DNA of 64,000 nucleotides, taken from contig NZ_CP046907.1 in assembly GCF_014083985.1 (NCBI RefSeq), positions 4,254,501 through 4,318,500 of the forward strand. The letters run 5' to 3'. The position numbers and the translations under genes are program-made. This stretch comes from Streptomyces sp. SCUT-3. Lineage in GTDB: Bacteria > Actinomycetota > Actinomycetes > Streptomycetales > Streptomycetaceae. Shown here in pieces: positions 1 through 64,000 of the stretch. The stretch's first letter is position 1, and each line of letters starts with the position of its first letter. The notes under the pieces were generated by a model. That model searched no databases and had not been told where the DNA came from. It worked only from the letters and a program-made list of their open reading frames with translations.

Positions 1-2
1 TC

Positions 3-893
3 GGGGCCGGCGGCTTCGGCAACTTCAGCGACATCATGGACGCCTTCTTCGGCCAGGCGACGCAGCGCGGCCCGCGCTCGCGCACCCGCCGCGGCCAGGA
101 CGCCATGATCCGCCTGGAGGTCGAGCTCGACGAGGCGGCCTTCGGCACCACCAAGGACATCCAGGTCGACACCGCCGTGGTGTGCACCACGTGCAGCGGC
201 GAGGGCGCGGCCCCGGGCACCTCCGCCCAGACCTGCGACATGTGCCGCGGCCGCGGCGAGGTCAGCCAGGTCACCCGGTCCTTCCTCGGGCAGGTCATGA
301 CCTCCCGGCCCTGCCCGCAGTGCCAGGGCTTCGGCACGGTCGTGCCCACCCCGTGCCCGGAGTGCGCGGGCGACGGCCGCATCCGCTCCCGCCGCACCCT
401 CACCGTCAAGATCCCGGCGGGCGTGGACAACGGCACCCGGATCCAGCTGGCCGGCGAGGGCGAGGTCGGCCCCGGCGGCGGCCCGGCCGGCGACCTGTAC
501 GTCGAGATCCAGGAACTGCCCCACCCGGTCTTCCAGCGGCGCGGCGACGACCTGCACTGCACGGTCACCATCCCGATGACCGCGGCGGCGCTGGGCACCA
601 AGTGCCCGCTGGAGACCCTGGACGGGCTGGAGGAGATCGACATCCGGCCCGGCACCCAGTCCGGCCAGTCCATCCCGCTGCACCAGCGCGGCGTCACCCA
701 CCTGCGGGGCGGGGGGCGCGGCGACCTCATCGTGCACGTCGAGGTGACCACCCCGACCAAGCTGGACGCGGAGCAGGAGGACCTGCTGCGCCGCCTGGCT
801 GCGCTGCGCGGGGAGGAGCGGCCCTCGGGCACCTTCGCCCCCGGCCAGCAGGGCCTGTTCTCCCGGCTGAAGGACGCCTTCAACGGCCGCTGA
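3..893 (+). CDS. dnaJ: Chaperone DnaJ (N-terminus outside window)
   Basis: This is the 3' part (296 residues visible) of a DnaJ/Hsp40 co-chaperone, which stimulates DnaK ATPase and delivers unfolded clients in the cytoplasm. The frame is open to the left edge, so the J-domain lies outside the window. Visible are the end of the Gly/Phe linker (GAGGFGNFSDIMDAFFG) and four zinc-binding CxxCxGxG repeats (CTTCSGEG, CDMCRGRG, CPQCQGFG, CPECAGDG). These are followed by the substrate-binding beta domains with the LPHPVFQRRGDDL stretch typical of DnaJ. Streptomyces carry two dnaJ genes. The neighbouring rsmE suggests the hrcA-linked dnaJ2 copy, but hrcA is not in the window. Confidence 0.95.
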   Translation, partial: GAGGFGNFSDIMDAFFGQATQRGPRSRTRRGQDAMIRLEVELDEAAFGTTKDIQVDTAVVCTTCSGEGAAPGTSAQTCDMCRGRGEVSQVTRSFLGQVMTSRPCPQCQGFGTVVPTPCPECAGDGRIRSRRTLTVKIPAGVDNGTRIQLAGEGEVGPGGGPAGDLYVEIQELPHPVFQRRGDDLHCTVTIPMTAAALGTKCPLETLDGLEEIDIRPGTQSGQSIPLHQRGVTHLRGGGRGDLIVHVEVTTPTKLDAEQEDLLRRLAALRGEERPSGTFAPGQQGLFSRLKDAFNGR

Positions 894-1130
894 CCCGGCC
901 GCGCAGCCCTGACGGCCGACCCGGCCGCGGGGCCGCAGGCCGGTCCGTCTCCGGTGCGCCCCGCCCCCGTCCGCCCGACCCGGCGGCGGGGGCGGGGCGC
1001 ACTGCTGCCGCCCTCCCGGCCCGTCCCGACCCCGGTCCCGTCCTGCCCCTGTTCCCGGTCCCGTTCCCGGTCCCGCTCCCCGTGCCCGCCCGGCTACGGA
1101 CCGGTTCCGGTGCCGTGGCACGATGGGTCC

Positions 1131-2300
1131 ATGCCCCTCGGCCCCCTCCTCCAGCACCCCGTCGTCCAGGCCCCGATGGCGGGCGGCGCCTCGCGGCCCG
1201 AACTCGCCGCCGCCGTCTGCGAGGCGGGCGGCCTCGGCTTCCTCGCCGGTGGCTACAAGAGTGCCGAGGCGGTGCAGGAGGAGGTCCGCGCGCTGCGTGC
1301 GCTGACCCCGCAGCCCTTCGGCGTCAACCTCTTCCTCCCGCAGAACCCCTCCACCGACCCTGCCGCGGTCGCCCTCTACGGCGAGCACCTGGCGGGTGAG
1401 GCCGCCTGGTACTCCACCCCGCTCGGCGACCCGAACCGGGGCGGGGACGACGAGTTCCACGCCAAGCTGACCCTGCTGGTGCGCGACCCGGTGCCGATGG
1501 TGAGCTTCACCTTCGGCTGCCCGACCCGGGAGATGCTGGACGCGCTGCGCGAGGTCGGCACCGTCACCGCGGTCACCGTGACCACGCCCGCCGAGGCCGT
1601 CGCAGCCGAGGCCGCCGGGGCGGACGTGCTGTGCGTCCAGGGGGTCGAGGCCGGCGGGCACCAGGGCACCCACCGCGACGACCCCGGGCAGGACGGGGCC
1701 GCGCTGGGACTGCTGGCGCTCCTGCCGCAGGTGCGCGAGGCGGTGGACCTGCCGATCGTGGCGGCGGGCGGCATCGTGCGCGGCTGCCAGATCGCCGCGG
1801 TCATGGCGGCCGGGGCGGACGCGGCCCAGCTGGGCACGGCCTTCCTGCCCTGCCCCGAGTCCGGCGCCCACCGGCTGCACAAGAAGGCCCTGACCGACCC
1901 GTCGTTCACCCACACCGAGCTGACCCGGGCGTTCTCCGGCCGCCCGGCCCGCGGGCTGGTCAACCGTTTCATGCGCGAGCACGGCCCCTACGCGCCCGCC
2001 GCCTACCCCCAGGTGCACCACCTGACGGCCGGGCTGCGCCGGGCCGCGGCCGCCGCCGGCGACGCCCAGGGGATGGCCCTGTGGGCCGGGCAGGGCCACC
2101 GGCTGGTCCGGGAGATGCCCGCGGGCGACCTCGTCCGGCTGCTCGTGGACGAACTGCACGAGGCGTGGACGCACCCGTACGGCACCGGGGCCCGGGAGCA
2201 GGCGGGCCCGCCCGGCACCACCCCCGGCACCACGACCCCTGTCACCACGACCCCCGGCGCCGCGGCCACCGCGGCGCCCGCGGACGGAGCCCTCGGATGA
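1131..2300 (+). CDS. Nitronate monooxygenase (2-nitropropane dioxygenase family)
   Basis: FMN-dependent TIM-barrel enzyme of about 389 residues that oxidises alkyl nitronates such as propionate-3-nitronate, a detoxification role. The N-terminus PLGPLLQHPVVQAPMAGG matches the family, as do GVEAGGHQG and the phosphate-binding PIVAAGGIVRG and GADAAQLGTAFL segments. An upstream in-frame ATG at 954 would add about 59 low-complexity Pro/Arg residues, so the ATG at 1131 was chosen because the family fold begins there. No strong ribosome site is visible. The C-terminus ends in a Thr/Pro/Ala-rich tail. The stop codon overlaps the start of rsmE (ATGA), so the two genes are translationally coupled. Confidence 0.85.
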   Translation: MPLGPLLQHPVVQAPMAGGASRPELAAAVCEAGGLGFLAGGYKSAEAVQEEVRALRALTPQPFGVNLFLPQNPSTDPAAVALYGEHLAGEAAWYSTPLGDPNRGGDDEFHAKLTLLVRDPVPMVSFTFGCPTREMLDALREVGTVTAVTVTTPAEAVAAEAAGADVLCVQGVEAGGHQGTHRDDPGQDGAALGLLALLPQVREAVDLPIVAAGGIVRGCQIAAVMAAGADAAQLGTAFLPCPESGAHRLHKKALTDPSFTHTELTRAFSGRPARGLVNRFMREHGPYAPAAYPQVHHLTAGLRRAAAAAGDAQGMALWAGQGHRLVREMPAGDLVRLLVDELHEAWTHPYGTGAREQAGPPGTTPGTTTPVTTTPGAAATAAPADGALG

Positions 2301-3046
2301 CCGCCCCCGTCTTCGTCGTCCCCACCGACGTCCTGGCCGCCGCCACCCCCGGCGCCCACCTCCTCCTGGACGGCCCGGAGGGTCGCCACGCGGTGTCCGT
2401 GCGGCGCCTCGGCCCGGGCGAGGAGATCGTGCTCTCCGACGGGGACGGCCGGGCGGCGTTCGGCCACGTCCACGCGGTGGAGGGCAAGGACCACCTGTAC
2501 GTCGAGGTCGAGGGCATCCGCTCCGACCCGGGGCCCAGCCCGCGCATCACCGTCGTCCAGGCGCTGCCGAAGGGCGACCGGGGCGAGCTGGCCGTGGAGA
2601 CGATGACCGAGACCGGTGTGGACCGCATCGTGCCCTGGGCGGCCTCGCGCTGCATCACCCAGTGGCGGGGCGAGCGCGGCCCGAAGGCGCTCGCCAAGTG
2701 GCGGGCCACCGCCCGCGAGGCCGGCAAGCAGTCGCGGCGCCTGCGCTTCCCCGACGTGGAGGAGCTGATGTCGACCCGGCAGGTGGCGCAGTTGCTCGCC
2801 TCCGCGTCCTTCGCCGCCGTGCTGCACGAGGAGGGCTCGCACGCCCTGGCCACCGCCGAGCTCCCCGCCGGGGGCGAGATCGTGCTGGTCGTCGGGCCCG
2901 AGGGAGGGGTGAGCCCGGAGGAGATCGAGGAGTTCCGGGCCGCGGGCGCCGCGCCGTACCGCCTGGGCGCCAGCGTCCTGCGCACCTCCACCGCCGGGGT
3001 CGCGGCGACCGCCCTGCTCCTGGCCCGCACCGGCCGCTGGAACTGA
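2297..3046 (+). CDS. rsmE: 16S rRNA m3U1498 methyltransferase RsmE
   Basis: A 249-residue SPOUT-class enzyme that methylates N3 of U1498 in 16S rRNA using S-adenosylmethionine. An N-terminal PUA-like domain (GRHAVSVRRLGPGEEI, about residues 25-45) is followed by the knotted SPOUT domain with VQALPKGDRGELAVETMTE, the VVGPEGGVSPEE motif and the C-terminal LGASVLRTSTAGVAA. All are hallmarks of RsmE. The start ATG overlaps the stop of the nitronate monooxygenase by four bases. This is the last left-flank housekeeping gene before the accessory region. Confidence 0.95.
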   Translation: MTAPVFVVPTDVLAAATPGAHLLLDGPEGRHAVSVRRLGPGEEIVLSDGDGRAAFGHVHAVEGKDHLYVEVEGIRSDPGPSPRITVVQALPKGDRGELAVETMTETGVDRIVPWAASRCITQWRGERGPKALAKWRATAREAGKQSRRLRFPDVEELMSTRQVAQLLASASFAAVLHEEGSHALATAELPAGGEIVLVVGPEGGVSPEEIEEFRAAGAAPYRLGASVLRTSTAGVAATALLLARTGRWN

Positions 3047-3124
3047 CACCCGCCCCCGCCCCTCCCTCCGTCCCTCCCCCCAACTGCACCCCTTTCCGGG
3101 GGCGCCGTGCCGCGTCGGCGACGA

Positions 3125-3151
3125 GCCGGACGCGGCGTCGGCGTGTCCGGC
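3125..3151. terminator. Candidate hairpin downstream of rsmE
   Basis: A perfect 7-bp inverted repeat (GCCGGAC / GTCCGGC) with a 13-base loop lies about 80 bases after the rsmE stop. A short T-run follows some 30 bases later (around 3184-3191). It could terminate the rsmE transcript. The region 3165-3240 is unusually AT-rich and may also hold the promoter of the betaine operon, but I cannot assign clear -35/-10 boxes. Confidence 0.4.
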
Positions 3152-3317
3152 GCGGCCCCTCCGGCGCGCTGGCCGGTTTGTGCGTTTTTCTGTGTTATTG
3201 CTGGTGACCCCCGCCACATCCTGCGGGAAATTGTGCATACGTCTCCGCTTCCCGGGCACGGCTCGCCTTCGCTGCCAATGGCAGAGAGTCACCGAACAGC
3301 CAGGAAGGCGACACGCA

Positions 3318-4820
3318 GTGTCAACAGTCGAGAGCATTCATGTGGACGGGGTCTGGAAGCAGGCCGCGTCCGGAGGGACGAGGGAGGTCGTCGACCCTGC
3401 GGACACCGAGGTGATCGCCGTCGTCGCCGAAGGGGGCGCGGAGGACGTCGACGCGGCCGTGGCCGCGGCCTGCCGCGCCTTCGACACCGGCCCGTGGCCC
3501 CGCACCCCCGCCGCGGAGCGCGCCGCGCTGCTGCACCGCACCGCGGACCTGCTGCGGCGCGACCGCGAGGAGATCGCGCTGGTCGAGAGCCGCGACACCG
3601 GCAAGACCCTCGAGGAGGGCCGGGTCGACGTGGACTGCGTCGCCGACGCCTTCCGGTACTTCGCCGACCTGGTCGCCGGGGAGCCCGCCGGACGCGTGGT
3701 GGACGCGGGCACCCCGGAGGTGCACAGCGTCGTCGTGCACGAGCCGGTGGGCGTGTGCGCGCTGATCACCCCCTGGAACTACCCGCTGCTCCAGGCCAGT
3801 TGGAAGATCGCCCCGGCGCTCGCCGCCGGCAACACCTTCGTCGTCAAGCCCAGCGAGGTCACCCCGCTGTCCACGCTCCGCCTGGTCGCGCTGCTGGCCG
3901 AGGCGGGTCTGCCCGCCGGCGTGGCCAACGTGGTCACCGGCGCGGGCGACCCCGTCGGCGCCCGCATGAGCGAGCACCCGGACGTCGACCTGGTCTCCTT
4001 CACCGGCGGCCTGGCCTCCGGCACCAAGGTGATGGCCGCCGCGGCCGCCGGGGTGAAGAAGGTCGCCCTGGAGCTGGGCGGCAAGAACCCCAACGTGGTC
4101 TTCGCCGACGCCTGCGCCACCGACGAGGGCTTCGACACCGCCGTCGACCAGGCGCTGAACGCGGCATTCATGCACAGCGGCCAGGTCTGCTCGGCCGGCA
4201 GCCGCCTGATCGTCGAGGAGTCCGTGCGCGAGCGGTTCGTCACCGAACTCGCCCGCCGCGCCGACCTGGTCCGGCTCGGCCGCGGCACCGCCGACGGCGT
4301 CGAGTGCGGCCCGCTGGTGTCCGCGCAGCAGCTCGCCCGCACCGAGGAGTACGTGGCCTCCGCCCTGGCCGAGGGAGCCGTGCTGCGCTGCGGCGGCACC
4401 CGGCCCGAGCCGGACGCCGACCGCCCCGCGGCCGGCTACTTCTACCGGCCGACCGTCCTGGACCACTGCGACCGCACGATGCGCGTCGTCCGCGAGGAGG
4501 TCTTCGGCCCGGTCCTGACCGTGGAGACCTTCCGCACCGAGGACGAGGCCGTCGCCCTGGCCAACGACACCGAGTACGGCCTGGCCGGCGCGGTGTGGAC
4601 GTCGGACGCCGGGCGCGCCCGGCGGGTGGCCGGCCTGCTGCGCCACGGCACCGTGTGGATCAACGACTTCCACCCCTACCTGCCGCAGGCGGAGTGGGGC
4701 GGCTTCGGCAAGTCCGGCATCGGCCGGGAGCTGGGCCCCTCCGGACTCGACGAGTACCGGGAGGCCAAGCACGTCTACCAGAACCTGAACCCGCGGCCCG
4801 TCCGCTGGTTCCGCGGCTGA
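3318..4820 (+). CDS. betB: Betaine aldehyde dehydrogenase family enzyme
   Basis: NAD(P)-dependent aldehyde dehydrogenase of 500 residues, predicted to oxidise betaine aldehyde to glycine betaine. The catalytic glutamate lies in ALELGGKNPNVVF and the nucleophilic cysteine in SGQVCSAGSR. The N-terminal substrate entry PWNYPLLQASWKIAPALAAG and the C-terminal EEVFGPVLTVE and GGFGKSGIGRELG are canonical for the family. The GTG start at 3318 follows an AAGG site. An upstream ATG at 3180 would add about 46 unconserved residues. Context assigns the substrate: the next gene is a choline dehydrogenase-like GMC enzyme, followed by a glycine-betaine ABC transporter. A GABA- or 4-aminobutyraldehyde-type substrate remains possible from sequence alone. 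Confidence 0.85.
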   Translation: MSTVESIHVDGVWKQAASGGTREVVDPADTEVIAVVAEGGAEDVDAAVAAACRAFDTGPWPRTPAAERAALLHRTADLLRRDREEIALVESRDTGKTLEEGRVDVDCVADAFRYFADLVAGEPAGRVVDAGTPEVHSVVVHEPVGVCALITPWNYPLLQASWKIAPALAAGNTFVVKPSEVTPLSTLRLVALLAEAGLPAGVANVVTGAGDPVGARMSEHPDVDLVSFTGGLASGTKVMAAAAAGVKKVALELGGKNPNVVFADACATDEGFDTAVDQALNAAFMHSGQVCSAGSRLIVEESVRERFVTELARRADLVRLGRGTADGVECGPLVSAQQLARTEEYVASALAEGAVLRCGGTRPEPDADRPAAGYFYRPTVLDHCDRTMRVVREEVFGPVLTVETFRTEDEAVALANDTEYGLAGAVWTSDAGRARRVAGLLRHGTVWINDFHPYLPQAEWGGFGKSGIGRELGPSGLDEYREAKHVYQNLNPRPVRWFRG

Positions 4821-4854
4821 ACCCCGCGGAACCGGCGGCCGCAGGGACCGCACC

Positions 4855-4909
4855 GCAGGAAGCAGGAAGCAGGAAGCAGGAAGCAGGAAGCAGGAAGCAG
4901 GAAGCAGGA
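4855..4909. repeat. Heptanucleotide tandem repeat GCAGGAA, about 7.9 copies
   Basis: Seven perfect copies of GCAGGAA run from 4855 to 4903, followed by six bases of an eighth. The array lies in the 249-base gap between the betaine aldehyde dehydrogenase and choline dehydrogenase genes. It is purine-rich on the + strand and contains repeated AGGA cores that resemble ribosome sites, but no start codon follows closely. Such a short perfect array could vary in copy number by slippage. Confidence 0.95.
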
Positions 4910-5069
4910 CACCGGACGCCGGTGCCAGCGCACGGACGTCCGGCCGCCGCACAGCCCCGGGCCGTCCAGCTCCGGGCCGCACCGTCCCGGGCCCGGCCGC
5001 CCTGCGCCGCACAGCCCTGTACCGGGCCGCCGTACCGGCCCGCAGAAGATCACGAGGAGCGCTACCCCC

Positions 5070-6614
5070 ATGCCCGTACCTGACACCTACGACTACGTCG
5101 TCGTCGGCGGCGGCACCGCAGGATCGGTGATCGCCTCCCGGCTCACCGAGGACCCGGACGTCACCGTCGCCGTCATCGAGGGAGGACCGTCCGACGTCGA
5201 CCGGCCCGAGGTGCTCACCCTGCGCCGCTGGCTCGGCCTGCTCGGCGGGGAACTCGACTACGACTACCCGACCACCGAGCAGCCGCGCGGCAACTCCCAC
5301 ATCCGGCACAGCCGCGCCCGCGTGCTCGGCGGCTGCTCCTCGCACAACACCCTGATCAGCTTCCGGCCCCTGCCGTCGGACTGGGACGAGTGGGCCGGTG
5401 CGGGCGCGAAGGGCTGGGACGCCGCCTCCATGGACCCCTACTTCGACCGCCTGCTGAACAACATCGTCCCGGTCGACGAGAAGGACCGGAACGCCGTCGC
5501 CCGCGACTTCGTCGACGCCGCGGCGAAGGCCCTGGGCGTCCCCCGCGTGGAGGGGTTCAACAAGGCCCCCTTCCACGAGGGCGCGGGCTTCTTCGACCTG
5601 GCCTACCACCCGGAGGACAACAAGCGCTCCTCCGCCTCCGTGGCCTACCTGCACCCCTTCCTGGACCGCCCCAACCTGCACCTGATGCTGGAGACCTGGG
5701 CGTACCGGCTGGAGCTGGAGGGCGACCGGGCGACCGGGGTGCGGGTGCGCAGCGCCGACGGCGCGGAGAAGCTGGTCGCCGCGGCCCGCGAGGTCGTCCT
5801 GTGCGCCGGGGCCGTGGACACCCCGCGCCTGCTGCTGCACTCCGGCGTCGGCCCGGCCGCCGACCTGTCGGCCCTGGGCATCGACGTGCGCCACGACCTG
5901 CCGGGTGTCGGCGAGAACCTCCTGGACCACCCCGAGTCGGTGATCGTCTGGGAGACCGACGGGCCCATCCCGGACAACTCGGCGATGGACTCCGACGCGG
6001 GCCTGTTCGTGCGCCGCGACCCCGCTTCGCCCGGGCCCGACCTGATGTTCCACTTCTACCAGATCCCGTTCACCGACAACCCCGAACGGCTGGGCTACGA
6101 AAGGCCCGAGCACGGGGTGTCGATGACCCCGAACATCCCCAAGCCGCGCAGCCGCGGACGGCTCTACCTCACCAGCGCCGACCCGTCGGTCAAACCCGCC
6201 CTGGACTTCCGGTACTTCACCGACGAGGACGACTACGACGCGCGCACCCTCGTCGACGGGATCAGGCTGGCCCGCGAGATCGCGGCGACCGAGCCGCTGG
6301 CCGGCTGGCTCACGCGCGAGGTGTGCCCCGGCCCGCAGGTCACCACCGACGAGGAGATCAGCGAGTACGCGCGCCGCGCCGCGCACACCGTCTACCACCC
6401 CGCCGGCACCTGCCGGATGGGCGCCGCGGACGACGAACTGGCCGTCGTGGACCCGGAACTGAGGGTCCGCGGGCTGGACGGCGTCAGCATCGCCGACGCG
6501 TCCGTGTTCCCCACCATGACCGCCGTCAACCCCATGGTCGCCGTCCTGATGCTGGGGGAGAAGGCGGCCGAACTGCTCCGAACCCGACCCCGCACCGGAG
6601 GAGACGCCCGATGA
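5070..6614 (+). CDS. betA: Choline dehydrogenase-like GMC oxidoreductase
   Basis: FAD-dependent GMC-family enzyme of 514 residues, expected to oxidise choline to betaine aldehyde. The N-terminal dinucleotide-binding motif is [19 protein letters not shown]. The GMC signature region is [14 protein letters not shown], the second signature is [20 protein letters not shown], and the C-terminal active-site region is [15 protein letters not shown] followed by [17 protein letters not shown]. The ATG is preceded by GAGGAG (around 5055). The downstream ABC-transporter gene overlaps its stop by four bases. Substrate specificity is inferred from the aldehyde dehydrogenase upstream and the betaine importer downstream. 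Confidence 0.85.
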
Positions 6615-7756
6615 CCACCACCGCACCCGTGCCCGCACCCGCGCCCGCGACACCCGGCGGGAAGAACCGGCCGGGGGACGCGCCCGCGCCCGTGTTCTCC
6701 GTCCGCAACCTGTGGAAGGTCTTCGGCCCGAAGGCCGAGCGGATCCCCGGCAGCGAGGCGGCCGGCCTGTCCGCCGCCGAACTGCGCGAACGCACCGGCT
6801 GCACCGCCGCCGTGCGCGACGTCTCCTTCGACGTCCACCCCGGCGAGGTCTTCGTCGTCATGGGCCTGTCCGGCTCCGGCAAGTCCACGCTGGTGCGCTG
6901 CCTGACCCGGCTGATCGAGCCGACCAGCGGCTCCCTGTCCATCGACGGCGAGGACGTCCTGGGCATGGACCGCTCCCGGCTGCGCGAACTGCGCCGCCGC
7001 CGCGCAGCCATGGTCTTCCAGCACTTCGGCCTCCTGCCGCACCGCACGGTCGTCGACAACATCGCCTACGGGCTGGAGATCCAGGGTGTGGGCCGCGCCG
7101 AACGCCGCCGCCGGGCCGCCGAGATGCTGGAGAAGGTCGGCCTCGCCGGCATGGGGCGCCGCCGCCCCGCCCAGCTCTCCGGAGGCCAGCAGCAGCGCGT
7201 CGGCCTCGCCCGCGCCCTCGCCTGCGACCCCGAGGTGCTGCTGTTCGACGAGCCGTTCAGCGCCCTCGACCCGATCGTCCGCCGCGACATGCAGGACGAG
7301 GTCGTCCGCCTGCACCGCGAGGAGGGACGCACCATGGTCTTCATCACCCACGACCTGTCCGAGGCGCTGCGCCTGGGCGACCGGATCGCGCTGATGCGCG
7401 ACGGCCGCATCGTGCAGCTCGGCATCCCCGAGGAGATCGTGGGCTCCCCGGCCGACGACTACGTGCGCGACTTCGTCCGCGACGTCCCCCGCGAGCAGGT
7501 CGTCACCGCCCGCACCGCCATGCGGCCCGCCCGCGGCGACGAGGCGGAGTCCTCCGGCCCCGCGGTCTCCCCGGACGCCACCGTCGCCTCCGTCATCGAG
7601 GCGGTCGCCCGCACCGGCGGCCCGGCCAGGGTGATGGACGGCCGCAGGTGCCTGGGCGTCGTCGACCAGCAGCGGCTGCTCGCCGTCGTCGCGGGAATCA
7701 CCCCCGACGCCGCCCCCGCCGCCCCTGCGGCCCCCGGCACTGCGGAGGCCGCGTGA
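6611..7756 (+). CDS. proV: Glycine betaine/proline ABC transporter, ATP-binding protein
   Basis: Cytoplasmic ATPase of 381 residues powering quaternary-amine uptake. It shows Walker [10 protein letters not shown], the Q-loop region [13 protein letters not shown], signature LSGGQQQRV, Walker [13 protein letters not shown] and the switch His in FITHDLSEA. The N-terminal [15 protein letters not shown] is typical of ProV/OpuAA. The C-terminus after the ATPase core is short and keeps only a CBS-like remnant ([19 protein letters not shown]), whereas many OpuAA proteins have tandem CBS domains that sense ionic strength. The ATG overlaps the betA stop, and the stop overlaps the next GTG, so translation is coupled through the operon. 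Confidence 0.92.
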
Positions 7757-9843
7757 GTACCGCCACCGCCGCGCCGACGGACGACTCCCGCACCGGCACC
7801 ACCCGCAACGCCGTCGGCGCCGGCACCGCCCGCGGGCCCGCCCGGCCCGCTGCCCCCGCCCCCCTGGCCCCGCCCCCGGCCGTCGGCCGCCTGCGGCGCG
7901 CCCTCGACCCGGGGACGGCCCGCGGCAAGCTCGCCCGGCTCGCCCTGGCCGCCGTCGTCCCGGTGGCGGTCGCCGCCGTCCTGTGGGGCAGCGGCACCTG
8001 GCCGGCCGCGCTCACCGTCGACGCCACGGCGCCGCTGGACCGGGTCAGCGACTGGATCGTGGACAACCGCGAGACCCACTGGGTCTTCCTGTACGTCCTG
8101 CTGCACTGGAGCAACACGGCGATCGACGCGATCGACGGCGTCTACCTGCTGCTGCGCTGGCTGGGATGGGCCGGGACGGGCACGGCCGCCGTGCTGCTGT
8201 CCTGGCGCGCCGCGGGCGGGGGCCGCCGGGGGCTGCGGGTGGCCGTCACCACCGCCGCGGTGTTCGCGGCCTGCGGACTGCTGGGCATGTGGGAACCCAC
8301 CATGGTCACCCTCGCCCTGATGGCGGTCTCGGTCGCCGCCGCCGCCGTCCTCGGCGTGCTGCTGGGCCTGGCCGCCGGACTGTCCGACCGCGTCCACCGC
8401 GCGCTGCGGCCGGTCCTGGACACCATGCAGGTGCTGCCGGCCTTCGCCTACCTCCTGCCGTTCGTGCTGGTCTTCGGCATCGGCAGCCCGGCCGCCCTGT
8501 TCTCCACCGTCATCTACGCCGCCCCGCCGATGGCCCGGCTCACCGCCATGGGCCTGCGCGGCGCCGACCCCGGCGTGCTGGAGGCGTCCGCCTCGCTGGG
8601 CGCGAGCCGCCTGCAGCGCCTGCGCACCGCCCGGCTGCCGCTGGCCCGCGCCGAGATCCTCCTCGGCCTGAACCAGACCATCATGATGGCGCTGTCCATG
8701 GTCGTCATCGCCTCCGTGATCGGCGCGGGCGGCCTGGGCGACGAGGTCTACCAGGCCCTGGCCACCGTCGACGTCGGCCGCGCACTGGCCGCCGGCATCC
8801 CGATCGTGCTGCTCGCGGTGTGGCTGGACCGCACGACCGCCGCCGCGGGGGAGCGGCTGGACGACCCCGTCCGCGCCGACGGCTTTGGCCCGCTGCGCAC
8901 GTGGGCCGCCCGGGCCGCGGCGCCCGCCGCCGTCGCGGCAGCCGTCACCGCGGCCCTCGCCGCCCGGGCCGCCGGGGCGACGGCCTGGCCCGAGGGCTGG
9001 ACCGTGGCGATCGCCCGGCCGGTCAACCTGGCCAAGGACTGGATCGTCGCCAACCTCTCCGAGGGCGTCCCCGTGGTCGGCGGCACCCTGGTGTGGGCGG
9101 GCAACTTCACCGAGTGGCTGCTCAACCCGCTGCGCGACGGGCTGCAGGCCATGCCCTGGTGGTCGGTGCTGCTGCTGGTCGCGGCCCTCGCACGGCTGGT
9201 CGGCACCTGGCGCACCGCCGCCACCGCCACCGCCGCCATGGCGGCGGTCGGCGTCCTCGGCGTGTGGGGCAGGTCCCTCAACACCCTCTCCCAGGTCCTG
9301 GCCGGCCTGGCCGTCACCCTGCTGCTCGGCATCGCCGTCGGCATCCTCGCCGCCCGCGTCCGATGGGTGGAGCGGGCCCTGCGCCCGGTGCTCGACACCT
9401 TGCAGACGATGCCGCAGTTCGTCTACCTGATCCCCGTGGTGGCGCTGTTCAACGTCGGACGGGCCGCCGCCGTGGCCGCCGCCGTGGTCTACGCACTGCC
9501 CGCCGTCGTCCGCATCACCACCCAGGGCCTGCGGCAGGTCGACCCGGCCGCCATGGAGGCCGCCCGGTCCTTGGGCGCCACCGGGGTGCAGCAACTGCGC
9601 CAGGTCCAGCTGCCGCTGGCCCGGCCGGCGCTGCTGCTCGCCGTCAACCAGGGCGTCGTCCTGGTCCTGGCCGTCGTCATCATCGGCGGCATGGTCGGCG
9701 GCGGGGCGCTCGGCTACGACGTGGTCAAGGGCCTGTCCCGCGGCGACCTCGGCCTCGGCCTGGTGGCCGGCACGGCCATCGTCTGCCTCGGCCTGGTCCT
9801 GGACCGGGTCACCCAGCCCGCCGGCGCGAGGACGAAGCAGTGA
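7753..9843 (+). CDS. proW: Glycine betaine ABC transporter permease, fused duplicate
   Basis: A 696-residue inner-membrane permease made of two ProW-like units in one chain. Each unit has its own periplasm-facing amphipathic segment ([13 protein letters not shown] and [13 protein letters not shown]), a set of membrane helices and an EAA loop. The first EAA loop is [20 protein letters not shown] and the second is [20 protein letters not shown]. Ordinary ProW/OpuAB permeases are about 280-330 residues and form homodimers. Here the dimer appears covalently fused and the halves have diverged. The GTG start overlaps the ATPase stop (GTGA). The N-terminal ~60 residues are Ala/Pro/Thr-rich and cytoplasmic. 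Confidence 0.92.
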
Positions 9844-9917
9844 CCCCGAACCCGAAGCCGGCCCCGAAGCCGAACCCGATTCCGGCCCCTGCCGCGACCA
9901 GAAGGAGCACCCCTCCC

Positions 9918-10907
9918 GTGCACACCGGCGAACGGCCCCGGACCCCGGCCCGCGCCCGGACCCGGACCCGGACCCGCGTCGCCGTCGCCGCCGCCTGCGC
10001 GCTCGGCACTCTCGTGCTGAGCGCCTGCGGCGCGGCGGAGACCGGCAAGCAGAGCCTGGCCGACAGCAACACCGTCAACCTCACCGCCCCGTCGTGGGTC
10101 GGCGCGGAGGCCAACACGGCGGTCGCCGCGCACCTGCTGGAGGAGGAGCTCGGCTACAACGTCAGGACCCGGCAGATGGGCGAGGTCCTCGCCTGGGACG
10201 CCCTCAGCCGCGGCGACGTGGACGCGATCCTCGAGGACTGGGGCCACCCGCAGGAGGAGAAGCGGTACGTCGAGGAGAAGAAGACAGTCGTGTCCGGCGG
10301 AGACCTCGGCGTCACCGGCCACATCGGCTGGTTCGTGCCGAAGTACTTCGCCGACGAGCACCCCGACGTCACCGACTGGAGGAACCTCGACAAGTACGCC
10401 GACGAGCTGAGGACCCCCGAGAGCGGCGACAAGGGCCAGCTCCTGGAGGGCTCCCCGGACTACGTCACCAACGACGAGGCGCTCATCAAGAACCTGGACC
10501 TGGACCTCAAGCCCGTCTACGCGGGCAGCGAGGCCACCCAGATCACCCAGATCCGGCGCAGCGCGGAGAACCGGAAGCCCTTCCTCACCTACTGGTGGAC
10601 CCCGCAGTGGCTCAACGCCGAGGTCGAGATGGTCGAGGTGGAGCTGCCCGAGCGCACCGAGGGCTGCGACGCGGACCCGGAGCGGATCGACTGCGCCTAC
10701 CCGAAGACCCCGCTGCAGAAGTTCCTCAACGCCGACTTCGCCGAGAACGGCGGCAGGGCGGCGCAGTTCCTGAAGAACTTCCGCTGGACCGAGGACCAGC
10801 AGAACGAGGTCGCGCAGATGATCGCCGGCGAGAGGATGCCTGCGGAAGAGGCCGCCGAGAAGTGGGTCGAGGAGAACCCGCAGGTCTGGAAGAAGTGGAT
10901 CCCCTGA
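9918..10907 (+). CDS. proX: Glycine betaine-binding lipoprotein
   Basis: Substrate-binding lipoprotein of 329 residues for the betaine importer. A positively charged Arg-rich N-region precedes a hydrophobic stretch and a lipobox with the modified cysteine at about residue 37 (TLVLSAC). The mature protein is OpuAC-like (VNLTAPSWVGAEANTAVA near the start, EDWGHPQEEKRYVEE, TYWWTPQWLNAEVEMVEVE). The Trp-rich TYWWTPQW segment fits the aromatic cage for a quaternary amine. The GTG at 9918 was chosen because GAAGGAG precedes it and the signal peptide begins there. An in-frame GTG at 9840 that overlaps the permease stop would only add a Pro/Lys-rich leader. Confidence 0.92.
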   Translation: MHTGERPRTPARARTRTRTRVAVAAACALGTLVLSACGAAETGKQSLADSNTVNLTAPSWVGAEANTAVAAHLLEEELGYNVRTRQMGEVLAWDALSRGDVDAILEDWGHPQEEKRYVEEKKTVVSGGDLGVTGHIGWFVPKYFADEHPDVTDWRNLDKYADELRTPESGDKGQLLEGSPDYVTNDEALIKNLDLDLKPVYAGSEATQITQIRRSAENRKPFLTYWWTPQWLNAEVEMVEVELPERTEGCDADPERIDCAYPKTPLQKFLNADFAENGGRAAQFLKNFRWTEDQQNEVAQMIAGERMPAEEAAEKWVEENPQVWKKWIP

Positions 10908-10924
10908 CCCCCTGACGCCCCGCG

Positions 10925-10941
10925 CCCGACGGCCCGTCGGG
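10925..10941. terminator. Hairpin after the betaine operon
   Basis: A perfect 7-bp stem (CCCGACG / CGTCGGG) with a 3-base loop lies 18 bases after the binding-protein stop. A longer alternative pairing exists between the GACGGCCCG here and the CGGGCCGTC about 35 bases downstream. There is no U-tract, as usual for high-GC actinobacterial terminators. Confidence 0.5.
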
Positions 10942-11085
10942 GGAACCGCACCCGTGGATCTCCCGGCGGGCCGTCAGTGCGTCGCCGGCACGTCGTCAAC
11001 ACGCCGCTCGCCGAAGCCGCCCGCACGGTCCGTCACGTGCCGAAAAGCGTGGTCGGAGCCGCGTTCGGTGGTTAGTGTGGCGAGG

Positions 11086-14000
11086 GTGACGCAGCCTTCG
11101 TACCTTCGGTTTCCCCATCTGCACGGCGACCTGGTGACCTTCGTCGCCGAGGACGACGTCTGGATCGCCCCCCTGGAGGGGGGCAGGGCCTGGCGGGTGA
11201 GCGCGGACAACCTCCCCGTCAGCCGCCCGCGTTTCTCGCCCGACGGCGAACACGTCGCCTGGGCCTCCACCCGCGACGGCGCGCCCGAGGTGCACCTCGC
11301 CCCCGTCGACGGCGGGCCGTCCACCCGCCTGACGCACTGGGGCAACCGGAAGACCTCGGCGCGCGGCTGGACCGCCGACGGCGAGGTGCTGGCCCTGACC
11401 GCCTCCGGGCAGGCCTCGTACTCGCGCACCTGGGCGCACGCCGTGCCCGTCGACGGCGGGCCCGCCCGCCGCCTGCCGTACGGCCCGGTCGGCGACGTCG
11501 CGCACGGCCCCGGCGGCGCCGTGCTGCTGCAGTCGGCCGGCATGGGCCGCGACGCCTCCTCCTGGAAGCGCTACCGCGGCGGCACCGCCGGCAAGCTGTG
11601 GATCGACCGCGACGGCGACGGCACCTTCGTCCGCCTGCACGCCGACCTCGACGGCAACATCGAGTGCCCCCTGTGGGTCGGCGACCGGATCGCGTTCCTC
11701 TCCGACCACGAGGGCACCGGCGCCCTGTACTCCAGCCTCCCCGACGGCTCCGACCTGCGCCGCCACACCCCCCTCGACGGCTTCTACGCCCGGCACGCCG
11801 CCACCGACGGCACCCGCGTCGTCCACGCGAGCGCCGGCGACCTGTGGCTGCTGGACAGCCTGGAGGCGGACGCCGCGCCGCGCCGCCTGGAGGTCCGCCT
11901 CGGCGGGCAGCGCACCGACCAGCAGCCTCACCCGGTCTCCGCCGCGGACAACCTCGGCGCAGCCGCCCCCGACCACACCGGCCGCGGCAGCGCCGTCGAG
12001 GTCCGCGGCACCGTGCACTGGGTCACCCACCGCAGCGGCCCGGTGCGCGCCCTGGCCGCCGAGCCGGGCGTGCGGGCCCGCCTGCCGCGGGTCTTCCAGG
12101 ACGCCGACGGCGACCAGCACGTCGTGTGGGTCACCGACGCCGAGGGCGAGGACGCCCTGGAGTTCGCCCCCGCCACCGGCACCGCCCCCGGCTCCACCCC
12201 GCGCCGCCTGGGCGCCGGGCGCCTCGGCCGCGTCCTGTCCCTGGCCGTCGCCCCCGACGGCGGCCGGGTCGCCGTCGCCTCCCACGACGGCCGGGTCCTG
12301 CTGGTCGAACGCGACTCCGGGGAGGTCCGCGAGGTCGAGAACAGCGACAACGGCCACGCCTCCGGCCTGGTCTTCTCGCCCGACTCCTCCTGGCTGGCCT
12401 GGTCCTCGCCCGGCCCCCTGGCCATGCGCCAGCTCAAGATCGCCAACACCGCGGACCTGACGGTCGCCGAGGCCACCCCGCTGCGCTTCGACGACTTCTC
12501 GCCCGCCTTCACCGCCGACGGCAAGCACCTGGCGTTCCTCTCCCAGCGCACCTTCGACCCCGTCTACGACGCCCACGTCTTCGACATGGCGTTCCCCAAC
12601 GCCTGCCGCCCCCACCTGCTCACCCTGGCCGCCACCACCCCGTCCCCGTTCGGCCCCCAGCGGCACGGCCGCCCCCTCGGCCACGACGACAAGGGCGACG
12701 GCGGCGACGACAAGCGCGAGGGCGACGAGAGCGGCCGCCGTACCCCCACCACCCGGGTGGACTTCGACGGCCTCGCCGACCGCATCGTGCCGTTCCCCGT
12801 CGAGGCCGGCCAGTACTCCGCCCTGCGCGCCGCCAAGGGCGGCGTGCTGTGGCTGAGCCACCCGCTGCGCGGCGTCCTGGGCTCCGCCCTGGCCGGCCCC
12901 GCCGCCGAGGGCCCCACCACCTCCCTGGTCCGCTACGACCTGGCGTCCCTGCGCGACGAGGAACTGGCCGACGACGTCGACTCCTACGCGGTCAGCGGCG
13001 ACGGCCAGCGGCTGCTGCTCGTCCAGAGCGGCAAGCTGCGCGTCGTCCCCTCCGACAGCAAGCCCGGCGGCGACGAGGACGGCGGCTCCGACGACAACGT
13101 CGCCGTCGACCTGAGCCGGGTGCGGGTCACCGTCGACCCCGCCGCCGAGTGGCGGCAGATGTACGACGAGACCGGCCGCCTGATGCGCGACCACTTCTGG
13201 CGCGCCGACATGGGCGGCGTCGACTGGGACGGCGTCCTGCAGCGCTACCGCCCGCTGGTGGACAAGGTCGCCACCCACGACGACCTCGTCGACCTGCTGT
13301 GGGAGGTCCACGGCGAACTGGGCACCTCGCACGCCTACGTCGTCCCGCCCGGCGGCTACGGCGAGTCCGCCCGCCGCCAGGGCCTGCTCGGCGCCGACGT
13401 CGAGCGCGACGCCGACGGGAAGTGGCGCATCGTCCGCATCCTGCCCTCGGAGAGCTCCGACCCCGAGGCCCGCTCCCCGCTGACCGCGCCCGGCGTCGCC
13501 GTCCGCCCCGGCGACGCGGTCCTCGCCGTCGACGGCCGCCCCGTCGACCCGCTGCGCGGCCCCGCACCCCTGCTGGTCGGCACCGCCGGCAAGCCCGTGG
13601 AGCTGACCGTCGCCCCCGCAGGCGGCGGCGACCCGCGGCACGTGGTCGTCGTGCCGCTGGCCGACGAGGAGGCGCTGCGCTACCACGACTGGGTCGCCGG
13701 GCGCCGCGCCCACGTCCACGAGAAGTCCGGCGGACGCCTGGGCTACCTGCACGTCCCCGACATGGTCGGCTCCGGCTGGGCGCAGCTCCACCGCGACCTG
13801 GGCACCGAGATCGCCCGCGAGGGCCTCGTCGTCGACCTGCGGGAGAACCGCGGCGGCCACACCTCGCAGCTGGTCGTGGAGAAGCTGGCCCGCCGCATCG
13901 TCGGCTGGGACCTGCCGCGCGGCATGCAGCCGCAGAGCTACCCGCTGGACGCCCCGCGCGGCCCGGTCGTCGCCGTCGCCGACGAGTTCTCCGGCTCCGA

Positions 14001-14334
14001 CGGCGACATCGTCAACGCCGCCATCAAGGCCCTCGGCATCGGCCCGGTCGTCGGCACCCGCACCTGGGGCGGCGTCGTCGGCATCGACTCCCGCTACCAC
14101 CTCGTCGACGGCACCCTCGTCACCCAGCCGAGGTACGCCTTCTGGCTGGAGGGCTACGGCTGGGACGTGGAGAACCACGGCGTCGACCCCGACATCGAGG
14201 TCGTCTTCGCCCCCCAGGACCACGCTGCGGGCCGCGACCCGCAGCTGGACAAGGCGATCGCCGTCGCCCTCGACGCCCTGGCCACCACCCCCGCCAAGAC
14301 CCCGCCCCCGGTCCCGGGCCGCACGGCGGAGTGA
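11086..14334 (+). CDS. Tricorn-like protease / S41 family peptidase
   Basis: A giant cytosolic-type protease of about 1,082 residues. The N-terminal two thirds are beta-propeller repeats (SRPRFSPDGEHVAWAST and GLVFSPDSSWLAWSSPG are recognisable blades). They are followed by a C1 domain (RDHFWRADMGGVDWDGVL), a PDZ domain and the C2 catalytic domain. Candidate active-site residues are the Ser-His pair in GTSHAYVVPPGG and the nucleophile region DEFSGSDGDIVNAAIKALG, with GGVVGI after it. Tricorn degrades peptides released by proteasome-like proteases. The start is uncertain: GTG at 11086 fits the conserved TQPSYLRFPHLHGDLV N-terminus, GTG at 11077 is an alternative, and there is no strong ribosome site. 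A charged low-complexity loop lies around residues 540-560. Confidence 0.9.
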   Translation: MTQPSYLRFPHLHGDLVTFVAEDDVWIAPLEGGRAWRVSADNLPVSRPRFSPDGEHVAWASTRDGAPEVHLAPVDGGPSTRLTHWGNRKTSARGWTADGEVLALTASGQASYSRTWAHAVPVDGGPARRLPYGPVGDVAHGPGGAVLLQSAGMGRDASSWKRYRGGTAGKLWIDRDGDGTFVRLHADLDGNIECPLWVGDRIAFLSDHEGTGALYSSLPDGSDLRRHTPLDGFYARHAATDGTRVVHASAGDLWLLDSLEADAAPRRLEVRLGGQRTDQQPHPVSAADNLGAAAPDHTGRGSAVEVRGTVHWVTHRSGPVRALAAEPGVRARLPRVFQDADGDQHVVWVTDAEGEDALEFAPATGTAPGSTPRRLGAGRLGRVLSLAVAPDGGRVAVASHDGRVLLVERDSGEVREVENSDNGHASGLVFSPDSSWLAWSSPGPLAMRQLKIANTADLTVAEATPLRFDDFSPAFTADGKHLAFLSQRTFDPVYDAHVFDMAFPNACRPHLLTLAATTPSPFGPQRHGRPLGHDDKGDGGDDKREGDESGRRTPTTRVDFDGLADRIVPFPVEAGQYSALRAAKGGVLWLSHPLRGVLGSALAGPAAEGPTTSLVRYDLASLRDEELADDVDSYAVSGDGQRLLLVQSGKLRVVPSDSKPGGDEDGGSDDNVAVDLSRVRVTVDPAAEWRQMYDETGRLMRDHFWRADMGGVDWDGVLQRYRPLVDKVATHDDLVDLLWEVHGELGTSHAYVVPPGGYGESARRQGLLGADVERDADGKWRIVRILPSESSDPEARSPLTAPGVAVRPGDAVLAVDGRPVDPLRGPAPLLVGTAGKPVELTVAPAGGGDPRHVVVVPLADEEALRYHDWVAGRRAHVHEKSGGRLGYLHVPDMVGSGWAQLHRDLGTEIAREGLVVDLRENRGGHTSQLVVEKLARRIVGWDLPRGMQPQSYPLDAPRGPVVAVADEFSGSDGDIVNAAIKALGIGPVVGTRTWGGVVGIDSRYHLVDGTLVTQPRYAFWLEGYGWDVENHGVDPDIEVVFAPQDHAAGRDPQLDKAIAVALDALATTPAKTPPPVPGRTAE

Positions 14335-14369
14335 CCCGGGGGGCCGGTCCCGTACCGACCTGCTCCCGC

Positions 14370-14405
14370 CCCCGCCGCCGTCGGTGTCCGCCGACGGCGG
14401 CGGGG
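14370..14405. terminator. Strong hairpin after the tricorn gene
   Basis: A perfect 15-bp inverted repeat (CCCCGCCGCCGTCGG and its complement) with a 6-base loop lies 35 bases after the protease stop. It is a probable intrinsic terminator of the U-less actinobacterial type. Confidence 0.7.
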
Positions 14406-14533
14406 AGGGCGGCCGCCGGCGCTTCGACAGCCTTGTTGACAATGATGTGATCACGTCCACGGGGAGGCACGCGGCAGTGCCGGGAAGAGATGGCGATGAC
14501 GTTGATCGGCGCTGACACCTCGGACCGGAAACT

Positions 14534-15154
14534 GTGAGCGTTACGCGCTTCAGCGTGCACGCGCAGTCCGTGCGGGAGGAAGCAGCTTCCGGGTTTCAGT
14601 GGGTCATCAAGGTACGGGGCGGTGACCCTGTCCACGTCCGGGGGCAGTTCCCGACGGTGGGCGTGCCGGGCGGCCCCGGCCCCGAGTTCACCCTCTACGA
14701 GGACCGAGCAGGCCACAAACCTTTGTGTTCCGTGGCCCGGCGGTCGAACGGGACGGGTTCGGACGACGGTCTTGTCGTGACGGGGCCCGACGGAGACGTG
14801 CTGGGTGTGCTCCGGCCGCCCGCCCGACGGACTCGCCTGCGGCCCCGGTACGAGATGGAACTGCCGGACGGTACGAGACTGGTCGGCATCGGCGGGACCG
14901 TCGGCTCGTGGGTCCTGTACGCCGTTCTCTCGCCGCTGCTGCTGGTCTACAACGTGGGGAGTTTCGTCGGCGGGTACGGCGGCCCCGACTGGTTCCTGCC
15001 CACGCGTACGGCGTGGCGGACGAGGGACGGTCTCGGACTGGGACGCGCGCCCTTGAAGTTCTACGGGCTCACCGACAAGTACAAAGTCCGCACGGCACGC
15101 CTGGATGCACGCGTGGCCTATGTGCAGGCCGTCCTGCACGACTGGTGCAGCTGA
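14534..15154 (+). CDS. Hypothetical protein, possible LURP-one/Tubby-like fold
   Basis: A 206-residue protein that I cannot name firmly. The pattern of alternating beta strands with FTLYEDRAGHKPLCSVARR, VVTGPDGDVLGVLRP and RPRYEMELPDGTRLVG resembles LURP-one/Tubby-C-like scramblase-related domains. One hydrophobic stretch (SWVLYAVLSPLLLVYNVGSF, about residues 128-147) could be a membrane hairpin or a buried central helix. The GTG start at 14534 lacks a strong ribosome site. It stands alone between the tricorn terminator and the ArsR operators. Function unknown. Confidence 0.6.
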   Translation: MSVTRFSVHAQSVREEAASGFQWVIKVRGGDPVHVRGQFPTVGVPGGPGPEFTLYEDRAGHKPLCSVARRSNGTGSDDGLVVTGPDGDVLGVLRPPARRTRLRPRYEMELPDGTRLVGIGGTVGSWVLYAVLSPLLLVYNVGSFVGGYGGPDWFLPTRTAWRTRDGLGLGRAPLKFYGLTDKYKVRTARLDARVAYVQAVLHDWCS

Positions 15155-15271
15155 GTTGGGGCCGCCGTGTCACGGACAACAGCCCCGGCGGTCTCCTGCC
15201 GGTCGGCCCGCGCACTCGTACCCCTCCGACCGGCCGGGACCGCTTGGCCGGGCAGGGCCGCCGGGTGCTGT

Positions 15272-15330
15272 TCAACCGAACGGTTGATAATGTGGGAGTC
15301 CGGCGGCAGGGTATTTAACCAAACGGTTGA
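15272..15330. promoter_or_regulatory. Twin palindromic operators of the ArsR-type repressor
   Basis: Two near-identical palindromes lie just upstream of the ArsR gene: TCAACCGAACGGTTGA (15272-15287) and TTAACCAAACGGTTGA (15315-15330). Both share the arms AACC and GGTTGA around a 4-base centre ending in AAC, and their starts are 43 bases (about four helical turns) apart. The first runs into GATAAT and the second into GAATAT, either of which could serve as a -10 box. The arrangement suggests autorepression by the downstream winged-helix regulator, binding two sites on the same face of the DNA. Confidence 0.65.
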
Positions 15331-15346
15331 ATATGCGAGGTGCGTG

Positions 15347-15709
15347 GTGGCCGACGACCGGCTGTCCCGGGTGTTCTCCGCCCTGGCGGACCCGACCCGG
15401 CGCGACATCGTGGCCCGGCTCGCCGCCGGGGACGCCACGGTCGGCGAACTGGCCGAGCCGTACGACGTCACGGTGCAGGCCGTGTCCAAGCACATCAGGG
15501 TCCTGGAGGACGCCGGCCTGGTCAGCCGCAGCAGGGACGCCCAGCGGCGGCCCTGCCACCTCGAAGCAGAGGTCTTCGACCTGATGACCAAGTGGATCGA
15601 GCGTTACCGGCGCGAGGCGGAGGACCGTTTCCGTCGCCTCGACGCACTCCTCGAGCACATGGACGAGCAGCCGGTGACGGGCACCCCCGAGAAGGAGGCG
15701 GCATCATGA
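15347..15709 (+). CDS. ArsR-family winged-helix transcriptional regulator
   Basis: A 120-residue HTH repressor of the metal-independent ArsR/SdpR type that is commonly paired with AHSA1-domain proteins. It begins DDRLSRVFSALADPTRRDI and has the recognition region VTVQAVSKHIRVLEDAGLVSR, without the metal-binding ELCVCDL motif of true ArsR sensors. The start is a GTG at 15347 (or the adjacent GTG at 15344), only 17-20 bases after the second upstream palindrome, so a short leader is implied. The stop overlaps the ATG of the SRPBCC gene (ATGA), indicating coupled translation. Confidence 0.85.
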   Translation: MADDRLSRVFSALADPTRRDIVARLAAGDATVGELAEPYDVTVQAVSKHIRVLEDAGLVSRSRDAQRRPCHLEAEVFDLMTKWIERYRREAEDRFRRLDALLEHMDEQPVTGTPEKEAAS

Positions 15710-16218
15710 GCACCCCCGGCACGCAGCACCGCAACGAGACGCGGATCGAGGTCGACCCGGCCCTCCCCACCATTGTGATCACCCGGGAGTTCGACGCCCC
15801 GCCGGAGCGGGTGTTCCGGGCCCACACCGACCCCGGCCTGGTCGCACAGTGGCTCGGCCCCCGCCGGCTCACGCTGCGGATCGACCGGTACGACGCGCAC
15901 AGCGGCGGCTCCTACCGCTACGTGCACCGCGAGGACGACGGGACCGAGTACGGCTTCCGCGGCGTGTTCCACGAGGTGCGCCCCGCCGAGCGCATCGTGC
16001 AGACGTTCGCCTTCGACGGCTTCCCGGACGAGGTCAGCCTGGAGACGGCGGTCTTCGAGGACCTCGGCGGCCGCACCCGGCTCACCACCAAGTCGCTCAT
16101 GGACTCCGTCGAGGCCCGTGACGCGATGATCGCGAGCGGCATGGAACACGGCGTCCGCGAAAGCTACGAGCGGCTCGACGAACTGCTCGGCGGACTGCCC
16201 GCTGAAATGCCCCGCTGA
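15706..16218 (+). CDS. SRPBCC (AHSA1-like) domain protein
   Basis: A 170-residue START/Bet v1-fold protein, probably a hydrophobic ligand-binding protein in the cytoplasm. The family hallmarks are IVITREFDAPPERVFRAHTDP, VAQWLGPRRLTLRIDRYD, GGSYRYVH and the C-terminal GMEHGVRESYERLDELL. It is coupled to the ArsR regulator, and this two-gene pairing is frequent in Actinobacteria. The ligand and physiological role cannot be deduced. A short direct repeat (ATGCCCCGCTGAA) spans its stop codon, immediately before the IS element downstream. Confidence 0.88.
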   Translation: MSTPGTQHRNETRIEVDPALPTIVITREFDAPPERVFRAHTDPGLVAQWLGPRRLTLRIDRYDAHSGGSYRYVHREDDGTEYGFRGVFHEVRPAERIVQTFAFDGFPDEVSLETAVFEDLGGRTRLTTKSLMDSVEARDAMIASGMEHGVRESYERLDELLGGLPAEMPR

Positions 16219-16282
16219 AATGCCCCGCTGAAATGTCCGGCGAAATGCCCGGCACCCGGAGCGGCAGCGCCGACCCGCCCTA

Positions 16283-17137
16283 AGAAGCCATCTCATTTGG
16301 CCCGGTAGGCTGCCGGCCGTGGTGGGAATGGTTGAGCGGCTGGTGCCGGACGAGTTGTGGGAGTTGTTCCAGCGGGTGGTGCCGGAGGCGCCGTCGCGGC
16401 CCCAAGGCGGCGGCCGGCGCCGGCACGGGGACCGTGAGGTGCTGGCCGCGATCATCTTCGTGGCGACGTCGGGCTGCACGTGGCAGCAACTGCCCGCGGC
16501 GTCGTTCGGGCCGTCCGGGGCGACGGCCCACCGCCGGTTTACCGAGTGGACCAAGGCCCGGGTGTGGGCCAAGCTGTACCGCCTGGTCCTGGACGAACTC
16601 GGCTCCCGCGGCGAGTTGGACTGGTCCCGGTGCGCGATCGACTCGGTGAACATGCGGGCGATGAAAAAGGGGACCTGACCGGTCCGAATCCTGTTGACCG
16701 GGGCAAGTACGGCTCGAAGATCCACCTGATCACCGAACGGACCGGTCTGCCCCTGTCCGTCGGGATCTCCGGTGCCAACACCCACGACAGCCAGGCCCTG
16801 ATCCCGCTGGTCAAGGGCATCCCCCCGATCCGCTCCCGCCGCGGCCCGCGCCGGCGCAAGCCCGGCAAGCTCCACGCCGACAAGGGCTACGACTACCGCC
16901 ACCTGCGCCAATGGCTGTCCGGGCGCGGCATCCGGCACCGCATCGCCCGCAAGGGCGTCGAGACCTCGCAGCGGCTCGGTCGGCACCGCTGGACCATCGA
17001 ACGGACCATGGCCTGGCTCACCGGCTACCGGCGCCTCCACCGCCGCTACGAGCGCAAAGCCGAGCACTTCCTCGCCTTCACCAGCCTCGCCTGCACCCTC
17101 ATCTGCTACCGCAGACTCGCCAAATGAGATGGCTTCT
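16283..17137 (+). mobile_element. Intact IS5-family insertion sequence
   Basis: An 855-bp element bounded by perfect 18-bp terminal inverted repeats: AGAAGCCATCTCATTTGG at 16283-16300 and its exact complement at 17120-17137. It contains a two-frame transposase joined by a probable -1 frameshift. The transposase stop codon lies inside the right inverted repeat. The left flank is CTA and the right flank AAA, so I cannot see a clear target duplication; if the left TA is part of a 2-bp target, the right copy has changed. The intact ends and coding region suggest a fairly recent insertion. Confidence 0.92.
16319..17127 (+). CDS. IS5-family DDE transposase, two frames joined by -1 frameshift
   Basis: The upstream frame (16319-16678, 119 codons) and the downstream frame (to 17127) would fuse to about 269 residues. 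The join coincides with the slippery heptamer A AAG GGG at 16666-16672. Lys-AAG and Gly-GGG tRNAs can both re-pair as AAA and GGG one base back, and the zero frame stops two codons later. The DDE triad is visible as RCAIDSVNM, HADKGYDY and TIERTMAWL. The N-terminal ELFQRVVPE and GCTWQQLP regions are typical of the IS5/IS1647-like transposases of Streptomyces. Translation starts at GTG 16319 or the next GTG. Confidence 0.9.
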
Positions 17138-17148
17138 AAAGTGGCGGG

Positions 17149-17958
17149 ATGCCCCTGCCTGCCGACCGGACCGCCCTGGACCTGCTCGACACGCACCTGG
17201 AGGCGCTCCGGGACCGAAGGGAACTCCCGCTCCCGCAGGGACCGGGTCACTCCGAGGCGGCAGGAGGGGGCGAACTCCTCCGCCGGACCCTCGAGCAGCT
17301 CCGGAGCATCCCCCGCGAGCCGAAGGACGCCTTTGTCCGTCGGGTCGGCAGTCTGCTGGAGGAGTTCCGCAGCCGTCGCTGTCCCTGGAATGCGGCGGCG
17401 CTGCGGTTGCTCGGCGACACGTACACCTTCGCGGCCACCGGTCCTCGGCGTCACGAGGACTGGGCGAAGGACGTCCGCGCCGTGCTGCACCGGTCGGTCC
17501 CCGACCCCCGGGGCCGGGTCCGACTGGACTGGGACCGCACCAATACCGCCCGCCACGTGGTGCCCGCGTACCCCTTCGACCCTCCGGACGCGGCGGAGTT
17601 GCGTGGACGCCTGTATCCCCTGGAGGCGGAGGCGGCGGTCGCCGCGCTCGCCGTCATGGCGGAGGAATGGCAGTCGGAACCCGCCCCCGTCCGCTGCCGT
17701 CCGGACCGGGACGCCGTGGTGGCGGACGCCCGGACCCTGCTCGGCCGGTACGGGCCCGCCGCCCGCCACTGGACGAACGCGACTGCCGCCGCCTCCGACC
17801 CGGCCCCGGACTTCCTCGCATCGGGCCTCGGAGGCACTGAATCCCGGAGTTTCCTCACCTCCGAGTACCTCAACGGCCTCGACCTCTTCGCGGACCTGGG
17901 CCTGATCGCGGTAACCGACGACGAAGTGGGCGTTTTCTGGTCGTTCGGGGCGTCCTGA
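17149..17958 (+). CDS. Hypothetical protein next to the IS right end
   Basis: A 269-residue soluble protein with no domain I recognise. It is rich in Arg, Ala and acidic residues, has no signal peptide or membrane helix, and has a hydrophobic helix at EAEAAVAALAVMAEEW. The ATG lies only 12 bases after the right inverted repeat of the IS, so the original promoter must have been displaced or replaced. GGCGGG at 17143-17148 is a weak ribosome site. Expression might depend on read-through from the transposase. Homologues, if any, would be Streptomyces hypotheticals. Confidence 0.6.
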   Translation: MPLPADRTALDLLDTHLEALRDRRELPLPQGPGHSEAAGGGELLRRTLEQLRSIPREPKDAFVRRVGSLLEEFRSRRCPWNAAALRLLGDTYTFAATGPRRHEDWAKDVRAVLHRSVPDPRGRVRLDWDRTNTARHVVPAYPFDPPDAAELRGRLYPLEAEAAVAALAVMAEEWQSEPAPVRCRPDRDAVVADARTLLGRYGPAARHWTNATAAASDPAPDFLASGLGGTESRSFLTSEYLNGLDLFADLGLIAVTDDEVGVFWSFGAS

Positions 17959-18106
17959 CGGCATTCGAATTCCGCGGCGGGGGTCCGGCGTCCGAGCCGC
18001 ACGCCTCGACGAAGGGGCGCCGGCAGCCCGGGCGGCCGTCCGCCGGGTTCCGGATCAGCAGTACCCTCGTTCCTCCACCGACCACGACGACAGGGGGAGT
18101 CGGACC

Positions 18107-18877
18107 GTGCGCAGCGCCGCAGTGACGACCGAGGGTGACCGGATCCGCTGGGTGGAACTGCCCGGCCGGGAGCGTACCCGCGTCTACGTGCACGGTCTGG
18201 GCGCCACGTCGCCCGCCTACTTCGCGGAGACGGCGGTCCACCCGCGGCTGGCCGGACACCGCTCGCTGCTGGTCGACCTGCTCGGCCACGGCATCAGCGA
18301 CCGCCCGACGACGTTCGACTACACCCTGGAGGCGCACGCCGACGCCCTCGCCGACGCCCTGACCTCCGCGGGCGTCACCGGGGCGGAGCTGGTCGCCCAC
18401 AGCATGGGCGGTTCGGTGGCCGTCGTCCTGGCGGCCCGGCACCCGCACCTGGTCTCCCGCCTGGTCCTGGTCGACGCCAACCTCGACCCGCTTCCTCCCC
18501 GGCCCGGTGCCGTCGGCAGCAGCGGCATCGCCGCCTACTCCGAAGAGGAGTTCCTGGCGGGCGGCTGGCAGGAGGTCCGCGACCTGGCCGGCCCGCACTG
18601 GTGGTCCACCATGCGGCTGGCCGGTCGTGAGGCCCTGTACCGCAGCGCGGTCCACCTCGCCCGCGGCACCACCCCCACCGTGCGTGAACTCCTGCTGGGC
18701 CTGGAGATCCCTCGCGCTTTCCTGTTTCCCGAGGACGACGGCCCCCTTCCGGGCGCCGACGCGCTCACCGAGGCCGGGGTGGCCGTGGTCCCGATCCCCG
18801 ACTGCGGGCACAACATCATGCTGGACAACCCGGAGGCCTTCGCCTCCGCCGTCGCGGCCGCACTCGACCGGGAGTAA
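18107..18877 (+). CDS. Alpha/beta hydrolase
   Basis: A 256-residue alpha/beta-hydrolase-fold enzyme. The oxyanion segment is VYVHGLGATSPAYF, the nucleophile elbow is AHSMGGS (Ser), the catalytic Asp is likely in FLFPEDDGPLPG, and the catalytic His is in IPDCGHNIMLDNP. The GTG start at 18107 follows CAGGGGGAG. The substrate cannot be deduced; esterase-like or dehalogenase-like activities are possible. It is followed after about 120 bases by a histidine phosphatase on the same strand, but there is no obvious shared pathway. Confidence 0.85.
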   Translation: MRSAAVTTEGDRIRWVELPGRERTRVYVHGLGATSPAYFAETAVHPRLAGHRSLLVDLLGHGISDRPTTFDYTLEAHADALADALTSAGVTGAELVAHSMGGSVAVVLAARHPHLVSRLVLVDANLDPLPPRPGAVGSSGIAAYSEEEFLAGGWQEVRDLAGPHWWSTMRLAGREALYRSAVHLARGTTPTVRELLLGLEIPRAFLFPEDDGPLPGADALTEAGVAVVPIPDCGHNIMLDNPEAFASAVAAALDRE

Positions 18878-18998
18878 CCGCCCTTCGCGGGCGACGGCAG
18901 CACGCGGCCCGGCGGAAGCCGGGAACCGTCACCGGGAGAGACGGCGTCACCCAGAACCTGTGCGCAAGACCGCGAAGAACCGCGAAGGGGCCCTGGAC

Positions 18999-19622
18999 AT
19001 GACGGGAACGGCCACCCGCTACCTGTACCTGGTGCGCCACGGCGAGGCGCTGCCGGACGAGAGCGGACTGTCGGAGAACGGTCGCCGACAGGCAGTCCTG
19101 CTCGGCCGACGACTGAGCAACCGTCCCGTCTCTGTGGTGCACCACGGCCCGCTGCCCCGGGCCGCGCAGACCGCGCGCCTGATCGGCGAACACCTGGACG
19201 GCGCTGCGGTCACGGCCTCGGAGATCGCCGGTGACTATGTTCCGTACTTCCCCGACCGGGACGAGTTGCCGTCCGACTGCGCCGACTTCCTCCTGCGTTT
19301 CCTCTCCTGGGCCACGGCCGAGGACCGCGAACGCGGCCCGGTGCTGGCGCGCCAGGCGCTGGAGCGCTTCACCGGCCCGGTGGCGGGCGACGAGGAGCGC
19401 CACGAACTGGTCGTCACCCACAACTTCCTCATCGGCTGGCTGGTGCGGCACGCCATGGACGCCCCGGAGTGGCGTTGGCTCGGCCTGAACCAGGGCAACG
19501 CCGCCCTGACCGTCATCCGCTACGCGCCGGGCCGGCCGTCCTCCGTCCTGGTCCACAACGACGTGCGGCACCTGCCTGCCGAACTGTCCTGGACCGGCTT
19601 TCCGCCCGGGTTGCACGTATGA
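18999..19622 (+). CDS. Histidine phosphatase family protein
   Basis: A 207-residue member of the phosphoglycerate mutase-like histidine phosphatases. The phospho-accepting RHG motif is YLVRHGEALPDESGL, the conserved Arg is in HHGPLPRAAQTA, and the second catalytic His is in ELVVTHNFLIGW. The ATG at 18999 follows GAAGGGG. The substrate is unknown; the family covers sugar phosphates, nucleotides and phosphoproteins. It is not near the second histidine phosphatase of this window (26.4-27.1 kb), and the two differ clearly in sequence. Confidence 0.85.
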   Translation: MTGTATRYLYLVRHGEALPDESGLSENGRRQAVLLGRRLSNRPVSVVHHGPLPRAAQTARLIGEHLDGAAVTASEIAGDYVPYFPDRDELPSDCADFLLRFLSWATAEDRERGPVLARQALERFTGPVAGDEERHELVVTHNFLIGWLVRHAMDAPEWRWLGLNQGNAALTVIRYAPGRPSSVLVHNDVRHLPAELSWTGFPPGLHV

Positions 19623-19710
19623 ACGTGCTCACCGCACCCGGCAGTACCTGCGTCGGATCGGCGTCGAGGACCTGAACCGGGACGATTCCCTTCAAGAGAG
19701 GAACACGACG

Positions 19711-20052
19711 ATGGAGATGTCGCCCACACACCTGGCCCTTGAGCAGGACCGGCTGGAGGACCTCCGCGATCTGCTCGCAGCAGGAGCCGACGTCCACGAG
19801 GAGTACAACGGGTTCACCCTTTTGCACAGGGCTGTCGACGGGGAGATCGACGGACACACCCAGACCGGTGAACCCCTCCACGTGGATGCCACCGCCCTCC
19901 TGCTGTCCCAGGGGGCGGACCCCGTACGCCGTTCGCACAACGGCAAAGGCCTGTCGGCCCACCACCTGGCCTTCGTCAACCGGCACTGGCTCGCCTGCGC
20001 CCTCTTCGAGGCCTGGATCGCCCACTGCGGAGACTCCCCGAGGGATCTTTGA
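19711..20052 (+). CDS. Small ankyrin-repeat protein
   Basis: A 113-residue protein with about two to three ankyrin repeats: TLLHRAVDGEIDGH, ATALLLSQGADPVRRSHNG and LSAHHLAFVNRHWLACALFE. The N-terminal DLRDLLAAGADVHEEYNG is also repeat-like. The ATG follows a good GAGAGGA site. Ankyrin repeats mediate protein contacts, so no enzymatic function is implied. Its partner is not evident from neighbours. Confidence 0.85.
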   Translation: MEMSPTHLALEQDRLEDLRDLLAAGADVHEEYNGFTLLHRAVDGEIDGHTQTGEPLHVDATALLLSQGADPVRRSHNGKGLSAHHLAFVNRHWLACALFEAWIAHCGDSPRDL

Positions 20053-20094
20053 ACACGGAATCCGGGGCTTTCGTTCTCGCCCTCCCGGACCGGC

Positions 20095-20211
20095 CGCATT
20101 CTGGCGGACTTGGACCTCGAGCCGCACAAGGTCCGCGGCCGGCTCACCCGCGCCGAGACCGCCAAGCCCTTCTGCCGGGCCTGTGACGGAACTCCGCTCA
20201 AAGGCGCGTGA
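20095..20211 (+). pseudogene. IS630-family transposase fragment
   Basis: In one frame the DNA encodes RILADLDLEPHKVRGRLTRA and continues to a stop at 20211. ADLDL.PHKVRGWL is a hallmark stretch of the N-terminal/middle region of IS630-type transposases in Streptomyces. No start, no DDE residues and no terminal repeats are visible, so this is a short relic. It overlaps the 3' end of the convergent GNAT gene. Confidence 0.65.
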
Positions 20212-20752
20212 GCCGCGCGGTTGCAGGAAGCCGGTAAATGAGGCGACCCGCCGCATCCCTGTCACCACCGGCCTGGAGGCCCAAGCGCTCGGCCAGTCGC
20301 CCGGAAGACGTGTTGTCCTCCCGGATCAACGCGACCACGGCAGTGTCCGGGAACAGCGGGCAGGCGAAGTCCAACGCAGCCCGGGCGGCCTCCCCGGCGA
20401 ACCCCCGGCCCCAGGCCGACGGCACGAAGCGGTAGTAGAGATTGAGCACGTCCTCGCCTTCAAGCCGGCTGACCCGGACCCCCGCGAAGCCGATCACGGC
20501 CTCTGGCTGCCCGCGAAGCGCGACGGCGCAGTAGCCGACGCCGTCGCGGACCCAATCGTCGAGCCAGCCCTCCAGGCATGCCTCGCTCTCGTCGAGCGAT
20601 CGGTGGGGCCCGTCTGGATTGTGCAGGTTTGTGGCCGGATCCCCGTGAACGGCGAACACGGCAGGCCCGTCGTCCGCATGAGGACGCGTCAGGGTCAATC
20701 GTTCAGTTTCCGCCACCCGGACGCGCTCGGTCACCGCAGCACCCTCCATCAT
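20198..20752 (-). CDS. GNAT-family N-acetyltransferase (RimJ-like)
   Basis: A 184-residue acetyl-CoA-dependent acetyltransferase of the RimJ/RimL type. It has the N-terminal ETERLTLTRPHADDGPAVF, the acetyl-CoA-binding RFVPSAWGRGFAGEAARAAL and the C-terminal NTSSGRLAERLGLQ. The start is ATG at 20752, or an internal GTG at 20734 that gives TERVRVAETERL. The C-terminal codons run into the IS630 relic, so the 3' end may have been altered by that insertion. The acceptor substrate is unknown. Confidence 0.85.
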   Translation of the reverse strand: MMEGAAVTERVRVAETERLTLTRPHADDGPAVFAVHGDPATNLHNPDGPHRSLDESEACLEGWLDDWVRDGVGYCAVALRGQPEAVIGFAGVRVSRLEGEDVLNLYYRFVPSAWGRGFAGEAARAALDFACPLFPDTAVVALIREDNTSSGRLAERLGLQAGGDRDAAGRLIYRLPATARLTRL

Positions 20753-20964
20753 TCGGTAACAACTGAAAGTGCGATCAGCCTATTACATCGCTCATGCTCG
20801 GGGGCGGCTGATACGCACCCCACCCCTCCACGAACTTTTACGGAGCAGTACTAGGACCAGCGGCCGATGGCACACGGCCCCCGGATCCCTAGGCTTTCCG
20901 CAGTCCGTGCCCCCGGGGCGCGGACCGCTGATCCGTACCGGGCCCGCTCGACCAGGAGGAAAAA

Positions 20965-21378
20965 ATGTCGGCCGACGCCACGGCTCACATTCGTATGGCA
21001 CGGCCCTCACGGGACCTCCGAGCCGCAGAGCGTTTCTGGGTCTCGGGCCTCGGTCTCGACGTCCTGTACCGGCATGATGCGGACGGCACCCCCGGCCGGA
21101 GTTCGCTTCTCATGGTCGGCTGGCCCGGTGCCCACTGGCACCTGGAGCTCGTTCACGACCCCGCGGCGCCCGTGGAACCGCAGCCGACCCCCGAGGACCT
21201 GCTGGTCCTCTACCTCGGGGAACCAGTTCCCGACTCCCTGGTGGAACGGCTCGAACGGCACGGCGGGAAGCGCGTAACGGCCCACAACCCGTACTGGGAC
21301 ACCTGGGGAGTCACCGTCCACGACCCGGACGGCTACCTGCTGGTGCTCTCCACCCGCACCTGGTCCGACTCGCACTGA
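20965..21378 (+). CDS. VOC-superfamily (glyoxalase-like) protein
   Basis: A 137-residue vicinal-oxygen-chelate protein. The two beta-alpha-beta-beta-beta units begin AHIRMARPSRDLRAAERFW and end VTVHDPDGYLLVLST. Candidate metal or ligand residues include the His in HWHLELVHDP and the final VHDPDG. A very strong ribosome site (CAGGAGG) precedes the ATG. Members include glyoxalases, dioxygenases and antibiotic-binding resistance proteins. Nothing in the context distinguishes these. Confidence 0.85.
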   Translation: MSADATAHIRMARPSRDLRAAERFWVSGLGLDVLYRHDADGTPGRSSLLMVGWPGAHWHLELVHDPAAPVEPQPTPEDLLVLYLGEPVPDSLVERLERHGGKRVTAHNPYWDTWGVTVHDPDGYLLVLSTRTWSDSH

Positions 21379-21407
21379 ACCGAAACGGTTCGGTTCGGTT
21401 CGGTTTC
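21377..21407. terminator. Hairpin with GGTTC repeats at the VOC gene end
   Basis: GAACCG-AAA-CGGTTC forms a perfect hairpin that overlaps the VOC stop codon (21377-21391). It is followed by further CGGTT repeats to about 21405, which could extend or shift the pairing. It could terminate transcription or insulate the gene from the convergent HAD gene. Confidence 0.5.
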
Positions 21408-21503
21408 CGGTCCGTCGGTGCCGAGTTCCCTCTCCCGGTCCACGGTCGGGGGCCGCCGTCCCCGCGCAGCGGGCGCGTGACGTGCCACCCGTGCCGCGTG
21501 GCC

Positions 21504-22031
21504 TCACACGCCGCGCAACCAGCCGTCGAGCAGGGCGAAATCCGCGTCGGTCAGCCCTGTGCGAGGATCGACCCGGTGGAGCAGGGCCCGCTCGCCGCAA
21601 CGGGCGGCTGTCCACGCCCGGTCCCTGTCGGTGATCTCGTCGTCGACCCAGACGAACGGCCGCCCTCCCGCCCAGTCGAGGAGCGGACGGGTCTTCCAGT
21701 GCAGCCCTGCCCGCACGTCCCGCTCCTCGTCCTCGGACGACTCGGGCCAGTCCACAACGGGCAGCTCCGGCAGCCCGAGGCGTGGCGCGACGTACTCGTT
21801 CGCGTCGGCCGTCCACGTGGTCGCCCAGACCAGGTCGCAGGGAAGAGCCGCCAGCCTGGGACCGTGCCCGGGGTCGAGCCTGGCGAGAAGCGGGTTCGAG
21901 TCTGAAGTCGACTCGTTCCCTACTCGGGATGTCGAGGGCTCACGGACATGTTGGAGTGCCGTTGCACCAAAGGGGATGAGCGGTCCGTCGACGTCGAGAA
22001 AGAGAACAGGGCGACCTGCGGAATCCGTCAC
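21504..22031 (-). CDS. HAD-domain protein
   Basis: A 175-residue protein of the HAD superfamily subgroup often annotated as 'HAD domain in Swiss-army-knife RNA repair proteins'. The nucleophile motif is LFLDVDGPLIPFG. The third motif is probably FVWVDDEITDRDRAW with two acidic residues, and WATTWTADANEYVAPRLGLP fits motif II. Catalytic phosphatase activity is likely, but the substrate is unknown. It is convergent with the VOC gene and divergent from the next hypothetical gene. Confidence 0.8.
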   Translation of the reverse strand: MTDSAGRPVLFLDVDGPLIPFGATALQHVREPSTSRVGNESTSDSNPLLARLDPGHGPRLAALPCDLVWATTWTADANEYVAPRLGLPELPVVDWPESSEDEERDVRAGLHWKTRPLLDWAGGRPFVWVDDEITDRDRAWTAARCGERALLHRVDPRTGLTDADFALLDGWLRGV

Positions 22032-22181
22032 TGCAGCAAGGTAGCGGGTCGTCGTGTCACCTGCTGCGGCATCGATGTCGGACGTGCGTATGCTCCCGTG
22101 CCATGACCGGGAGCGAAGGCGACGAATCGACTTGGCAGTACTGCAATGGTGGTGTCAGTTGTGCCTACTACCGTCGGCGGC

Positions 22182-22727
22182 ATGACCGAACCTGACAGGA
22201 CGTACGACCCGACCCGGCACCCTGACCTGCTCAGGTGGTTGGGTGAGCGCCGGGACGCCCACGAAAGGTGGGCCGAACAGACCTCCTTCGCGGACGCACT
22301 GGATTTCACCCCGGTCTCCTTGGGGATCCTGGACCGTCTGATCCGGGAAACCGCGAACACCATGGAGGAGATCACCGACCAGCGCATGACGCCCTTCGTC
22401 CAGGGCGCGGTCTGGTACGTGGGAGAGGTGTTCTGCCGCCACCAGAAGACGGTGTGGAAGTACATCCCCGACATCCTCAGCGGGGAGATCGAGCCGTTCT
22501 TCAACGCGGCGGGGGAGACCTCCGCGCTCGACCACCCCTGCGTCGGCGCCCCCGATGACCCGGAAAGCTACCTGTACCCGCTGAACATGCTCCGCCGGAT
22601 CCTCATCACCGAGGACTCGGTCGGCAACCCGGTCGAAGAAACGCTGCCGTCGATCTTCGCCGATCCCTTCGAAGAGGACGACGAGGACGACGACGAGGAG
22701 CCGGACCCGACCGGCGGTTGGGGATGA
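22182..22727 (+). CDS. Hypothetical protein with acidic tail
   Basis: A 181-residue soluble protein with no family I recognise. The ATG at 22182 (TEPDRTYDPTRHPDLLRWL) was preferred over upstream in-frame starts because the conserved-looking sequence begins there. The C-terminus is strongly acidic (FEEDDEDDDEEPD). The core resembles actinobacterial hypotheticals with a WYVGEVF-type helix (VQGAVWYVGEVFCRHQKTVW). Its stop overlaps the start of a one-helix membrane peptide, so the two are coupled. A toxin-immunity-like role is conceivable from size and charge but is speculation. Confidence 0.65.
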   Translation: MTEPDRTYDPTRHPDLLRWLGERRDAHERWAEQTSFADALDFTPVSLGILDRLIRETANTMEEITDQRMTPFVQGAVWYVGEVFCRHQKTVWKYIPDILSGEIEPFFNAAGETSALDHPCVGAPDDPESYLYPLNMLRRILITEDSVGNPVEETLPSIFADPFEEDDEDDDEEPDPTGGWG

Positions 22728-22906
22728 CCCCGGCCCGCACGCTGACGCCGCCCACCCTCGCCCGGGGCGCGGCCCTGGTGGCGCTCGCCCTCATCGGCCT
22801 GTTCGGGCTCGTGCTGCCGGGCCTGGCCTTGAAGGGGCTCGCCGGGCGGGAGCCCGCCCAGCCCGATCCGGGGGGACGGGCTGCGGCCGCAAGCAGACCA
22901 GAGTGA
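22724..22906 (+). CDS. Small single-pass membrane protein
   Basis: A 60-residue protein with one hydrophobic segment (ALVALALIGLFGLVLPGLAL, about residues 18-37) flanked by Arg and Lys. The ATG overlaps the stop of the upstream gene (ATGA). It has the look of a membrane anchor or small regulatory membrane peptide. I do not recognise a family. Confidence 0.5.
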   Translation: MTPARTLTPPTLARGAALVALALIGLFGLVLPGLALKGLAGREPAQPDPGGRAAAASRPE

Positions 22907-22934
22907 CCGGCACTCGGTCGACGAAGGCAAGCCG

Positions 22935-23060
22935 GTGATCCGCTCCAGCGCCGGCCGCACGCCGACGGTTACGGCCTCACCGTTCCCGCAGAACCGACTC
23001 GAACTGCGGATCGACGAGATCTCCCACCACAAAGGACCCTGTCCCAGCATGTCGACGATC
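22935..23060 (+). pseudogene. Probable ISL3-type transposase relic
   Basis: One frame encodes NRLELRIDEISHHKGPCPS, which resembles the conserved catalytic stretch GIDEISYKKGHRYLTVV of ISL3 transposases. The similarity breaks off after the KG. No start, ends or further domains are visible. The relic abuts the 3' end of the aminoacyl-tRNA-synthetase-like operon and may mark the edge of a transferred segment. The family assignment rests on a short match. Confidence 0.4.
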
Positions 23061-24051
23061 AATAACTACAGCTATCGCGGCCGAAGACCTCGGCTTCAAG
23101 GATTCGGGTCACGTCGGGCCAGGCCACCTGAAGTGGTTCGACAACACTCCAGTACTCGTGGCAGACCCGGATCATGTTGCCGAAGCCGAGCGGAGAAGCA
23201 GACGCAGGGACCTTGGTCAGGAGCCGGCGGGTGATGCTGCCGACACCGCGAGCTGACGGCTTGATGCCGTTGCCGATGAGAAGGGTGGCAGCGCGGAGCG
23301 AGTCCAGGACGGCAAAGGGAGCGACAGCAGATGCGCGCCCGAAAACGAGTTCGTGCCAGGGCGCGCGGGAGCGGGCCCAGGCCAGTCGTTCGACGGCTGT
23401 GCCGAGATCGACTGCGAGGGCTTCGGGATGGTCCGTGTTCCACAGCAACACGATGTCCCCCAGTGGAAGATCGACATGCCGGAAACGAAGGGTTATGCCC
23501 TGGACCTGACGACGGCGCCACACGTTGAGACGGCCGTGGACGCTGATGTGCCGGGCGTGCAGACCCAGGCGGGACAGGACGGTCAGCCACTCGTCGAGGA
23601 CCGTGGCATAGGCGCTGCTGTCGCTTACCGGCTCGACTCGTGAGACGTTGACGAAGGAGGTCAGGAAGCCGTCTCGTAGAGAGCCGTCGGCATTGCGCTG
23701 ACCGGTGAAGCGGACAACGGGCTGCGGCAGAAAGCCTCGGCGGTAGGGAATGGGGTGCCCCTGTTTGAGGTACGGGTCAAGGGCTTGGACTGCTGAAATG
23801 GTCAGCTCGGTCTCCCTGCCCCAGCGGAGAGGCAGACACTCGGCACGCGGCACCCCTTGTTCGGCGAAGGCTTGCTCCAACGCGCTCAGCAGGTCCGGCC
23901 AGGGGAGCCTCCGGCGAGGTGGTTCGTAGGGAGTGCCGCGGTTCGCGTGACGGATCTCCAAACGGTCGTCGTCGGTTGTGATTTCCCAGCGTGGTCCGAG
24001 GACCTTCCGGAACAGGTAAGGCACTTGGCTCGACGCGGGTGCGCGCGTCAT
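23059..24051 (-). CDS. Truncated alanyl-tRNA-synthetase-like class II enzyme
   Basis: A 330-residue protein that resembles the catalytic and tRNA-recognition core of AlaRS. Motif-3-like ALAVDLGTAVERLAWARS fits the class II G-x-x-x-E-R pattern. DSLRAATLLIGNGIKPS followed by SITRRLLTKV aligns with the DHLRA..I.DG..PSN....LRR.RR helical segment of AlaRS. The editing domain with its HxxxH/C zinc motif and the C-Ala domain are absent, and full AlaRS is about 880 residues. The N-terminus (VPYLFRKVLGPRWEITTDDD) is not AlaRS-like. The ATG overlaps the glycosyltransferase stop (ATGA), making it the last operon gene. It may activate or transfer an amino acid (not necessarily Ala) to a small molecule or tRNA. 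Confidence 0.7.
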   Translation of the reverse strand: MTRAPASSQVPYLFRKVLGPRWEITTDDDRLEIRHANRGTPYEPPRRRLPWPDLLSALEQAFAEQGVPRAECLPLRWGRETELTISAVQALDPYLKQGHPIPYRRGFLPQPVVRFTGQRNADGSLRDGFLTSFVNVSRVEPVSDSSAYATVLDEWLTVLSRLGLHARHISVHGRLNVWRRRQVQGITLRFRHVDLPLGDIVLLWNTDHPEALAVDLGTAVERLAWARSRAPWHELVFGRASAVAPFAVLDSLRAATLLIGNGIKPSARGVGSITRRLLTKVPASASPLGFGNMIRVCHEYWSVVEPLQVAWPDVTRILEAEVFGRDSCSY

Positions 24052-25067
24052 GGGCGACTCGCCAGGGACCGGTAGTGACGGAGCGGGTCGAAGCGCTGTA
24101 GTCCGATCGCCTGCACTTCCGCATGGTCGAGATCAGCGGTCCGTGTGATGGCGGCGGCGAGTGTCTCAGCGGCGGCCTCGTCGTCCTCATCCGGAGAAAG
24201 CGTGGCGACTGTCCCCGTGCGATCGCAGAGCGCGGCTTCTGCGCAAGTGCCCCTGCGCCAGGCGAGAGCGGCCACAGGCGTGCCGGCGCGTAAGGACTCG
24301 CCGAACACGGCGGCGCCTGCTTCGACGTAGGTACGGGCATAGGTGTAGACGAAGACGGCGGCGTCTCGGAACGCGGCGGTCTTGGCGCGGCCCCCGAGTT
24401 CTCCGGTCCATTCGACATGGTCCGCGGCGAAGAGCTTCTTGTGGCGCTGGACGTAGTCGGCATCGAAGACCGGACCGACGATGCGGATGCGGCGGCCGAG
24501 GATCTGGGCAGCGCGGACGGCGAGATGGGGTGCCTTTTCCGCATCGATGCGGCCCAGCCAGACAAGGTCGCGGCCGGCGACTGCCGACGGTTCTTCTTCG
24601 CCCAGCCCGAGGTGTACTGCCAGCTCCGGTATCGGCTTGTGGGCGGCGTACCGCTCGGCCATCTCCGACGAGTAGCAGTAGAGACGGGTACGGGTCTCGT
24701 CGAAGGCACCTTCGGCGTGCTGGAAGTTCGGGTTGTGTTGGAATGTGGCGACGTCGCAGTCCAGCGTTTCACGCACGCGTCGCCATGCGGGTAGTGAGGG
24801 GTATTCGTGGCCGACGACGAGCAGGTCGTAGCCGGCCGCTCGTAACTCGCGGGCAGCGATGGAGCCAGGCTCCAGGTTCTCGAGACGCAGCGGTTTGCGG
24901 ATCCATTCGGCGCTCAGGTCTTCACGCCAGAGTGGGCCCAGGAGGTGTACATCGGCGCCCGCGGCACGGGCGCCTTCGGCGACCGCCCAGAGCCATCGTT
25001 CGATCCCGCCGTAGCCGGCTGGGGGGAATGCGTAACTGCCGGGGAAGTCGCAGACGCCGACCAACAC
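24048..25067 (-). CDS. GT4-type glycosyltransferase
   Basis: A 339-residue GT-B-fold retaining glycosyltransferase. The N-terminus VGVCDFPGSYAFPPAGYGGI is the family-4 donor-side glycine loop, DLVWLGRIDAEKAPHLAVRA is the start of the C-terminal nucleotide-sugar-binding domain, and FVYTYARTYVEAGAAVFGES with LRAGTPVAAL is the E-x7-E-type region. The start GTG follows directly on the SerRS stop (TAAGTG), and the stop overlaps the next ATG. Two in-frame TTA codons (24845-24843 and 24293-24291) make translation bldA-dependent. Donor and acceptor are unknown; no sugar-nucleotide biosynthesis genes accompany it, so a primary-metabolism donor is likely. Confidence 0.88.
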   Translation of the reverse strand: MLVGVCDFPGSYAFPPAGYGGIERWLWAVAEGARAAGADVHLLGPLWREDLSAEWIRKPLRLENLEPGSIAARELRAAGYDLLVVGHEYPSLPAWRRVRETLDCDVATFQHNPNFQHAEGAFDETRTRLYCYSSEMAERYAAHKPIPELAVHLGLGEEEPSAVAGRDLVWLGRIDAEKAPHLAVRAAQILGRRIRIVGPVFDADYVQRHKKLFAADHVEWTGELGGRAKTAAFRDAAVFVYTYARTYVEAGAAVFGESLRAGTPVAALAWRRGTCAEAALCDRTGTVATLSPDEDDEAAAETLAAAITRTADLDHAEVQAIGLQRFDPLRHYRSLASRP

Positions 25068-26363
25068 TTATGCCTCCGATGAGGTTCCGTCCGCCTTGAT
25101 ACGGCGGAAACCGAGGTACTTGACGAGAGACTCGGGCAGCAGGACCGAGCCGTCGGCCTGCTGGTGCTGCTCGAGAACGGCGGCCAGGGTGCGGCCGATG
25201 GGCAGGCCAGAACCGTTGACTGTGGCGGCCGGTACCGTCTTTCCGCCGGTGTCACGTGTGCGGATGCCGGCGCGGCGCCCCTGGAAGGTGCCGAAGTCGG
25301 AGACTGATGAGATCTCCCGGTAGGTGTGCTGGCTCGGCAGCCACACCTCGATGTCGTAAGTCAACTGGGCTGAGAATCCGGTATCGCCGGCGGCGAGGGT
25401 GACGACGCGGTATGCCAGGTCGAGTTCCTTCAGGCATGCTTCCGCATGGCCGACCATCTTCTCCATCTCGGCACGAGAGTCCTCAGCCGCGCAGATGCGC
25501 ACCATTTCGACCTTTGAGAACTGGTGTTGCCGGATCAGACCCCGGGTGTCCCGGCCGTACGAGCCGGCTTCGGAGCGGAAGCACGGGGTGAGCGCGGTCA
25601 TGGCGATGGGCAGTTCAGCGGGTGCGATGATCTCGTCCGCGTACAGGTTGGTGAGCGGGACCTCCGCCGTTGGAATGAGGAACAGATCCCGGTCGGCGAC
25701 CTCGGTCCTGAAGAGGTCTTCCTCGAACTTGGGGAGTTGCCCGGTGCCGGTCATGGTCTTGCGAGTGACGAGGAACGGCACTGAGTGCTCGACGTAGCCG
25801 TGGCGGCGGGTGTGGAGGTCGAGGAACAGAGCCGCGAGTGCCCGTTCCAGTGCCGCGCCGACACTGCGCAGAACACTGAAGCGTGGGCCGGAGAGCTTGG
25901 TGGCTCGGCCGAAGTCCAGAATGCCCATGGCCTCACCGAGGCTGACGTGGTCCTTGGGTTCGAACGAGAAGGCGGGCGGGTTGCCGACACGTCGCTGTTC
26001 GACCGCGAACTCTTCGGAGTCCCCGTCGGGTGCCTCGTCCAAGGGCAGGTTCGGAATAGTCAGGAGGAGTTGGGTGAGTTCCTCCTGGATCTGCTCCTGC
26101 TCGGCTTCTACCTCGCGGATCTGCTCCTTGAGCTTGCGAGCAGTGTCCTTGAGTACGGAGATGTCCCCGCCGGCCTTGGCTGTCTGCTGGACCTCTTGGG
26201 CGATGCGCTTGGATTCCGCGCGAAGATCGTCAACGGTACGGATGCTCTGGTTTCGTCGCGTCTGGAGGCTTTCCAGAGAGGCGAGGTCCAGGGTGTAGCC
26301 ACGGCGAGCGAGTCGGCGGACCGCTTCCTCACCCATATCAATCAGAGCGCGGGCGTCATGCAT
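25068..26363 (-). CDS. serS: Seryl-tRNA synthetase, operon-encoded second copy
   Basis: A full-length 431-residue SerRS that ligates serine to tRNA-Ser. The N-terminal coiled-coil tRNA arm (ALIDMGEEAVRRLARRGYTL to about residue 110) is present. Class II motif 2 is TPCFRSEAGSYGRDTRGL and motif 3 is NGSGLPIGRTLAAVLEQHQQ. The Ser-binding TAEVP segment is intact, so aminoacylation should be possible. ATG 26363 follows GGAGGAGAAG, and it overlaps the phosphatase gene by 8 bases. Its place in an accessory operon argues for a specialised paralogue. Seryl-tRNA could feed a transferase, as VlmL does in valanimycin synthesis, or the copy could be a self-resistant target, as in the albomycin cluster. 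The housekeeping serS must lie elsewhere. Confidence 0.93.
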   Translation of the reverse strand: MHDARALIDMGEEAVRRLARRGYTLDLASLESLQTRRNQSIRTVDDLRAESKRIAQEVQQTAKAGGDISVLKDTARKLKEQIREVEAEQEQIQEELTQLLLTIPNLPLDEAPDGDSEEFAVEQRRVGNPPAFSFEPKDHVSLGEAMGILDFGRATKLSGPRFSVLRSVGAALERALAALFLDLHTRRHGYVEHSVPFLVTRKTMTGTGQLPKFEEDLFRTEVADRDLFLIPTAEVPLTNLYADEIIAPAELPIAMTALTPCFRSEAGSYGRDTRGLIRQHQFSKVEMVRICAAEDSRAEMEKMVGHAEACLKELDLAYRVVTLAAGDTGFSAQLTYDIEVWLPSQHTYREISSVSDFGTFQGRRAGIRTRDTGGKTVPAATVNGSGLPIGRTLAAVLEQHQQADGSVLLPESLVKYLGFRRIKADGTSSEA

Positions 26364-27069
26364 GAGGGAACTTCTCCTCCAGCGGGTTCGATGGTGGCTC
26401 GACGTTAGCAACATGAGGCGAGGCAGCTTCCTGTTCCAGTGCGCGTGCCTCGCTCTGAGCGGGTGAGTGGACTTCCCGGTCCTGAGCGCCCAGTGCCCGC
26501 AGCAGGACGGCGGTGCGGGTGGCCAGCCGTTCGTCGGTCATGGTCAGGGGCTCCAGGTACGGGGCTTCGGGGAAGAAGAGAGGTATGGGATGACCGGGCG
26601 TGCGGGTGAGATGCCACTCCAGGACGGAAAGCAGCAGACCATGGGCGACAACGACCCGGGGACCTGGGCAGTCCAGAACGCCGAGCAGACCGTGAAGCAT
26701 GCGCCGGATGCCCTCGCGCTGCGACTCTGCAGACCCGGGCGGTCTCGCACAGGGCCCGTGCCGCTGGAGCCACGTGGCGTAGTCGAGGAACGGCGAGCCG
26801 TCGAAGTCGCCGTAGTCAAGCTCGTTGAGTGCCGGGTTCACGGTGGCAGGTGGGCCGGCTGGGTGCTGCAGGAGGGCAGCGGTCTGCTGAGCTCGGGGGA
26901 AGGCGCTGGTGATCCAGGGCTGCACATTGCTGATGGGCAGCATGCGTCGTGCTGCCTCACAGGCGCGCACACCTTCATTGTCCAGGAGGAGAGGAAGGCG
27001 GGGATTGCCGTTGACGAGGTAGCGCGCACTGTAGTTGGTGCGTGCATGACGGAGCAGATGCGTGGTCAT
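26356..27069 (-). CDS. Histidine phosphatase family protein of the aaRS operon
   Basis: A 237-residue phosphoglycerate-mutase-like phosphatase. The RH(G) motif appears as THLLRHARTNYSARY with Ala in place of Gly. The catalytic acid is likely in LNELDYGDFDG and the second His in RVVVAHGLLLS. The tail (AQSEARALEQEAASPHVANV) is polar and divergent. The ATG at 27069 overlaps the stop of the upstream kinase gene, and the 3' end overlaps SerRS by 8 bases. In the operon it could remove a phosphate added by one of the two APH-fold kinases, a phosphorylation-protection logic seen in aminoglycoside and nucleoside pathways. This is inference. Confidence 0.85.
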   Translation of the reverse strand: MTTHLLRHARTNYSARYLVNGNPRLPLLLDNEGVRACEAARRMLPISNVQPWITSAFPRAQQTAALLQHPAGPPATVNPALNELDYGDFDGSPFLDYATWLQRHGPCARPPGSAESQREGIRRMLHGLLGVLDCPGPRVVVAHGLLLSVLEWHLTRTPGHPIPLFFPEAPYLEPLTMTDERLATRTAVLLRALGAQDREVHSPAQSEARALEQEAASPHVANVEPPSNPLEEKFPHA

Positions 27070-27983
27070 CAGAGACACCTTGTGGAGAGGGCGAGCAAGT
27101 TGTTCAGCACGGCGGTCATGCCGCTCACGCGCAAGTCGGCCGTCTCCTCGTAGTAGAGGAGACCGTCCAGGCTGAGCAGCACGCACCAGGGCAGGACCGC
27201 CTCTGCCGGAATCCCCGAGACTCGCAGGGCTTGGTGGAGGCGGTGGCCGGTGTCGTGGCCGAGTTGGTAGTACACGCTCCAGAACGCCCAGTCGTAGGCC
27301 GCGTCTCCGGCCATGGGCAATGGGTCGAGGAGGACTGGACGGCCTTCCTGCGTGAAGAGGACGTTCTCGCGGTAGAGGTCCGTGTGGAGGATCGTTGTGC
27401 GGGCTGAGTTCTCAAGGGTTCGGGCGGTGTACGGCAGCGCTCGCTCAACCAGATGTGGCTTTCCCGTGGCGGCTCGCCGGCGGTGGATGCGCGGCAGCAC
27501 CTCGTCGGCGATGAAGTCGTGCAGGGTGGGAAGTCCGGCCAGGAACGGATCACCACACCCAATCTCATGGGCGCGTTGCAGAGCGGCTGAGACGAGCCCG
27601 GCCTCGTGTCGTGGCCGGTTCGCGCCACCGGGCACGCCTCCGACCATGAGCAGTGCGGCCGCTGCCAGGTCGTCGTCCGTGGCCCGGACGACGGCATCCG
27701 GACCACGGTGCCACAGCCGGAGGGCCGGTATCTCATGGCTGTACCTGTCACGATCGGCCCACACCTTGACGAGCAGGAGAAGGCCGTCCTGGTCGGTGGC
27801 GGTTGCCAGTACCGAGGCGTGACCGGCGTCGTAATAGCCAACGAGTGTGAGGGACCATCTCTCAGCGGCCGTGGCCAGCAGGCCCGGTACTGAGTCGAGC
27901 CAGATGTTGACCTGCTGACCGTAGTGGGCGGTCAGCCGCCGACGGCAGCCCGGGGGTACGGGCGGAAGTGTGGTGACGGCCAT
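27069..27983 (-). CDS. APH-fold phosphotransferase (first of two)
   Basis: A 304-residue protein of the aminoglycoside phosphotransferase/choline kinase fold. The catalytic loop is ILHTDLYRENVLF (HxDxxxxN present), and the metal-binding Asp is likely in PVLLDPLPMAGDAAYDWAFW. The N-lobe lysine is probably in GLLLLVKVWADRD. The ATG at 27983 overlaps the AdoMet synthetase stop. A small-molecule hydroxyl or sugar is the probable substrate. In RiPP pathways APH-like kinases also phosphorylate Ser/Thr, but no precursor peptide is visible here. Confidence 0.85.
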   Translation of the reverse strand: MAVTTLPPVPPGCRRRLTAHYGQQVNIWLDSVPGLLATAAERWSLTLVGYYDAGHASVLATATDQDGLLLLVKVWADRDRYSHEIPALRLWHRGPDAVVRATDDDLAAAALLMVGGVPGGANRPRHEAGLVSAALQRAHEIGCGDPFLAGLPTLHDFIADEVLPRIHRRRAATGKPHLVERALPYTARTLENSARTTILHTDLYRENVLFTQEGRPVLLDPLPMAGDAAYDWAFWSVYYQLGHDTGHRLHQALRVSGIPAEAVLPWCVLLSLDGLLYYEETADLRVSGMTAVLNNLLALSTRCL

Positions 27984-29233
27984 CAGCTGAGCAGCACGCC
28001 TTCGTGCACCAACTCGTTCGTCAGGGCCGGGAAGCCGGCGAGCGTCTCGTCGATGAGGGCCTGGACCTTGTCGACCTGGACACTCGGTTCGGAGAGCCGC
28101 ACGAGAATGCGCCATGGCTGGTCGAGCCGTTCTCCGGTAGCACTGACCATGTGTACTTCGGCATGCCCACCGGTCTCCTCGTGGAGTTTCTGGGCGAGCC
28201 GCACAGCGGCAAGGTTGTAGAGCTTGCCGACGTGGTAGACGGGGTTCTTGCCGTTGGCGCCCTCCATATTCATCGGGCGAAGTGGGGTGATCAGGCCGTT
28301 CACCCGGTTGCCCCGGCCGACGACACCCTCGTCGCCCGACTCGATGGAGCTGCCGGTGCAGGTGAGGTAGAACTCGTCCTTCTCGGGGACGTCACGCACG
28401 TTGAGCCGGAAGTCCACCGGAGTGTCGGGCAACCGCAGGCCGGCCAGACGGCGGCACTCGGCGAGAACGACCTGCTTGTTCTCCAGATACGCGGCCCGAC
28501 TGCTGACGTGGGGGGACTTCTGCGGTACGCACAGCACGACATCGGCGCGGTCGCCTTCGCAGTAACCCATGAGCTTCACGTCCGTGCCGCACCAGAGATG
28601 GGTGTCGGTGAACGCGCTCTTCCCGGAGAAGTTGTCGACCAGTTCCCGCACGAAGGACTCGAAGGGGCTTTGCGGGGCCCATCCCGTACCGAGCGAGGTG
28701 TCGTTGGCGAGCAGGATCCGCCGCTCGCGGAGGTCGTCCACCGAGCGCGGGGCGAACCAACGCGTGCGGTCGGGGGTCTGCCCGCCGGTGAGGACGGCGC
28801 CCGGACTGGAGTTGCTCGTGATGTGGAACTTGATGTCCAGGTGGTCGGACACCTCGGGCAGCCGCTCGGCGAAGAAGTCGCGGACGGTCGACTCGGCCAG
28901 TTCTTCCACCGGGATCGACTCGTCACCGCAGGCCCGTGCCGCGCGCCCGTTCACCAGGACGCGGACCGGGGACGTCATGCGTCCCGCGCCGTAGCGGACC
29001 TCGCTGGCTCCTCCCAGAAGTGCCAGCTTGTCGAAGTTGTGGTGCAGGACGGCACCGAAGTGCTCCAGCGTGTATTGGCTGTATGCGCGGGACAATTGCT
29101 CGGCCAAGTGGTCGGCGAGCGTGTCGGGATGGCCGAGACCCTTGCGCTCCACGATGGTCGTCATATCGGGCTGCGGGGTACCGGTCTCGATCACTAACCG
29201 GCTTCGGCCACAGGACCTGGTGACTCGGTTCAC
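27983..29233 (-). CDS. Archaeal-type S-adenosylmethionine synthetase
   Basis: An approximately 416-residue methionine adenosyltransferase of the archaeal class, distinct from bacterial MetK, making S-adenosylmethionine from ATP and Met. Signatures are [52 protein letters not shown] and [16 protein letters not shown]. The start is ambiguous. GTG 29233 has GGAG at a good distance and supplies an N-terminus as long as archaeal homologues, but it includes a TTA codon; GTG 29194 and ATG 29164 are alternatives. A dedicated AdoMet source suggests that AdoMet itself, or a close analogue, is a bulk substrate of this pathway. No methyltransferase is encoded nearby. Confidence 0.9.
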
Positions 29234-29334
29234 GGCGTGCTCCAGTCTGTCTCGGGTACAAGGTGCGGAGTCGTCGAGCGGTGTGCGGGCGCCGGCGTCT
29301 CTTCGGGGCGTTGCCGCAGGTGCCGGTTCACGCT

Positions 29335-30279
29335 TTATCGGGGGGTGCCGCGGTTCCGGCACGCCGCGACGACACGTCCGACTGCCAGCACGGCGTCCGC
29401 ACCGGCGGGGGCGTGTGCCAGTTGATTGAGGTCGGACGACGACAGCGCGTCGATGTCCTGTGGGCGCCGTCGATCGAGCCACAGCGCAATACGCCAGGCA
29501 AGGATCGGGCCGACCGATGGAACTCGGCCGATGGCGTCGGCCGGTAGGTCTCGGAGGCCGACGGCGGAGTAGGCCAGGTCGCGGACGAGGTGAAAGACGA
29601 TGTCCGCGTGGTCGCACGCGGCCGGCCCGCGGGAACTGGCTTCCCAATCGACGACATGGAGTGTCTCGCCGTCGACCAGGAGATGGTCGGGCTTGATGTC
29701 TCCGTGCAGGTAGACCGTGGGCAGTTGGTCAATCTGGTGCAGATGACCGTTCAGGTCTTCCCACCACGGCTGCTCGCGGCAGCGGGGCGATAACTGGGAG
29801 AGGAGGAAACCGCTGTGCGAGGTAGCGGCCTCGCTGTCTCGGCGGCGTCCCCATCCCGTACCGGAGGTGGCGTCGGGGACGGCACGGTGCAGTACCGCTC
29901 CGATGGCCATGGCGCGGGCGACGAAGGCTTCGACATCGGCGTTCGTCGAGATGGCGGACGGTTTGCCGGGAACGACAGAGAGCAGAGCCCAAGCCCGGTC
30001 ACCGTCCTCACCCGCCGCAAGGACGTCCGGGACGGCAAGGCCCCATTCGGAAGCCAACGTCAGTGCCTCGACCTCTCGGTCACGACGTGCTCCGGGCTCA
30101 ATCACACGGTAGGTCTTCAACAGCGCCTTGCCGTCGTGGGTACGCCGCGTGATCGAGAAGGGCTTGACGACGGCGGCACCGAAGGGGCCGTACTCGTCCG
30201 CTGCCCTGCTCGCCCGCACGTCCGTCAGCACGCCTGCTCCGAAGGCACTGCCGCTTGGGTTCTGCCGCATCCGCACCAT
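29335..30279 (-). CDS. APH-fold phosphotransferase (second)
   Basis: A 314-residue APH/choline-kinase-fold protein only distantly similar to its operon neighbour. The N-lobe lysine is in HDGKALLKTYRVIEPGARRD. The catalytic loop is VYLHGDIKPDHLLVDG, where the usual metal-binding Asn of HGDxxxxN is replaced by His. The second Asp is in LHVVDWEASSRGPAACD. The C-terminus (GADAVLAVGRVVAACRNRG) is helical. It is separated from the AdoMet synthetase start by about 100 bases and from the flavoprotein stop by about 75 bases, the only loose joints in the operon. The substitution may alter metal use but need not abolish activity. Confidence 0.83.
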   Translation of the reverse strand: MVRMRQNPSGSAFGAGVLTDVRASRAADEYGPFGAAVVKPFSITRRTHDGKALLKTYRVIEPGARRDREVEALTLASEWGLAVPDVLAAGEDGDRAWALLSVVPGKPSAISTNADVEAFVARAMAIGAVLHRAVPDATSGTGWGRRRDSEAATSHSGFLLSQLSPRCREQPWWEDLNGHLHQIDQLPTVYLHGDIKPDHLLVDGETLHVVDWEASSRGPAACDHADIVFHLVRDLAYSAVGLRDLPADAIGRVPSVGPILAWRIALWLDRRRPQDIDALSSSDLNQLAHAPAGADAVLAVGRVVAACRNRGTPR

Positions 30280-30355
30280 GCGGAAATCTTCGATGTTTTG
30301 GGTATGTGGAGCCCTGACAAACTGTCCGGGGCTGCTGTCGCCGCACCTCAGAGGG

Positions 30356-30928
30356 TCAGACCGGCCCCTTCACAGCCCGATCGATCATGTCCAGTACTGC
30401 CGCCCACGGCAGTTCACGTCCGGCTGGCGCCTCTCGCGGCTCGTACAGCGGCCAGATGTCCGTCCCGTGGACAATATGGGCACCGGCTTCCTGCAGTGCT
30501 GCGATGTGACGCTTCCACGCGGGGTGGCGGGCGTGGGCCGCGTTGATCCGCGGGAAGACCACGACCGGCAGCCCCAGGGTGCCGAGGGCTTCCCCGACCT
30601 GCGTCAGCGCCTGGTTGTCGGCGATGCCGGTGGCGAGTTTGGCCACCGTGTTGGCACTGGCGGGGGCGACCACCCAGCAGTCCACCTTCGGGTGCGGGCT
30701 TCGCTCGCCGGGCAGGCGGGGCTCGTCCCGGACCGGTAGCCCGGTCAGGTTCTCCAGCCGGTCGACTTCACCGCTCATGCGCAGCCAGCGGCCGGCTGTC
30801 GGTGTGAGTGTCACGGCAACCCGCCAGCCCTTCGCCATTGCCGGCTCGACCAGTCCGGCCCGCAGGGTCTCGACTCCGCCCGCGCCGGAGCCGACAACTC
30901 CGAGCACGCGATCACCGTTCATGTTCAC
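30356..30928 (-). CDS. HFCD-like flavoprotein (flavin-dependent decarboxylase family)
   Basis: A 190-residue Rossmann-type flavoprotein of the homo-oligomeric FMN-containing Cys decarboxylase family (EpiD, PPC decarboxylase, Dfp). The N-terminus VLGVVGSGAGGVETLRAGL is the FMN phosphate loop. VDCWVVAPASANTVAKLATG is the diagnostic PASANT motif. The usual PxMN substrate-clamp motif is replaced by FPRINAAHARHPAW. The GTG at 30928 overlaps the regulator stop (GTGA), with ATG 30922 as an alternative. XRE regulator-flavoprotein pairs are common in Streptomyces. In this operon it may act as an oxidoreductase or decarboxylase on an aminoacyl or thiol intermediate. Confidence 0.85.
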   Translation of the reverse strand: MNMNGDRVLGVVGSGAGGVETLRAGLVEPAMAKGWRVAVTLTPTAGRWLRMSGEVDRLENLTGLPVRDEPRLPGERSPHPKVDCWVVAPASANTVAKLATGIADNQALTQVGEALGTLGLPVVVFPRINAAHARHPAWKRHIAALQEAGAHIVHGTDIWPLYEPREAPAGRELPWAAVLDMIDRAVKGPV

Positions 30929-32160
30929 TGCACCGCCCTGCACCGTTGGGCCATCACGAACAACTCCGACGAACGAGCGCCGCCCGTGACCGGAGACTGC
31001 TTCATCAGGTCGCGCAGCGTTTCGCGGACGCGAGAATTGTTCCGCACGAGCTGTGGCGACGATGATTCGGCCGTCCGCAGTTCCGCGAACGCCTCGTCGC
31101 CCCGCCCTGCGAGCGAGAGCGCCCGTGCGTGGTCGATGCGGTGGGAGACGGCTCGTTCGGCCGCCATGCGATCGACGTCTATACGGCCGTGCTCCACGAC
31201 GTACGAGACGTTCTCCAGATCCAGTTCCGCAGACAGCCGGTGCAGCATCACGTTCGTCGGCCCGAAGGAGGTCCGCCAGTGGTTCTCGTCGGACCCGAGT
31301 CGCTCGGCGAGTTGCTCGGCGCGGCCCAACAGGCTCATCGCCGTTGGCCGGTCCTGGTACCGTGCAGCGGCGATGGCCGCGCGAAGGTGGATCATGCCCA
31401 GCAGACTCATGGCCGCAGGGTCGCTCTCCCGGACCCGGGCGGACAGCCAGGCCGAGGCCGTCGTCGCCAACTCCAGAGCGCTCTCGTACCGGCCGTTGGC
31501 CAGCAGGGCATGAGTGCCGGACCGAGCTGCGGAGGCCAGAACGAGCGGGTTTCCCGACTCATCGGCGGCCCTTATCGCCTGCTCCGCCGCCAGCCACGAA
31601 ATGTCGGACTCCCCCACCTTGGCAAGCGTGGTGGCCGCAAGATGGTGGACGCGAGCGGAGACCGCCCAGGCTTCCCGCCGATCGTCGGCGGATCCCACAG
31701 CCCGGTCCTCGAGCCCATGGGCTGTTTGTAGAAGTCCGGGAAGCGCGGCGATCACCTTCCCGAGACGGCCGGCCTGATAGTCGTCCCAGGCCGCCTCGAC
31801 AAGAGGGGCGGTCGTCCCGGGGCTTGGGAGCTGGGCCTCGGCCTCCGGCCCGAACAGTAACCGGGAAAGGCGCCGTGGACTCATGAGCGTGTCCCGGACA
31901 GCCGGGATGTCGTCCTGCCGTCGCTCGTCCTCCATCAGCACGGGCTGCCCGAGCAGGTCCCCGAGCGGGACGCGCAGCACACGGGCCAGTTCCGCGAGCA
32001 TGTCGATGCGTGGAGGCTTTCGCCGCCCGGACTCCGCTTTGGCCAACCAGTCCGTGCTGCGCCCCACCAGGCCGGCGAGGACTTGTTGGGTGTACCCACG
32101 CCGCTTGCGGTGGAAGGCGATCCGCTCGCCGATGCTCAGGTGATCTCCGAGACCGCGCAT
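30925..32160 (-). CDS. XRE-family regulator with TPR-like C-terminus, TTA-containing
   Basis: A 411-residue regulator and probable first gene of the aaRS operon. The N-terminal HTH is ERIAFHRKRRGYTQQVLAGL with VGRSTDWLAKAESGRRKPP (residues about 10-65). The rest is helical TPR-like repeats (TLAKVGESDISWLAAEQAIR, ATTASAWLSARVRE), the layout of many Streptomyces peptide- or signal-responsive XRE proteins. ATG 32160 follows GGAGG at 7 bases. An in-frame TTA codon at 31860-31858 (in RLLFGPE, codon 101) puts it under bldA control. Its stop overlaps the flavoprotein start. Confidence 0.85.
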   Translation of the reverse strand: MRGLGDHLSIGERIAFHRKRRGYTQQVLAGLVGRSTDWLAKAESGRRKPPRIDMLAELARVLRVPLGDLLGQPVLMEDERRQDDIPAVRDTLMSPRRLSRLLFGPEAEAQLPSPGTTAPLVEAAWDDYQAGRLGKVIAALPGLLQTAHGLEDRAVGSADDRREAWAVSARVHHLAATTLAKVGESDISWLAAEQAIRAADESGNPLVLASAARSGTHALLANGRYESALELATTASAWLSARVRESDPAAMSLLGMIHLRAAIAAARYQDRPTAMSLLGRAEQLAERLGSDENHWRTSFGPTNVMLHRLSAELDLENVSYVVEHGRIDVDRMAAERAVSHRIDHARALSLAGRGDEAFAELRTAESSSPQLVRNNSRVRETLRDLMKQSPVTGGARSSELFVMAQRCRAVQ

Positions 32161-32471
32161 GCGTACGCCTCCTGCGCCATAGGGGCGGTCCTCACGATAG
32201 CGACGGCTCCAAGAGAACGGACCGTCTCCAGTATGCGGAGGCAACGCGTTCCATCGGGCCCGCACATTGAGCACCCCAGCCCGACGGGGTCACGGCCGGT
32301 CGCCGATGAGGCCACGGTGGTTGCGAAGCACGTCAATTAGGACAACGAGTTCGCCTTTGACCCACGGGCGTCGTCGCCCTGGGAGCCCGTCCCGTCAACA
32401 AGACCTGCCGCTGTCGACGGTGCCCGCCTACGGCGGTGGGACGGGCTTCCGGAGGCGGTCCCGTAGGGCGG
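32161..32471. other. Gap between two minus-strand regulators: no gene seen
   Basis: This 311-base interval should contain the promoter of the XRE/flavoprotein operon on the minus strand and the 3' end of the DUF397 transcript. I see no convincing -35/-10 pair, hairpin or reading frame in it. Confidence 0.4.
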
Positions 32472-32693
32472 TCAGTCCCGTCCGGTCGGCTGCCGTGCGG
32501 CGAACTCCACGAACGCCGACCATGCCTGCGGGGGGAAGGCGAGGCTTCCGCCGTCCCGGTCCTTCGAGTCCCGTACGTGCACCGCGTTTGAGCCGAAGGC
32601 GATCTCGACGCAGTTGTCGCCCTCCGTGCCGCTGTAACTGCTCTTGAACCACGTCAGGTTCACCGGGGCGCCGACCCCACGTCCGATCCTCAT
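32472..32693 (-). CDS. DUF397 protein (WhiJ-cluster small partner)
   Basis: A 73-residue DUF397 protein: LTWFKSSYSGTEGDNCVEIA and VHVRDSKDRDGGSLAF are the family signature. DUF397 genes sit next to XRE/DUF5753 regulators in many copies per Streptomyces genome (the whiJ/bldB/abaA-like systems). They influence development and antibiotic production, probably by binding the XRE partner. The ATG overlaps the XRE stop (ATGA). Confidence 0.92.
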   Translation of the reverse strand: MRIGRGVGAPVNLTWFKSSYSGTEGDNCVEIAFGSNAVHVRDSKDRDGGSLAFPPQAWSAFVEFAARQPTGRD

Positions 32694-33514
32694 AGCTCCC
32701 CTGCCATCCGTTCGATGAGACGCGCTGATTCCTCGGTGTTGAGGGCTCGGGTCCGGATGACCCCGTACCGCTGCCCGTACGCGCTGACGGCCTCCCGGTC
32801 CCAGATGAAGGTACTCACACCCTGCGTCTCGATGTAGGCCACCGTATGGCGATCCGCTGTCTCCATCAGCAGGAGGGGGCCGTTGAGGCCGATGTGAGCC
32901 CCGCTGCGCATGGGCATCACCTGGATCGAGACGTTGCGCAGTTCCATGCAGTCCAACAACCTCTGCAACTGTCCCCGCATAACTTCCGCGTTGCCGATCC
33001 GGCGGTACAGAGCGGCTTCCTCGATCACGAACCCCAGGACTGTCCCTGAGTTACGTTCCAGGAGCACCTGCCGGTCCATCCTTGCTGTTACGCGTTGTTC
33101 GAGTGTCCCGTCGTCCAAGGGCGGGCAGTGCGCACTGATCAACGCGCGTGTGTACTCCTCCGTCTGCAGCAGGCCCGGAACCAACACGGTCTCGTACGAG
33201 TAGAGGCTGACCGCTTCGGCCTCCAGTTGCGCGAAGTCCCTGAAGTGAGCGGGGTAGCGCGCCTGTGCGATGAACGGCGCGCCCGCCGTCAACAGCCCGT
33301 CCGCCCCGAGGACATCGTCGACCCGATCGATGAAGTCCTTCTGCGGAATGCGCCTCCCCTGCTCCACCGCAGCGACCATCGCCTCCGAGTAGCCGATCAA
33401 CCTGGCCAGTTCGGGCTGGGTCAGACCGGCCCGCTTGCGGAGCAGGCCCATCTGGCTGCCGAAGTAGCGGACCGCGGCGGTCGCCGCGTCCCGGTGAGCT
33501 TTCGTCGTCCCCAC
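32690..33514 (-). CDS. WhiJ-like XRE regulator with DUF5753 domain
   Basis: A 274-residue regulator. The HTH is RKRAGLTQPELARLIGYSEA with MVAAVEQGRRIP (residues about 25-70). The C-terminal DUF5753 region includes YETVLVPGLLQTEEYTRALI and RRIGNAEVMRGQLQRL, and ends in AYIETQGVSTFIWD. The GTG start at 33514 is fixed by AGGAGG eight bases upstream. It is coupled to DUF397 and lies 137 bases downstream of an AbaA-like ATPase gene, completing the usual trio. The target genes are unknown; neighbouring islands are candidates. Confidence 0.92.
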   Translation of the reverse strand: MGTTKAHRDAATAAVRYFGSQMGLLRKRAGLTQPELARLIGYSEAMVAAVEQGRRIPQKDFIDRVDDVLGADGLLTAGAPFIAQARYPAHFRDFAQLEAEAVSLYSYETVLVPGLLQTEEYTRALISAHCPPLDDGTLEQRVTARMDRQVLLERNSGTVLGFVIEEAALYRRIGNAEVMRGQLQRLLDCMELRNVSIQVMPMRSGAHIGLNGPLLLMETADRHTVAYIETQGVSTFIWDREAVSAYGQRYGVIRTRALNTEESARLIERMAGEL

Positions 33515-33651
33515 AGCTGTCACCTCCTGCCCGCCCAACTTTCCGCGCCGTGCCGCCGTCACGGCTCCCCGGCCCCACACCTGGGACCGACACCCCTACA
33601 AGCCCTGGTTGTGGGGCTCTGCGACGAGCGGCGGTTGCGGGAGCGGCGGCG

Positions 33652-34122
33652 TCACGCGTTCACGGGCAGGTCGAGTTCCGCCCAGACCGTCTTGCCCGTG
33701 CCGGGGCCGGGGGCCCAGCCCCAGCGGGTGGCGAGGGCGTCCACGAGCAGCAGGCCGCGTCCGGACTCGGCGCCGTCCTCCGCGCTGCCGGCGGTGTGGA
33801 CGGGAACGGGCCCCGGCTGGACCGGGGCCGGGACCGTCCCGCTCCGGGCGTCGGACACCTCGACCCGCAGGACGGCCGGGTCCGGCAGCAGCAGAAGGCG
33901 GAGTTCGAGGCTCTGCCCGTCGCAGGAGCCGTGCCGGACGGCGTTCGCCGCCAGTTCGGACACGACCAGGACCGCCGCGTCGTGGGCCTCGCGCCCGGGC
34001 GGCAGCCCCCATGCGGCGAGCTGCCCGCCCGCCGCGACGCGGGCCAGGCGAGCGCCGTGCGGAGTCGGGGCGAACGGCAGGCAGAACAGGACCGATGCCG
34101 GAAGAGTCGTCTCGTACGTCAC
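33652..34122 (-). CDS. ATP-binding (anti-sigma-like HATPase) protein of the WhiJ trio
   Basis: A 156-residue single HATPase_c_2 domain protein like those beside whiJ paralogues and like RsbW/SpoIIAB kinases. The N-box is AVLVVSELAANAVRHG and the G-box region is AEDGAESGRGLLLVDALAT with RWGWAPGPGTGKTVWAEL. The start is uncertain: GTG 34122 with AGGA nine bases upstream is preferred, and TTG 34146 is an alternative. Members often lack a cognate anti-anti-sigma partner in the locus, as here, and act in the XRE/DUF397 module. Confidence 0.87.
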   Translation of the reverse strand: MTYETTLPASVLFCLPFAPTPHGARLARVAAGGQLAAWGLPPGREAHDAAVLVVSELAANAVRHGSCDGQSLELRLLLLPDPAVLRVEVSDARSGTVPAPVQPGPVPVHTAGSAEDGAESGRGLLLVDALATRWGWAPGPGTGKTVWAELDLPVNA

Positions 34123-34476
34123 ACTCCGTGATCCTGGCCCTGTCAACGGTCGCCGAACAGGACATTCCCCGGCACAAGGGCGGCTGTGGGGACGGGAGCG
34201 TGCGGGCTCTGCCCGGACGCCGTACGGCCGTGCGGGCGGTTGCGCGCCCGCGATTCCTCCGCGACGCCCGGCGACGGCGGGCCCCGCCCCCGCCGCCCCC
34301 CGACGCGGGCGACATCGGCAGGACGCCCGGTCGAGGTGCTTTCGCCCGTGAGTGCAACCTTCGTCCGTACGGAAACGTCTGAAGATGTGTCAGTCCGGCA
34401 TGCCATCATCGCCGGAACGGGACGACTCTCCCGCGTCGGCAGGGCGCAGGAGTGACGGCTCGGGCACATACCTTCC

Positions 34477-34497
34477 GACCGCTTGCCGCAAGCGGTC
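34477..34497. promoter_or_regulatory. Perfect 21-bp palindrome resembling the rifamycin-associated element
   Basis: Arms GACCGCTTGC and GCAAGCGGTC flank a single central C, a perfect palindrome 80 bases upstream of the helicase start. The core CTTGC-N-GCAAG is what I recall for the 19-bp rifamycin-associated element that controls rifamycin resistance genes, including helR, in Actinobacteria. The flanks here (ACCG/CGGT) differ from the G-rich consensus I remember. The downstream gene being a HelD/HelR-like protein supports the assignment. The rest of the 34123-34476 interval holds no gene that I can support. Confidence 0.65.
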
Positions 34498-34576
34498 CTT
34501 CGGCAGTTCTTTCACCGGGCACGGTCACCACGCCCGGAGTGGCCTCCTCCGGGACGCCGCGAGGAAGGGGAAGTAC

Positions 34577-37500
34577 GTGGGCAGCACCACGCGCGACGAC
34601 GTCATCGCCATCGAGCAGAAGGCGGTGGACCGCGCCTACGCCTGCTACGAGGCGCAGTTGGCCGAGCTGACCGGTGGCTCCGTCGCCAAAGCCTCCGCCA
34701 CCGGGAAGGACGGCATCGCCAACCGGCGCGAGGCCGAGGAGCAGGCGAGGGCGTACGGCGGGCTCGGCGGGGAGGCGCTGGTCGTCAGCCGTGTCGACAC
34801 CCAGGACGGCCCCGGCGGGGAACGCGAGACCTGGTACGTCGGGCGGCGGCGGGTGAGCGACCCCGGGTCCAGCGAACTCGTGGTCGTGCACTGGGCCAGC
34901 CCGGCCGCCAAGACGTGGATCGAGGCGCTGCCCCAGGACCCGGGCGAGGTGCTCCTGCGGCGGCAGTTGAGGTGCGCGCAGCGCATCGTCGAGGACTACT
35001 TCGACGACATCGCCGTCTCCGTCCCCGGGCTTGTCCCGGACGCGGCGCCCGTTCCCGTCCCCGTCCCGGCCACCGTTCCCGTTCCCGTCCCGGCCACCGT
35101 CCCTGAGCCGCGTCCGGCCGCCGACGACGCGGGGACGGACGCGCAGGAGCCCGGCCAGGAGGCGCCGGACCAGGCGGACTCGGTGGACCCGGCGGACCCC
35201 GCCACCGTGCCGCCGCAGCGCCGGAGGCTGCGTCCGCCCGCCCCCACCCCCGGCGACGTCGTCCGCATGCAGCGCCGCAAGCCGGCCCAGCCCGACGATT
35301 TCCTCCTGCGCGAGCTCCGGCGCTCCCGCAGCGGGCGCATGCGGGACATCGTCGAGACGATCCGCCGCGACCAGATGGCCCTGGTCACCGGCTCGCCCTC
35401 CGACATCCTCGTCGTGCAGGGCGGGCCGGGCACCGGCAAGTCCGCGGTCGGCCTGCACCGCGTGACGTGGCTGGTCAACAACGAGCACTTCAAGGCCCGG
35501 GACATCCTCGTCGTCGGCCCCCACCAGCGGTTCCTCGACTATGTCGGGCAGGTCCTGCCCACCCTCGGCACGCGCGACGTCAACGCCGTGCAGCTGGACC
35601 GCCTGTGGGAGGGCGAGATCCGCGGCACCGACGGCCCGGAGGCGCGGCGGGTGAAGTCCGACGAGCGCATGGCGGCCGTGCTGCACCGGCGCGTCGAGAA
35701 CGAGTGTCGGCCCGAGGCGGTCGACGGCCTGCTCACCGAGGCCTCCTACGAGGGCGACGAGCCCTCGTTCACCGTCACCGCCGGCCGCACGACCCTGCGC
35801 GTGCCGCGGACCGAACTCCTCGCCCTCCTCGACGAGGCCCGCCGGGGCGACGGCGCCTACCGGGAACGCCGCACCCGCTTCCGCAGCATGCTCGTCGACC
35901 GCCTCCTGCGCGAACTCGCCGCCGTCTTCCCCCGCCGCGGTGCCGACGGCACCATCCGCCGCGACCTGGAGCGCAACCGCCGGGTCGAGCGGCTCGTGGA
36001 GCGCCTCTGGCCGTCACTGGGCGCCCGGGAGGCACTGCGCAGCCTCTACGACTCGCCCGACCTCCTGCGCGCCTGCGCCGACGGCATCCTCGACGAGGAC
36101 GAGCAGGCAGCCCTGCACCGCCCCCGCGGCGCCACGGCCGCCGACGACCCCTGGACCCTCGACGACCGCGTCTGCCTCGAAGAGCTCCGGTACCTCGTCG
36201 ACGGGGAGGTCCCGCCGCGCTACGGCCACATCGTCGTCGACGAGGCGCAGGACCTGACGCCCATGCAGGCCCGCTCCCTGCGCCGCCGCTGCGCGGCGAG
36301 CGGCTCCATGACGGTCCTCGGCGACCTCGCCCAGGCCACCGGCCCCCACACCCACACCGCCTGGGACCGCCTCGGCGCGATCCTCTCCGACCACGGCGAC
36401 TGGAGCGTCGCCCAGCTGAACACCAGCTACCGCGTGCCCGCCGAGATCATGGACTTCGTCGCGCCCCTGGCCCGCGCGGTCGCCCCCTCGCTGCCCTACC
36501 CGCAGGCCGTGCGCGCGGCCGGCCCCGACGCCGTCCGGACAGTGGCGACCGAGCCGTGGAAGCTCCTCGACGACACCGCCGCCCAGGTCGCCCGCCTCGT
36601 CGGGAGCAGCGACGGGAACACCCTGCGCTCGGTGGCCGTCGTCGTCCCCGACGACTCCGGCTGGATCGACGAGATCGGCCGCCGGCTGGAGCAGGACGCG
36701 GACGTCACGGACCAGGAGCGCGAGGCGGTGTCCGTGCTGCCCGCGGCCGAGGCCAAGGGAATGGAGTTCGACCACGTCCTCGTCGTCGAACCCGCCACCG
36801 TCGCCGACCGCGGCCCCGCCGGCCTGCGGCAGCTCTACATCGCCCTCACCCGCAGCACCCAGTCCCTGACCGTCCTCCACACCTCCCCGCTCCCCGCCGC
36901 CCTCACCGGCCACGGAGACGGCCCCGACGGCGGCGCGGAGCAGCCCGCGGCGGAGTCTGCGGCGGAGTCTGCGGCGGAGTCTGCGGTGGGCTCCGGGCAG
37001 CCGCAGGACGGCGGCGCGCAGCCGGCCGCGGACGCCGGGCCGGGCGCTGCCCCCGGGCCGGGCACGGCACCGGCCGGAGAGGATTCGGCTGCGACGCGGG
37101 CCGGGACGGCCCCGACCTCGGACGCGGCCCCGACCTCGGACGCGGCCCCGACCTCGGACGCGGCCCTGACCCCGGACGCGGCCCTGACCCCGGACGCGGC
37201 CGTGTCCGGCATCCCGGAGATCGGCACCGACGTCCGGGTCCGGGTGGTCGGCCACACGACCGGCGGCCACTACAAGGTCGAGGCCCTGTCGCCGGCCACG
37301 GACCGCCCGCTGCTGCTGGCCGTGCGCCACGGCTCCGCGCCCCCCGCCGCCGGGGAGGAACTGGACGCGTGGGTGCTCCGCCACGACTCCAGCGTCAGCT
37401 TCGTCACGACCGACCGGCGCGGACGCAGCCCCGTCTCGCCCCGCATGGCGGCCCGCTACGTCGACGCGCTCACCGTTCTCGACGCCCTGGCCGGAGGGGA

Positions 37501-38476
37501 GAACCCCGAGGACGCCCGCGCCCGCCTGTCCGAGCTCAAGGGCATGGCCAACCGCTGCCTGCGCCTGGACCAGCCCGACTGGCTGGACGTCTGGCACCTC
37601 CTCGGATCTCCCGACAGGGCCCGGCTGAACCGGCTGCGGGACCTCACGGTGACCACCGCCCGCGCCCTGGCCTCCGGCACGCCCGACCCCGACCGCATCG
37701 CCGCCGACCTGCGGGCCGGCGGCTGGGCCGACGCCCTGGCCGCCGCCCGCCACGCCCTCGAACAGCGCCTGGCCGCCGCAACCGCCCCGGACACCAAGGC
37801 TGACGGGGCCACCGGGACCACCGGGGCCGACGGTGTCGGCGAGGCCGCCGAGAGCAGCCCTGCGGACGCAGCGCCCGAAACCGCCCCGGACGCCACCGAC
37901 AAGGCACTCCCCGCCGCCGCACCGCAGCAGCCCGAGACGAAGGACACCGACCCCGTGCCCACCACCGCAGCCGCCGTCGACGCCCCGGCCCCGCAGACGG
38001 AACCGAAGCAGACGGAACCGAAGCAGACAGAACCGAAGCAGACGGAACCGAACGCGTCGTTCCTCCGGATGCTTGAGGCATCGGCCGCCGACGACCGGAC
38101 GCACAAGACCCACGAGACGGTGCGCCACCGGCTGATCTCGGACCTGTGGGACGCCGACCGCCAACCGACCAGCACGCCCGTCGTCGACATCTCCTGCACC
38201 ACGGAGGACAGCCGGTTCCTCTACGAGGTCCTCGACGCAGGCCACTCCTCCTACGCCGACCTCCGCGCGGGCGCGGTCCGTCTCCTGGAGATCAACCACA
38301 CTCTGCCTGCGCCCGCCGACCGTCTCCACCTGGTCCTCTCCGAGCCGCCGGCCGAGGACTGGGCGGCCGAGACCGTCCGTGCGGTCTTCGGCGTCCACGT
38401 CCTGTGGCGCACCCCCGAGGGCTGGGCCGGCCAGGACGTGGACACCGCCCTCGGCTCCCGCCCCGGTGGGCACTGA
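34577..38476 (+). CDS. HelD/HelR-like helicase-type ATPase with long C-terminal extension
   Basis: A 1,299-residue superfamily I protein of the HelD class, which recycles RNA polymerase; HelR members dislodge rifamycins. The N-terminal coiled-coil begins IAIEQKAVDRAYACYEAQL. Walker A is VQGGPGTGKSAVGLH, Walker B is HIVVDEAQDLTPMQA, and later motifs are QLNTSYRVPAE, EAKGMEFDHVLVVEP and LRQLYIALTRSTQSL. The helicase core ends near residue 770. It is followed by three repeat linkers, an OB-like segment (GTDVRVRVVGHTTGGHYKVE), a helical domain, and a C-terminal domain I cannot name (SRFLYEVLDAGHSSYADLRA). Usual HelD/HelR are 650-780 residues. The GTG start follows GAGGAAGGGG; upstream in-frame codons are unlike the family. 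Confidence 0.85.
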   Translation: MGSTTRDDVIAIEQKAVDRAYACYEAQLAELTGGSVAKASATGKDGIANRREAEEQARAYGGLGGEALVVSRVDTQDGPGGERETWYVGRRRVSDPGSSELVVVHWASPAAKTWIEALPQDPGEVLLRRQLRCAQRIVEDYFDDIAVSVPGLVPDAAPVPVPVPATVPVPVPATVPEPRPAADDAGTDAQEPGQEAPDQADSVDPADPATVPPQRRRLRPPAPTPGDVVRMQRRKPAQPDDFLLRELRRSRSGRMRDIVETIRRDQMALVTGSPSDILVVQGGPGTGKSAVGLHRVTWLVNNEHFKARDILVVGPHQRFLDYVGQVLPTLGTRDVNAVQLDRLWEGEIRGTDGPEARRVKSDERMAAVLHRRVENECRPEAVDGLLTEASYEGDEPSFTVTAGRTTLRVPRTELLALLDEARRGDGAYRERRTRFRSMLVDRLLRELAAVFPRRGADGTIRRDLERNRRVERLVERLWPSLGAREALRSLYDSPDLLRACADGILDEDEQAALHRPRGATAADDPWTLDDRVCLEELRYLVDGEVPPRYGHIVVDEAQDLTPMQARSLRRRCAASGSMTVLGDLAQATGPHTHTAWDRLGAILSDHGDWSVAQLNTSYRVPAEIMDFVAPLARAVAPSLPYPQAVRAAGPDAVRTVATEPWKLLDDTAAQVARLVGSSDGNTLRSVAVVVPDDSGWIDEIGRRLEQDADVTDQEREAVSVLPAAEAKGMEFDHVLVVEPATVADRGPAGLRQLYIALTRSTQSLTVLHTSPLPAALTGHGDGPDGGAEQPAAESAAESAAESAVGSGQPQDGGAQPAADAGPGAAPGPGTAPAGEDSAATRAGTAPTSDAAPTSDAAPTSDAALTPDAALTPDAAVSGIPEIGTDVRVRVVGHTTGGHYKVEALSPATDRPLLLAVRHGSAPPAAGEELDAWVLRHDSSVSFVTTDRRGRSPVSPRMAARYVDALTVLDALAGGENPEDARARLSELKGMANRCLRLDQPDWLDVWHLLGSPDRARLNRLRDLTVTTARALASGTPDPDRIAADLRAGGWADALAAARHALEQRLAAATAPDTKADGATGTTGADGVGEAAESSPADAAPETAPDATDKALPAAAPQQPETKDTDPVPTTAAAVDAPAPQTEPKQTEPKQTEPKQTEPNASFLRMLEASAADDRTHKTHETVRHRLISDLWDADRQPTSTPVVDISCTTEDSRFLYEVLDAGHSSYADLRAGAVRLLEINHTLPAPADRLHLVLSEPPAEDWAAETVRAVFGVHVLWRTPEGWAGQDVDTALGSRPGGH
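36948..36985. repeat. In-frame 12-bp repeat, three copies (AESA)
   Basis: Three copies of GCGGCGGAGTCT encode AESAAESAAESA in the first linker after the helicase core. Copies are identical, so the array is young or actively homogenised. Confidence 0.9.
37109..37203. repeat. In-frame 18-bp repeat, five copies (TSDAAP / TPDAAL)
   Basis: Five 18-bp units encode (TSDAAP)2, TSDAAL, TPDAAL and TPDAAV. Neighbouring units differ at one or two positions. The array forms a Pro/Ala/Asp linker between the helicase core and the OB-like domain. Confidence 0.9.
37994..38050. repeat. In-frame 15-bp repeat, four copies (QTEPK)
   Basis: Four copies of CAGACGGAACCGAAG, one with a G-to-A change, encode QTEPK three times and QTEPN. 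They separate the helical domain from the unidentified C-terminal domain of the helicase-like protein. Confidence 0.9.
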
Positions 38477-38637
38477 GCAGGCTCGAACCCTTTACGGTCG
38501 GCGACGCCCGCCGGGTCGACTCCGGCCCGGTGGGCGGGCGGTCAGGCATCACTCGGTCGAGTTCGGCAGTGCCTGCGGTTCGACTGCGCACCTCCGGTGC
38601 GCACGTCCGATCACGGTGCGCTGGATATTCTTCCGAG

Positions 38638-39234
38638 ATGAAGATCATCGGGGGAAGTCTCGTCGTGGGAGCCGGGTTCGGGGCGGCCACTTCGCTCATC
38701 AATGCGGTCTCGTCCCCGTACTCGCTCGGTGCCCCGCTCACCGACACCGTCTGGATGAGCGCGGCCAAGGTGCTCAGTCTGCTCATGGATGCCGGCTGGG
38801 CATGGGCCGCCCTCGCGGTGGTGGTGGGGCGGTCGGCCGGGACGCGGGCCCGGGGCGCAGTGGCCGGTGTACTGGCGTTGGTCGCGGCCACCGCGGCGTA
38901 CTACGCGACGGACTCCTTCGCCCGGGACGAGCCGTTCGCCTGGTACGGGGGAGAGATGCTCATGTGGTGGGCGGCGAGCGTACTGTTCGGGTCGGCCCTC
39001 GGGGCGGTCGGGGCAGCCGTCGGGCGCCCGGGCGTGATCGGCCTGCTCGCCGGATTGACGGTACCGGTGGGCGCCGCCGTTCAGATGATCATTCTCCCGC
39101 CCGGGTCGCGCATCACCTCTATCTCGGAATCCGATCTGGCCGTGGCCATCGTCTGGACGGCCGCCGTGGCCGGTGCGATCTGGGCCGTTCACCGCTTCTG
39201 GACGGCGAAGAGCGAGACCGTGACCGGTCGTTGA
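38638..39234 (+). CDS. Multi-spanning membrane protein, hypothetical
   Basis: A 198-residue integral membrane protein with about five to six hydrophobic helices. Recognisable ones are GGSLVVGAGFGAATSLINAV, AWAALAVVVGRSAG, GAVAGVLALVAATAAYYATD, EMLMWWAASVLFGSALGAVG, IGLLAGLTVPVGAAVQMIIL and LAVAIVWTAAVAGAIWAV. The ATG at 38638 was chosen at the first helix; the upstream open frame is Arg/Pro-rich and out of character. It resembles small DUF6518-like membrane proteins of Streptomyces. No function is assignable. Confidence 0.75.
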   Translation: MKIIGGSLVVGAGFGAATSLINAVSSPYSLGAPLTDTVWMSAAKVLSLLMDAGWAWAALAVVVGRSAGTRARGAVAGVLALVAATAAYYATDSFARDEPFAWYGGEMLMWWAASVLFGSALGAVGAAVGRPGVIGLLAGLTVPVGAAVQMIILPPGSRITSISESDLAVAIVWTAAVAGAIWAVHRFWTAKSETVTGR

Positions 39235-39239
39235 GGTCA

Positions 39240-39640
39240 AATCCGTGATGTCGCTCGATCGTTGATGCTCAGGCCGGGACGGGCGAGGCAGCCGTCGATC
39301 GCATCGGGCCGGTACTGGATCTGCTTCAGCCTCCGTTTGACGGCCCGGGCCGCCCGGGCGACCCGGGCCGGGGCGGCGGGCTGCGAGGTTGCCGAACTCT
39401 CGTTCCGCAAGTGACCGGATGCCTTCTCTCAGGGTTGAGGCCGGGCGCGCAGGTCGGCAGCTGGAACACGGTCGGCCGGTAGCCCTGATGACCTGGGCCG
39501 CCGTCGCCTTGACGACCAGGCGCATCACCCGTCGGCCCTACCCCCGGAGCGGACAACTGGACCCCGCGAAGCCCGCCGGGACCGACGCTCACGACGACGC
39601 CGGTCAGCCCCACCGTCCTCATTCGCCGAAGGCCGTCTCC
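39240..39640 (-). pseudogene. IS630-family transposase C-terminal relic, frameshifted
   Basis: On the minus strand two frames together reconstruct an IS630 transposase C-terminus. TVFQLPTCAPGLNPE lies in one frame (compare LPTYAPELNPVE). REGIRSLAEREFGNLAAR lies in the next (compare EGIWSLVKRELGNLAA). The end QTEAEADPVPARCDRRLPR corresponds to the RRLKQIQYRPELIDGCLA tail in yet another frame. At least two frameshifts are needed, so the gene is dead. No inverted repeats were found. Confidence 0.7.
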
Positions 39641-39665
39641 AGGCTCGCTTTTGCAGGGAGATTCC

Positions 39666-40028
39666 CTATGCCACAGGAGTCTGCTGATACAGAGCGAGAC
39701 GCCAAGCGCCCTCCCGGCGCGTGTACGTGCTGGACATGACAGCGATGAAGGCAGAATCCTCCGACTCCCGGTAAGCGCGACCGGTGTACACAAAAATCAC
39801 CTGCCCCTCTCCCAAAGGAATCAGACGCTCGTCGGAGATTTCATAGCCCCGCCACGGAGGCGCCTGATTCAAGGAATCGATGACGTCCTGGCGGCTGAAC
39901 ACCTGCCCCCGGGCCAGCAGCATCAGGCCGTCACTCGTCATGATCCGGCCGTAGAAGTCCGCCCCTGTGCTGTTGCAGAGGGATCTCCATCCCTGATGTT
40001 CAAGGTCCCTGATCTCGTCGAGCAGCAT
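39666..40028 (-). CDS. NTF2-like / DUF4440-type protein
   Basis: A 120-residue cone-shaped-fold protein: DLEHQGWRSLCNSTGADFYG, MLLARGQVFSRQDVIDSL and AFIAVMSSTYTRREGAWRLA are typical of the SnoaL/DUF4440 group. ATG 40028 follows AGGGAAG. A TTG at 40061 would add eleven residues. The gene is noticeably AT-richer than the flanks and lies between IS relics, suggesting acquisition. It may be a small-molecule binding protein or isomerase; no substrate is suggested. Confidence 0.75.
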   Translation of the reverse strand: MLLDEIRDLEHQGWRSLCNSTGADFYGRIMTSDGLMLLARGQVFSRQDVIDSLNQAPPWRGYEISDERLIPLGEGQVIFVYTGRAYRESEDSAFIAVMSSTYTRREGAWRLALYQQTPVA

Positions 40029-40257
40029 GTCCGGCTTCCCTGACCGATCCGTATATGACAATTACCGGTAGCGTATCCGCGCCCCAGCCACGGGGTCAGG
40101 TCAAGACACCTGATCGTGAATCTGCGGTATGTCCGGAGTGGAAACGCACGGCATCGATCCCCAAGGGTGAAGCGTCGCCAGGAATTCGACAGCAGGTTCC
40201 CAGGACGGAGGGGCCGTCTCGGGCACCCTGGTGATCGTCGGTCCCGTGCCTGTGCTG

Positions 40258-40540
40258 CTACCGCGTCAGCCTCCGTTCGACGCGGACGATCCGCGCGATC
40301 CCGGAACCTGCAACCGCCCCGTCCCGGGCCCGCACCCGATGCGGTCCGAAGACCGCCGCGACCAGGCAGGCCACCGCCCCGCAGGCCGAGGCCGTCACCG
40401 GGCCCGGTCAGGCTGTGCTCGGCGAGGGACTTCAGCTCGTCGGGGGCGGGGTGGCGGCAGCCGGAAGCGTCCTGGAGCTGCCAGGTGCCGTCCCACTCGG
40501 CCCGCCGGACCTCACCGTGGCGGGTGCCGGTACCGGTCAT
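40258..40540 (-). pseudogene. Small hypothetical gene broken by one frameshift
   Basis: The first half starts at ATG 40540 and reads EVRRAEWDGTWQLQDASGC then DELKSLAEHSLTGPGDG in one frame. The second half reads ACLVAAVFGPHRVRARDGAV and then GSGIARIVRVERRLTR to a stop at 40258-40260 in a neighbouring frame. The switch falls around 40390-40405. Both halves look like real protein, and frame continuation past the switch gives low-complexity Gly/Arg. A sequencing indel cannot be excluded. The family is unknown. Confidence 0.45.
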
Positions 40541-40705
40541 GGTCGGTCAGCACAGTGATCGCCCCGGGACAGGGGGGTGCCGAGAGGCCGTCGGCCACGG
40601 GCGGAGTGCGGCTACGGCCCGCCTCGTGCCGGTGGAGTCCTCGCTGGTCGACGCACCCGCCCTCCTCCTTGTCGCACCTCGCAGGGGAGAGGGGAGGGGC
40701 GGCGT

Positions 40706-41575
40706 ATGAGGGCTCCGTCCGAGGGGAATCACAGCTTGGTGAAAACAACGGGGTACGGGCGGGATTGGTACCACAGGCGGTTGCCCGTCCGGTTACGGGG
40801 CCTGGTTGTCCTCGCGGCCGGATGGGGACTCCTTCTCTGCGGTCAGCAGGTCGCCGAAGGGTACGGGGCGACCATGGAGTACCGCGACGCGCCGGTCTGC
40901 GAGGCCGGGAGCCCGAGGGGGAACGGGAGCGACGGCGAGGCGTGCGTGCGGCGCGAGGCGGGCACGGTGCTCGACCGCCGGACGGGCGAACGCTGTACCA
41001 CCAACAGCACGAGTGGCGGCATCACGAGCGGCGGTGGCATGGCCGGCGGCGGGATCACGAGCGGCGGCATGGCCGCGGGCGGCGGCATCACGGGCGGCGG
41101 CACGGTGACCGGCGGGGTGACGGCAGGGGGCGGCGGGGGCGGCAGCACGTGCACGACGTACTACAAGGTCGAGGTCGTGTGGCCCGACCGCACCGCCTGG
41201 TTGGAAGTGCACTCGGAGATGTACGACGAGGTCAGGGCGGGAGACCGCGCCGAAGTGCGGCTGTGGCGCGGTGAGGTCGTGGAGCTCGGGGTGCGCGGCC
41301 GCACCCACCCCTACGCACTCTCCTCGCAGGGGGAGGTTCTGGGGTGGCTCGCGCTGGGCTGCCTGATCCTGGCGGCGGGCGCGTGGGGAGTGGTGAGCGG
41401 GCGGCTCTCGGGCCTCCTCGCCTTCCCCAACTTCGGCTGGCTGTTCGTGGCCGTCGGGGTCGGATGGCTCGGTGCCACGGCGCTGTTCGGCGGACACCCC
41501 GTGGTCTGGGGCTTCGCGATCGTGTGGACGGGGTTCGCGGTCTCCTGGACCGTGGGCGCCTGGCGGGATTGGTGA
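40706..41575 (+). CDS. Membrane protein with Gly-rich extracytoplasmic insert
   Basis: A 289-residue membrane protein. It has one N-terminal helix (LRGLVVLAAGWGLLLCGQQV), an extracytoplasmic region with four Cys, and three C-terminal helices (LGWLALGCLILAAGAWGVV, GWLFVAVGVGWLGATALF, VVWGFAIVWTGFAVSWTVG). In the outer region about 45 residues are a degenerate repeat of GGIT-SGGG-MA type between two cysteine-bearing strands (GERCTTNSTSGG and STCTTYYKVEVVWP). ATG 40706 follows GGGGAGGGG. Streptomyces have many related proteins without such a long Gly tract. Function unknown. Confidence 0.75.
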   Translation: MRAPSEGNHSLVKTTGYGRDWYHRRLPVRLRGLVVLAAGWGLLLCGQQVAEGYGATMEYRDAPVCEAGSPRGNGSDGEACVRREAGTVLDRRTGERCTTNSTSGGITSGGGMAGGGITSGGMAAGGGITGGGTVTGGVTAGGGGGGSTCTTYYKVEVVWPDRTAWLEVHSEMYDEVRAGDRAEVRLWRGEVVELGVRGRTHPYALSSQGEVLGWLALGCLILAAGAWGVVSGRLSGLLAFPNFGWLFVAVGVGWLGATALFGGHPVVWGFAIVWTGFAVSWTVGAWRDW

Positions 41576-41897
41576 CGGCCCCGCCCGGGCCGCCGGTCGG
41601 CGCGCCGGCTCTCGGACATCGCCCGACGAGCGAGCGACGGCGTCGGCGGGCAGGGTGAGAGCGACGTCTGCCAGGTCGGGGTGGGCGACGGTGACGGTGA
41701 CGGTGACGGTGCGCAGAGTCCGCAGGAGGGACCGCGTACACCGAAGCCGCCCTGGGACCTGAGCGTCCTGCGTGCAGTTCGCCGCCGTGCAGTGAGTACT
41801 CCGAGCACCGACGGCGGCCGCGGGGCGGCGCGGGGCGCGGTACTGCTGCCGCCCGCGCCGCCCCGGGCCCCGGGCCCCGGATCACGGGGCCCCAGGG
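41576..41897. other. Intergenic region with GGTGAC microsatellite
   Basis: This 322-base convergent gap carries about four units of GACGGT/GGTGAC at 41686-41710. No reading frame in it looks like a protein to me. It probably holds the ends of the two converging transcripts. Confidence 0.5.
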
Positions 41898-42743
41898 TCA
41901 CGGGTTGGTGGTCACCTGGAAACCCGAGCCGTAGACGTCGGCGGGGTCGGCGGCGTCCCTGGCGCGCAGGTCGGCGAGGATGTTCGCCGAGCTCGTGTAG
42001 ATGTAGGGGGGAACCCCCAGGATGATCGCCCTGGTGATGCCCGCCCAGGGGCCCTCGGCCTGGAAGCCGTTGGCCTCGGAGGGGTATGCGCTGCCCGGCA
42101 CGTGCCAGATCGTCGGCCCGCCCGAGTCGCCGGCCTTGTGCTGGGCGTGCGACTGGTAGATGCCGTTGCTGTTGTTGGTGATCCGCCCGTACCAGACGCC
42201 CAGTTGGCCCGACACCACGAGCTCGTTGTTGTTGAACAGGGCGGCGCCGAGGAGGCGTTCCTCGTCGAGGGCGGGGGAGAGGGCGTTCGGGCTGGCCTGC
42301 CCGCCGGGGACCTTCAGCACGCCGGTCTGCTTCAGGTGCGGCCCCTGCGAGGAGGGCGTCACCTCCGGGACCAGCTCGATGATCATGTAGTCCTTGGTCG
42401 GGTGGCCGGTCATCGAGCCCTCGGCGTCCTTGAAGTACCGCACGTGCCCGATCGGGCCGAACCCGATGTCGTGGCGGTCGTAGACGGGGGCGATGTCCTC
42501 GTGGATCTCACGGTCCGCGTAACGGGGGTCGTTGATGCAGTGGCCCGCCGAGACGGCTATGTCCCGCCCGTACTTGTCCGTGCCCACCGCGCCGATCGTG
42601 CAGAAGGCGTCGGGTGCCGAGGGGCTGAAGACGATCTGCATGGCGTTGTGGACGCGTTTGCCCGGCTCGGCCTGTGCGGTACCCGCGCTCAGGGTCGCGA
42701 CGACCGCCAGGGTCATCAGTAAGGTGCACAACCGCTTGATCAC
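41898..42743 (-). CDS. Secreted trypsin-like (S1) serine protease
   Basis: A 281-residue secreted chymotrypsin-fold protein. The signal peptide RLCTLLMTLAVVATLSAGTA ends at an AQA-E site. The catalytic His lies in DIAVSAGHCINDP and the nucleophile in HKAGDSGGPTIWH. The Asp is likely in TKDYMIIEL. A cysteine pair (DAFCTIG, GHCIND) could form the usual disulfide. GTG 42743 follows GAGAGGA; ATGs further upstream would spoil the signal peptide. It lacks the long propeptide of streptogrisins. The 42744-43044 interval downstream of the next gene contains nothing that I can identify. Confidence 0.85.
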   Translation of the reverse strand: MIKRLCTLLMTLAVVATLSAGTAQAEPGKRVHNAMQIVFSPSAPDAFCTIGAVGTDKYGRDIAVSAGHCINDPRYADREIHEDIAPVYDRHDIGFGPIGHVRYFKDAEGSMTGHPTKDYMIIELVPEVTPSSQGPHLKQTGVLKVPGGQASPNALSPALDEERLLGAALFNNNELVVSGQLGVWYGRITNNSNGIYQSHAQHKAGDSGGPTIWHVPGSAYPSEANGFQAEGPWAGITRAIILGVPPYIYTSSANILADLRARDAADPADVYGSGFQVTTNP

Positions 42744-43044
42744 TTGCGATTCCTCTCCGTCAAGGAAGAAGTGCATGTGGTGAAGAACAAAGCGGCTCAT
42801 GATGGCAGCGCCGGTCCGTCGCGCGGACCCGTAATCAGGCCCGAGTGAGGGACCTCACGGACCGCCAGGGCCCCGGGCCGTCCTCGCCCGGGACCGTGCG
42901 GGCCTTGCGGGGTTCGCCGCCCCGCCGCGGCGGTGTGTGGCGGAGGCAGTCCGTCGCCGACCCCCGTACGGCGTCGGACTGCCTCCGGGACCGTGGCTCA
43001 CCTCTGACCACGGTCGTCTCGTGCCGGGCGCTGCTGCGCGCCCG

Positions 43045-43623
43045 TCAGCCCCGGGCCCCGGTCGGCCGGGCGGCTGCCAGCCGCTCGGCGGCCGGAGGCC
43101 AGGGCTGTGGCTCCTCCGGATCGCCCCTCTCGTAGGAGTCCTCCTCGAACCAACCGGTTCCCGAGAGCCACTTCTCCAGCCACTCGGCCAGGCTCCCGGA
43201 GTCGAGGAACCAGGCGTCCTTCCAGTTGTCGTCGCTGTCCACCGGGTTCGGTTCGAAGAGCAGGACGGGACCCGCATCGTCCGTGCAGTCCACCGCGGCG
43301 TACATGCCGCAGCCCCAGTCCAGGACCGGCAGCACACCGGCCGGCCAGTGCGGGCGGGTGCTGTCCGCACAGCCCGCGAGTTCGAGGTGGTACAGCCCGA
43401 CGGCGGTGCGACCCTCGCCCGCCAGCGGGAAGAGCCGGTAGTCGGGACCGAAGCCGCCGTTGCCGACCTCCCGGTACAGCCGGGCGAGCAGCGGAGGCAG
43501 CGTCAGGCCGAGGGCGGCCTCCGCGGCCGCAAGCTCCTCGGCGCCCACAGGGGGCGGCAGTTCACCCGAATCGGTCCGGGCGCGCGTCACCACCCGGCCG
43601 ACGAGGTCGTCGAAATCCGTCAC
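43045..43623 (-). CDS. SMI1/KNR4 (SUKH) family protein
   Basis: A 192-residue SUKH-fold protein: PVGAEELAAAEAALGLTLPP, LLARLYREVGNGGFGPDYRL, DWGCGMYAAVDCTDD and SGSLAEWLEKWLSG are family landmarks. In bacteria many SUKH proteins are immunity factors against secreted nuclease toxins, but solitary members are also common and no toxin gene is adjacent here. GTG 43623 is chosen; a GTG at 43653 would add ten residues. Confidence 0.8.
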   Translation of the reverse strand: MTDFDDLVGRVVTRARTDSGELPPPVGAEELAAAEAALGLTLPPLLARLYREVGNGGFGPDYRLFPLAGEGRTAVGLYHLELAGCADSTRPHWPAGVLPVLDWGCGMYAAVDCTDDAGPVLLFEPNPVDSDDNWKDAWFLDSGSLAEWLEKWLSGTGWFEEDSYERGDPEEPQPWPPAAERLAAARPTGARG

Positions 43624-43777
43624 GGCCAGGACTCTGCCAGACCACACTGACAACGCACCGCGCCCGGCCGATGACGGACCGGACGCTCAAGGGCGCCGGG
43701 CGGCCGCGTCGACCCTCGCAGGGCGTACGGAGCACCTGGACGCACGCGTACGAGCCTTGGCCGGCCCCGGACAGGGC

Positions 43778-43815
43778 GACGGCCCGTCACCGGTTTCGCG
43801 CGGTGACGGGCCGTC
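43778..43815. terminator. Perfect 15-bp stem hairpin
   Basis: GACGGCCCGTCACCG and its exact complement flank an 8-base loop, 64 bases after the stop of the secreted protein gene on the minus strand. It should end that transcript before the SUKH gene. No U-tract. Confidence 0.75.
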
Positions 43816-43878
43816 GTCGGGTGCTGCGTGCCAGGGGGTGCGACCGGCTGCCGCACCCCCGTTGCGGCGGGGTGGTGA

Positions 43879-44742
43879 CTACTGGACGTCCACGTAGTCG
43901 CCGGTCGCCTTGACCGCCGGGGTGGTGGAGGTGCCGGCGAAGTTCCAGCGCCAGTAGCCGTCGACGGAGGCGGTGACGGTGGTCTTCAGGGCGCCGTAGC
44001 TGCCGGAGGTGACCGTCTTGACGGTCGAGTAGGTGTCGGTGCCCTTCTTGCGGAACTGCAGCTTCACCGACTGGTTGGTGTAGCCGTGGTACTTGTGCGT
44101 CTCCCAGTTGGCGCGGGTCAGGTTGCCCGTGACGGTGATCGTCTTGCCCTTGACGACCGGCTCCGGCGAGGCGTTGACCGTCAGCTTGGAGTACCGCTGG
44201 ACGCGGTGCTTGGCGTGGAAGTCGTTCCAGTAGACCTCGCCGTCGTTGGAGATCACGCCGGCGGTGACGTTCCAGCTGCCGGCCAGGGAGTTCGCGTACA
44301 GGTCGACCTGCGGGTCGACCGTGATGGTCATCTTGCAGGTCGAGGTGGTGGCGGAGGAGGCCGTGCAGGTGGCCGCTTCCTCGTTCATCATCAGCAGGCC
44401 GTCGATGTCGGTCTCGACGTTCGTGCCGTGCCACAGGTCGACGTACGCGTCGTAGATGCCGGACGCGTGGGAGGCGGTCACCGAGACGTTGATCGTCTTC
44501 GCGTTCGTGGTGCCAAGGACGATGTCCTTGCCGCTGTTCACGGTGACCTTGCTGATCGTGGGCAGCGCGGTCGCGGCACGCGCCGACTGGCGCGCGGACG
44601 GGGCCTCGGCCCCGGAGAAACGCTCGGTGGCGGTCGGCTTGTCCAGGGAGGGAGCCCCCTGGTCGGCCTGCGCGGCAGGGACGGCGAGGGCCGCCAGGGC
44701 CAGGACGCCGGTCGCGACGGCCACGGTGGAGCGAATACGCAT
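43879..44742 (-). CDS. Secreted beta-sandwich protein, hypothetical
   Basis: A 287-residue exported protein. The signal peptide STVAVATGVLALAALAVPAA ends at AQA-D. The mature part has Ig-like or calcium-binding-like beta segments: DIVLGTTNAKTINVSVTAS, IYDAYVDLWHGTNVE, then the repeated motif VQRYSKLTVNASPEPV and KGKTITVTGNLTRANWE ending in DGYWRWNFAGTSTTPAV. Paralogues with this C-terminal half are common in Streptomyces secretomes. ATG 44742 follows GGGGAACAG. Function unknown; a cell-surface or matrix role is likely. Confidence 0.8.
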   Translation of the reverse strand: MRIRSTVAVATGVLALAALAVPAAQADQGAPSLDKPTATERFSGAEAPSARQSARAATALPTISKVTVNSGKDIVLGTTNAKTINVSVTASHASGIYDAYVDLWHGTNVETDIDGLLMMNEEAATCTASSATTSTCKMTITVDPQVDLYANSLAGSWNVTAGVISNDGEVYWNDFHAKHRVQRYSKLTVNASPEPVVKGKTITVTGNLTRANWETHKYHGYTNQSVKLQFRKKGTDTYSTVKTVTSGSYGALKTTVTASVDGYWRWNFAGTSTTPAVKATGDYVDVQ

Positions 44743-45077
44743 CTGTTCCCCAAGGATGAGGCGGGATCCGCGGCTGTTGTCCCCCGGCGGATCCCGAAGT
44801 GGTCTGTCGAGTCTGTGCGACTCGACAGGCCAGACACGCGGCGGGAGCGAAAGGTTGTACGGACGTGGAAACTTCATGGCTGTGAGGTGAAGTCGCCCTC
44901 ACGAACGGGCGGTTCGTGCCGTTCGTGCCGACGGCCGGCCTCAACTGCCGCAGGCTGTAGGTGACGTGCCGCCCGGCCCCGGCGCGGGCCGGGCGCCGCC
45001 GCGAGACACTCCGGCAACCTGTTGCCCCTCCGGCGCCCGGCGCGAGGAGGGTTCGTCCGAAGGCGTCGTGACGGTTC

Positions 45078-45770
45078 TCATCCGCCGAGGGAGTCCGGCC
45101 GCTCAGGCCGGCCGCCGACCTTCACGATGCCCGACTCGTAGGCGAACACCACCGCCTGGGCGCGGCTGCGGAGATTCAGCTTGGTCATCGCCCGGTGCAG
45201 GTGCGTCTTGACGGTGGACTCGCTGACGCACATGCGCTCGGCGATCTCCTCGTTGGCGAGGCCCTCGGCGACGAACCCGAGCACTTCCACCTCGCGGCTC
45301 GTGAGCATGCCCGTCGAGTCGGTCCGGGTTCGGGACTGCTGGTGGTGGGCGGTGTGTCTTTCGACCAGTTGCCGGACACGGGCGGGGGCCACCAGCAGGT
45401 CGGCGCTGAGGGTCGCGGTGACGGCGCTGAGCAGTTGGGCCGGCGGCATGTCCTTCAGCAGGAAACCGCTGCAGCCGGCGCGCAGGGCCGCGTAGACGAA
45501 CTCGTCGTCGTCGAAGGTGGTGAGGACGACGATGCGCGGAGTCGGGTCGAGGCCGAGGGCGAGGATGCGCTCGGTGGCGGCGAGGCCGCTGAGCCGGGGC
45601 ATCTTGATGTCCATCAGGACGAGTTCGGGGCGGTGCTCGCGTGCCGCGGCGACGGCCTCCTCCCCGTCCGAGGCCTCCGCCACCGGGCCCAGCCCCTCCA
45701 CCGTGCGCAGGAGTGTGACGATGCCGGAGCGGATGAGGTGCTGGTCGTCCACCACCAGGATGCGGGCCAC
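45078..45770 (-). CDS. NarL/LuxR-type response regulator
   Basis: A 230-residue response regulator. The receiver has ILVVDDQHLIRSGIVTLL, the phosphorylatable Asp in LVLMDIKMPRLSG and the conserved Lys in FLLKDMPPAQLL. The LuxR HTH is LTSREVEVLGFVAEGLANEE with CVSESTVKTHLHRAMTKL. It lies 31 bases downstream of the histidine kinase gene on the same strand and is certainly its partner. The signal and targets are unknown; the nearby lipoprotein gene is a possible target. Confidence 0.93.
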   Translation of the reverse strand: MARILVVDDQHLIRSGIVTLLRTVEGLGPVAEASDGEEAVAAAREHRPELVLMDIKMPRLSGLAATERILALGLDPTPRIVVLTTFDDDEFVYAALRAGCSGFLLKDMPPAQLLSAVTATLSADLLVAPARVRQLVERHTAHHQQSRTRTDSTGMLTSREVEVLGFVAEGLANEEIAERMCVSESTVKTHLHRAMTKLNLRSRAQAVVFAYESGIVKVGGRPERPDSLGG

Positions 45771-45801
45771 AGCGCTCCTCGGAAGATGCTCGCGTCACGG
45801 A

Positions 45802-46995
45802 TCAGCCGCCGGCCCGGTCCTGTTCCAGGGGAAGACGGAGCTGTACCCGGAAGCCGCCCCCCGGGCACGCTTCGGCAGTCAGCGAGCCGTGCCAAATCTT
45901 GGCCCGTTCCCGCATCCCGATCAAGCCGTGCCCGGGCCCCTCGGAGGGTGCGGCCGAGAGCGCACCGCCCCGGTCGAGAACGGTGACCCGCAGTTCGTCG
46001 TCCAGGTATCGGACGGCCACTTCGGCGGCGGACGCCCCGGAGTGCTTCACGACATTGGTCAGGGCCTCTTGGACGACGCGGTAGGCGCACAGTTCGATCC
46101 CCGGGTGCAGGGGCCTGCGCTCCCCCGAGAAGCGGACCTCGACGCGCACGCCGGCCGCCTCCAGCCGCTCGGCGAGCGCGGGTATGCGGTCGACACCGGC
46201 CAGCAGGTCGACGGGGACCGGAGCGGCGGGGTCCTCCGGGCCGGCCGCGCCGCCGAGATCGTGGGTGCGCAGTACGACCAGTAGCCGGCGAAGCTCGTCC
46301 AGCGCCTCCCGTCCGGCTGTGGCGGCGGCGTCGAGCGCCTTGTGGGCGCCGGGAGGATCGGAGAGGAACAAGTACTCGGCGAGTCCCGTCTGCAGGGTGA
46401 TGATCGTCATGTGCTGCGAGATCGTGTCGTGGAGCTCGCGCGCGATGCGGAAACGCTCGTCGAGGACGGCCCGACGTGCCTCCTGGCGCTGCTGCCGGTC
46501 GAGCAGGGCGGTGAGCCGCCGCAACTCCGCGTTGCGTTCGGCGAGACGGCGCTGGGTGAGCCCGAAGGCGAGGGCGACGGCCGGCACGATCAGGGCCTGA
46601 ACGGCCACGACGGGCCAGGGCAGCCGACCGCACGCCCCGCTGAGCGCGATGACCGTCGCCAGCAGTGCGGCACCGCACACGATGCGGGCACGCCGTTCAC
46701 GGGCCGAGACGGAGAAGAACGCGATCGCCGGCACCCAGAAGTTGAGGGAGGGCTGGTACCCGAGCACCAGGTACCCGGCGAAGCCCGCCGCCGTGATCAC
46801 GAGCACGCCGAACGGCCGGTTCTCCCGCAGGGCGAGCGACAGGGCGATCACCACGGTGAGCAGATGGGCCCACAGGTCGAACGGCCGCCAGGGCTCAGGG
46901 TGGTAGAAAGCCCCGGCCAGGGAGCCGGCGACGGCGAAACCCACGGCCAGGGCGACGTTGGCCGGGCGCGGGCGGAAGGCCTGCATCGCGGGCAT
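45802..46995 (-). CDS. Sensor histidine kinase (HisKA_3 type)
   Basis: A 397-residue NarX/DesK-like kinase. Four to five membrane helices occupy residues about 10-150 (NVALAVGFAVAGSLAGAFYH, LLTVVIALSLALRE, VLVITAAGFAGYLVLGY and others). The dimerisation helix with the phospho-His is RIARELHDTISQHMTIITLQ. The ATPase has VVQEALTNVVKHSGAS and GHGLIGMRERAKIW. No extracellular sensor domain is evident, so the signal may be sensed in the membrane. ATG 46995 is used; a TTG 27 bases further upstream with GGGGGAG is an alternative. Confidence 0.9.
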   Translation of the reverse strand: MPAMQAFRPRPANVALAVGFAVAGSLAGAFYHPEPWRPFDLWAHLLTVVIALSLALRENRPFGVLVITAAGFAGYLVLGYQPSLNFWVPAIAFFSVSARERRARIVCGAALLATVIALSGACGRLPWPVVAVQALIVPAVALAFGLTQRRLAERNAELRRLTALLDRQQRQEARRAVLDERFRIARELHDTISQHMTIITLQTGLAEYLFLSDPPGAHKALDAAATAGREALDELRRLLVVLRTHDLGGAAGPEDPAAPVPVDLLAGVDRIPALAERLEAAGVRVEVRFSGERRPLHPGIELCAYRVVQEALTNVVKHSGASAAEVAVRYLDDELRVTVLDRGGALSAAPSEGPGHGLIGMRERAKIWHGSLTAEACPGGGFRVQLRLPLEQDRAGG

Positions 46996-47152
46996 CCGGA
47001 CATGGTAGGCGACGGTTCCCAACTGCTCCCCCGCTGTGAGTCGCACTCGGCAGCCTGCCCTGCCGGTGACGTCCCGGCAGGGCAGGCTGCGGCCGGTGTG
47101 GGCGGCGGCCGGCGGGCGGCGGTGCACCGCATGCCCCTGCCGCCCGGGTCCG

Positions 47153-48010
47153 TCAGGAGGACATGATGAAGTCCAGGGCGAAGCCGGAAGCGGTCGTCCA
47201 GTGGGTGAGGCGGGCACCGTCGTCGAACGCCACCGTGCGGGGCAGGTCGACGCTGATCGGCTCGCGCCCGTCGCTGCTGTCGCTGCCGTGCTCGCGGCCG
47301 TGGAGGAAGAGGGTGAAGAAGTCCGTCTCGTACTGGTCCATGGGGATGCCGCCGGCGAGCATGGCGCTGTACGCCTCGTCGCCCGGAGCGAGCGTGACGG
47401 GCTCCTCCATGGCGCTGTCCTCGTACACGTCGACGGGGTACCGGGCATCGGTGTGGTCGCCGAGGTACACGTAGGGGTAGTGGTGGACGCTGCACTCCCT
47501 CTCGCCGACGTTGGTCGCGGTGATGAGGATGTGCCTGGGGTCCTCGCCCTTCTTGTCCTGGAGCGTGGTGCTGAACGAGAGGTCCTTCGAGGCGCAGAGG
47601 GCGGCGGCGCCGCCACCGCCGCCACCGCCGCCACCGCCGGTGCTGCCGCTGCCGACGCCACTGCCGCCGGTGCTGCCGCTCCCGACACCGCTCCCGACGC
47701 CGCTGCTGCCACCGGCGCTTCCGCCCCCGCCGCCGGTGCTGCCGCTGCCGACACCGCTGCTGCCGCCGGTGCTGCCCGAATCCGTCTTGTCGGGCCTGCC
47801 CGATCCCGTCCGGTCCGGCTGCGTCGCTCCCTCCGCTCCCGCCGCGCTCGACCGGTCCGACGAACCGGAAGTGTTCGCGCTGTTGGCCGTGTTCGGCTGG
47901 CACGCCGTGGAGGCGAGCACCGTGGCGACCGCCACGGCCGCGAGGGCGCAGGACTTCCAGCCCCCGGGGCTCCTGGAGGTCGTGCGGTCGTTGCGGGCAG
48001 GAGTGTTCAT
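47153..48010 (-). CDS. DUF4232 lipoprotein with long Gly/Ser linker
   Basis: A 285-residue lipoprotein. The hydrophobic signal SCALAAVAVATVLASTAC ends in a lipobox cysteine. About 100 residues of Gly/Ser repeats (GSGSTGGSGVGSGSTGG type, ending in a run of ten Gly) tether a C-terminal DUF4232 domain (LSFSTTLQDKKGEDPRHILI, GERECSVHHYPYVYLGD, ISVDLPRTVAFDDGA). DUF4232 domains are common on Streptomyces surface proteins and have no known activity. ATG 48010. The linker DNA is a degenerate short tandem repeat. Confidence 0.82.
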   Translation of the reverse strand: MNTPARNDRTTSRSPGGWKSCALAAVAVATVLASTACQPNTANSANTSGSSDRSSAAGAEGATQPDRTGSGRPDKTDSGSTGGSSGVGSGSTGGGGGSAGGSSGVGSGVGSGSTGGSGVGSGSTGGGGGGGGGGAAALCASKDLSFSTTLQDKKGEDPRHILITATNVGERECSVHHYPYVYLGDHTDARYPVDVYEDSAMEEPVTLAPGDEAYSAMLAGGIPMDQYETDFFTLFLHGREHGSDSSDGREPISVDLPRTVAFDDGARLTHWTTASGFALDFIMSS

Positions 48011-48562
48011 TGCGTTCCCCCGTAATCGGTCGTACATGGCCGCTCTCGGTTCCCGGCGGCAGGCCGAGTCCCGTCCTCGTGCCGTGACTCTCCTCGCCGG
48101 GGTGGTGCGCCGGCACGTCGTCCCGGCGATGCCGAGGCTAGGAGAGCGGAGGTGTCAACGGCGTCCCGCAGAGAGCCGATGGTTCCGTCAACTTCGTTCG
48201 GCGATTCGCTGTTCGAGGTAAACCTCGCGCTGACGGCCGGGGTCGTCCTGCGGTTGACCCGTCAGCCGCAGGACGCCCCCGGGGACTGCACGCGGTGAAC
48301 CTCGGCCCGGAGGAGGCCGCCACGCACCTCGCGGTGGGGATGGCCGCGCAGGAGCTGGGGCGCGGGAAGGTCGCGGAGCAGGCGCACGCCCGACGGGGAC
48401 TGATCCCCCGCATGCCGCCGCGGACCGAGGGCGTGCGGCCTGTGGTGGCACTGGCGGTCCCGGACTCCGGATCCCGAACCCCGCCCGGTGCCGGCCGGAG
48501 TCGGCGGGCGGGGGAGCTGCCGGGGCGCTGAGGGGGCACTGCCGGGGTGCTGCGGGGCCTCA
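48011..48562. other. Intergenic region, no supported gene
   Basis: About 550 bases between the lipoprotein start and the SARP-type operator. Frames are open on both strands, but none shows a recognisable protein, signal peptide or convincing ribosome site. It should contain the lipoprotein promoter. An AT-richer patch lies at 48180-48230. Confidence 0.5.
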
Positions 48563-48622
48563 TGGACGCGCGTTGACTCCCCCTGGACGCGTGCTTGGAG
48601 CCCGCTTGAGCCGCGTTGACCG
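48563..48622 (+). promoter_or_regulatory. SARP-type operator: six heptamer direct repeats
   Basis: Heptamers TGGACGC, TTGACTC, TGGACGC, TTGGAGC, TTGAGCC and TTGACCG begin at 48563, 48573, 48584, 48595, 48606 and 48616, a spacing of 10, 11, 11, 11 and 10 bases. Direct heptamers at 11-bp period just upstream of the -10 region are the classical binding sites of SARP activators (ActII-ORF4, DnrI). The adenylation-enzyme operon starts 125 bases downstream, and a SARP gene lies at the other end of the cluster. Confidence 0.75.
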
Positions 48623-48747
48623 GGGCGAGCGACCCCTGTGAGTCTCTGCGGCGTCACACCCCGGCACTCCGATGGTCCGGCACATCGGGCCGGCCCCTGC
48701 CGGAGCCCCGTTTGCCCCCCACCCCCACGGACGGGAGCGAGTCCCCC

Positions 48748-50259
48748 ATGCCCTCCCAGAGCTTTCTCGGGTCGTTCGCCGAGTCGGCGGAGGAGCACCC
48801 CGACAGGTGCGCCCTCGCCCTGGACGACCGTCAGGTCACCTACCGGGAACTGCAGGACGCCGCCTCCTGGTTCCGTACCGGGACGGCACTGCCCGGTCTG
48901 CCCGCGGGGCGGCCGGTGTGCGTTCCCGCGGTCAAGACCCCGGAGACCCTCGCGCTGCTCCTCGCCGCGCTGGCGGACCGCCGGCAGATCCTGCTGCCCT
49001 CGCCCGAACTGGGAGAGGAGGTGCTGCTGCGCCTGTGCCGGCAGGCGTCCTGCTCCGCCGTCCTCCTCGCCGGGCGTGACGCGGACGGCCGCCCCTCGCT
49101 GACCGTCCGAGCTGTGGAGGCGGTGCCGGAGGAGGCCGAGGGGTTCCGGCTGCCCGGCCCGGACGAGGCGCAGCTGATGCTGACGACCTCCGGGTCGACG
49201 GGCACCCCGAAGATCGTCCCGATCCTCGCCGAGGCGGCCGACCGCTTCATGGAGTGGGGTGCCGGGCAGTTCGGGCTGCGGCCGGGGAAGAGGGTACTGA
49301 GCTACGCGCCGCTGAACTTCGACCTCTCCCTGCTCGACGTGTGGGCGGCGCTGCGGGCGGGGGCCGAGGTGGTCCTGGTGGACCAGGAGCGGGCCACCGA
49401 CGCCGCGTACCTGGCAGGTCTCCTGGAGAGGTACCCGGTCCACCTGGTGCAGGCGGTGCCGCTGTTCTACCGGCTCCTGCTGGACGGCGGACCCTCCGGC
49501 GCGCGCCGGTTCCCCGACGTCGGGCACGTGGTCTTCACCGGCGACGCGATGCCGTACGACCTGCTGCGCCGGCTCCCCGACGCGTTCCCCGGGGCGTGTC
49601 TGCACAACGTCTTCGGCTGCACCGAGACCAACGACAGCTTCCGCCACGAGGTGGACCCGGCCGCGGTCGCGCCGGGGGAGGTGCTTCCCGTCGGCCGGCC
49701 CCTGCCCGGGGTGGAGGCGGTGGTCACCGGCTCCGACGGCGCGGTCCTGGAAGGGCCGTGCACCGGGGAGCTGCTGGTGTCCACGCCGTTCCAGACCTCC
49801 GGCTACCTGGAGACCCGCCGCAACGCGGACGTCTTCGTCCGGCTGCCGGGCGACGCCTCGGGGCGCGTGTACTACCGCACCGGCGACATCGTGACGCGCC
49901 GGGCCGACGGCCTGTACCTGCTGGAGGGCCGCAGCGACTTCCACGTCAAGGTCCGCGGGGTGCGCGTCAACCTGCAGGAGATCGAGCAGGTTCTCCGCGA
50001 CCACCCGGAGGTGGGCGACGCCGCCGTGGTGGCCCTTCCCGACGAGGTGGCCGGTGTCCGGCTGCACGCCCAGGTGCAGCGCCTTCCCGGCAGCGGCCTG
50101 CGCTCCCTGGCCCTGCGCACCCACTGCTCCCGTCACCTGCCCCGGCCCGCGGTCCCCGCCTCCCTCGTGGTCGCGGACGATCCGCTGCCGCGCATGCCGA
50201 CGGGCAAGCCCGACCGAAACCTCATCAGGAAGAACCGGATGGAGAAGGAGCCCGCATGA
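48748..50259 (+). CDS. Stand-alone NRPS-type adenylation enzyme
   Basis: A 503-residue AMP-forming ligase expected to activate an amino acid and load it on the adjacent carrier protein. Core motifs: A3 LMLTTSGSTGTPK, A5 NVFGCTETNDS, A7 YYRTGDIVTRR, A8 FHVKVRGVRVNLQEIEQVL and A10 MPTGKPDRNLI. ATG 48748 begins the family-like SQSFLGSFAESAEEHPDRCA. The stop overlaps the carrier start (ATGA). If this is a showdomycin-type locus the substrate would be L-glutamine. I did not extract the specificity code, so L-proline, the substrate of similar stand-alone enzymes in pyrrole pathways, is not excluded by sequence. Confidence 0.88.
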   Translation: MPSQSFLGSFAESAEEHPDRCALALDDRQVTYRELQDAASWFRTGTALPGLPAGRPVCVPAVKTPETLALLLAALADRRQILLPSPELGEEVLLRLCRQASCSAVLLAGRDADGRPSLTVRAVEAVPEEAEGFRLPGPDEAQLMLTTSGSTGTPKIVPILAEAADRFMEWGAGQFGLRPGKRVLSYAPLNFDLSLLDVWAALRAGAEVVLVDQERATDAAYLAGLLERYPVHLVQAVPLFYRLLLDGGPSGARRFPDVGHVVFTGDAMPYDLLRRLPDAFPGACLHNVFGCTETNDSFRHEVDPAAVAPGEVLPVGRPLPGVEAVVTGSDGAVLEGPCTGELLVSTPFQTSGYLETRRNADVFVRLPGDASGRVYYRTGDIVTRRADGLYLLEGRSDFHVKVRGVRVNLQEIEQVLRDHPEVGDAAVVALPDEVAGVRLHAQVQRLPGSGLRSLALRTHCSRHLPRPAVPASLVVADDPLPRMPTGKPDRNLIRKNRMEKEPA

Positions 50260-50510
50260 GCGGCGACATCAAGGACTTCATCATCACGCAGTTCCTGCCC
50301 GACATCGACCCGGCCGAACTGTCCGACGACTACGACCTGGTGGAGAACGGAGTGGTCGACAGCCTCGGGCTCCTGCGCGTGGTCGCCTGGGTGTCCGAGA
50401 CCCACGGGCTGTCGCTGGACGACATCCCGATCGCCCCGGACAACTTCCGCAGCGTCGAGGCCATACGGCGCTTCGTGGCCGAGGCCCGGGTCTCCGCCGG
50501 CCTCCACTGA
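50256..50510 (+). CDS. Acyl/peptidyl carrier protein
   Basis: An 84-residue stand-alone carrier protein. The 4'-phosphopantetheine attachment Ser is in LVENGVVDSLGLLRVVAWV. It is translationally coupled to the adenylation enzyme, which fixes its partner. It should carry the aminoacyl group while the downstream cyclase and dehydrogenase act on it, as carrier-bound prolyl is handled in pyrrole-2-carboxylate pathways. Confidence 0.93.
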   Translation: MSGDIKDFIITQFLPDIDPAELSDDYDLVENGVVDSLGLLRVVAWVSETHGLSLDDIPIAPDNFRSVEAIRRFVAEARVSAGLH

Positions 50511-50633
50511 GCCGCTCCCGCACCATCGGGTCCTTCCGGACCGCAGTTCCTCTCCCTCGCCGTACGCGGCGACCGCACATCACGCTGTCGCCGTCACACA
50601 GAAGGCCACAGCCGACAAGAAAAGGGGAAAGTC

Positions 50634-51008
50634 GTGATCATTCGCAGCCTCGAGGACGTCAAGGACATCGAGTGGGGCAACGGCCTCAGCCGGCGTCTGC
50701 TGACCGAGGAGGACGGCATGGGTTACACCCTCACCGACACGGTCGTCTACAAGGGGACCTCCTCCGCGCTCCAGTACGAGCGGCACCTGGAGGCCTGCTA
50801 CTGCATCGAGGGCAGCGGCGCGGTCCGCACCGTCGACGGCGAGGTCATCCCGATCAAGCAGGGCACCATGTACGCCCTCGACAAGCACGACGCCCACCAC
50901 CTGATCGCCTCCGACCACGAGGACTTCCGCCTGGTGTGCGTCTTCTCCCCGGCGTTGCGCGGCGACGAGGTCCACACCCTCAGCGAGGACGGCTACTCGC
51001 GTTACTGA
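50634..51008 (+). CDS. Ectoine-synthase-like cupin cyclase
   Basis: A 124-residue cupin clearly related to EctC: the N-terminus MIIRSLEDVKDIEWGNGLSR, then LEACYCIEGSGAVRTVDGEV, IPIKQGTMYALDKHDAHHL and LVCVFSPALRGDEVH follow EctC almost motif by motif. No ectA, ectB or ectD is present. EctC closes a cyclic amidine, and as a side reaction makes 5-amino-3,4-dihydro-2H-pyrrole-2-carboxylate from glutamine. In this operon it probably cyclises carrier-bound glutaminyl to that five-membered amidine. GTG 50634 follows AAAGGGGAAAG. The 123-base gap before it has no hairpin that I can see. Confidence 0.88.
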   Translation: MIIRSLEDVKDIEWGNGLSRRLLTEEDGMGYTLTDTVVYKGTSSALQYERHLEACYCIEGSGAVRTVDGEVIPIKQGTMYALDKHDAHHLIASDHEDFRLVCVFSPALRGDEVHTLSEDGYSRY

Positions 51009-51099
51009 CACAGGGCCTCACATCCCATCGCCGTGTCCGGCCGGGGCGCGCCCGCGCGGACCCCTGCCGGACACGGCCACGAGGAGAGCGGGACACACC

Positions 51100-52238
51100 G
51101 TGATCAACTGGACGACCGAGCAGCTGGCTCACCGTGAGCGGCTGCGCCCGTACGCCGAGGAACTCGGCGCCGACCACGCCGAGTGGGACCACCGCGAGGA
51201 GTTCCCTCGGGAGAAGTGGGAGGTCCTGAGGAAGACCGACCTGCTGCGCCTGCCCTTCGAGCGGGAGTGGGGAGGGCTGGGCGAGGACCTGACGACCACC
51301 ATGTGCGTCCTGGAGGAGCTGGGGCGCAGCTGCCGCGACGCGGGCCTGAACTTCTCCGCCTCCACGCAGATCGTCAGCGTCGGCGTGCCGCTGCAGAGGT
51401 TCGGCTCGCGGGAGCTCAAGGAGCGCTACCTGCCGGGCATCGTGGACGGTTCCCTGATCTGCGCGCACGCGATCACCGAGCCGGACCACGGGTCGGACGT
51501 GCTGAACATCACCACCACCGCCGTCCGCGACGGCGACCACTACGTCATCGACGGCGGCAAGAAGTTCATCACCAACGCACCCGTGGCCGACGTCTTCCTG
51601 CTGTACGTGCGCACCGGCGGGGCGGGCAACCCCTGGGACTGAGCGTGTTCCTGGTCGAGCGCGACACCCCCGGACTGACGGTAGGGCCGGCCCTGGGGAA
51701 GATGGGGCTGCGCACCTCGCCGCTGAGCGAGCTGACCTTCGAGGGGATGCGGGTGCCCGCCGCACACCTGGTCGGCCCTGCGGGAGCCGGGCTGATGGTC
51801 CTCGACCACGTGATGAAGCGCGAGATCCTCTTCTCCTTCAGCATCACGCTGGGGGAGATGGAGCACCGCCTGGCCCGCTGCGTCGAGTACGCCCGCACGC
51901 GGCGGCAGTTCGGTCGGAGCATCGGGGAGTTCCAGTCCGTCTCCCACCGGATCGCCGACATGCGGATCGCGGTGGACACCTCCCGCAAGTGGCTGCACGA
52001 CACGGCGGAGAAGGTTCTCGCCGGCAAGGACACCACCTTGGACGTCGCCGCCACCAAGACGGTCGTCAGCGAGGCGAACTCGGCCACCGCCCTGGCGGCC
52101 CTGCAGATCTTCGGCGGCAACGGCTACCTCACCGGGACCGGCGTGGAGCAGGACGTGCGCAACGCGCTGGCGGGGACCGTCTACTCGGGCACGTCCGAGA
52201 TCCAGCGCAACCGCATCGCCGCCGTGCTCGGCCTCTAG
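51100..52238 (+). pseudogene. Acyl-CoA dehydrogenase-like enzyme, split by a frameshift
   Basis: Two frames together encode a normal flavin acyl-CoA dehydrogenase of about 379 residues. The first (51100-51642) ends YVRTGGAGNPWD-stop, and the second continues LGLSVFLVERDTPGLTVGPA to 52238. Inserting one base in the C-run at 51630-51633 gives GGAGNPLGLSVFLVERDTPG, as in homologues. The middle HAITEPDHGSDVLNITTTAV and the C-terminal GGNGYLTGTGVEQDVRNALA and GTSEIQRNRIAAVLGL are intact. Such enzymes aromatise carrier-bound prolyl to pyrrolyl; here it would oxidise the cyclic amidine to an aminopyrrole. The break may be a sequencing error, a real mutation or slippage (CCC re-pairing one base back). 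GTG 51100 follows GAGGAGAG. Confidence 0.85.
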
Positions 52239-52307
52239 CCGCCCCGCACCGTGCCGCCTCCCCCACCCGTCCTGCCACCGAAGCGGTTCACCCACCGGAG
52301 GACACCC

Positions 52308-52994
52308 ATGCCCGCGACCACCGGCTCACCGACGGACCACGAGCACCTGCTGCGGTCCACCGAGTTCCTCGACCACGACTCCCCCGAGGTGCGCGCCTTC
52401 GTCGACCGCGTGGTCACCGACCACGACGCGCCCGCCCGGGAGAAGGCGGTGCGGCTCTACTACGCCGTCCGCGACGACGTCTTCTACGAGGTGTACGGGG
52501 CGGACCTCTCGCGCGCGGGACTGCGGGCGAGCTCCGTGGCCCGCGGGGGGAAGGGCTTCTGCCTGCACAAGTCCGTCCTGTACGCGGCCGCGGTGCGGGC
52601 GGTCGGCGTCCCCAGCCGCCTGGTCTTCGGCGACGTGCGCAACCACCTGGCCTCGGACCGGCTCAAGGAGCACATCGGGGGTGACGTCTTCTTCCACGCC
52701 CTGACCAGCGTCCGTCTGGAGGGGCGGTGGGTGAGGGCGACGCCGGTGTTCAACAAGACGCTGTGCCGGCTGTACGGCATGAGTCCGCTGGAGTTCGACG
52801 GCACCGCGGACAGCCTCTACCACCCCTTCGACGACCGGGGGCAGCAGCACATGGAGTTCCTGGCGATGCACGGAGAGTTCGACGATCTGCCCCACGACTT
52901 CGTCATGGAGCGGATGCGCTCGCAGCACCCGAACTTCCTGAAGGGGACCGGCACCGTGGGCGGCGGTTCCCTGGCCGACGAGGCCGGCCGGTGA
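52308..52994 (+). CDS. Transglutaminase-like cysteine hydrolase
   Basis: A 228-residue transglutaminase-core protein. The candidate triad is Cys in GGKGFCLHKSVLYAAAVRA, His in GDVFFHALTSVRLEGRWV, and Asp or Asn in the following strand (ATPVFNKTL). ATG 52308 has GGAGGAC at ideal spacing. It is the last gene of the SARP-controlled operon. No other thioesterase is visible, so it may hydrolyse the aminopyrrole-carboxyl thioester from the carrier. The fold also covers peptidases and amidases, so this role is inference. Confidence 0.8.
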   Translation: MPATTGSPTDHEHLLRSTEFLDHDSPEVRAFVDRVVTDHDAPAREKAVRLYYAVRDDVFYEVYGADLSRAGLRASSVARGGKGFCLHKSVLYAAAVRAVGVPSRLVFGDVRNHLASDRLKEHIGGDVFFHALTSVRLEGRWVRATPVFNKTLCRLYGMSPLEFDGTADSLYHPFDDRGQQHMEFLAMHGEFDDLPHDFVMERMRSQHPNFLKGTGTVGGGSLADEAGR

Positions 52995-53062
52995 CCGCGG
53001 CCGTGCGGCCTGCGTGGCCGGTACGCCCCGTGCGCCCCGCGCGTCCCGTGCGTCCCGTGCCG

Positions 53063-53545
53063 TCAGGAGAAGGCCCTGCGCAGCGCCGCCACGGCGGTCC
53101 CCAGCTCCGGCGAGGACCGCGCGGCCTCGTCCAGGGCGGCGGCGAGGGTCTGCTCGTAGGTGGAGCGCGCCCGGGAGTGGAGGGCGCGGCCCGCGTCGGT
53201 GAGAACGGTGTAGACGCCGCGCTTGTCGTTCATGCACACGTCCCGGTAGGTCCAGCCGGCCTCGTTCATCCGGGCGACCAGGCGGGTGACGGAGCTCTGG
53301 TTCAACGCGATCCGGTCGGCCAGCTCCTGCATGCGCAGTTCGCTGTCGTCCGCCGCGGACAGGTGGCCGAGGGCGCGGTACTCCGACAGCCCCATGCCGT
53401 GGTGCCGTTGCAGAGCGGTGGTGAGCCGGTGTTCCACACGACTGTGCAGGGCGGCCACCTGGCGCCACATCAGGTCGTCGACGGCGGCTTCGGCGGTGTC
53501 GGGAGCGGTGGTGTCGGGAACGGCGCTGTCGGGACGGGACTGCAC
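53063..53545 (-). CDS. MarR-family transcriptional regulator
   Basis: A 160-residue MarR protein: LMWRQVAALHSRVEHRLTTA, GLSEYRALGHLSAADD, the winged HTH LADRIALNQSSVTRLVARMN and VYTVLTDAGRALHSRAR. GTG 53545 follows GAGGAGG. Upstream in-frame starts add a region that is really the divergent promoter. It faces the deaminase/C-glycosynthase operon and is likely to repress it and itself, perhaps sensing a pathway intermediate. Confidence 0.88.
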   Translation of the reverse strand: MQSRPDSAVPDTTAPDTAEAAVDDLMWRQVAALHSRVEHRLTTALQRHHGMGLSEYRALGHLSAADDSELRMQELADRIALNQSSVTRLVARMNEAGWTYRDVCMNDKRGVYTVLTDAGRALHSRARSTYEQTLAAALDEAARSSPELGTAVAALRRAFS

Positions 53546-53592
53546 GGAAACCTCCTCGGAGCGAGCTCTTCCGGTCATCCGGACCCCCATGC

Positions 53593-53620
53593 TTGACACG
53601 AGAGTACATGCACATACATT
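53593..53620 (+). promoter_or_regulatory. Candidate sigma-HrdB promoter of the C-glycosynthase operon
   Basis: TTGACA (53593-53598) and TACATT (53615-53620) are separated by 16 bases in an AT-rich pocket between the divergent MarR and deaminase genes. The hexamers agree with the vegetative consensus at six and four to five positions. Transcription would start near 53627. Confidence 0.65.
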
Positions 53621-53635
53621 CTTCTGGGAAATAAC

Positions 53636-53651
53636 TTGCAAGCGCATTCAA
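53636..53651. promoter_or_regulatory. Candidate MarR operator
   Basis: TTGCAAGCGCATTCAA is a 16-bp imperfect palindrome (six of eight pairs match, TTG/CAA ends). It sits about 10 bases downstream of the predicted transcription start and between the MarR gene and its presumed target. TTGnnnnnnCAA-like palindromes are typical of MarR sites. Confidence 0.5.
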
Positions 53652-53681
53652 ATAGCACGTGCACCCCCACGAGGAGGCACC

Positions 53682-53750
53682 ATGGTACGGAACCGTCCGC
53701 TCGTCGCCTCCCGTCCGGAAACCCTCCCCGAGCCCGCCCCGGAGGCGTGA
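53682..53750 (+). CDS. 22-codon open frame with strong ribosome site
   Basis: ATG at 53682 follows GAGGAGG and reads MVRNRPLVASRPETLPEPAP-EA to a stop four bases before the deaminase ATG. It is too short for domain recognition and Pro/Glu-rich. It may be a leader peptide that couples translation to the deaminase, or a chance frame. Confidence 0.35.
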   Translation: MVRNRPLVASRPETLPEPAPEA

Positions 53751-53754
53751 GGCG

Positions 53755-54228
53755 ATGCCTGCGACGTACGCGGACCTGTACGAGTACGCCCGCCTGACGG
53801 TCGACCTGTCGGTCCGGCACGTCGCGGAGGGCGGGGTCCCGTTCGCGGCCCTGGTCGTGCGCGGGGATCGGGTCCTGGGCACCGGCGTCGACCGGGTGCA
53901 GGAGGACCGCGACCCCACCGCGCACGCCGGGATGGTCGCCCTGCGCCGCGCTGCCGCCGAGCACGGCCCCGCCGCCCTGGCCGGATCGCTGCTCGTGGCC
54001 TCCGGCGAACCCTGCCCGCTGTGCTACGCGGCCGCGATCTGGTGCCACGTCGACCAGGTCGTCTTCGCCGCCGACCGGCACACCGCCGCCAGTGCGGGCT
54101 TCGACTACACGGACTCGTACGCACTCCTCACCGCCGACCCGGCGGACTGGCCCATGAGGGCGACGCACCTGCCCGTGCCGGGAAGCCGGCGCCCCTTCGA
54201 CGACTGGCGGGCGCGCACCCTCTCCTGA
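53755..54228 (+). CDS. Cytidine-deaminase-superfamily protein lacking the catalytic Glu
   Basis: A 157-residue protein of the guanine/tRNA-adenosine deaminase type. The zinc ligands are present as TAHAGMVALRRAA (His) and EPCPLCYAAAIW (two Cys). The proton-shuttling Glu of the H-A-E motif is Gly here. The rest (GGVPFAALVVRGDRVLGTG, VVFAADRHTAASAGFDY) is family-like. ATG 53755 follows GGAGG. A classical hydrolytic deamination is doubtful. It could still act on an imine such as the maleimide imine proposed in showdomycin formation, or serve as a binding protein. The 146-base gap to the next gene is GC-rich with no clear element. Confidence 0.82.
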   Translation: MPATYADLYEYARLTVDLSVRHVAEGGVPFAALVVRGDRVLGTGVDRVQEDRDPTAHAGMVALRRAAAEHGPAALAGSLLVASGEPCPLCYAAAIWCHVDQVVFAADRHTAASAGFDYTDSYALLTADPADWPMRATHLPVPGSRRPFDDWRARTLS

Positions 54229-54374
54229 CCGGCCCCCTCCGGGTCCGCCCGCACCCGCACGGAAACACCTCGCACGGAAACACCCCGCACCGCCCCGCGG
54301 AGCGGCCGGGCACCCGCCCCGGCCGCCCGACGAGAACGTCCACCGAACGTACGTCCCCGTCACAAGGAGGCACC

Positions 54375-55334
54375 ATGTCCCTGGCCGCCGGCGCCGGCAC
54401 CGACCTGCTGGACATCGCGGAGGAGGTGGCCGAGGCCGTCCACGAGGGCAGGCCCGTGGTCGCCCTGGAGTCGTCCAACATTCCCCAGGGGCCCGCCTAT
54501 CCGGCCAACCTGGAGATGGCCGTGGCCATCGACAAGGCCGTCCGGGACGCCGGAGCCGTGCCCGCCCGGATCGGCCTCCTGGACGGCCGGATCCTCGTGG
54601 GCATGACCGACGACCACCTGGAGCGGTTCGCCACCACCCCCGACGCACCCAAGGTCAGTACCCGCGACATGGGCGTCGTCCTGGCTGCCGGAGGGCCGGG
54701 CGGCACCACCGTCTCGGCCTCGCTCATGGGGGCCGAGCTGGCCGGCCTGAGCGTCTTCGCGGTGGCCGGCATCGGCGGCGTGCACCGCGACGCCCCGCAG
54801 TCCTTCGACATCTCCGCGGACCTGGCCCAGTTCACCCGCAGCCGCCTCGCCGTGGTCTGCGCCGGGGCCAAGTCGATGCTCCACCCCGCGCTCACCCTGG
54901 AATGGCTGGAGACCGCGGGCGTCCCGGTCATCGGCTACCGGTGCGACGACTTCCCGGCCTACCTCAGCGTCTCCAGCGGGGTGCGCAACCCGCACCGCCT
55001 CGACGACCTCGGGGAAATCGCCGCGGCCGCCGTCACGCACTGGGCCGCCGGCGGGTCCGGCTCGGTCCTGGTCACCCACCCCATCGCGGAGGCCGACGGC
55101 ATCCCCTCCTCCGACATCGAGCAGGCACTGGCCGACGCCACCCTCCTGGCGGAGCGGGACGGGGTGAGCGGTCCGGCGATCACCCCCTACCTGCTCAAGG
55201 CGATCGCCGCGGCGACCGAGGGGCGCACCACCGCCGCCAACCGTGCGGTGCTGCTGTCCACGGCCTCCCTGGCCGGCCGGTTCGCCGTGGAGATGACCGC
55301 GGCGCTCGGCTCCACCGGGGGGCGTGCCCGATGA
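54375..55334 (+). CDS. PsuG-family C-glycosynthase (pseudouridine-5'-phosphate glycosidase-like)
   Basis: A 319-residue PsuG-family protein, related to IndA/MinB, AlnA and SdmA, which make C-C bonds between ribose 5-phosphate and an aromatic acceptor. The Schiff-base lysine is Lys166 in VVCAGAKSMLHPALTLEWLE, matching E. coli PsuG numbering. The N-terminal ALESSNIPQGPAYPANLEMA replaces the usual HGMPYP with QGPAYP, and near the C-terminus VLLSTASLAGRF has Ser-Thr where E. coli PsuG has Asn-Asn (from memory). These acceptor-side changes suit a non-uracil base. ATG 54375 follows AAGGAGG. It is coupled to the HAD gene. The proposed acceptor is 2-amino-1H-pyrrole-5-carboxylate. Confidence 0.9.
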   Translation: MSLAAGAGTDLLDIAEEVAEAVHEGRPVVALESSNIPQGPAYPANLEMAVAIDKAVRDAGAVPARIGLLDGRILVGMTDDHLERFATTPDAPKVSTRDMGVVLAAGGPGGTTVSASLMGAELAGLSVFAVAGIGGVHRDAPQSFDISADLAQFTRSRLAVVCAGAKSMLHPALTLEWLETAGVPVIGYRCDDFPAYLSVSSGVRNPHRLDDLGEIAAAAVTHWAAGGSGSVLVTHPIAEADGIPSSDIEQALADATLLAERDGVSGPAITPYLLKAIAAATEGRTTAANRAVLLSTASLAGRFAVEMTAALGSTGGRAR

Positions 55335-56104
55335 GCCCCGCGGTCCTGTTCGACATGGACGGCACCCTGGTGGACACCCCGGGCGCCATCGTGACCACCC
55401 TGTGCACGGTCCTCGAGGAACTCGGCACCCCCCGGCCCGATGCCCTGGAGGTGCGGGCGACCGTCGGGCGCCCCCTGGTCCCGTCCTTCGCCTCCCTGCT
55501 GCGACTCGACGAGGGCGATCCGACGGTCTCACGAGCCGCCGAGCGCTTCCGGACCCTCTTCCGCGACACCGTGGTGCCCGACGCCCCCCGGCTCGTCCTG
55601 CCCGGCGTGGTGACGCTCCTGCAGGAACTGCGAAGCGACGGCCACCCGCTCGCGGTCGTCACCAGCAAGGTCCGCGCGGGGGCCGAGGAAATGCTCGAGT
55701 CGGCAGGGCTGGCGTCCTGTTTCGACGCCGTGGTGTGCCACGGCATGGCCGAACGGGGCAAGCCGCACCCCGACCTCGCCCTGCTGGCGGCGGACCTGTT
55801 GCGCCGCCCCGCCGCCGAGTGCGTCGTGGTCGGTGACGCAGTGGATGACATGCGCATGGCTCGGTCCGCCGGCATGACCGCGATCGGGGTCTCCTACGGA
55901 GTCGCCGACACCCGGGCCCTGTTCGAGGCCGGGGCCCACCGGGTGGAGCACTCCGCCCCGGCGGTCGGACGGGCCCTGTCCGAACTCACCCTGTCCGGAT
56001 CCACCCTGTCCGGGCCCGCACCCGACCGGGCACCCGCCTCCCGGGACGGCGAGGAGCCCCCGTACCCCGCAACCCCCAGCACCGAAGTGGTGATCAGCAC
56101 ATGA
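55331..56104 (+). CDS. HAD-family phosphatase (C-nucleoside dephosphorylation)
   Basis: A 257-residue PGP-like HAD hydrolase: motif I VLFDMDGTLVDTPGAI, motif II VVTSKV, motif III GKPHPDLA and motif IV ECVVVGDAVDDMRMARSAG. The ATG overlaps the C-glycosynthase stop, and the stop overlaps the MFS start. PsuG-like and HAD genes occur as pairs in alnumycin (AlnA/AlnB) and in the indA/indB loci, where the HAD enzyme removes the 5'-phosphate after C-ribosylation. The last 45 residues are a Ser/Pro-rich tail absent from typical HAD proteins. Confidence 0.9.
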   Translation: MSPAVLFDMDGTLVDTPGAIVTTLCTVLEELGTPRPDALEVRATVGRPLVPSFASLLRLDEGDPTVSRAAERFRTLFRDTVVPDAPRLVLPGVVTLLQELRSDGHPLAVVTSKVRAGAEEMLESAGLASCFDAVVCHGMAERGKPHPDLALLAADLLRRPAAECVVVGDAVDDMRMARSAGMTAIGVSYGVADTRALFEAGAHRVEHSAPAVGRALSELTLSGSTLSGPAPDRAPASRDGEEPPYPATPSTEVVIST

Positions 56105-57534
56105 CCGTATCCGACCGGACGGCCCAGGCGGCCCCGAAGCCGTCGTCGCGGGCCGCCGCCGGACTGGCGACCCTGTCCGCCGCCCAGTTCCTCATCGCCC
56201 TGGACTTCTCCGTCATCTTCGTCGCGCTGCCCAGCATGGGCGCCGACCTGGCCCTCTCCGAGAGCGCCGTGCAGTGGGTCGTCAGCGCCTACGCGGTGTT
56301 CTTCGCCGGATTCCTCGTGCTCGGCGGGCGGGCCGCGGACCGCATCGGTGCACGCACCCTGTTCGTCGCGGCCCTGCTGCTGTTCGGGGTGGCCTCCTTG
56401 GCCGGGGGCATCGCCCAGGGAGCGGCCGTGCTGCTGGTCGCCCGCGCGGCCCAGGGCGTGGCGGCCGCCACCCTGCAGCCCTCGATCCTGGCCCTGGTGA
56501 ACACCACTTTCGAGCCCGGTCCGGCCCGTACCCGGGCCCTGGCCGTCTGGGGGACCGTGGGCGCCAGCGGCCTGGCCGCCGGCGTGGTGCTCGGCGGCCT
56601 GCTCACGACGGTGTCCTGGCGCTGGACCTTCCTGGTCAACCTCCCCTTCGCCCTGGTGTGCGTGCTGGCAGCCCCCAAGGTCCTGCCGGCCCCCGTGCGC
56701 CTCGCGCGCTCAGCGGCCCCGCTCAACGTCGTCAGCGCGGTGCTGTGCACGGCGACGGTGCTCGTCTCCACCCTCGGCCTGACCCGGGCCTCGGAGGCGG
56801 GCTGGGGCGACCGGACGGCCCTGGCGTGCTTCGCCGCGACCGCCGTGCTGCTCGCCGCCTTCCTCCTGCGCGAGCGTTCCAGCGCGCAGCCGCTGGTCGC
56901 CCCGGTACTGCGCCGCACCCGCACCCTACTGGCCGGATGCGGTGCCGCCGCCCTGTACATGGCCAGCGTCGCCGGAGTGGAGTTCTACCTGGTCACGCTG
57001 GCGCTGCAGGACCAGCGCGGCTTCACGCCCCTGCAGGCGGGAATCGCGTTCCTCCCGCTGGCGGTGTGCATCACCCTCGGCAACACCGTCGCCGGGCGCC
57101 TGCTCACCCCCTGGGGCGTCAGGCGCACCCTCTCCGCCGCCTTCCTCCTCGGCGCCGCGGGGCTGGTCCTGCTGGCGCTGTCCGTCGGCCTGGAGGGGTA
57201 CGCCGCCGCGATGCTCCCCGGCCTTCTGGTCAGCGGCATCGGCCACGGAATGATCTACACCAGCATGTTCGTGGGAGGCACCCGGGACGTTCCCGACTCC
57301 CACCAGGGCACTGCGGGCGCACTGATGACCACCAGTCAGTACGCGGGCGGAGCGCTGGGGGTGGCCGTCCTGGTGCTGGTGCTCGGAACCGCCCCGGACA
57401 CGGGGAGCTTCGCGGCCGGTTTCACCATGGCCGGTGGGATCGCCCTGGTCGGTGCGGTGCTGGCCTGGACAAGTTTCGCCGGCGGGGCGCGACAGAGCGC
57501 GACGGCCGGCACGACCGCGGAGGTGAAGGCATGA
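56101..57534 (+). CDS. MFS drug exporter, DHA2 (14-helix) type
   Basis: A 477-residue major facilitator. Motif A-like GRAADRIGARTLFVAA and the DHA2 N-terminal LIALDFSVIFVALPSMGADL are present, with about fourteen hydrophobic segments. The position between the HAD and racemase-like genes with four-base overlaps on both sides makes it the likely exporter of, and self-protection against, the cluster product. Release of the active nucleoside may be tied to dephosphorylation by the preceding gene. Confidence 0.92.
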   Translation: MTVSDRTAQAAPKPSSRAAAGLATLSAAQFLIALDFSVIFVALPSMGADLALSESAVQWVVSAYAVFFAGFLVLGGRAADRIGARTLFVAALLLFGVASLAGGIAQGAAVLLVARAAQGVAAATLQPSILALVNTTFEPGPARTRALAVWGTVGASGLAAGVVLGGLLTTVSWRWTFLVNLPFALVCVLAAPKVLPAPVRLARSAAPLNVVSAVLCTATVLVSTLGLTRASEAGWGDRTALACFAATAVLLAAFLLRERSSAQPLVAPVLRRTRTLLAGCGAAALYMASVAGVEFYLVTLALQDQRGFTPLQAGIAFLPLAVCITLGNTVAGRLLTPWGVRRTLSAAFLLGAAGLVLLALSVGLEGYAAAMLPGLLVSGIGHGMIYTSMFVGGTRDVPDSHQGTAGALMTTSQYAGGALGVAVLVLVLGTAPDTGSFAAGFTMAGGIALVGAVLAWTSFAGGARQSATAGTTAEVKA

Positions 57535-58394
57535 CCGGGACGTCCCCCGCCACCGCCCGGCTGGGCGCGCTGGTGATCCACAACGATCCCGTTCCGGAGA
57601 TCGAACTGGGCCTGGGCCGGGTGCCGGGAGTGTCCGTGCACGCCGCGCGGTTCGAGTGCCCCCGCCCCGTCGACGGCGAGTACACCGGCAGCGCCGCCCG
57701 CGCGCTCGCCGAGGCGCCCGACGTCGTCCGCGGCCTGGACCAGCTGGGCAGGCTCGGCGCGGACTGCATCGCTCTGTGCTTCGGGTCCAGCAGCTTCTTC
57801 GGGGGCCAGGACTTCGACCGGGAGTTCACCGAGGTCGCCGAGGGGTTCTCCCACGGCGTGCCGGTGTTCACCGCGGCCACGGCCATGACGGCCGCCATGC
57901 GCGCCGGTGGCGTGCGCAGGCCGCTGGCGGTGATGCCGCCGTGGTTCACCGAGCCCACGTTCCGTGCGACGGAGGAGTACCTGGCCGGGGCGGGGATGCG
58001 GCCGTGCGGGCTGCTGCAGTTCGACCTCGGACCCCGGTGGGAGGGGGTGGCCCGGTACAACGCCTTCGACCTCGGCGCCCGCTGGGAGGTGCACCCGCAG
58101 GAGGTCTGCGACCAGGTGCTGCGGGGCCTGCCCGGGGACGCCGACGGCATCCTGCTGCCCGGCAGCGGCTTCCGCTCCTGGGAGGCGATCGTCTCCCTGG
58201 AGCGGGAGACCGGGCTCCCGGTGGTCACCTCCAACCAGGCGGTCCTGTGGTACGGGCTGGCCCTGGCCGGCGGCCCCGCCGGCCCGCCCGGGGGCGGTCG
58301 GCTGATGGACCGCCCCGGGCCGCCGCCCGCCGGCCGTTCGGCGTCCGAGGGGGCGGACGCGGAAGGGGAGGGTGCCGCCGTCCCCGCGCGCTGA
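57531..58394 (+). CDS. Asp/Glu racemase-superfamily enzyme (maleate isomerase/AMDase-like)
   Basis: A 287-residue protein of the superfamily of Asp/Glu racemases, maleate isomerases and arylmalonate decarboxylases. The first catalytic cysteine region is CIALCFGSSSFFGG. The second, expected as a Cys-containing loop after the ILL strand, reads GILLPGSGFRSWEAI with no Cys. Racemases and isomerases need both cysteines, while arylmalonate decarboxylase has only one, so a decarboxylase or altered reaction is more likely. Its context suggests action on the pyrrole carboxylate or a maleimide-type product. The ATG overlaps the MFS stop, and the C-terminal 40 residues are Pro/Gly-rich. Confidence 0.78.
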   Translation: MTGTSPATARLGALVIHNDPVPEIELGLGRVPGVSVHAARFECPRPVDGEYTGSAARALAEAPDVVRGLDQLGRLGADCIALCFGSSSFFGGQDFDREFTEVAEGFSHGVPVFTAATAMTAAMRAGGVRRPLAVMPPWFTEPTFRATEEYLAGAGMRPCGLLQFDLGPRWEGVARYNAFDLGARWEVHPQEVCDQVLRGLPGDADGILLPGSGFRSWEAIVSLERETGLPVVTSNQAVLWYGLALAGGPAGPPGGGRLMDRPGPPPAGRSASEGADAEGEGAAVPAR

Positions 58395-58421
58395 GCCGGG
58401 GTCTTCCGGCGCTCCCCTCCA

Positions 58422-58463
58422 CCGTGTCGCGGGCCCGTCCGCAGGGCCGGGCCCGCGACACGG
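58422..58463. terminator. Perfect 16-bp stem hairpin closing the operon
   Basis: CCGTGTCGCGGGCCCG and its exact complement flank a 10-base loop, 27 bases after the racemase-like gene. It is a strong terminator at the end of the deaminase-to-racemase operon and separates it from the SARP promoter. Confidence 0.8.
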
Positions 58464-58492
58464 AGAGAATCCGAAGGTTTACTCGACGTGCG

Positions 58493-58524
58493 TGAAAAAA
58501 AACCGCTCCTGTGGTATTTTTTCA
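58493..58524. promoter_or_regulatory. AT-rich palindrome upstream of the SARP gene
   Basis: Arms TGAAAAAAAACC and GGTATTTTTTCA (one mismatch in 12) flank the 8-base spacer GCTCCTGT. The same architecture, including shared AAACC, CTC and GTAT-TTTT elements, occurs upstream of the TetR gene at 60214-60241. It is a likely operator of the gamma-butyrolactone-receptor-like TetR. Its extreme A/T content in this GC-rich genome also suggests a core promoter. Confidence 0.65.
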
Positions 58525-58598
58525 AGGAGGGGAGTGTGCCATGACCCCGTCAGTCGTTCCACCTTGTCGGATGAACTGCCCTCGAAGGGGTCGCCGCA

Positions 58599-59450
58599 AT
58601 GGACGTTGCCGTGCTCGGACCACTGACCGTCAGATACTCGGGACTCTCCGTGGTGCCCACCGCGGCCAAGCCCCGTCGACTCCTCGGCCTGCTGGCGGTC
58701 CGCGCGGGTCAGCCGGTTCCGGTGGAGACCATCTGTGCGGAGTTATGGGGAGGCGACCGTCCGCGCACGGCCCATCTCACGCTCCAGGGGTACGTCTCCT
58801 CCCTGCGTGCCCGCGTGCGGGCCGCGGCCGAGCAGGGGAGCGGCGGGGAGGAACCGGTCGACCCCAAGGAGATCATCGTCGGAACCAGCTGCGGGTACGT
58901 CCTCAGGGCAGGGGAGAGCAGCAGCGACGTGCGGGAGTTCGACCGGCTGGCCGAGGCCGGGCACGAGGCCCAGAAGTCCGGGAACCACCGCCTCGCGGCC
59001 CAGCGTTTCGGCCGGGCACTGGCCCTGTGGCGCGGCCCGGCGCTGGCCGACGTGCGCAGCGGCCCCGAACTGCACCGTGAGGCGCTCCGCCTGGAGGAGT
59101 CGCGGCTGAGCGTGCTCGGCTGCCGGGTCGAGGCCGACCTGAACATGGGGCGCCATCACGCGCTGGTGGGCGAGATCGCAGCGCTCTGCGCGCAGTACCC
59201 GCTGCACGAGGGCCTGCACCGGCAGCACATGATCACCCTCTGCCGGGTGGGGCGGCGCCTTGATGCGCTACGCGCGTATAACCGGCTGCGCGCTGCCCTC
59301 AAGGCCGCCCAGGGCATCGAGCCCTCGATCGAGCTCAAACGCCTCCACCACCAGGTCCTGCACTCCCGCATCGCCCCCTTCGCCGGAGCGGTCGAACCGA
59401 TGCCCGCACTGTCCGCCACGTCCGGGGGCGGCGAGGCCACCGTGGCCTGA
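58599..59450 (+). CDS. SARP-family pathway activator with TTA codon
   Basis: A 283-residue SARP. The N-terminal OmpR-like DNA-binding domain is AVLGPLTVRYSGLSVVPTAA with KPRRLLGLLAVRAGQPV, and the BTAD region includes ALALWRGPALADV and LHEGLHRQHMITLCRVGRRL. ATG 58599 follows GAAGGGG at about 10 bases. Codon 49 (58743-58745) is TTA, so translation needs the bldA tRNA. The heptamer array upstream of the adenylation operon is its probable target. A better ribosome site (AAGGAGGGG) sits before an out-of-frame ATG at 58541, which may interfere with initiation here. Confidence 0.92.
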   Translation: MDVAVLGPLTVRYSGLSVVPTAAKPRRLLGLLAVRAGQPVPVETICAELWGGDRPRTAHLTLQGYVSSLRARVRAAAEQGSGGEEPVDPKEIIVGTSCGYVLRAGESSSDVREFDRLAEAGHEAQKSGNHRLAAQRFGRALALWRGPALADVRSGPELHREALRLEESRLSVLGCRVEADLNMGRHHALVGEIAALCAQYPLHEGLHRQHMITLCRVGRRLDALRAYNRLRAALKAAQGIEPSIELKRLHHQVLHSRIAPFAGAVEPMPALSATSGGGEATVA

Positions 59451-59455
59451 GGGCG

Positions 59456-60151
59456 TCACCGCTGTCCGGCGGTGGAAGGCACCTCCCCGTTCCGGGGTCC
59501 GGCCGCGGGACGCCCTCCGGACCGGTTCCGGAGCGGGGGAGGCGTCCCGCCGGGTGCCTCCGTGCGCAGGCGCGGCAACATCCCGCACGCGGCGATGCCG
59601 GGCAGCAGGTGCTGCCACAGCGCGGTCACGCGCGCGGACAGGTCCCGGTGGCCGCCGCGGGCCCGGTCGAGCACCTGGGTGCCGATGAAGCTTCCGACCA
59701 GTAGTTCCGCGGTCTCCTCCGGGTCCACGTGCGGCAGCAGCTCGCCCTCCGACAGGGCGGCGGCCAGCAGCCGCTCGTACGCCTCGATCCACGCCTGGTA
59801 GGGGGCGGCGCCCGGCAGGCCGAAGACCCCGCCCTCCACGGTGAGCCGGATGCCGGCCCGCAGCACGACGTCCGTCTGCAGCCTGTCGGCGATCCGCAGG
59901 CTCGTGTCGATCAGGGACTGCAGGGGCGAGTCGCCCTCGACCACCTGCAGCACTTCGCCCTGAGCGGCGACCACACCGCGGGCCAGGTCCTCCTTGGAGG
60001 TGAAGTGGAAGTACAGGGCCCCCTTGGTCAGCGCGCCGCGCGCCAGGATCTCGGCGATGCTCGCGGACTCGTAGCCCCGCTCGTCGAAGATGGACGCGGC
60101 AGCCTCCAGGATCGCCTGCCGTGTCCTGACCGCCCGCTCCTGCTTGGCCAC
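59456..60151 (-). CDS. TetR-family regulator, gamma-butyrolactone receptor-like
   Basis: A 231-residue TetR protein. The HTH AVRTRQAILEAAASIFDERG then YESASIAEILARGALTKGAL with YFHFTSKEDLARGVVAAQ matches the ScbR/ArpA group closely. The ligand domain includes LRIADRLQTDVVLRAGIRLT and GTQVLDRARGGHRDLSARV. GTG 60151 follows AGGAGG. It is convergent with the SARP gene, five bases apart. It could bind a butyrolactone or, as a pseudo-receptor, the pathway product. No butyrolactone synthase (afsA-like) gene is present here. Confidence 0.9.
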   Translation of the reverse strand: MAKQERAVRTRQAILEAAASIFDERGYESASIAEILARGALTKGALYFHFTSKEDLARGVVAAQGEVLQVVEGDSPLQSLIDTSLRIADRLQTDVVLRAGIRLTVEGGVFGLPGAAPYQAWIEAYERLLAAALSEGELLPHVDPEETAELLVGSFIGTQVLDRARGGHRDLSARVTALWQHLLPGIAACGMLPRLRTEAPGGTPPPLRNRSGGRPAAGPRNGEVPSTAGQR

Positions 60152-60213
60152 TGCACCTCCTGTTTCCCGGTTTCGAGACGGTTTTGCGGGCAGGCGTCGG
60201 AACATGCCCTGAG

Positions 60214-60241
60214 GAAATAAACCACTCGGTCTGTATATTTT
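60214..60241. promoter_or_regulatory. ARE-like palindrome upstream of the TetR gene
   Basis: Arms GAAATAAACC and TGTATATTTT (seven of ten pairs match) flank an 8-base spacer, the same layout as the palindrome upstream of the SARP gene. On the minus strand it overlaps a good -10 box, TAAAAT (60242-60237), consistent with autorepression by the TetR receptor-like protein. Confidence 0.6.
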
Positions 60242-60616
60242 AGCCCTTCCGTACACTTTCGGTGACGCCACTTGCCGACAAGGGCGGCAGCGGTGGAGAT
60301 TCGTCCCGTTCGCAGGGGAGTCCGGCCAGGCCCGCCGCAAGAGGCGGCGGGTTCGCGCCGCGGCCGATTGCGGAGGAACGGGATTCGCGGCGCTTCGCCC
60401 GACGGCTCGCGCCCGGACGAGCACGGGAGCACGGGAAACCGCGGCGGACTCGGCGGGGGCGACTGTCCGGATTCTAGGCCGTGGCCCGCGCCGCCGACGG
60501 CGGCTTTGCCCTCCCGACACCCGCCTGCGCGGACCGGGCGCCGTCGGGGTCGGCCCGGTGTCGCCGCGGGCCGATAGCATGCCGCCCGTACGGCACAGCT
60601 GATCCAGGAGGGCCCA
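60242..60616. other. Promoter region upstream of the HIT gene, no gene seen
   Basis: These 375 bases lie between the TetR promoter and the HIT gene and mark the right junction of the accessory region. I see no coding potential, attachment site or IS end here. AGCATGCC around 60578 could belong to the HIT promoter. Confidence 0.4.
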
Positions 60617-60976
60617 GTGGCCGGTGAATCGCAGGCGGACTGCCTGTTCTGCAAGATCGTCGCGGGCGGCGTGCCGGCGACCGTGGTGCGCGAGACCGAG
60701 ACCACCGTCGCGTTCCGGGACATAAACCCGCAGGCCCCGACCCACGTCCTCGTCATCCCCAAGGCGCACTACCCGGACGCGGCCTCGCTGGCCGCCGCCA
60801 AGCCCGAGGTGGCCGCCGACGTGCTGCGCGAGGCACGCGAGGTGGCGCTGGAGGACGGCATCGACGGGACCGGCTACCGGATCGTGTTCAACACCGGGAC
60901 CGGCGCCGGCCAGACCGTCTTCCACGCGCACGCCCACGTCCTGGGCGGCCGCGGCCTCGAGTGGCCCCCCGGATAG
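60617..60976 (+). CDS. HIT-family nucleotide-binding hydrolase
   Basis: A 119-residue HINT-type protein that hydrolyses nucleoside phosphoramidates or aminoacyl-adenylates. DCLFCKIVAGGVPATVV at the N-terminus and the histidine triad TVFHAHAHVLGGRGLEWPPG at the end are diagnostic. GTG 60617 follows AGGAGGG. Nine bases separate its stop from the RNase Z start. It is a widely conserved housekeeping gene and the first right-flank gene outside the island. Confidence 0.95.
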   Translation: MAGESQADCLFCKIVAGGVPATVVRETETTVAFRDINPQAPTHVLVIPKAHYPDAASLAAAKPEVAADVLREAREVALEDGIDGTGYRIVFNTGTGAGQTVFHAHAHVLGGRGLEWPPG

Positions 60977-60985
60977 GGTCCCCGC

Positions 60986-61906
60986 ATGTCAGTGCGTGAA
61001 CTGGTCGTCCTCGGCACGGCCAGCCAGGTCCCCACCCGGCACCGCAACCACAACGGCTACCTGCTGCGCTGGGGTTCGCACGGCCTGCTGTTCGACCCGG
61101 GCGAGGGAACCCAGCGGCAGATGCTGCGGGCCGGCGTCGCCGCCCACGACCTCACCCGGATCTGCGTCACGCACTTCCACGGGGACCACTGCCTGGGGCT
61201 GGCCGGGGTGGTGCAGCGCATCAACCTGGACCGCGTGCCGCACCCGGTCACCGCGCACTACCCGGCGAGCGGGCAGCGCTTCTTCGACCGGCTGCGGCAC
61301 GCCAGCGCGTTCCGCGAGACCGTGTCGATCCGCCAGGCACCGGTGAGCGCCGACGGTGTCCTGGACACCACGGAGGACTTCACCATCGAGGCCCGCCTGC
61401 TGTCGCACCCGGTGGAGGCGTTCGGCTACCGGCTGGTCGAACCGGACGGGCGGCGCATGCTGCCCGGGCGGCTCGCCGAGGCCGGCCTGTCCGGGCCCGC
61501 CGTGGGCCGGCTGCAGCGCGAGGGCGCCGCCGCCGCGCCGGACGGGCGGACGGTCCGCCTGGAGGACGTCAGCGAGCCGCGCCCCGGGCAGAGGTTCGCC
61601 TTCGTCATGGACACCCGGCTGTGCGAAGGGGTGTTCGCCCTCGCCGAGGACGCCGACATGCTGGTGATCGAGTCCACCTTCCTCGCCGAGGACGTCTCCC
61701 TCGCCACCGAGCACGGCCACCTGACGGCCGGGCAGGCCGGGCGGGTGGCGGCGCAGTCCGGCGTCCGGCACCTGGTGCTCACCCACTTCTCCCAGCGCTA
61801 CACCGACCCCGCAGAGTTCGCCCGCCAGGCCCGGGCGGCCGGCTTCGACGGCGAGCTGACCGTCGCCGCCGACCTGATGCGCGTCCCCCTGCCCAAGCGC
61901 CGCTGA
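60986..61906 (+). CDS. rnz: Ribonuclease Z
   Basis: A 306-residue metallo-beta-lactamase-fold endonuclease for tRNA 3' processing. The zinc motif is [33 protein letters not shown] is the N-terminal signature, and [14 protein letters not shown] with [14 protein letters not shown] and [10 protein letters not shown] supply the later metal ligands and the conserved HxH-type region. The short form (about 300 residues) is normal for bacteria. It forms an operon with the HIT gene. Confidence 0.95.
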
Positions 61907-61979
61907 CCGCGGCGGCCGACGGGCGGGCGGGAAGGCGGCAGGAACCGTGCCCGGACCCGGGCCGGGACCGGCGGGCGGG

Positions 61980-63311
61980 TCAGGGGCGGCTGCGGTCGAG
62001 GATGCGGGCGGCGGCCGCGGCGGAGTCGACCAGGGGGTGCAGCGCCAGGGCGCGGACCGCGGCGGCCCGGGAGCCGGTGGTGGCGGCCTCGATCGTGGCG
62101 CGCTCGACCGCCTTGAGCGAGAGCATCAGGCCGGCCTGGTCCTCGCGCACCGGTCCGGCCGCCAGCGGCACCGCCCCGCCCGCGCCCACCGTGCACACCG
62201 TCTCGACCACGGCGTCGGCGTCCAGGAACGGCACGGCCGAGCGGTTGCGCACGTTCAGCACCAGCGTCGTGCGCTCGTCGTTGCGGATCGCCCGCATCAG
62301 CGCCATCGCGACCCGGTCGTAGCCGCCGCCCTCCAGGTCGGAGGCGTCCCGCTCCCAGGAGCCGGAGGCCGCCCGGGCCTCGGCCAGGTAGGTCTCCTCG
62401 CGCTCCAGCCGGGTGTGCTCCCACAGCTCGTACGCCTGGTCGGGGCGTTCGGCGGCGGCCGAGAAGAACGCCTCCTGCTGGTCGCGGAGGAACTCCCCGC
62501 GGGTGGTCTCGGAGGCCCTCACCGCGGCCAGCGCCTCGCGCCGGAAGTAGTAGTAGTGCAGGTACTCGTTGGGCAGCGCGCCCAGGACCCGCAGGAACCC
62601 GGCCCCGAAGAGCCTGCCCTCCTCGAACGAGGCCAGCGCCTCGTCGTCGGCCAGCAGCTCCGGGAGCCGGTCGCGGCCGTCGACCACCAGGCGGCGCAGC
62701 CAGCCCAGGTGGTTGAGCCCGACGTAGTCGTACATCGCCCGGTCCGGGTCCGCGCCCAGGGCGCGGGCGGCCCGCCGGCACAGGCCGACGGGGGAGTCGC
62801 AGATGCCGATCACCCGGTCGCCGAGCACCCGCGACATCGCCTCGGTGACCGTGCCCGCCGGGTTGGTGAAGTTGATGACCCACGCCTCGGGGGCCAGCGC
62901 CGCCACCCGCTCGGCGATCGCGGTCGCCACCGGCACGGTCCGCAGCCCGTACAGCACGCCGCCCGCGCCGACCGTCTCCTGGCCCAGCACGCCCTCGGCG
63001 AGGGGGGCGCGCTCGTCGCCAACCCGTCCGTCCGTCCCGCCCACCCGGATGGCGGAGAAGACGAAGTCCGCTCCGCGCAGCGCGTCGTCGAGGTCGACGG
63101 CGGCGCGGAAGGACACCGGCGCGGGCCCCGGGCGCGCCGCGGCGACCCGCTCCAGCACGGACAGGACCACCTTCAGCCGTGCCGGGTCGGTGTCGTGCAG
63201 GACCAGCTCCACCGGGGCCCCGTCGCGGCCCAGCACGGGGGCGTCCTCCAGCAGTGCCCGGTACACCAGCGGGACCCGGAAGCCCCCGCCGCCCAGTACG
63301 GTCAGCCTCAT
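61980..63311 (-). CDS. GH4-family 6-phospho-beta-glucosidase-like enzyme
   Basis: A 443-residue NAD- and Mn-dependent glycosidase of family 4. The Rossmann start is RLTVLGGGGFRVPLVYRALL, the nucleotide region is DFVFSAIRVGGTDGRVGDE, and the metal-ligand sequences are VINFTNPAGTVTEA, ICDSPVGLCRR and GLNHLGWL. The usual Cys in the I-C-[DH] metal-binding segment is present. It acts on phosphorylated or free disaccharides in the cytoplasm. No PTS or ABC genes are adjacent. It is convergent with RNase Z and divergent from the kinase gene at the right edge. Confidence 0.92.
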   Translation of the reverse strand: MRLTVLGGGGFRVPLVYRALLEDAPVLGRDGAPVELVLHDTDPARLKVVLSVLERVAAARPGPAPVSFRAAVDLDDALRGADFVFSAIRVGGTDGRVGDERAPLAEGVLGQETVGAGGVLYGLRTVPVATAIAERVAALAPEAWVINFTNPAGTVTEAMSRVLGDRVIGICDSPVGLCRRAARALGADPDRAMYDYVGLNHLGWLRRLVVDGRDRLPELLADDEALASFEEGRLFGAGFLRVLGALPNEYLHYYYFRREALAAVRASETTRGEFLRDQQEAFFSAAAERPDQAYELWEHTRLEREETYLAEARAASGSWERDASDLEGGGYDRVAMALMRAIRNDERTTLVLNVRNRSAVPFLDADAVVETVCTVGAGGAVPLAAGPVREDQAGLMLSLKAVERATIEAATTGSRAAAVRALALHPLVDSAAAAARILDRSRP

Positions 63312-63442
63312 CTGCTTGCGCCCTCCAGCCGCCGCGGCCCGAACGGATCCGGTGCAACGTACCGCAGCGGGCGGCGGTCGGCACGGAGGGATCCGGTGGG
63401 TCGGGACGGCCCGCGCCGGAGGACTTGGAGGATGCTGGGCAC

Positions 63443-64000
63443 ATGACGGCAGGGCACACGGCGGACGGGCGCGCCGCGGACGGACGGGCCGCCGGCGGAC
63501 AGGCCGCGGACGAGCGCACCGGGGGCGAGCGCACCGGGGAAGCACGGAGCGGGGGCGGTCGCGGCGCCGCGGGGACGGTCGCCGCGGGGACGGCCGGCGC
63601 GGGGACGGGCGGCGCGGGGACGGGCGGCGGCGCGGTGGTGGCGGCCGGTGCGGCCTCGGTCGGCGGCGCGGCCCGGGGCGTGGTGCTCGACCCGCTGGCG
63701 GCACTGCGCACGCCCGACGACCCGCCCTGCGACGTCTACCTGACCGGCACCGTCTTCCTCGACATCATCTTCACCGGCCTGGACAGCGCCCCTGTGTGCG
63801 GCACGGAGACCTGGGCGCGCGGGATGGGCTCGGGGCCGGGCGGCGTGGCCAACATGGCCACCGCCCTGAGCCGGCTGGGCCTGCGCACCTCCCTGGCGGC
63901 GGCGTTCGGCGACGACGTCTACGGCGACCACTGCTGGGACACCCTCTCGCTCGACGAGGGGATCGACCTGTCCCCGTCCCGCAAGATCGCCGGCTGGCAC
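63443..64000 (+). CDS. PfkB-family carbohydrate kinase (3' end outside window)
   Basis: The frame opens at ATG 63443 and stays open to the right edge (186 codons). From about residue 97 it reads DVYLTGTVFLDIIFTGLD, then GSGPGGVANMATALSRLGLR with AAFGDDVYGDHCWDTL, the N-terminal half of a ribokinase/PfkB fold with the GG-A-N substrate motif. The first 80 codons are low complexity (GTGGAGTGG, ADGRAADGRAAGG) and unlike the family, so the true start may be further in, for example at a GTG near 63632 or 63680. The catalytic GAGD motif lies outside the window. It probably phosphorylates a sugar released by the neighbouring glucosidase. Confidence 0.85.
   Translation, partial: MTAGHTADGRAADGRAAGGQAADERTGGERTGEARSGGGRGAAGTVAAGTAGAGTGGAGTGGGAVVAAGAASVGGAARGVVLDPLAALRTPDDPPCDVYLTGTVFLDIIFTGLDSAPVCGTETWARGMGSGPGGVANMATALSRLGLRTSLAAAFGDDVYGDHCWDTLSLDEGIDLSPSRKIAGWH

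Follow-up and report, generated by a model that had tools for sequence, protein, structure and literature searches.

Gene organization of the C-nucleoside cluster

The analysed window, a stretch of 64,000 nucleotides at 4254501-4318500 of the Streptomyces sp. SCUT-3 genome, contains a showdomycin-type C-nucleoside cluster at 48748-59450 (Table 1). Based on enzyme families and the published roles of the Sdm proteins, homologues of sdmA, sdmB, sdmC, sdmD and sdmE are linked here, and the related locus L116 has the same enzymes. A first operon is followed by the convergent marR gene, a second operon and a SARP gene. The first operon begins at an ATG preceded by an SD-like sequence. Its oxidase gene has an interrupted reading frame, which is intact in the homologues of relatives; the break is either a sequencing error or a genuine mutation and, if real, may cripple the pathway. 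The marR start was placed at GTG 53545 from its SD sequence. The second operon is headed by a gene which we take to encode a deaminase by resemblance rather than by a family search. Upstream of it, between two predicted MarR operators and the deaminase gene, lies a 22-codon ORF (53683-53751) with a strong SD sequence (GAGGAGG) that stops just before the deaminase start; it is possibly a leader peptide or serves translational coupling. By inspection, a strong inverted repeat is present 3' of the second operon near 58424-58461.

All functions of sdmC, sdmD, sdmE, sdmA and sdmB in the showdomycin (sdm) cluster (PMC8724604) are thus found, and the genes of the first operon are the counterparts of SdmC, SdmD, SdmE and the oxidation and hydrolysis steps of that pathway. 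In contrast to the sdm cluster, the genes are here split into an operon fronted by a repeat array and one fronted by MarR boxes, with a SARP and a MarR regulator of their own.

Table 1. Coordinates of the cluster genes and of predicted regulatory features in the window.
Feature	Position	Strand	Basis
Six-unit phased array, proposed SARP operator	48563..48622	+	scans and sequence
Unit 1, TGGACGC	48563	+	
Unit 2, TTGACTC	48573	+	
Unit 3, TGGACGC	48584	+	
Unit 4, TTGGAGC	48595	+	
Unit 5, TTGAGCC	48606	+	
Unit 6, TTGACCG	48616	+	
Candidate core promoter of sdmC operon	48616..48654	+	sequence inspection
sdmC-like stand-alone adenylation enzyme	48748..50259	+	Pfam AMP-binding 1.3e-45
sdmD-like carrier protein	50256..50510	+	position; NCBIfam acyl-carrier-protein models below cut-offs
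sdmE-like ectoine-synthase-fold cyclase	50634..51008	+	Pfam Ectoine_synth 4.7e-37
Acyl-CoA-dehydrogenase-like oxidase, frame interrupted near 51642	51100..52238	+	
Transglutaminase-like hydrolase, last gene of array-fronted operon	52308..52994	+	Pfam Transglut_core 5.8e-15
MarR-family regulator	53063..53545	-	Pfam MarR_2 1.6e-9
Consensus-like promoter TTGACA-16-TACATT, deaminase/sdmA operon	53593..53620	+	1 found, 0.0 expected, sd 0.1
Predicted MarR operator 1	53604..53619	.	PWM 17.0, best match in 64 kb
Predicted MarR operator 2	53636..53651	.	PWM 14.6, second best in 64 kb
Deaminase-like gene (presumed), heads second operon	53755..54228	+	translation; homologues near marR in relatives
sdmA-like C-glycosynthase, YeiN/IndA fold	54375..55334	+	Pfam Indigoidine_A 1.1e-95 (longer ORF searched)
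sdmB-like HAD phosphatase	55332..56104	+	Pfam HAD_2 7.8e-33 (ORF with upstream start searched)
MFS exporter	56101..57534	+	Pfam MFS_1 5.5e-49
Arylmalonate-decarboxylase/racemase-like enzyme, closes second operon	57531..58394	+	family search
Small SARP, winged-helix domain and BTAD	58599..59450	+	BTAD 1.1e-40; alignment to AfsR 8hvr/8jke/8k60 and EmbR 2fez

A phased array of six units precedes the sdmC operon

The original prediction placed six repeats in a 10-11-bp register before the adenylation operon and proposed that they keep helical phase over 60 bases. Both claims hold. A motif-blind scan of 48480-48747, which seeks the best chain of six 7-mers at steps of 10 or 11 bp, scores 57.0 compared with 34.4±2.9 for dinucleotide shuffles, and none of 300 shuffles scores as high. 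The unit-to-unit steps are 10, 11, 11, 11 and 10 bp, and a straight-line fit gives a period of 10.71 bp per unit with residuals below 0.5 bp. The array lies 126 bp upstream of the sdmC-like gene. Its heptamers are not identical and form a degenerate family with the common core T[TG]G[AG] (n=6, sequence 48540-48640); unit 4 reads TTGG, or TGGA if the step is 12 bp. Within the array there are also a 13-nt imperfect repeat (48558/48579) containing units 1 and 3 and a 24-nt repeat of 71% identity (48554/48597).

With a PWM built from the array itself the six-unit chain scores 51.4 in the 64-kb window, while the runner-up (17.9) overlaps the same array and the maximum elsewhere is 11.7. A three-unit sub-pattern has three copies in the genome (6.08 Mb, single contig), one of them the array. 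Nothing comparable turned up in 34 further promoter regions, taken from related clusters and from SARP genes nearby and comprising the upstream regions of sdmC homologues, of showdomycin-like operons and of two SARP genes near these; the highest z among them is 3.8, compared with 7.1 for the array. Within the cluster, blind and PWM scans detected nothing comparable before the deaminase/sdmA operon or the SARP gene, in line with the prediction that only the adenylation operon has the repeats; some weak phasing is seen within the marR/deaminase gap as well (45.7 vs 35.1±2.8, blind scan). Chains of similar score occur about 12 times per Mb in related genomes when a fixed GC-rich background is used, mostly in low-complexity or A+T-rich DNA. 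Since such chains recur under this background, it is position and context that strengthen the case for the array. Short tandem-like repeats elsewhere in the window (37996-38060 and 4846-4920) have blind-scan scores equal to that of the array.

Comparison with known SARP operators

A SARP site typically comprises two or three heptamers, repeated directly once per helical turn (PMC10972967), and AfsR occupies 11-bp direct repeats with one protomer on each and side-by-side contacts between them (PMC10936776). The spacing of the array agrees with such a geometry. The afs box of afsS likewise consists of tandem 11-bp direct repeats, the SARP domain of AfsR can be aligned with that of the cluster SARP, and a single mismatch separates the AfsR site CGTT(T/C)A (PMC10972967) from the CGTTGA at units 2 and 6. 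At afsS, however, only two repeats lie over the -35 region and spacer (PMC10936776, PMC10972967), compared with six here, and the canonical spacing to the -10 is not seen at the array. PimR binds cooperatively to 3+2 repeats (PMC5930380); its operator at pimM resembles the array in having more than two heptamers at steps of 10 and 11 bp, but the CGGCAAG heptamers of PimR are divided between two operators whereas the six units are contiguous, and PimR is a large SARP-LAL protein whereas the cluster regulator is a small SARP. The small SARPs DnrI, ActII-ORF4, VlmI and FdmR1 (PMC10972967) and OtcR (PMC4393881) act, like the system proposed here, at direct repeats with 11-bp spacing before biosynthetic operons, but these sites have two or three repeats and other heptamers (OtcR CGGTCGAAG). 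Thus, the array does exceed the usual copy number, as had been predicted. No 7-mer of the array exactly matches a published SARP consensus.

Sense of the motif near related SARPs

On the minus strand the array reads GGTCAAC GCTCAAG GCTCCAA CGTCCAG AGTCAAC CGTCCAT, with a core TC[CA]A[GC] that matches 11-bp arrays near the closest homologues of the cluster SARP. We applied the same blind scan to 40 loci around these homologues, where TC[CA]AG arrays with 11-bp steps lie about 50-100 bp before genes. Twelve arrays in these loci have three or more TC[CA]A[GC]-type units; 11 of them, representing about five independent families, are on the coding strand and one is on the opposite strand. Relative to sdmC, the TC[CA]A[GC] form of the window array falls on the non-coding strand. 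Its quasi-palindromic core, judged by the sense linked to the homologues, faces away from sdmC.

The opposite sense also occurs near SARPs. Triplets of T[TG]GA sense with 11-bp steps precede the SARP genes of L176 and L202, and by eye units of both senses are intermixed in L200, L206 and L183. The target may therefore be sdmC in spite of the sense of the units. Because units of the TC[CA]AG or T[TG]GAG type recur at 11-bp steps near the nearest SARPs, the core and spacing of the array are those of SARP-linked arrays. By sequence, the array motif is SARP-like, though in the less common sense. In L176:12420-12530 and L202:10899-11020 (minus) the three T[TG]GA units are followed by a TAGCGT -10 at a distance of exactly 33 bp, an arrangement that is possibly a conserved promoter type for SARP genes.

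The cluster SARP has an unusual recognition helix

The original prediction assumed a SARP, and the cluster indeed encodes one of 283 amino acids. It consists of an N-terminal OmpR-type winged helix and a BTAD with no further domains, as defines a small SARP; the Trans_reg_C match (26.0 bits) falls marginally below the cut-off of 26.2, and the protein can be aligned to AfsR and EmbR across both domains. The recognition-helix segment reads LQGYVSSLRAR, where nearly all homologues compared have LQTYVLQLR or LQTYILQLRR. In the alignment T88 and R92 of AfsR, which make base contacts (PMC10936776), are replaced by G and S. The specificity of AfsR is therefore not transferable to the cluster SARP, and the unusual helix leads us to expect a non-standard heptamer whose sequence is not predictable. 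Borrowing the specificity from the nearest SARPs was likewise rejected, as the best homologues are at most 52% identical and differ in their recognition helices. Plasmid records yielded neither a closer SARP nor a closer C-glycosynthase.

Core promoter and leader of the sdmC operon

A search for an ordinary sigma-70 promoter at sdmC found no consensus match. At the canonical SARP spacing, 8 bp past the last heptamer, the sequence is GACCCC and no -10 is present. Inspection leaves two candidates. In one, TTGACC (48616-48621), which is part of unit 6, would serve as -35 with GAGTCT (48640-48645) as -10 after 18 bp. In the other, the -10-like CGGCGT (48649-48654), with four of the six bases of TAGCGT, starts 33 bp from the start of the last unit, as the -10 does in L176 and L202. 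The leader RNA from the array to the start codon is no more stable than its shuffles.

Predicted MarR operators lie at the second operon

We derived a MarR operator model (TTGCATGATCATGCAA) from sequences preceding marR and sdmC in 16 relatives, with the window excluded. In these relatives the operator is present at marR and also before sdmC, there over a TTGAC resembling a -35 (e.g. TTGCTTGACCATGCAA). In the window both top matches fall into the marR/deaminase gap, 32 bp apart, and the third-best match in 64 kb scores 8.2. Predicted operator 1 overlaps sequence upstream of marR as well as the deaminase promoter, and lies inside TTGACA-16-TACATT, the only consensus-like promoter found in the gap. 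The palindrome is thus conserved together with marR over the divergent promoter region, as is typical of an autoregulated MarR operator. In contrast, the sdmC promoter has no box (PWM score -7.7).

Among the relatives, L046 has the ring enzymes most similar to those of the window. Its marR is placed as in the window, its two MarR boxes are again separated by 32 bp, and no box is present at its sdmC promoter either. Its divergent stretch encodes small proteins that by appearance resemble membrane exporters, followed by the deaminase. Because MarR matches are found at deaminase/sdmA but not at sdmC, whereas in relatives they cover the sdmC -35, the ring operon appears to have exchanged MarR control for the array. 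In the simplest reading, sdmC escaped from MarR in this lineage, the ring operon bears the array instead, and the sugar-attaching genes in the window stand behind a MarR-controlled deaminase. This lends support to the proposal that the aglycone and ribosylation halves are separately switched: with conserved MarR operators at the promoter of deaminase/sdmA but none at sdmC, the two halves look separately controlled.

The C-D-E-oxidase module itself occurs in more than 50 loci of the family, mostly without SdmA, SdmB or a SARP, and marR adjoins it in a large group of these. Aminopyrrole-type modules with no C-glycosynthase nearby are found in L047-L057, L062, L080, L081, L083 and L119; they contain adenylation, carrier, ectoine-synthase-like, oxidase, transglutaminase-like and arylmalonate-decarboxylase-like genes, marR and often a deaminase. 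A second version of the module, with about 2 kb extra between the carrier-protein and cyclase genes, is present in L059-L079 (e.g. L061:6158-8197). The showdomycin-like clusters L116-L118 have no such array and no MarR boxes, with a SARP nearby in two of them.

Discussion

We consider it probable that the array serves as an extended operator of the SARP type, through which the cluster SARP activates the sdmC operon, while MarR holds the second operon. Protomers of the small SARP, or of a close paralogue, would sit next to each other on the six 10-11-bp units, along a single face of the helix. The bound row would recruit RNA polymerase to the promoter from which the sdmC-D-E-oxidase-hydrolase operon is transcribed, and the products of this operon would provide the pyrrole precursor. 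The divergently encoded MarR would sit on two operators over the promoter and hold the deaminase-sdmA-sdmB-exporter operon. We infer that the SARP binds the array, that it activates rather than represses, and how many protomers it seats, and likewise that MarR binds the conserved boxes and represses. More tentatively, and with somewhat greater doubt than trust, we suggest that the six contiguous units, longer than the SARP operators we found described, accommodate small SARP protomers in a filament-like row and have replaced the ancestral MarR control of the aminopyrrole operon.

The array might instead be bound by another OmpR-type or SARP protein of the cell (AfsR, PhoP or any of the seven remaining BTAD proteins), which would link the ring operon to a global signal, e.g. 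phosphate. AfsR and PhoP likewise bind 11-bp direct repeats and sometimes share sites (PMC10972967, PMC4415409), and eight BTAD proteins are encoded genome-wide. However, the TTCA core of their sites (GTTCACC, CGTTCA) is absent from the array, and the best PHO-box pair near it scores 16, which equals background (159 window positions score at least 16) with a consensus that separates phoU promoters poorly. A PHO box, i.e. 11-nt repeats with a GTTCACC core, was therefore rejected as a description of the array, albeit with a weakly discriminating consensus, and we regard control by such a protein as unlikely.

The sense of the units raises the question whether a SARP operator faces left, serving a leftward transcript, flanking the sdmC promoter with no activating effect, or repressing it. 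Near related SARPs the sense of the minus-strand core is indeed the one usually found on the coding strand (11 vs 1 arrays), but the nearest leftward gene start is about 520 bp away (48037, DUF4232), the ORF starting within the array resembles antisense noise, and the distance to sdmC is plausible. Together with the T[TG]GA-sense arrays of L176 and L202 and the mixed senses described above, this makes a left-facing operator rather improbable. Least probable of all is that the repeats are devoid of regulatory function and arose by chance or through duplication of local sequence. The 13-nt and 24-nt repeats inside the array would fit such an origin, as would the similarly scoring phased chains that related genomes carry in low-complexity DNA, but all six units stay in phase although their spacers differ, no shuffle reaches the score, and the array is intergenic, directly before an operon.

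The number of SARP protomers that a promoter can accommodate, and the benefit of additional repeats, are known for very few promoters; engineering of the PimR promoter suggested that three repeats are optimal (PMC5930380). With six units occurring naturally upstream of one half of a small cluster, the question becomes directly testable. If the array replaced MarR, ring synthesis on the one hand and C-ribosylation and export on the other would be under two different signals, and the change from MarR to the array would illustrate how a widespread aminopyrrole module may be rewired on joining a C-glycosynthase.

Follow-up and report, generated by a model that had tools for sequence, protein, structure and literature searches.

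The gene at positions 50634 to 51008 (+) of a 64,000 nucleotide stretch of Streptomyces sp. SCUT-3 DNA (hereafter the window) is probably the cyclase of a showdomycin-type pathway, in which free glutamine would be turned into the cyclic amidine 2-amino-1-pyrroline-5-carboxylate (ADPC) before loading onto a carrier, oxidation, release, C-glycosylation and dephosphorylation. On a wider scale we propose, with a confidence that falls a little short of even, that the solitary-EctC clade of this protein consists of glutamine cyclases that open a general aminopyrrole route, and that a constant gene cassette feeds both C-nucleosides and a tryptophan-like route to a pyrrolo-pyrrole isostere. The direct basis is enzyme families, gene order, a conserved metal site, pocket residues and distribution; every reaction step in this strain and the order of cyclization before loading are what we infer.

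The cyclase reading frame starts with GTG, is open over 124 amino acids and is coding-like, with a GC3 of 0.97 against a GC2 of 0.40. Its product matched the Ectoine_synth family (PF06339) at an E-value of 4.7e-37 and 127.5 bits (curated cut-off 27) and the NCBIfam ectoine synthase model PRK13290 at 138.2 bits, above the cut-off of 128. In the PDB it matched the Paenibacillus lautus EctC (5onn, E 1.2e-29), and a match of about 1e-29 to a solved EctC makes the predicted fold clear; judged by sequence, the protein is a real EctC-family cupin and a relative of ectoine synthase. A chance reading frame was ruled out by the family scores and the codon-position bias, and a reverse-strand frame (50580-51011, -) was disfavoured as the plus-strand frame has 97% GC3 and many homologues. 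The carrier gene ends 123 bp upstream, and a profile scan found no ectA, ectB or ectD family members among the scanned neighbouring genes of the cyclase, which bears out the sequence-only reading of an EctC-like gene directly after a carrier and without EctA, EctB or EctD. A bona fide ectABC set lies elsewhere in the genome, with EctC at C1:4921478 (186 bits) and EctA and EctB beside it, and so the second EctC is not needed for ectoine. The two EctC-type proteins share only 42% identity.

Residues were compared using the iron ligands and residue roles described for EctC (PMC6344544). The iron ligands Glu57, Tyr84 and His92 correspond to E53, Y80 and H88 of the window cyclase and are present in 122 of 122 clade members. 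More broadly, the equivalents of P. lautus EctC R25, Y52, E57, Y84, H92 and F106 were kept in all 122 and T40 in 121, so that the window cyclase resembles bona fide EctC in cupin family, metal ligands and most substrate-site residues. It differs, however, in two positions of the active site. The Trp21 column holds Gly in every one of the 122 clade members and Trp in five of five canonical EctC proteins, with a Trp three positions earlier in 121 of the 122 clade cyclases, and the Asn38 column holds Thr, Cys or Ala throughout the clade. Because bona fide EctC differs at these positions, the changes point to another substrate. Some solitary EctC proteins have been reported to carry a shifted Trp (PMC6344544). 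The clade C-terminus, unlike that of canonical EctC, ends in Ser-x-Tyr in nearly all members (Ser in 120/122, Tyr in 116/122).

The reaction that we propose has a precedent. The sequence-only reading held that free EctC can turn glutamine into a cyclic amidine, and this is established for the Halomonas enzyme, which makes ADPC from free glutamine with very low efficiency and an equilibrium on the glutamine side (PMC5924519). What is a weak side reaction in the Halomonas ectoine synthase is presumably the main job of the window cyclase, in which the alpha-amine of free L-glutamine would attack the side-chain amide with loss of water to give ADPC.

Ren et al. reportedly described in 2021 a showdomycin pathway with an NRPS-made 2-amino-pyrrole-5-carboxylate that is C-glycosylated by SdmA. 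In the reviewed proposal, SdmE cyclizes L-glutamine to 2-amino-1-pyrroline-5-carboxylate, the ring is activated by SdmC, loaded on SdmD, oxidized and hydrolysed, and finally SdmA joins it to ribose and SdmB removes the phosphate (PMC8724604). By its gene families, and likened to the sdm cluster of Streptomyces showdoensis through the published description of its parts, the window cluster is of showdomycin type: an adenylation (A) enzyme, carrier, EctC, dehydrogenase, IndA-type C-glycosidase and HAD phosphatase all lie within about 7.5 kb, and the A enzyme, carrier, glutamine cyclase, YeiN/IndA-type C-glycosynthase and HAD phosphatase are common to both clusters, as is the proposed intermediate. 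As the neighbourhood is that of showdomycin, the chemistry suggested for the window cyclase is not new. The window differs from sdm in having MarR and deaminase-fold genes between the cassette and the C-glycosidase, and in a frame-shifted dehydrogenase.

The stand-alone A enzyme (48748-50259, +; PF00501 at 1.3e-45 and PF13193), the counterpart of SdmC, would activate the proline-like ADPC ring and load it on the stand-alone peptidyl carrier protein (50256-50510, +), the SdmD counterpart. The carrier has 84 amino acids and a DSL phosphopantetheine motif (VVDSLGL), with NCBIfam carrier matches at 1.4e-11; its gene overlaps the A gene by ATGA, and relatives are placed likewise in their cassettes. 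After the cyclase gene, which would encode the SdmE counterpart, comes an acyl-CoA-dehydrogenase-type enzyme in two parts. The N-terminal part (51100-51642, +; PF02771 at 8.7e-23) has prodigiosin PigA and prolyl-PCP dehydrogenase as its best NCBIfam matches, and the C-terminal part (51636-52238, +; PF00441 at 2.1e-32), in another frame, has the prolyl-ACP dehydrogenase 4irn as its best PDB match (6.6e-41). This dehydrogenase would oxidize the loaded ring to a carrier-bound aminopyrrole, as prolyl-carrier dehydrogenases do from proline to pyrrole. The transglutaminase-fold protein (52308-52994, +; PF01841 at 5.8e-15) adjoins the dehydrogenase gene in more than 60 cassettes and probably frees the carrier-bound aminopyrrole acid; a PDB sequence search returned no solved relative of it, so the role of releasing hydrolase is a guess from position.

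A MarR-type regulator (53063-53647, -) matched NCBIfam HpaR (MarR family) at 6e-8, below the cut-off of that model, and relatives with 46-57 percent identity adjoin other cassettes. It is followed by a cytidine-deaminase-fold protein (53755-54228, +; PF00383 at 7.9e-16), for which deamination of an amino or imino group is possible. The IndA/YeiN-type C-glycosidase (54375-55334, +; PF04227 at 1.1e-95), counterpart of SdmA, would form the C-C bond between the aminopyrrole acid and ribose 5-phosphate, and the HAD phosphatase (55331-56104, +; PF13419 at 7.8e-33, NCBIfam phosphoglycolate-phosphatase-like), counterpart of SdmB, would then remove the phosphate. The set continues with an MFS exporter (56101-57534, +; PF07690 at 5.5e-49), a protein of the arylmalonate-decarboxylase/maleate-isomerase superfamily (57531-58394, +; PF17645 at 2.8e-16) with 54-64 percent identity to its relatives in the other showdomycin-type loci, and a SARP-type regulator (58599-59450, +; PF03704 at 1.1e-40) that is probably the cluster activator. 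Upstream of the cluster and outside it, positions 34352-38476 encode a 1374-residue protein with UvrD/REP-type helicase domains.

The pocket segment of the A enzyme had PltF, an L-proline--carrier ligase, as its best PDB match and another proline ligase in third place. Aligned to the PltF pocket (D-L-L-Y-L-A-L-V-C), the window reads D-L-L-Q-V-T-V-D-S as part of its code DLLQVTVDSK; DLL is kept, and Q278, T301, D330 and S331 replace Y, A, V and C. These four non-conservative changes to polar residues would suit a proline ring bearing an amidine, although they could equally bind the open side chain of glutamine. Proline-to-pyrrole carrier pathways of the PltF and RedW/PigA type likewise use a stand-alone A enzyme with a DLL pocket, a stand-alone carrier and a flavin dehydrogenase. 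The window adds the cyclase and a more polar A pocket, and its substrate is therefore probably an amidine-bearing ring and not proline. The pocket code was compared across 126 A domains, taken as that of the window plus the best A domain per relative's locus and not de-duplicated, and D-[LV]-[LF]-Q-x-[TS]-x-D-S-K was found in 119 of them. The seven A domains without it were two truncated genes and five unrelated A domains (25-30 percent identity). We know of no glutamine A-domain code that DLLQxTxDSK resembles.

Across 395 Streptomycetaceae genomes, roughly 60 cyclase matches scored between 110 and 276 bits, the next match scored 93 and canonical EctC scored about 80 or less. The neighbourhoods of the Streptomycetaceae matches and of 80 named relatives gave a locus sample of 126 unique proteins, 120 of which were not scored as canonical. 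An A-carrier-cyclase-dehydrogenase cassette surrounds 105 of these 120 unique relatives, a fraction that holds for the clade and not for all solitary EctC because relatives were sampled by their similarity to the window protein. In 98 of the 120 the A gene lies upstream of the cyclase and the dehydrogenase 1.0-1.4 kb downstream, and seven more have the A gene, the dehydrogenase and an IndA-type glycosidase. Like other solitary (orphan) EctC proteins, the window cyclase is an EctC without ectAB; it differs, together with most of its close relatives, in sitting in this defined cassette. Clade members without the cassette occur in Corynebacterium, Brevibacterium, Arthrobacter and Anabaena, and also in Mesorhizobium and Rhizobium gallicum.

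Among the 120 unique relatives, a C-glycosidase accompanies the cyclase in only seven in addition to the window, and these seven loci carry the same showdomycin-type gene set (for example in Streptomyces geranii and S. lincolnensis L4). C-glycosidase identity was 72-76 percent in showdomycin-type loci L056, L094, L102, L111 and L164. On a tree built from 124 columns, with many forks unresolved, well-supported branches force a minimum of four changes in the showdomycin-type context (8 rows), suggesting that the C-glycosidase module joined the aminopyrrole cassette more than once or that cassettes were exchanged. Two showdomycin-type loci (L059 and L060) are rearranged, with carrier, EctC, IndA, HAD, MFS and decarboxylase genes together and the A, dehydrogenase and transglutaminase-fold genes 5-7 kb off.

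Other neighbourhoods were also observed. A second cassette type without C-glycosidase (L074-L087, L093, L095-L101 and similar) has genes for a MarR regulator, A enzyme, carrier, EctC, dehydrogenase, transglutaminase-fold protein and a member of the arylmalonate-decarboxylase superfamily, to which L074 adds a deaminase, a DsbA-like protein and an SMR exporter. At L063, L066 and L069 the EctC-clade gene is followed, directly adjoining in L066, by a gene for a large adenylation protein with another pocket code, DFYHxTMRVK; L066 adds a second acyl-CoA-dehydrogenase-type protein and an MFS gene. Possibly the cyclic amidine is used at these three loci without being oxidized. In Mesorhizobium and Rhizobium gallicum (L168 and L173) the clade EctC gene lies directly before that of a large polyketide synthase, which in Mesorhizobium is an A-KS protein starting with an adenylation domain and in Rhizobium gallicum is of type I, and here the cyclic amidine may serve as a starter unit.

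A second context besides the showdomycin type was a cassette with a second trpD/F/C/A set instead of the C-glycosidase, which was seen at about 57 of the 120 loci (e.g. L037, L092, L053 and L176). Its gene order is A-carrier-trpD-trpA-cyclase-dehydrogenase(-transglutaminase)-trpF/trpC, sometimes with trpB. About half of these loci have a ketosynthase, and genes for an aminotransferase-fold enzyme and a MaoC dehydratase are frequent among them. We noticed no gene for anthranilate synthase in the roughly 57 trp-type loci, and the window itself contains no trp genes. The order is also seen in the original annotation of a Streptomyces xanthii plasmid, and an Aliiroseovarius plasmid carries the cyclase, ketosynthases, dehydrogenase, A enzyme, carrier and trpD. 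Nine trp-type genomes had a housekeeping TrpA at 251-265 bits and a divergent TrpA beside the cyclase at 118-151 bits, and three genomes without a trp-type cassette, that of the window included, had a single TrpA each. The TrpA- and TrpC-like proteins of these clusters are clearly related to enzymes of solved structure. In the route that we propose for these loci, aminopyrrole would replace anthranilate and pass through TrpD, TrpF, TrpC, TrpA and sometimes TrpB to a pyrrolo-pyrrole isostere of indole or tryptophan. The geometry of aminopyrrole is unlike that of anthranilate because its carboxylate is not adjacent to the amine. The literature searched held no published description of a cluster combining EctC, adenylation enzyme and dehydrogenase or of one combining aminopyrrole and tryptophan synthase genes; the sole related remark notes a trpF near a database hit for 'showdomycin' in Streptosporangium (PMC13055916).

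The order of the first two steps can be read in another way. The A enzyme could load open L-glutamine and the cyclase could act on the glutaminyl-thioester, before the dehydrogenase works on the same carrier. The sequence-only reading had taken this course, with an ectoine synthase-like enzyme repurposed to cyclize carrier-bound glutamine. The repurposing holds up, and from the showdomycin neighbourhood the enzyme most likely makes the amidine that precedes the aminopyrrole, but tethering is not supported over the published order, which starts from free glutamine (PMC8724604), and the A pocket is nearest to prolyl-carrier ligases. The carrier gene lies directly upstream of the cyclase gene, and it stays beside the cyclase in the two rearranged loci where the A and dehydrogenase genes have moved away; yet in more than 50 cassettes trpD and trpA lie between carrier and cyclase, which are 2.2 kb apart there, and this makes the adjacency ordinary operon order. 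With trpD and trpA intervening in about half of the relatives, we rejected the adjacency as weak evidence for a tethered substrate. The active site gives signals in both directions. None of the 122 clade members keeps Asn38, through which EctC contacts the free carboxylate, so that a thioester substrate would be tolerated, but the water-mediated carboxylate contact Arg25 is invariant in the clade and favours a free acid. A point for tethering is that the dehydrogenase needs a carrier-bound substrate under either order; a point against it is that some clade members have no carrier cassette at all. On balance we consider the tethered order the less likely of the two and favour cyclization of free glutamine followed by loading.

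It is very improbable that the cyclase was displaced from an ect operon and works as an ordinary ectoine synthase on N-gamma-acetyl-diaminobutyrate, even though it passes the NCBIfam ectoine synthase cut-off and Halomonas can produce ectoine with a solitary EctC from Pseudomonas syringae (PMC5924519). The genome already holds an ectABC set whose EctC is only distantly similar, the cyclase lacks Trp21 and Asn38/His38, and most unique relatives sit in the A-carrier-dehydrogenase cassette, and on gene context and active-site differences this explanation was rejected. A different question is whether the showdomycin-type pathway still operates here. A frameshift near 51,640 divides the dehydrogenase gene (51100-52238), whose first half stops at 51640-51642; of the 121 loci of relatives with both halves, all keep them in a single frame and none is frame-shifted. 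Barring a sequencing error at this point, the strain may no longer have a working pathway. A decaying showdomycin-type cluster, with the cyclase intact and the pathway stopping at the broken dehydrogenase, would be compatible with either order of steps; we regard it as doubtful, since the other cluster genes look intact with strong codon-position bias and a single-contig assembly can hold a small indel error in GC-rich sequence. A real frameshift would be expected to halt the pathway of this strain at the unoxidized ring on the carrier.

In the literature, what solitary EctC proteins do is regarded as unresolved (PMC5924519, PMC6344544). The cassette offers a concrete answer for a large and mainly actinobacterial group of them, namely that these proteins would supply a glutamine-derived cyclic amidine for aminopyrrole. 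Because the adenylation code hardly varies, it can serve as an easy marker for mining genomes and points to about a hundred clusters, the majority of which are neither showdomycin clusters nor assigned in the literature searched. With the chemistry of the window cluster already proposed for showdomycin in the open literature, except for a tethered substrate, it is the wider cassette, and above all its trp-type half, that is worth following up, as a heterocycle not yet described could come from the trp-like subset.
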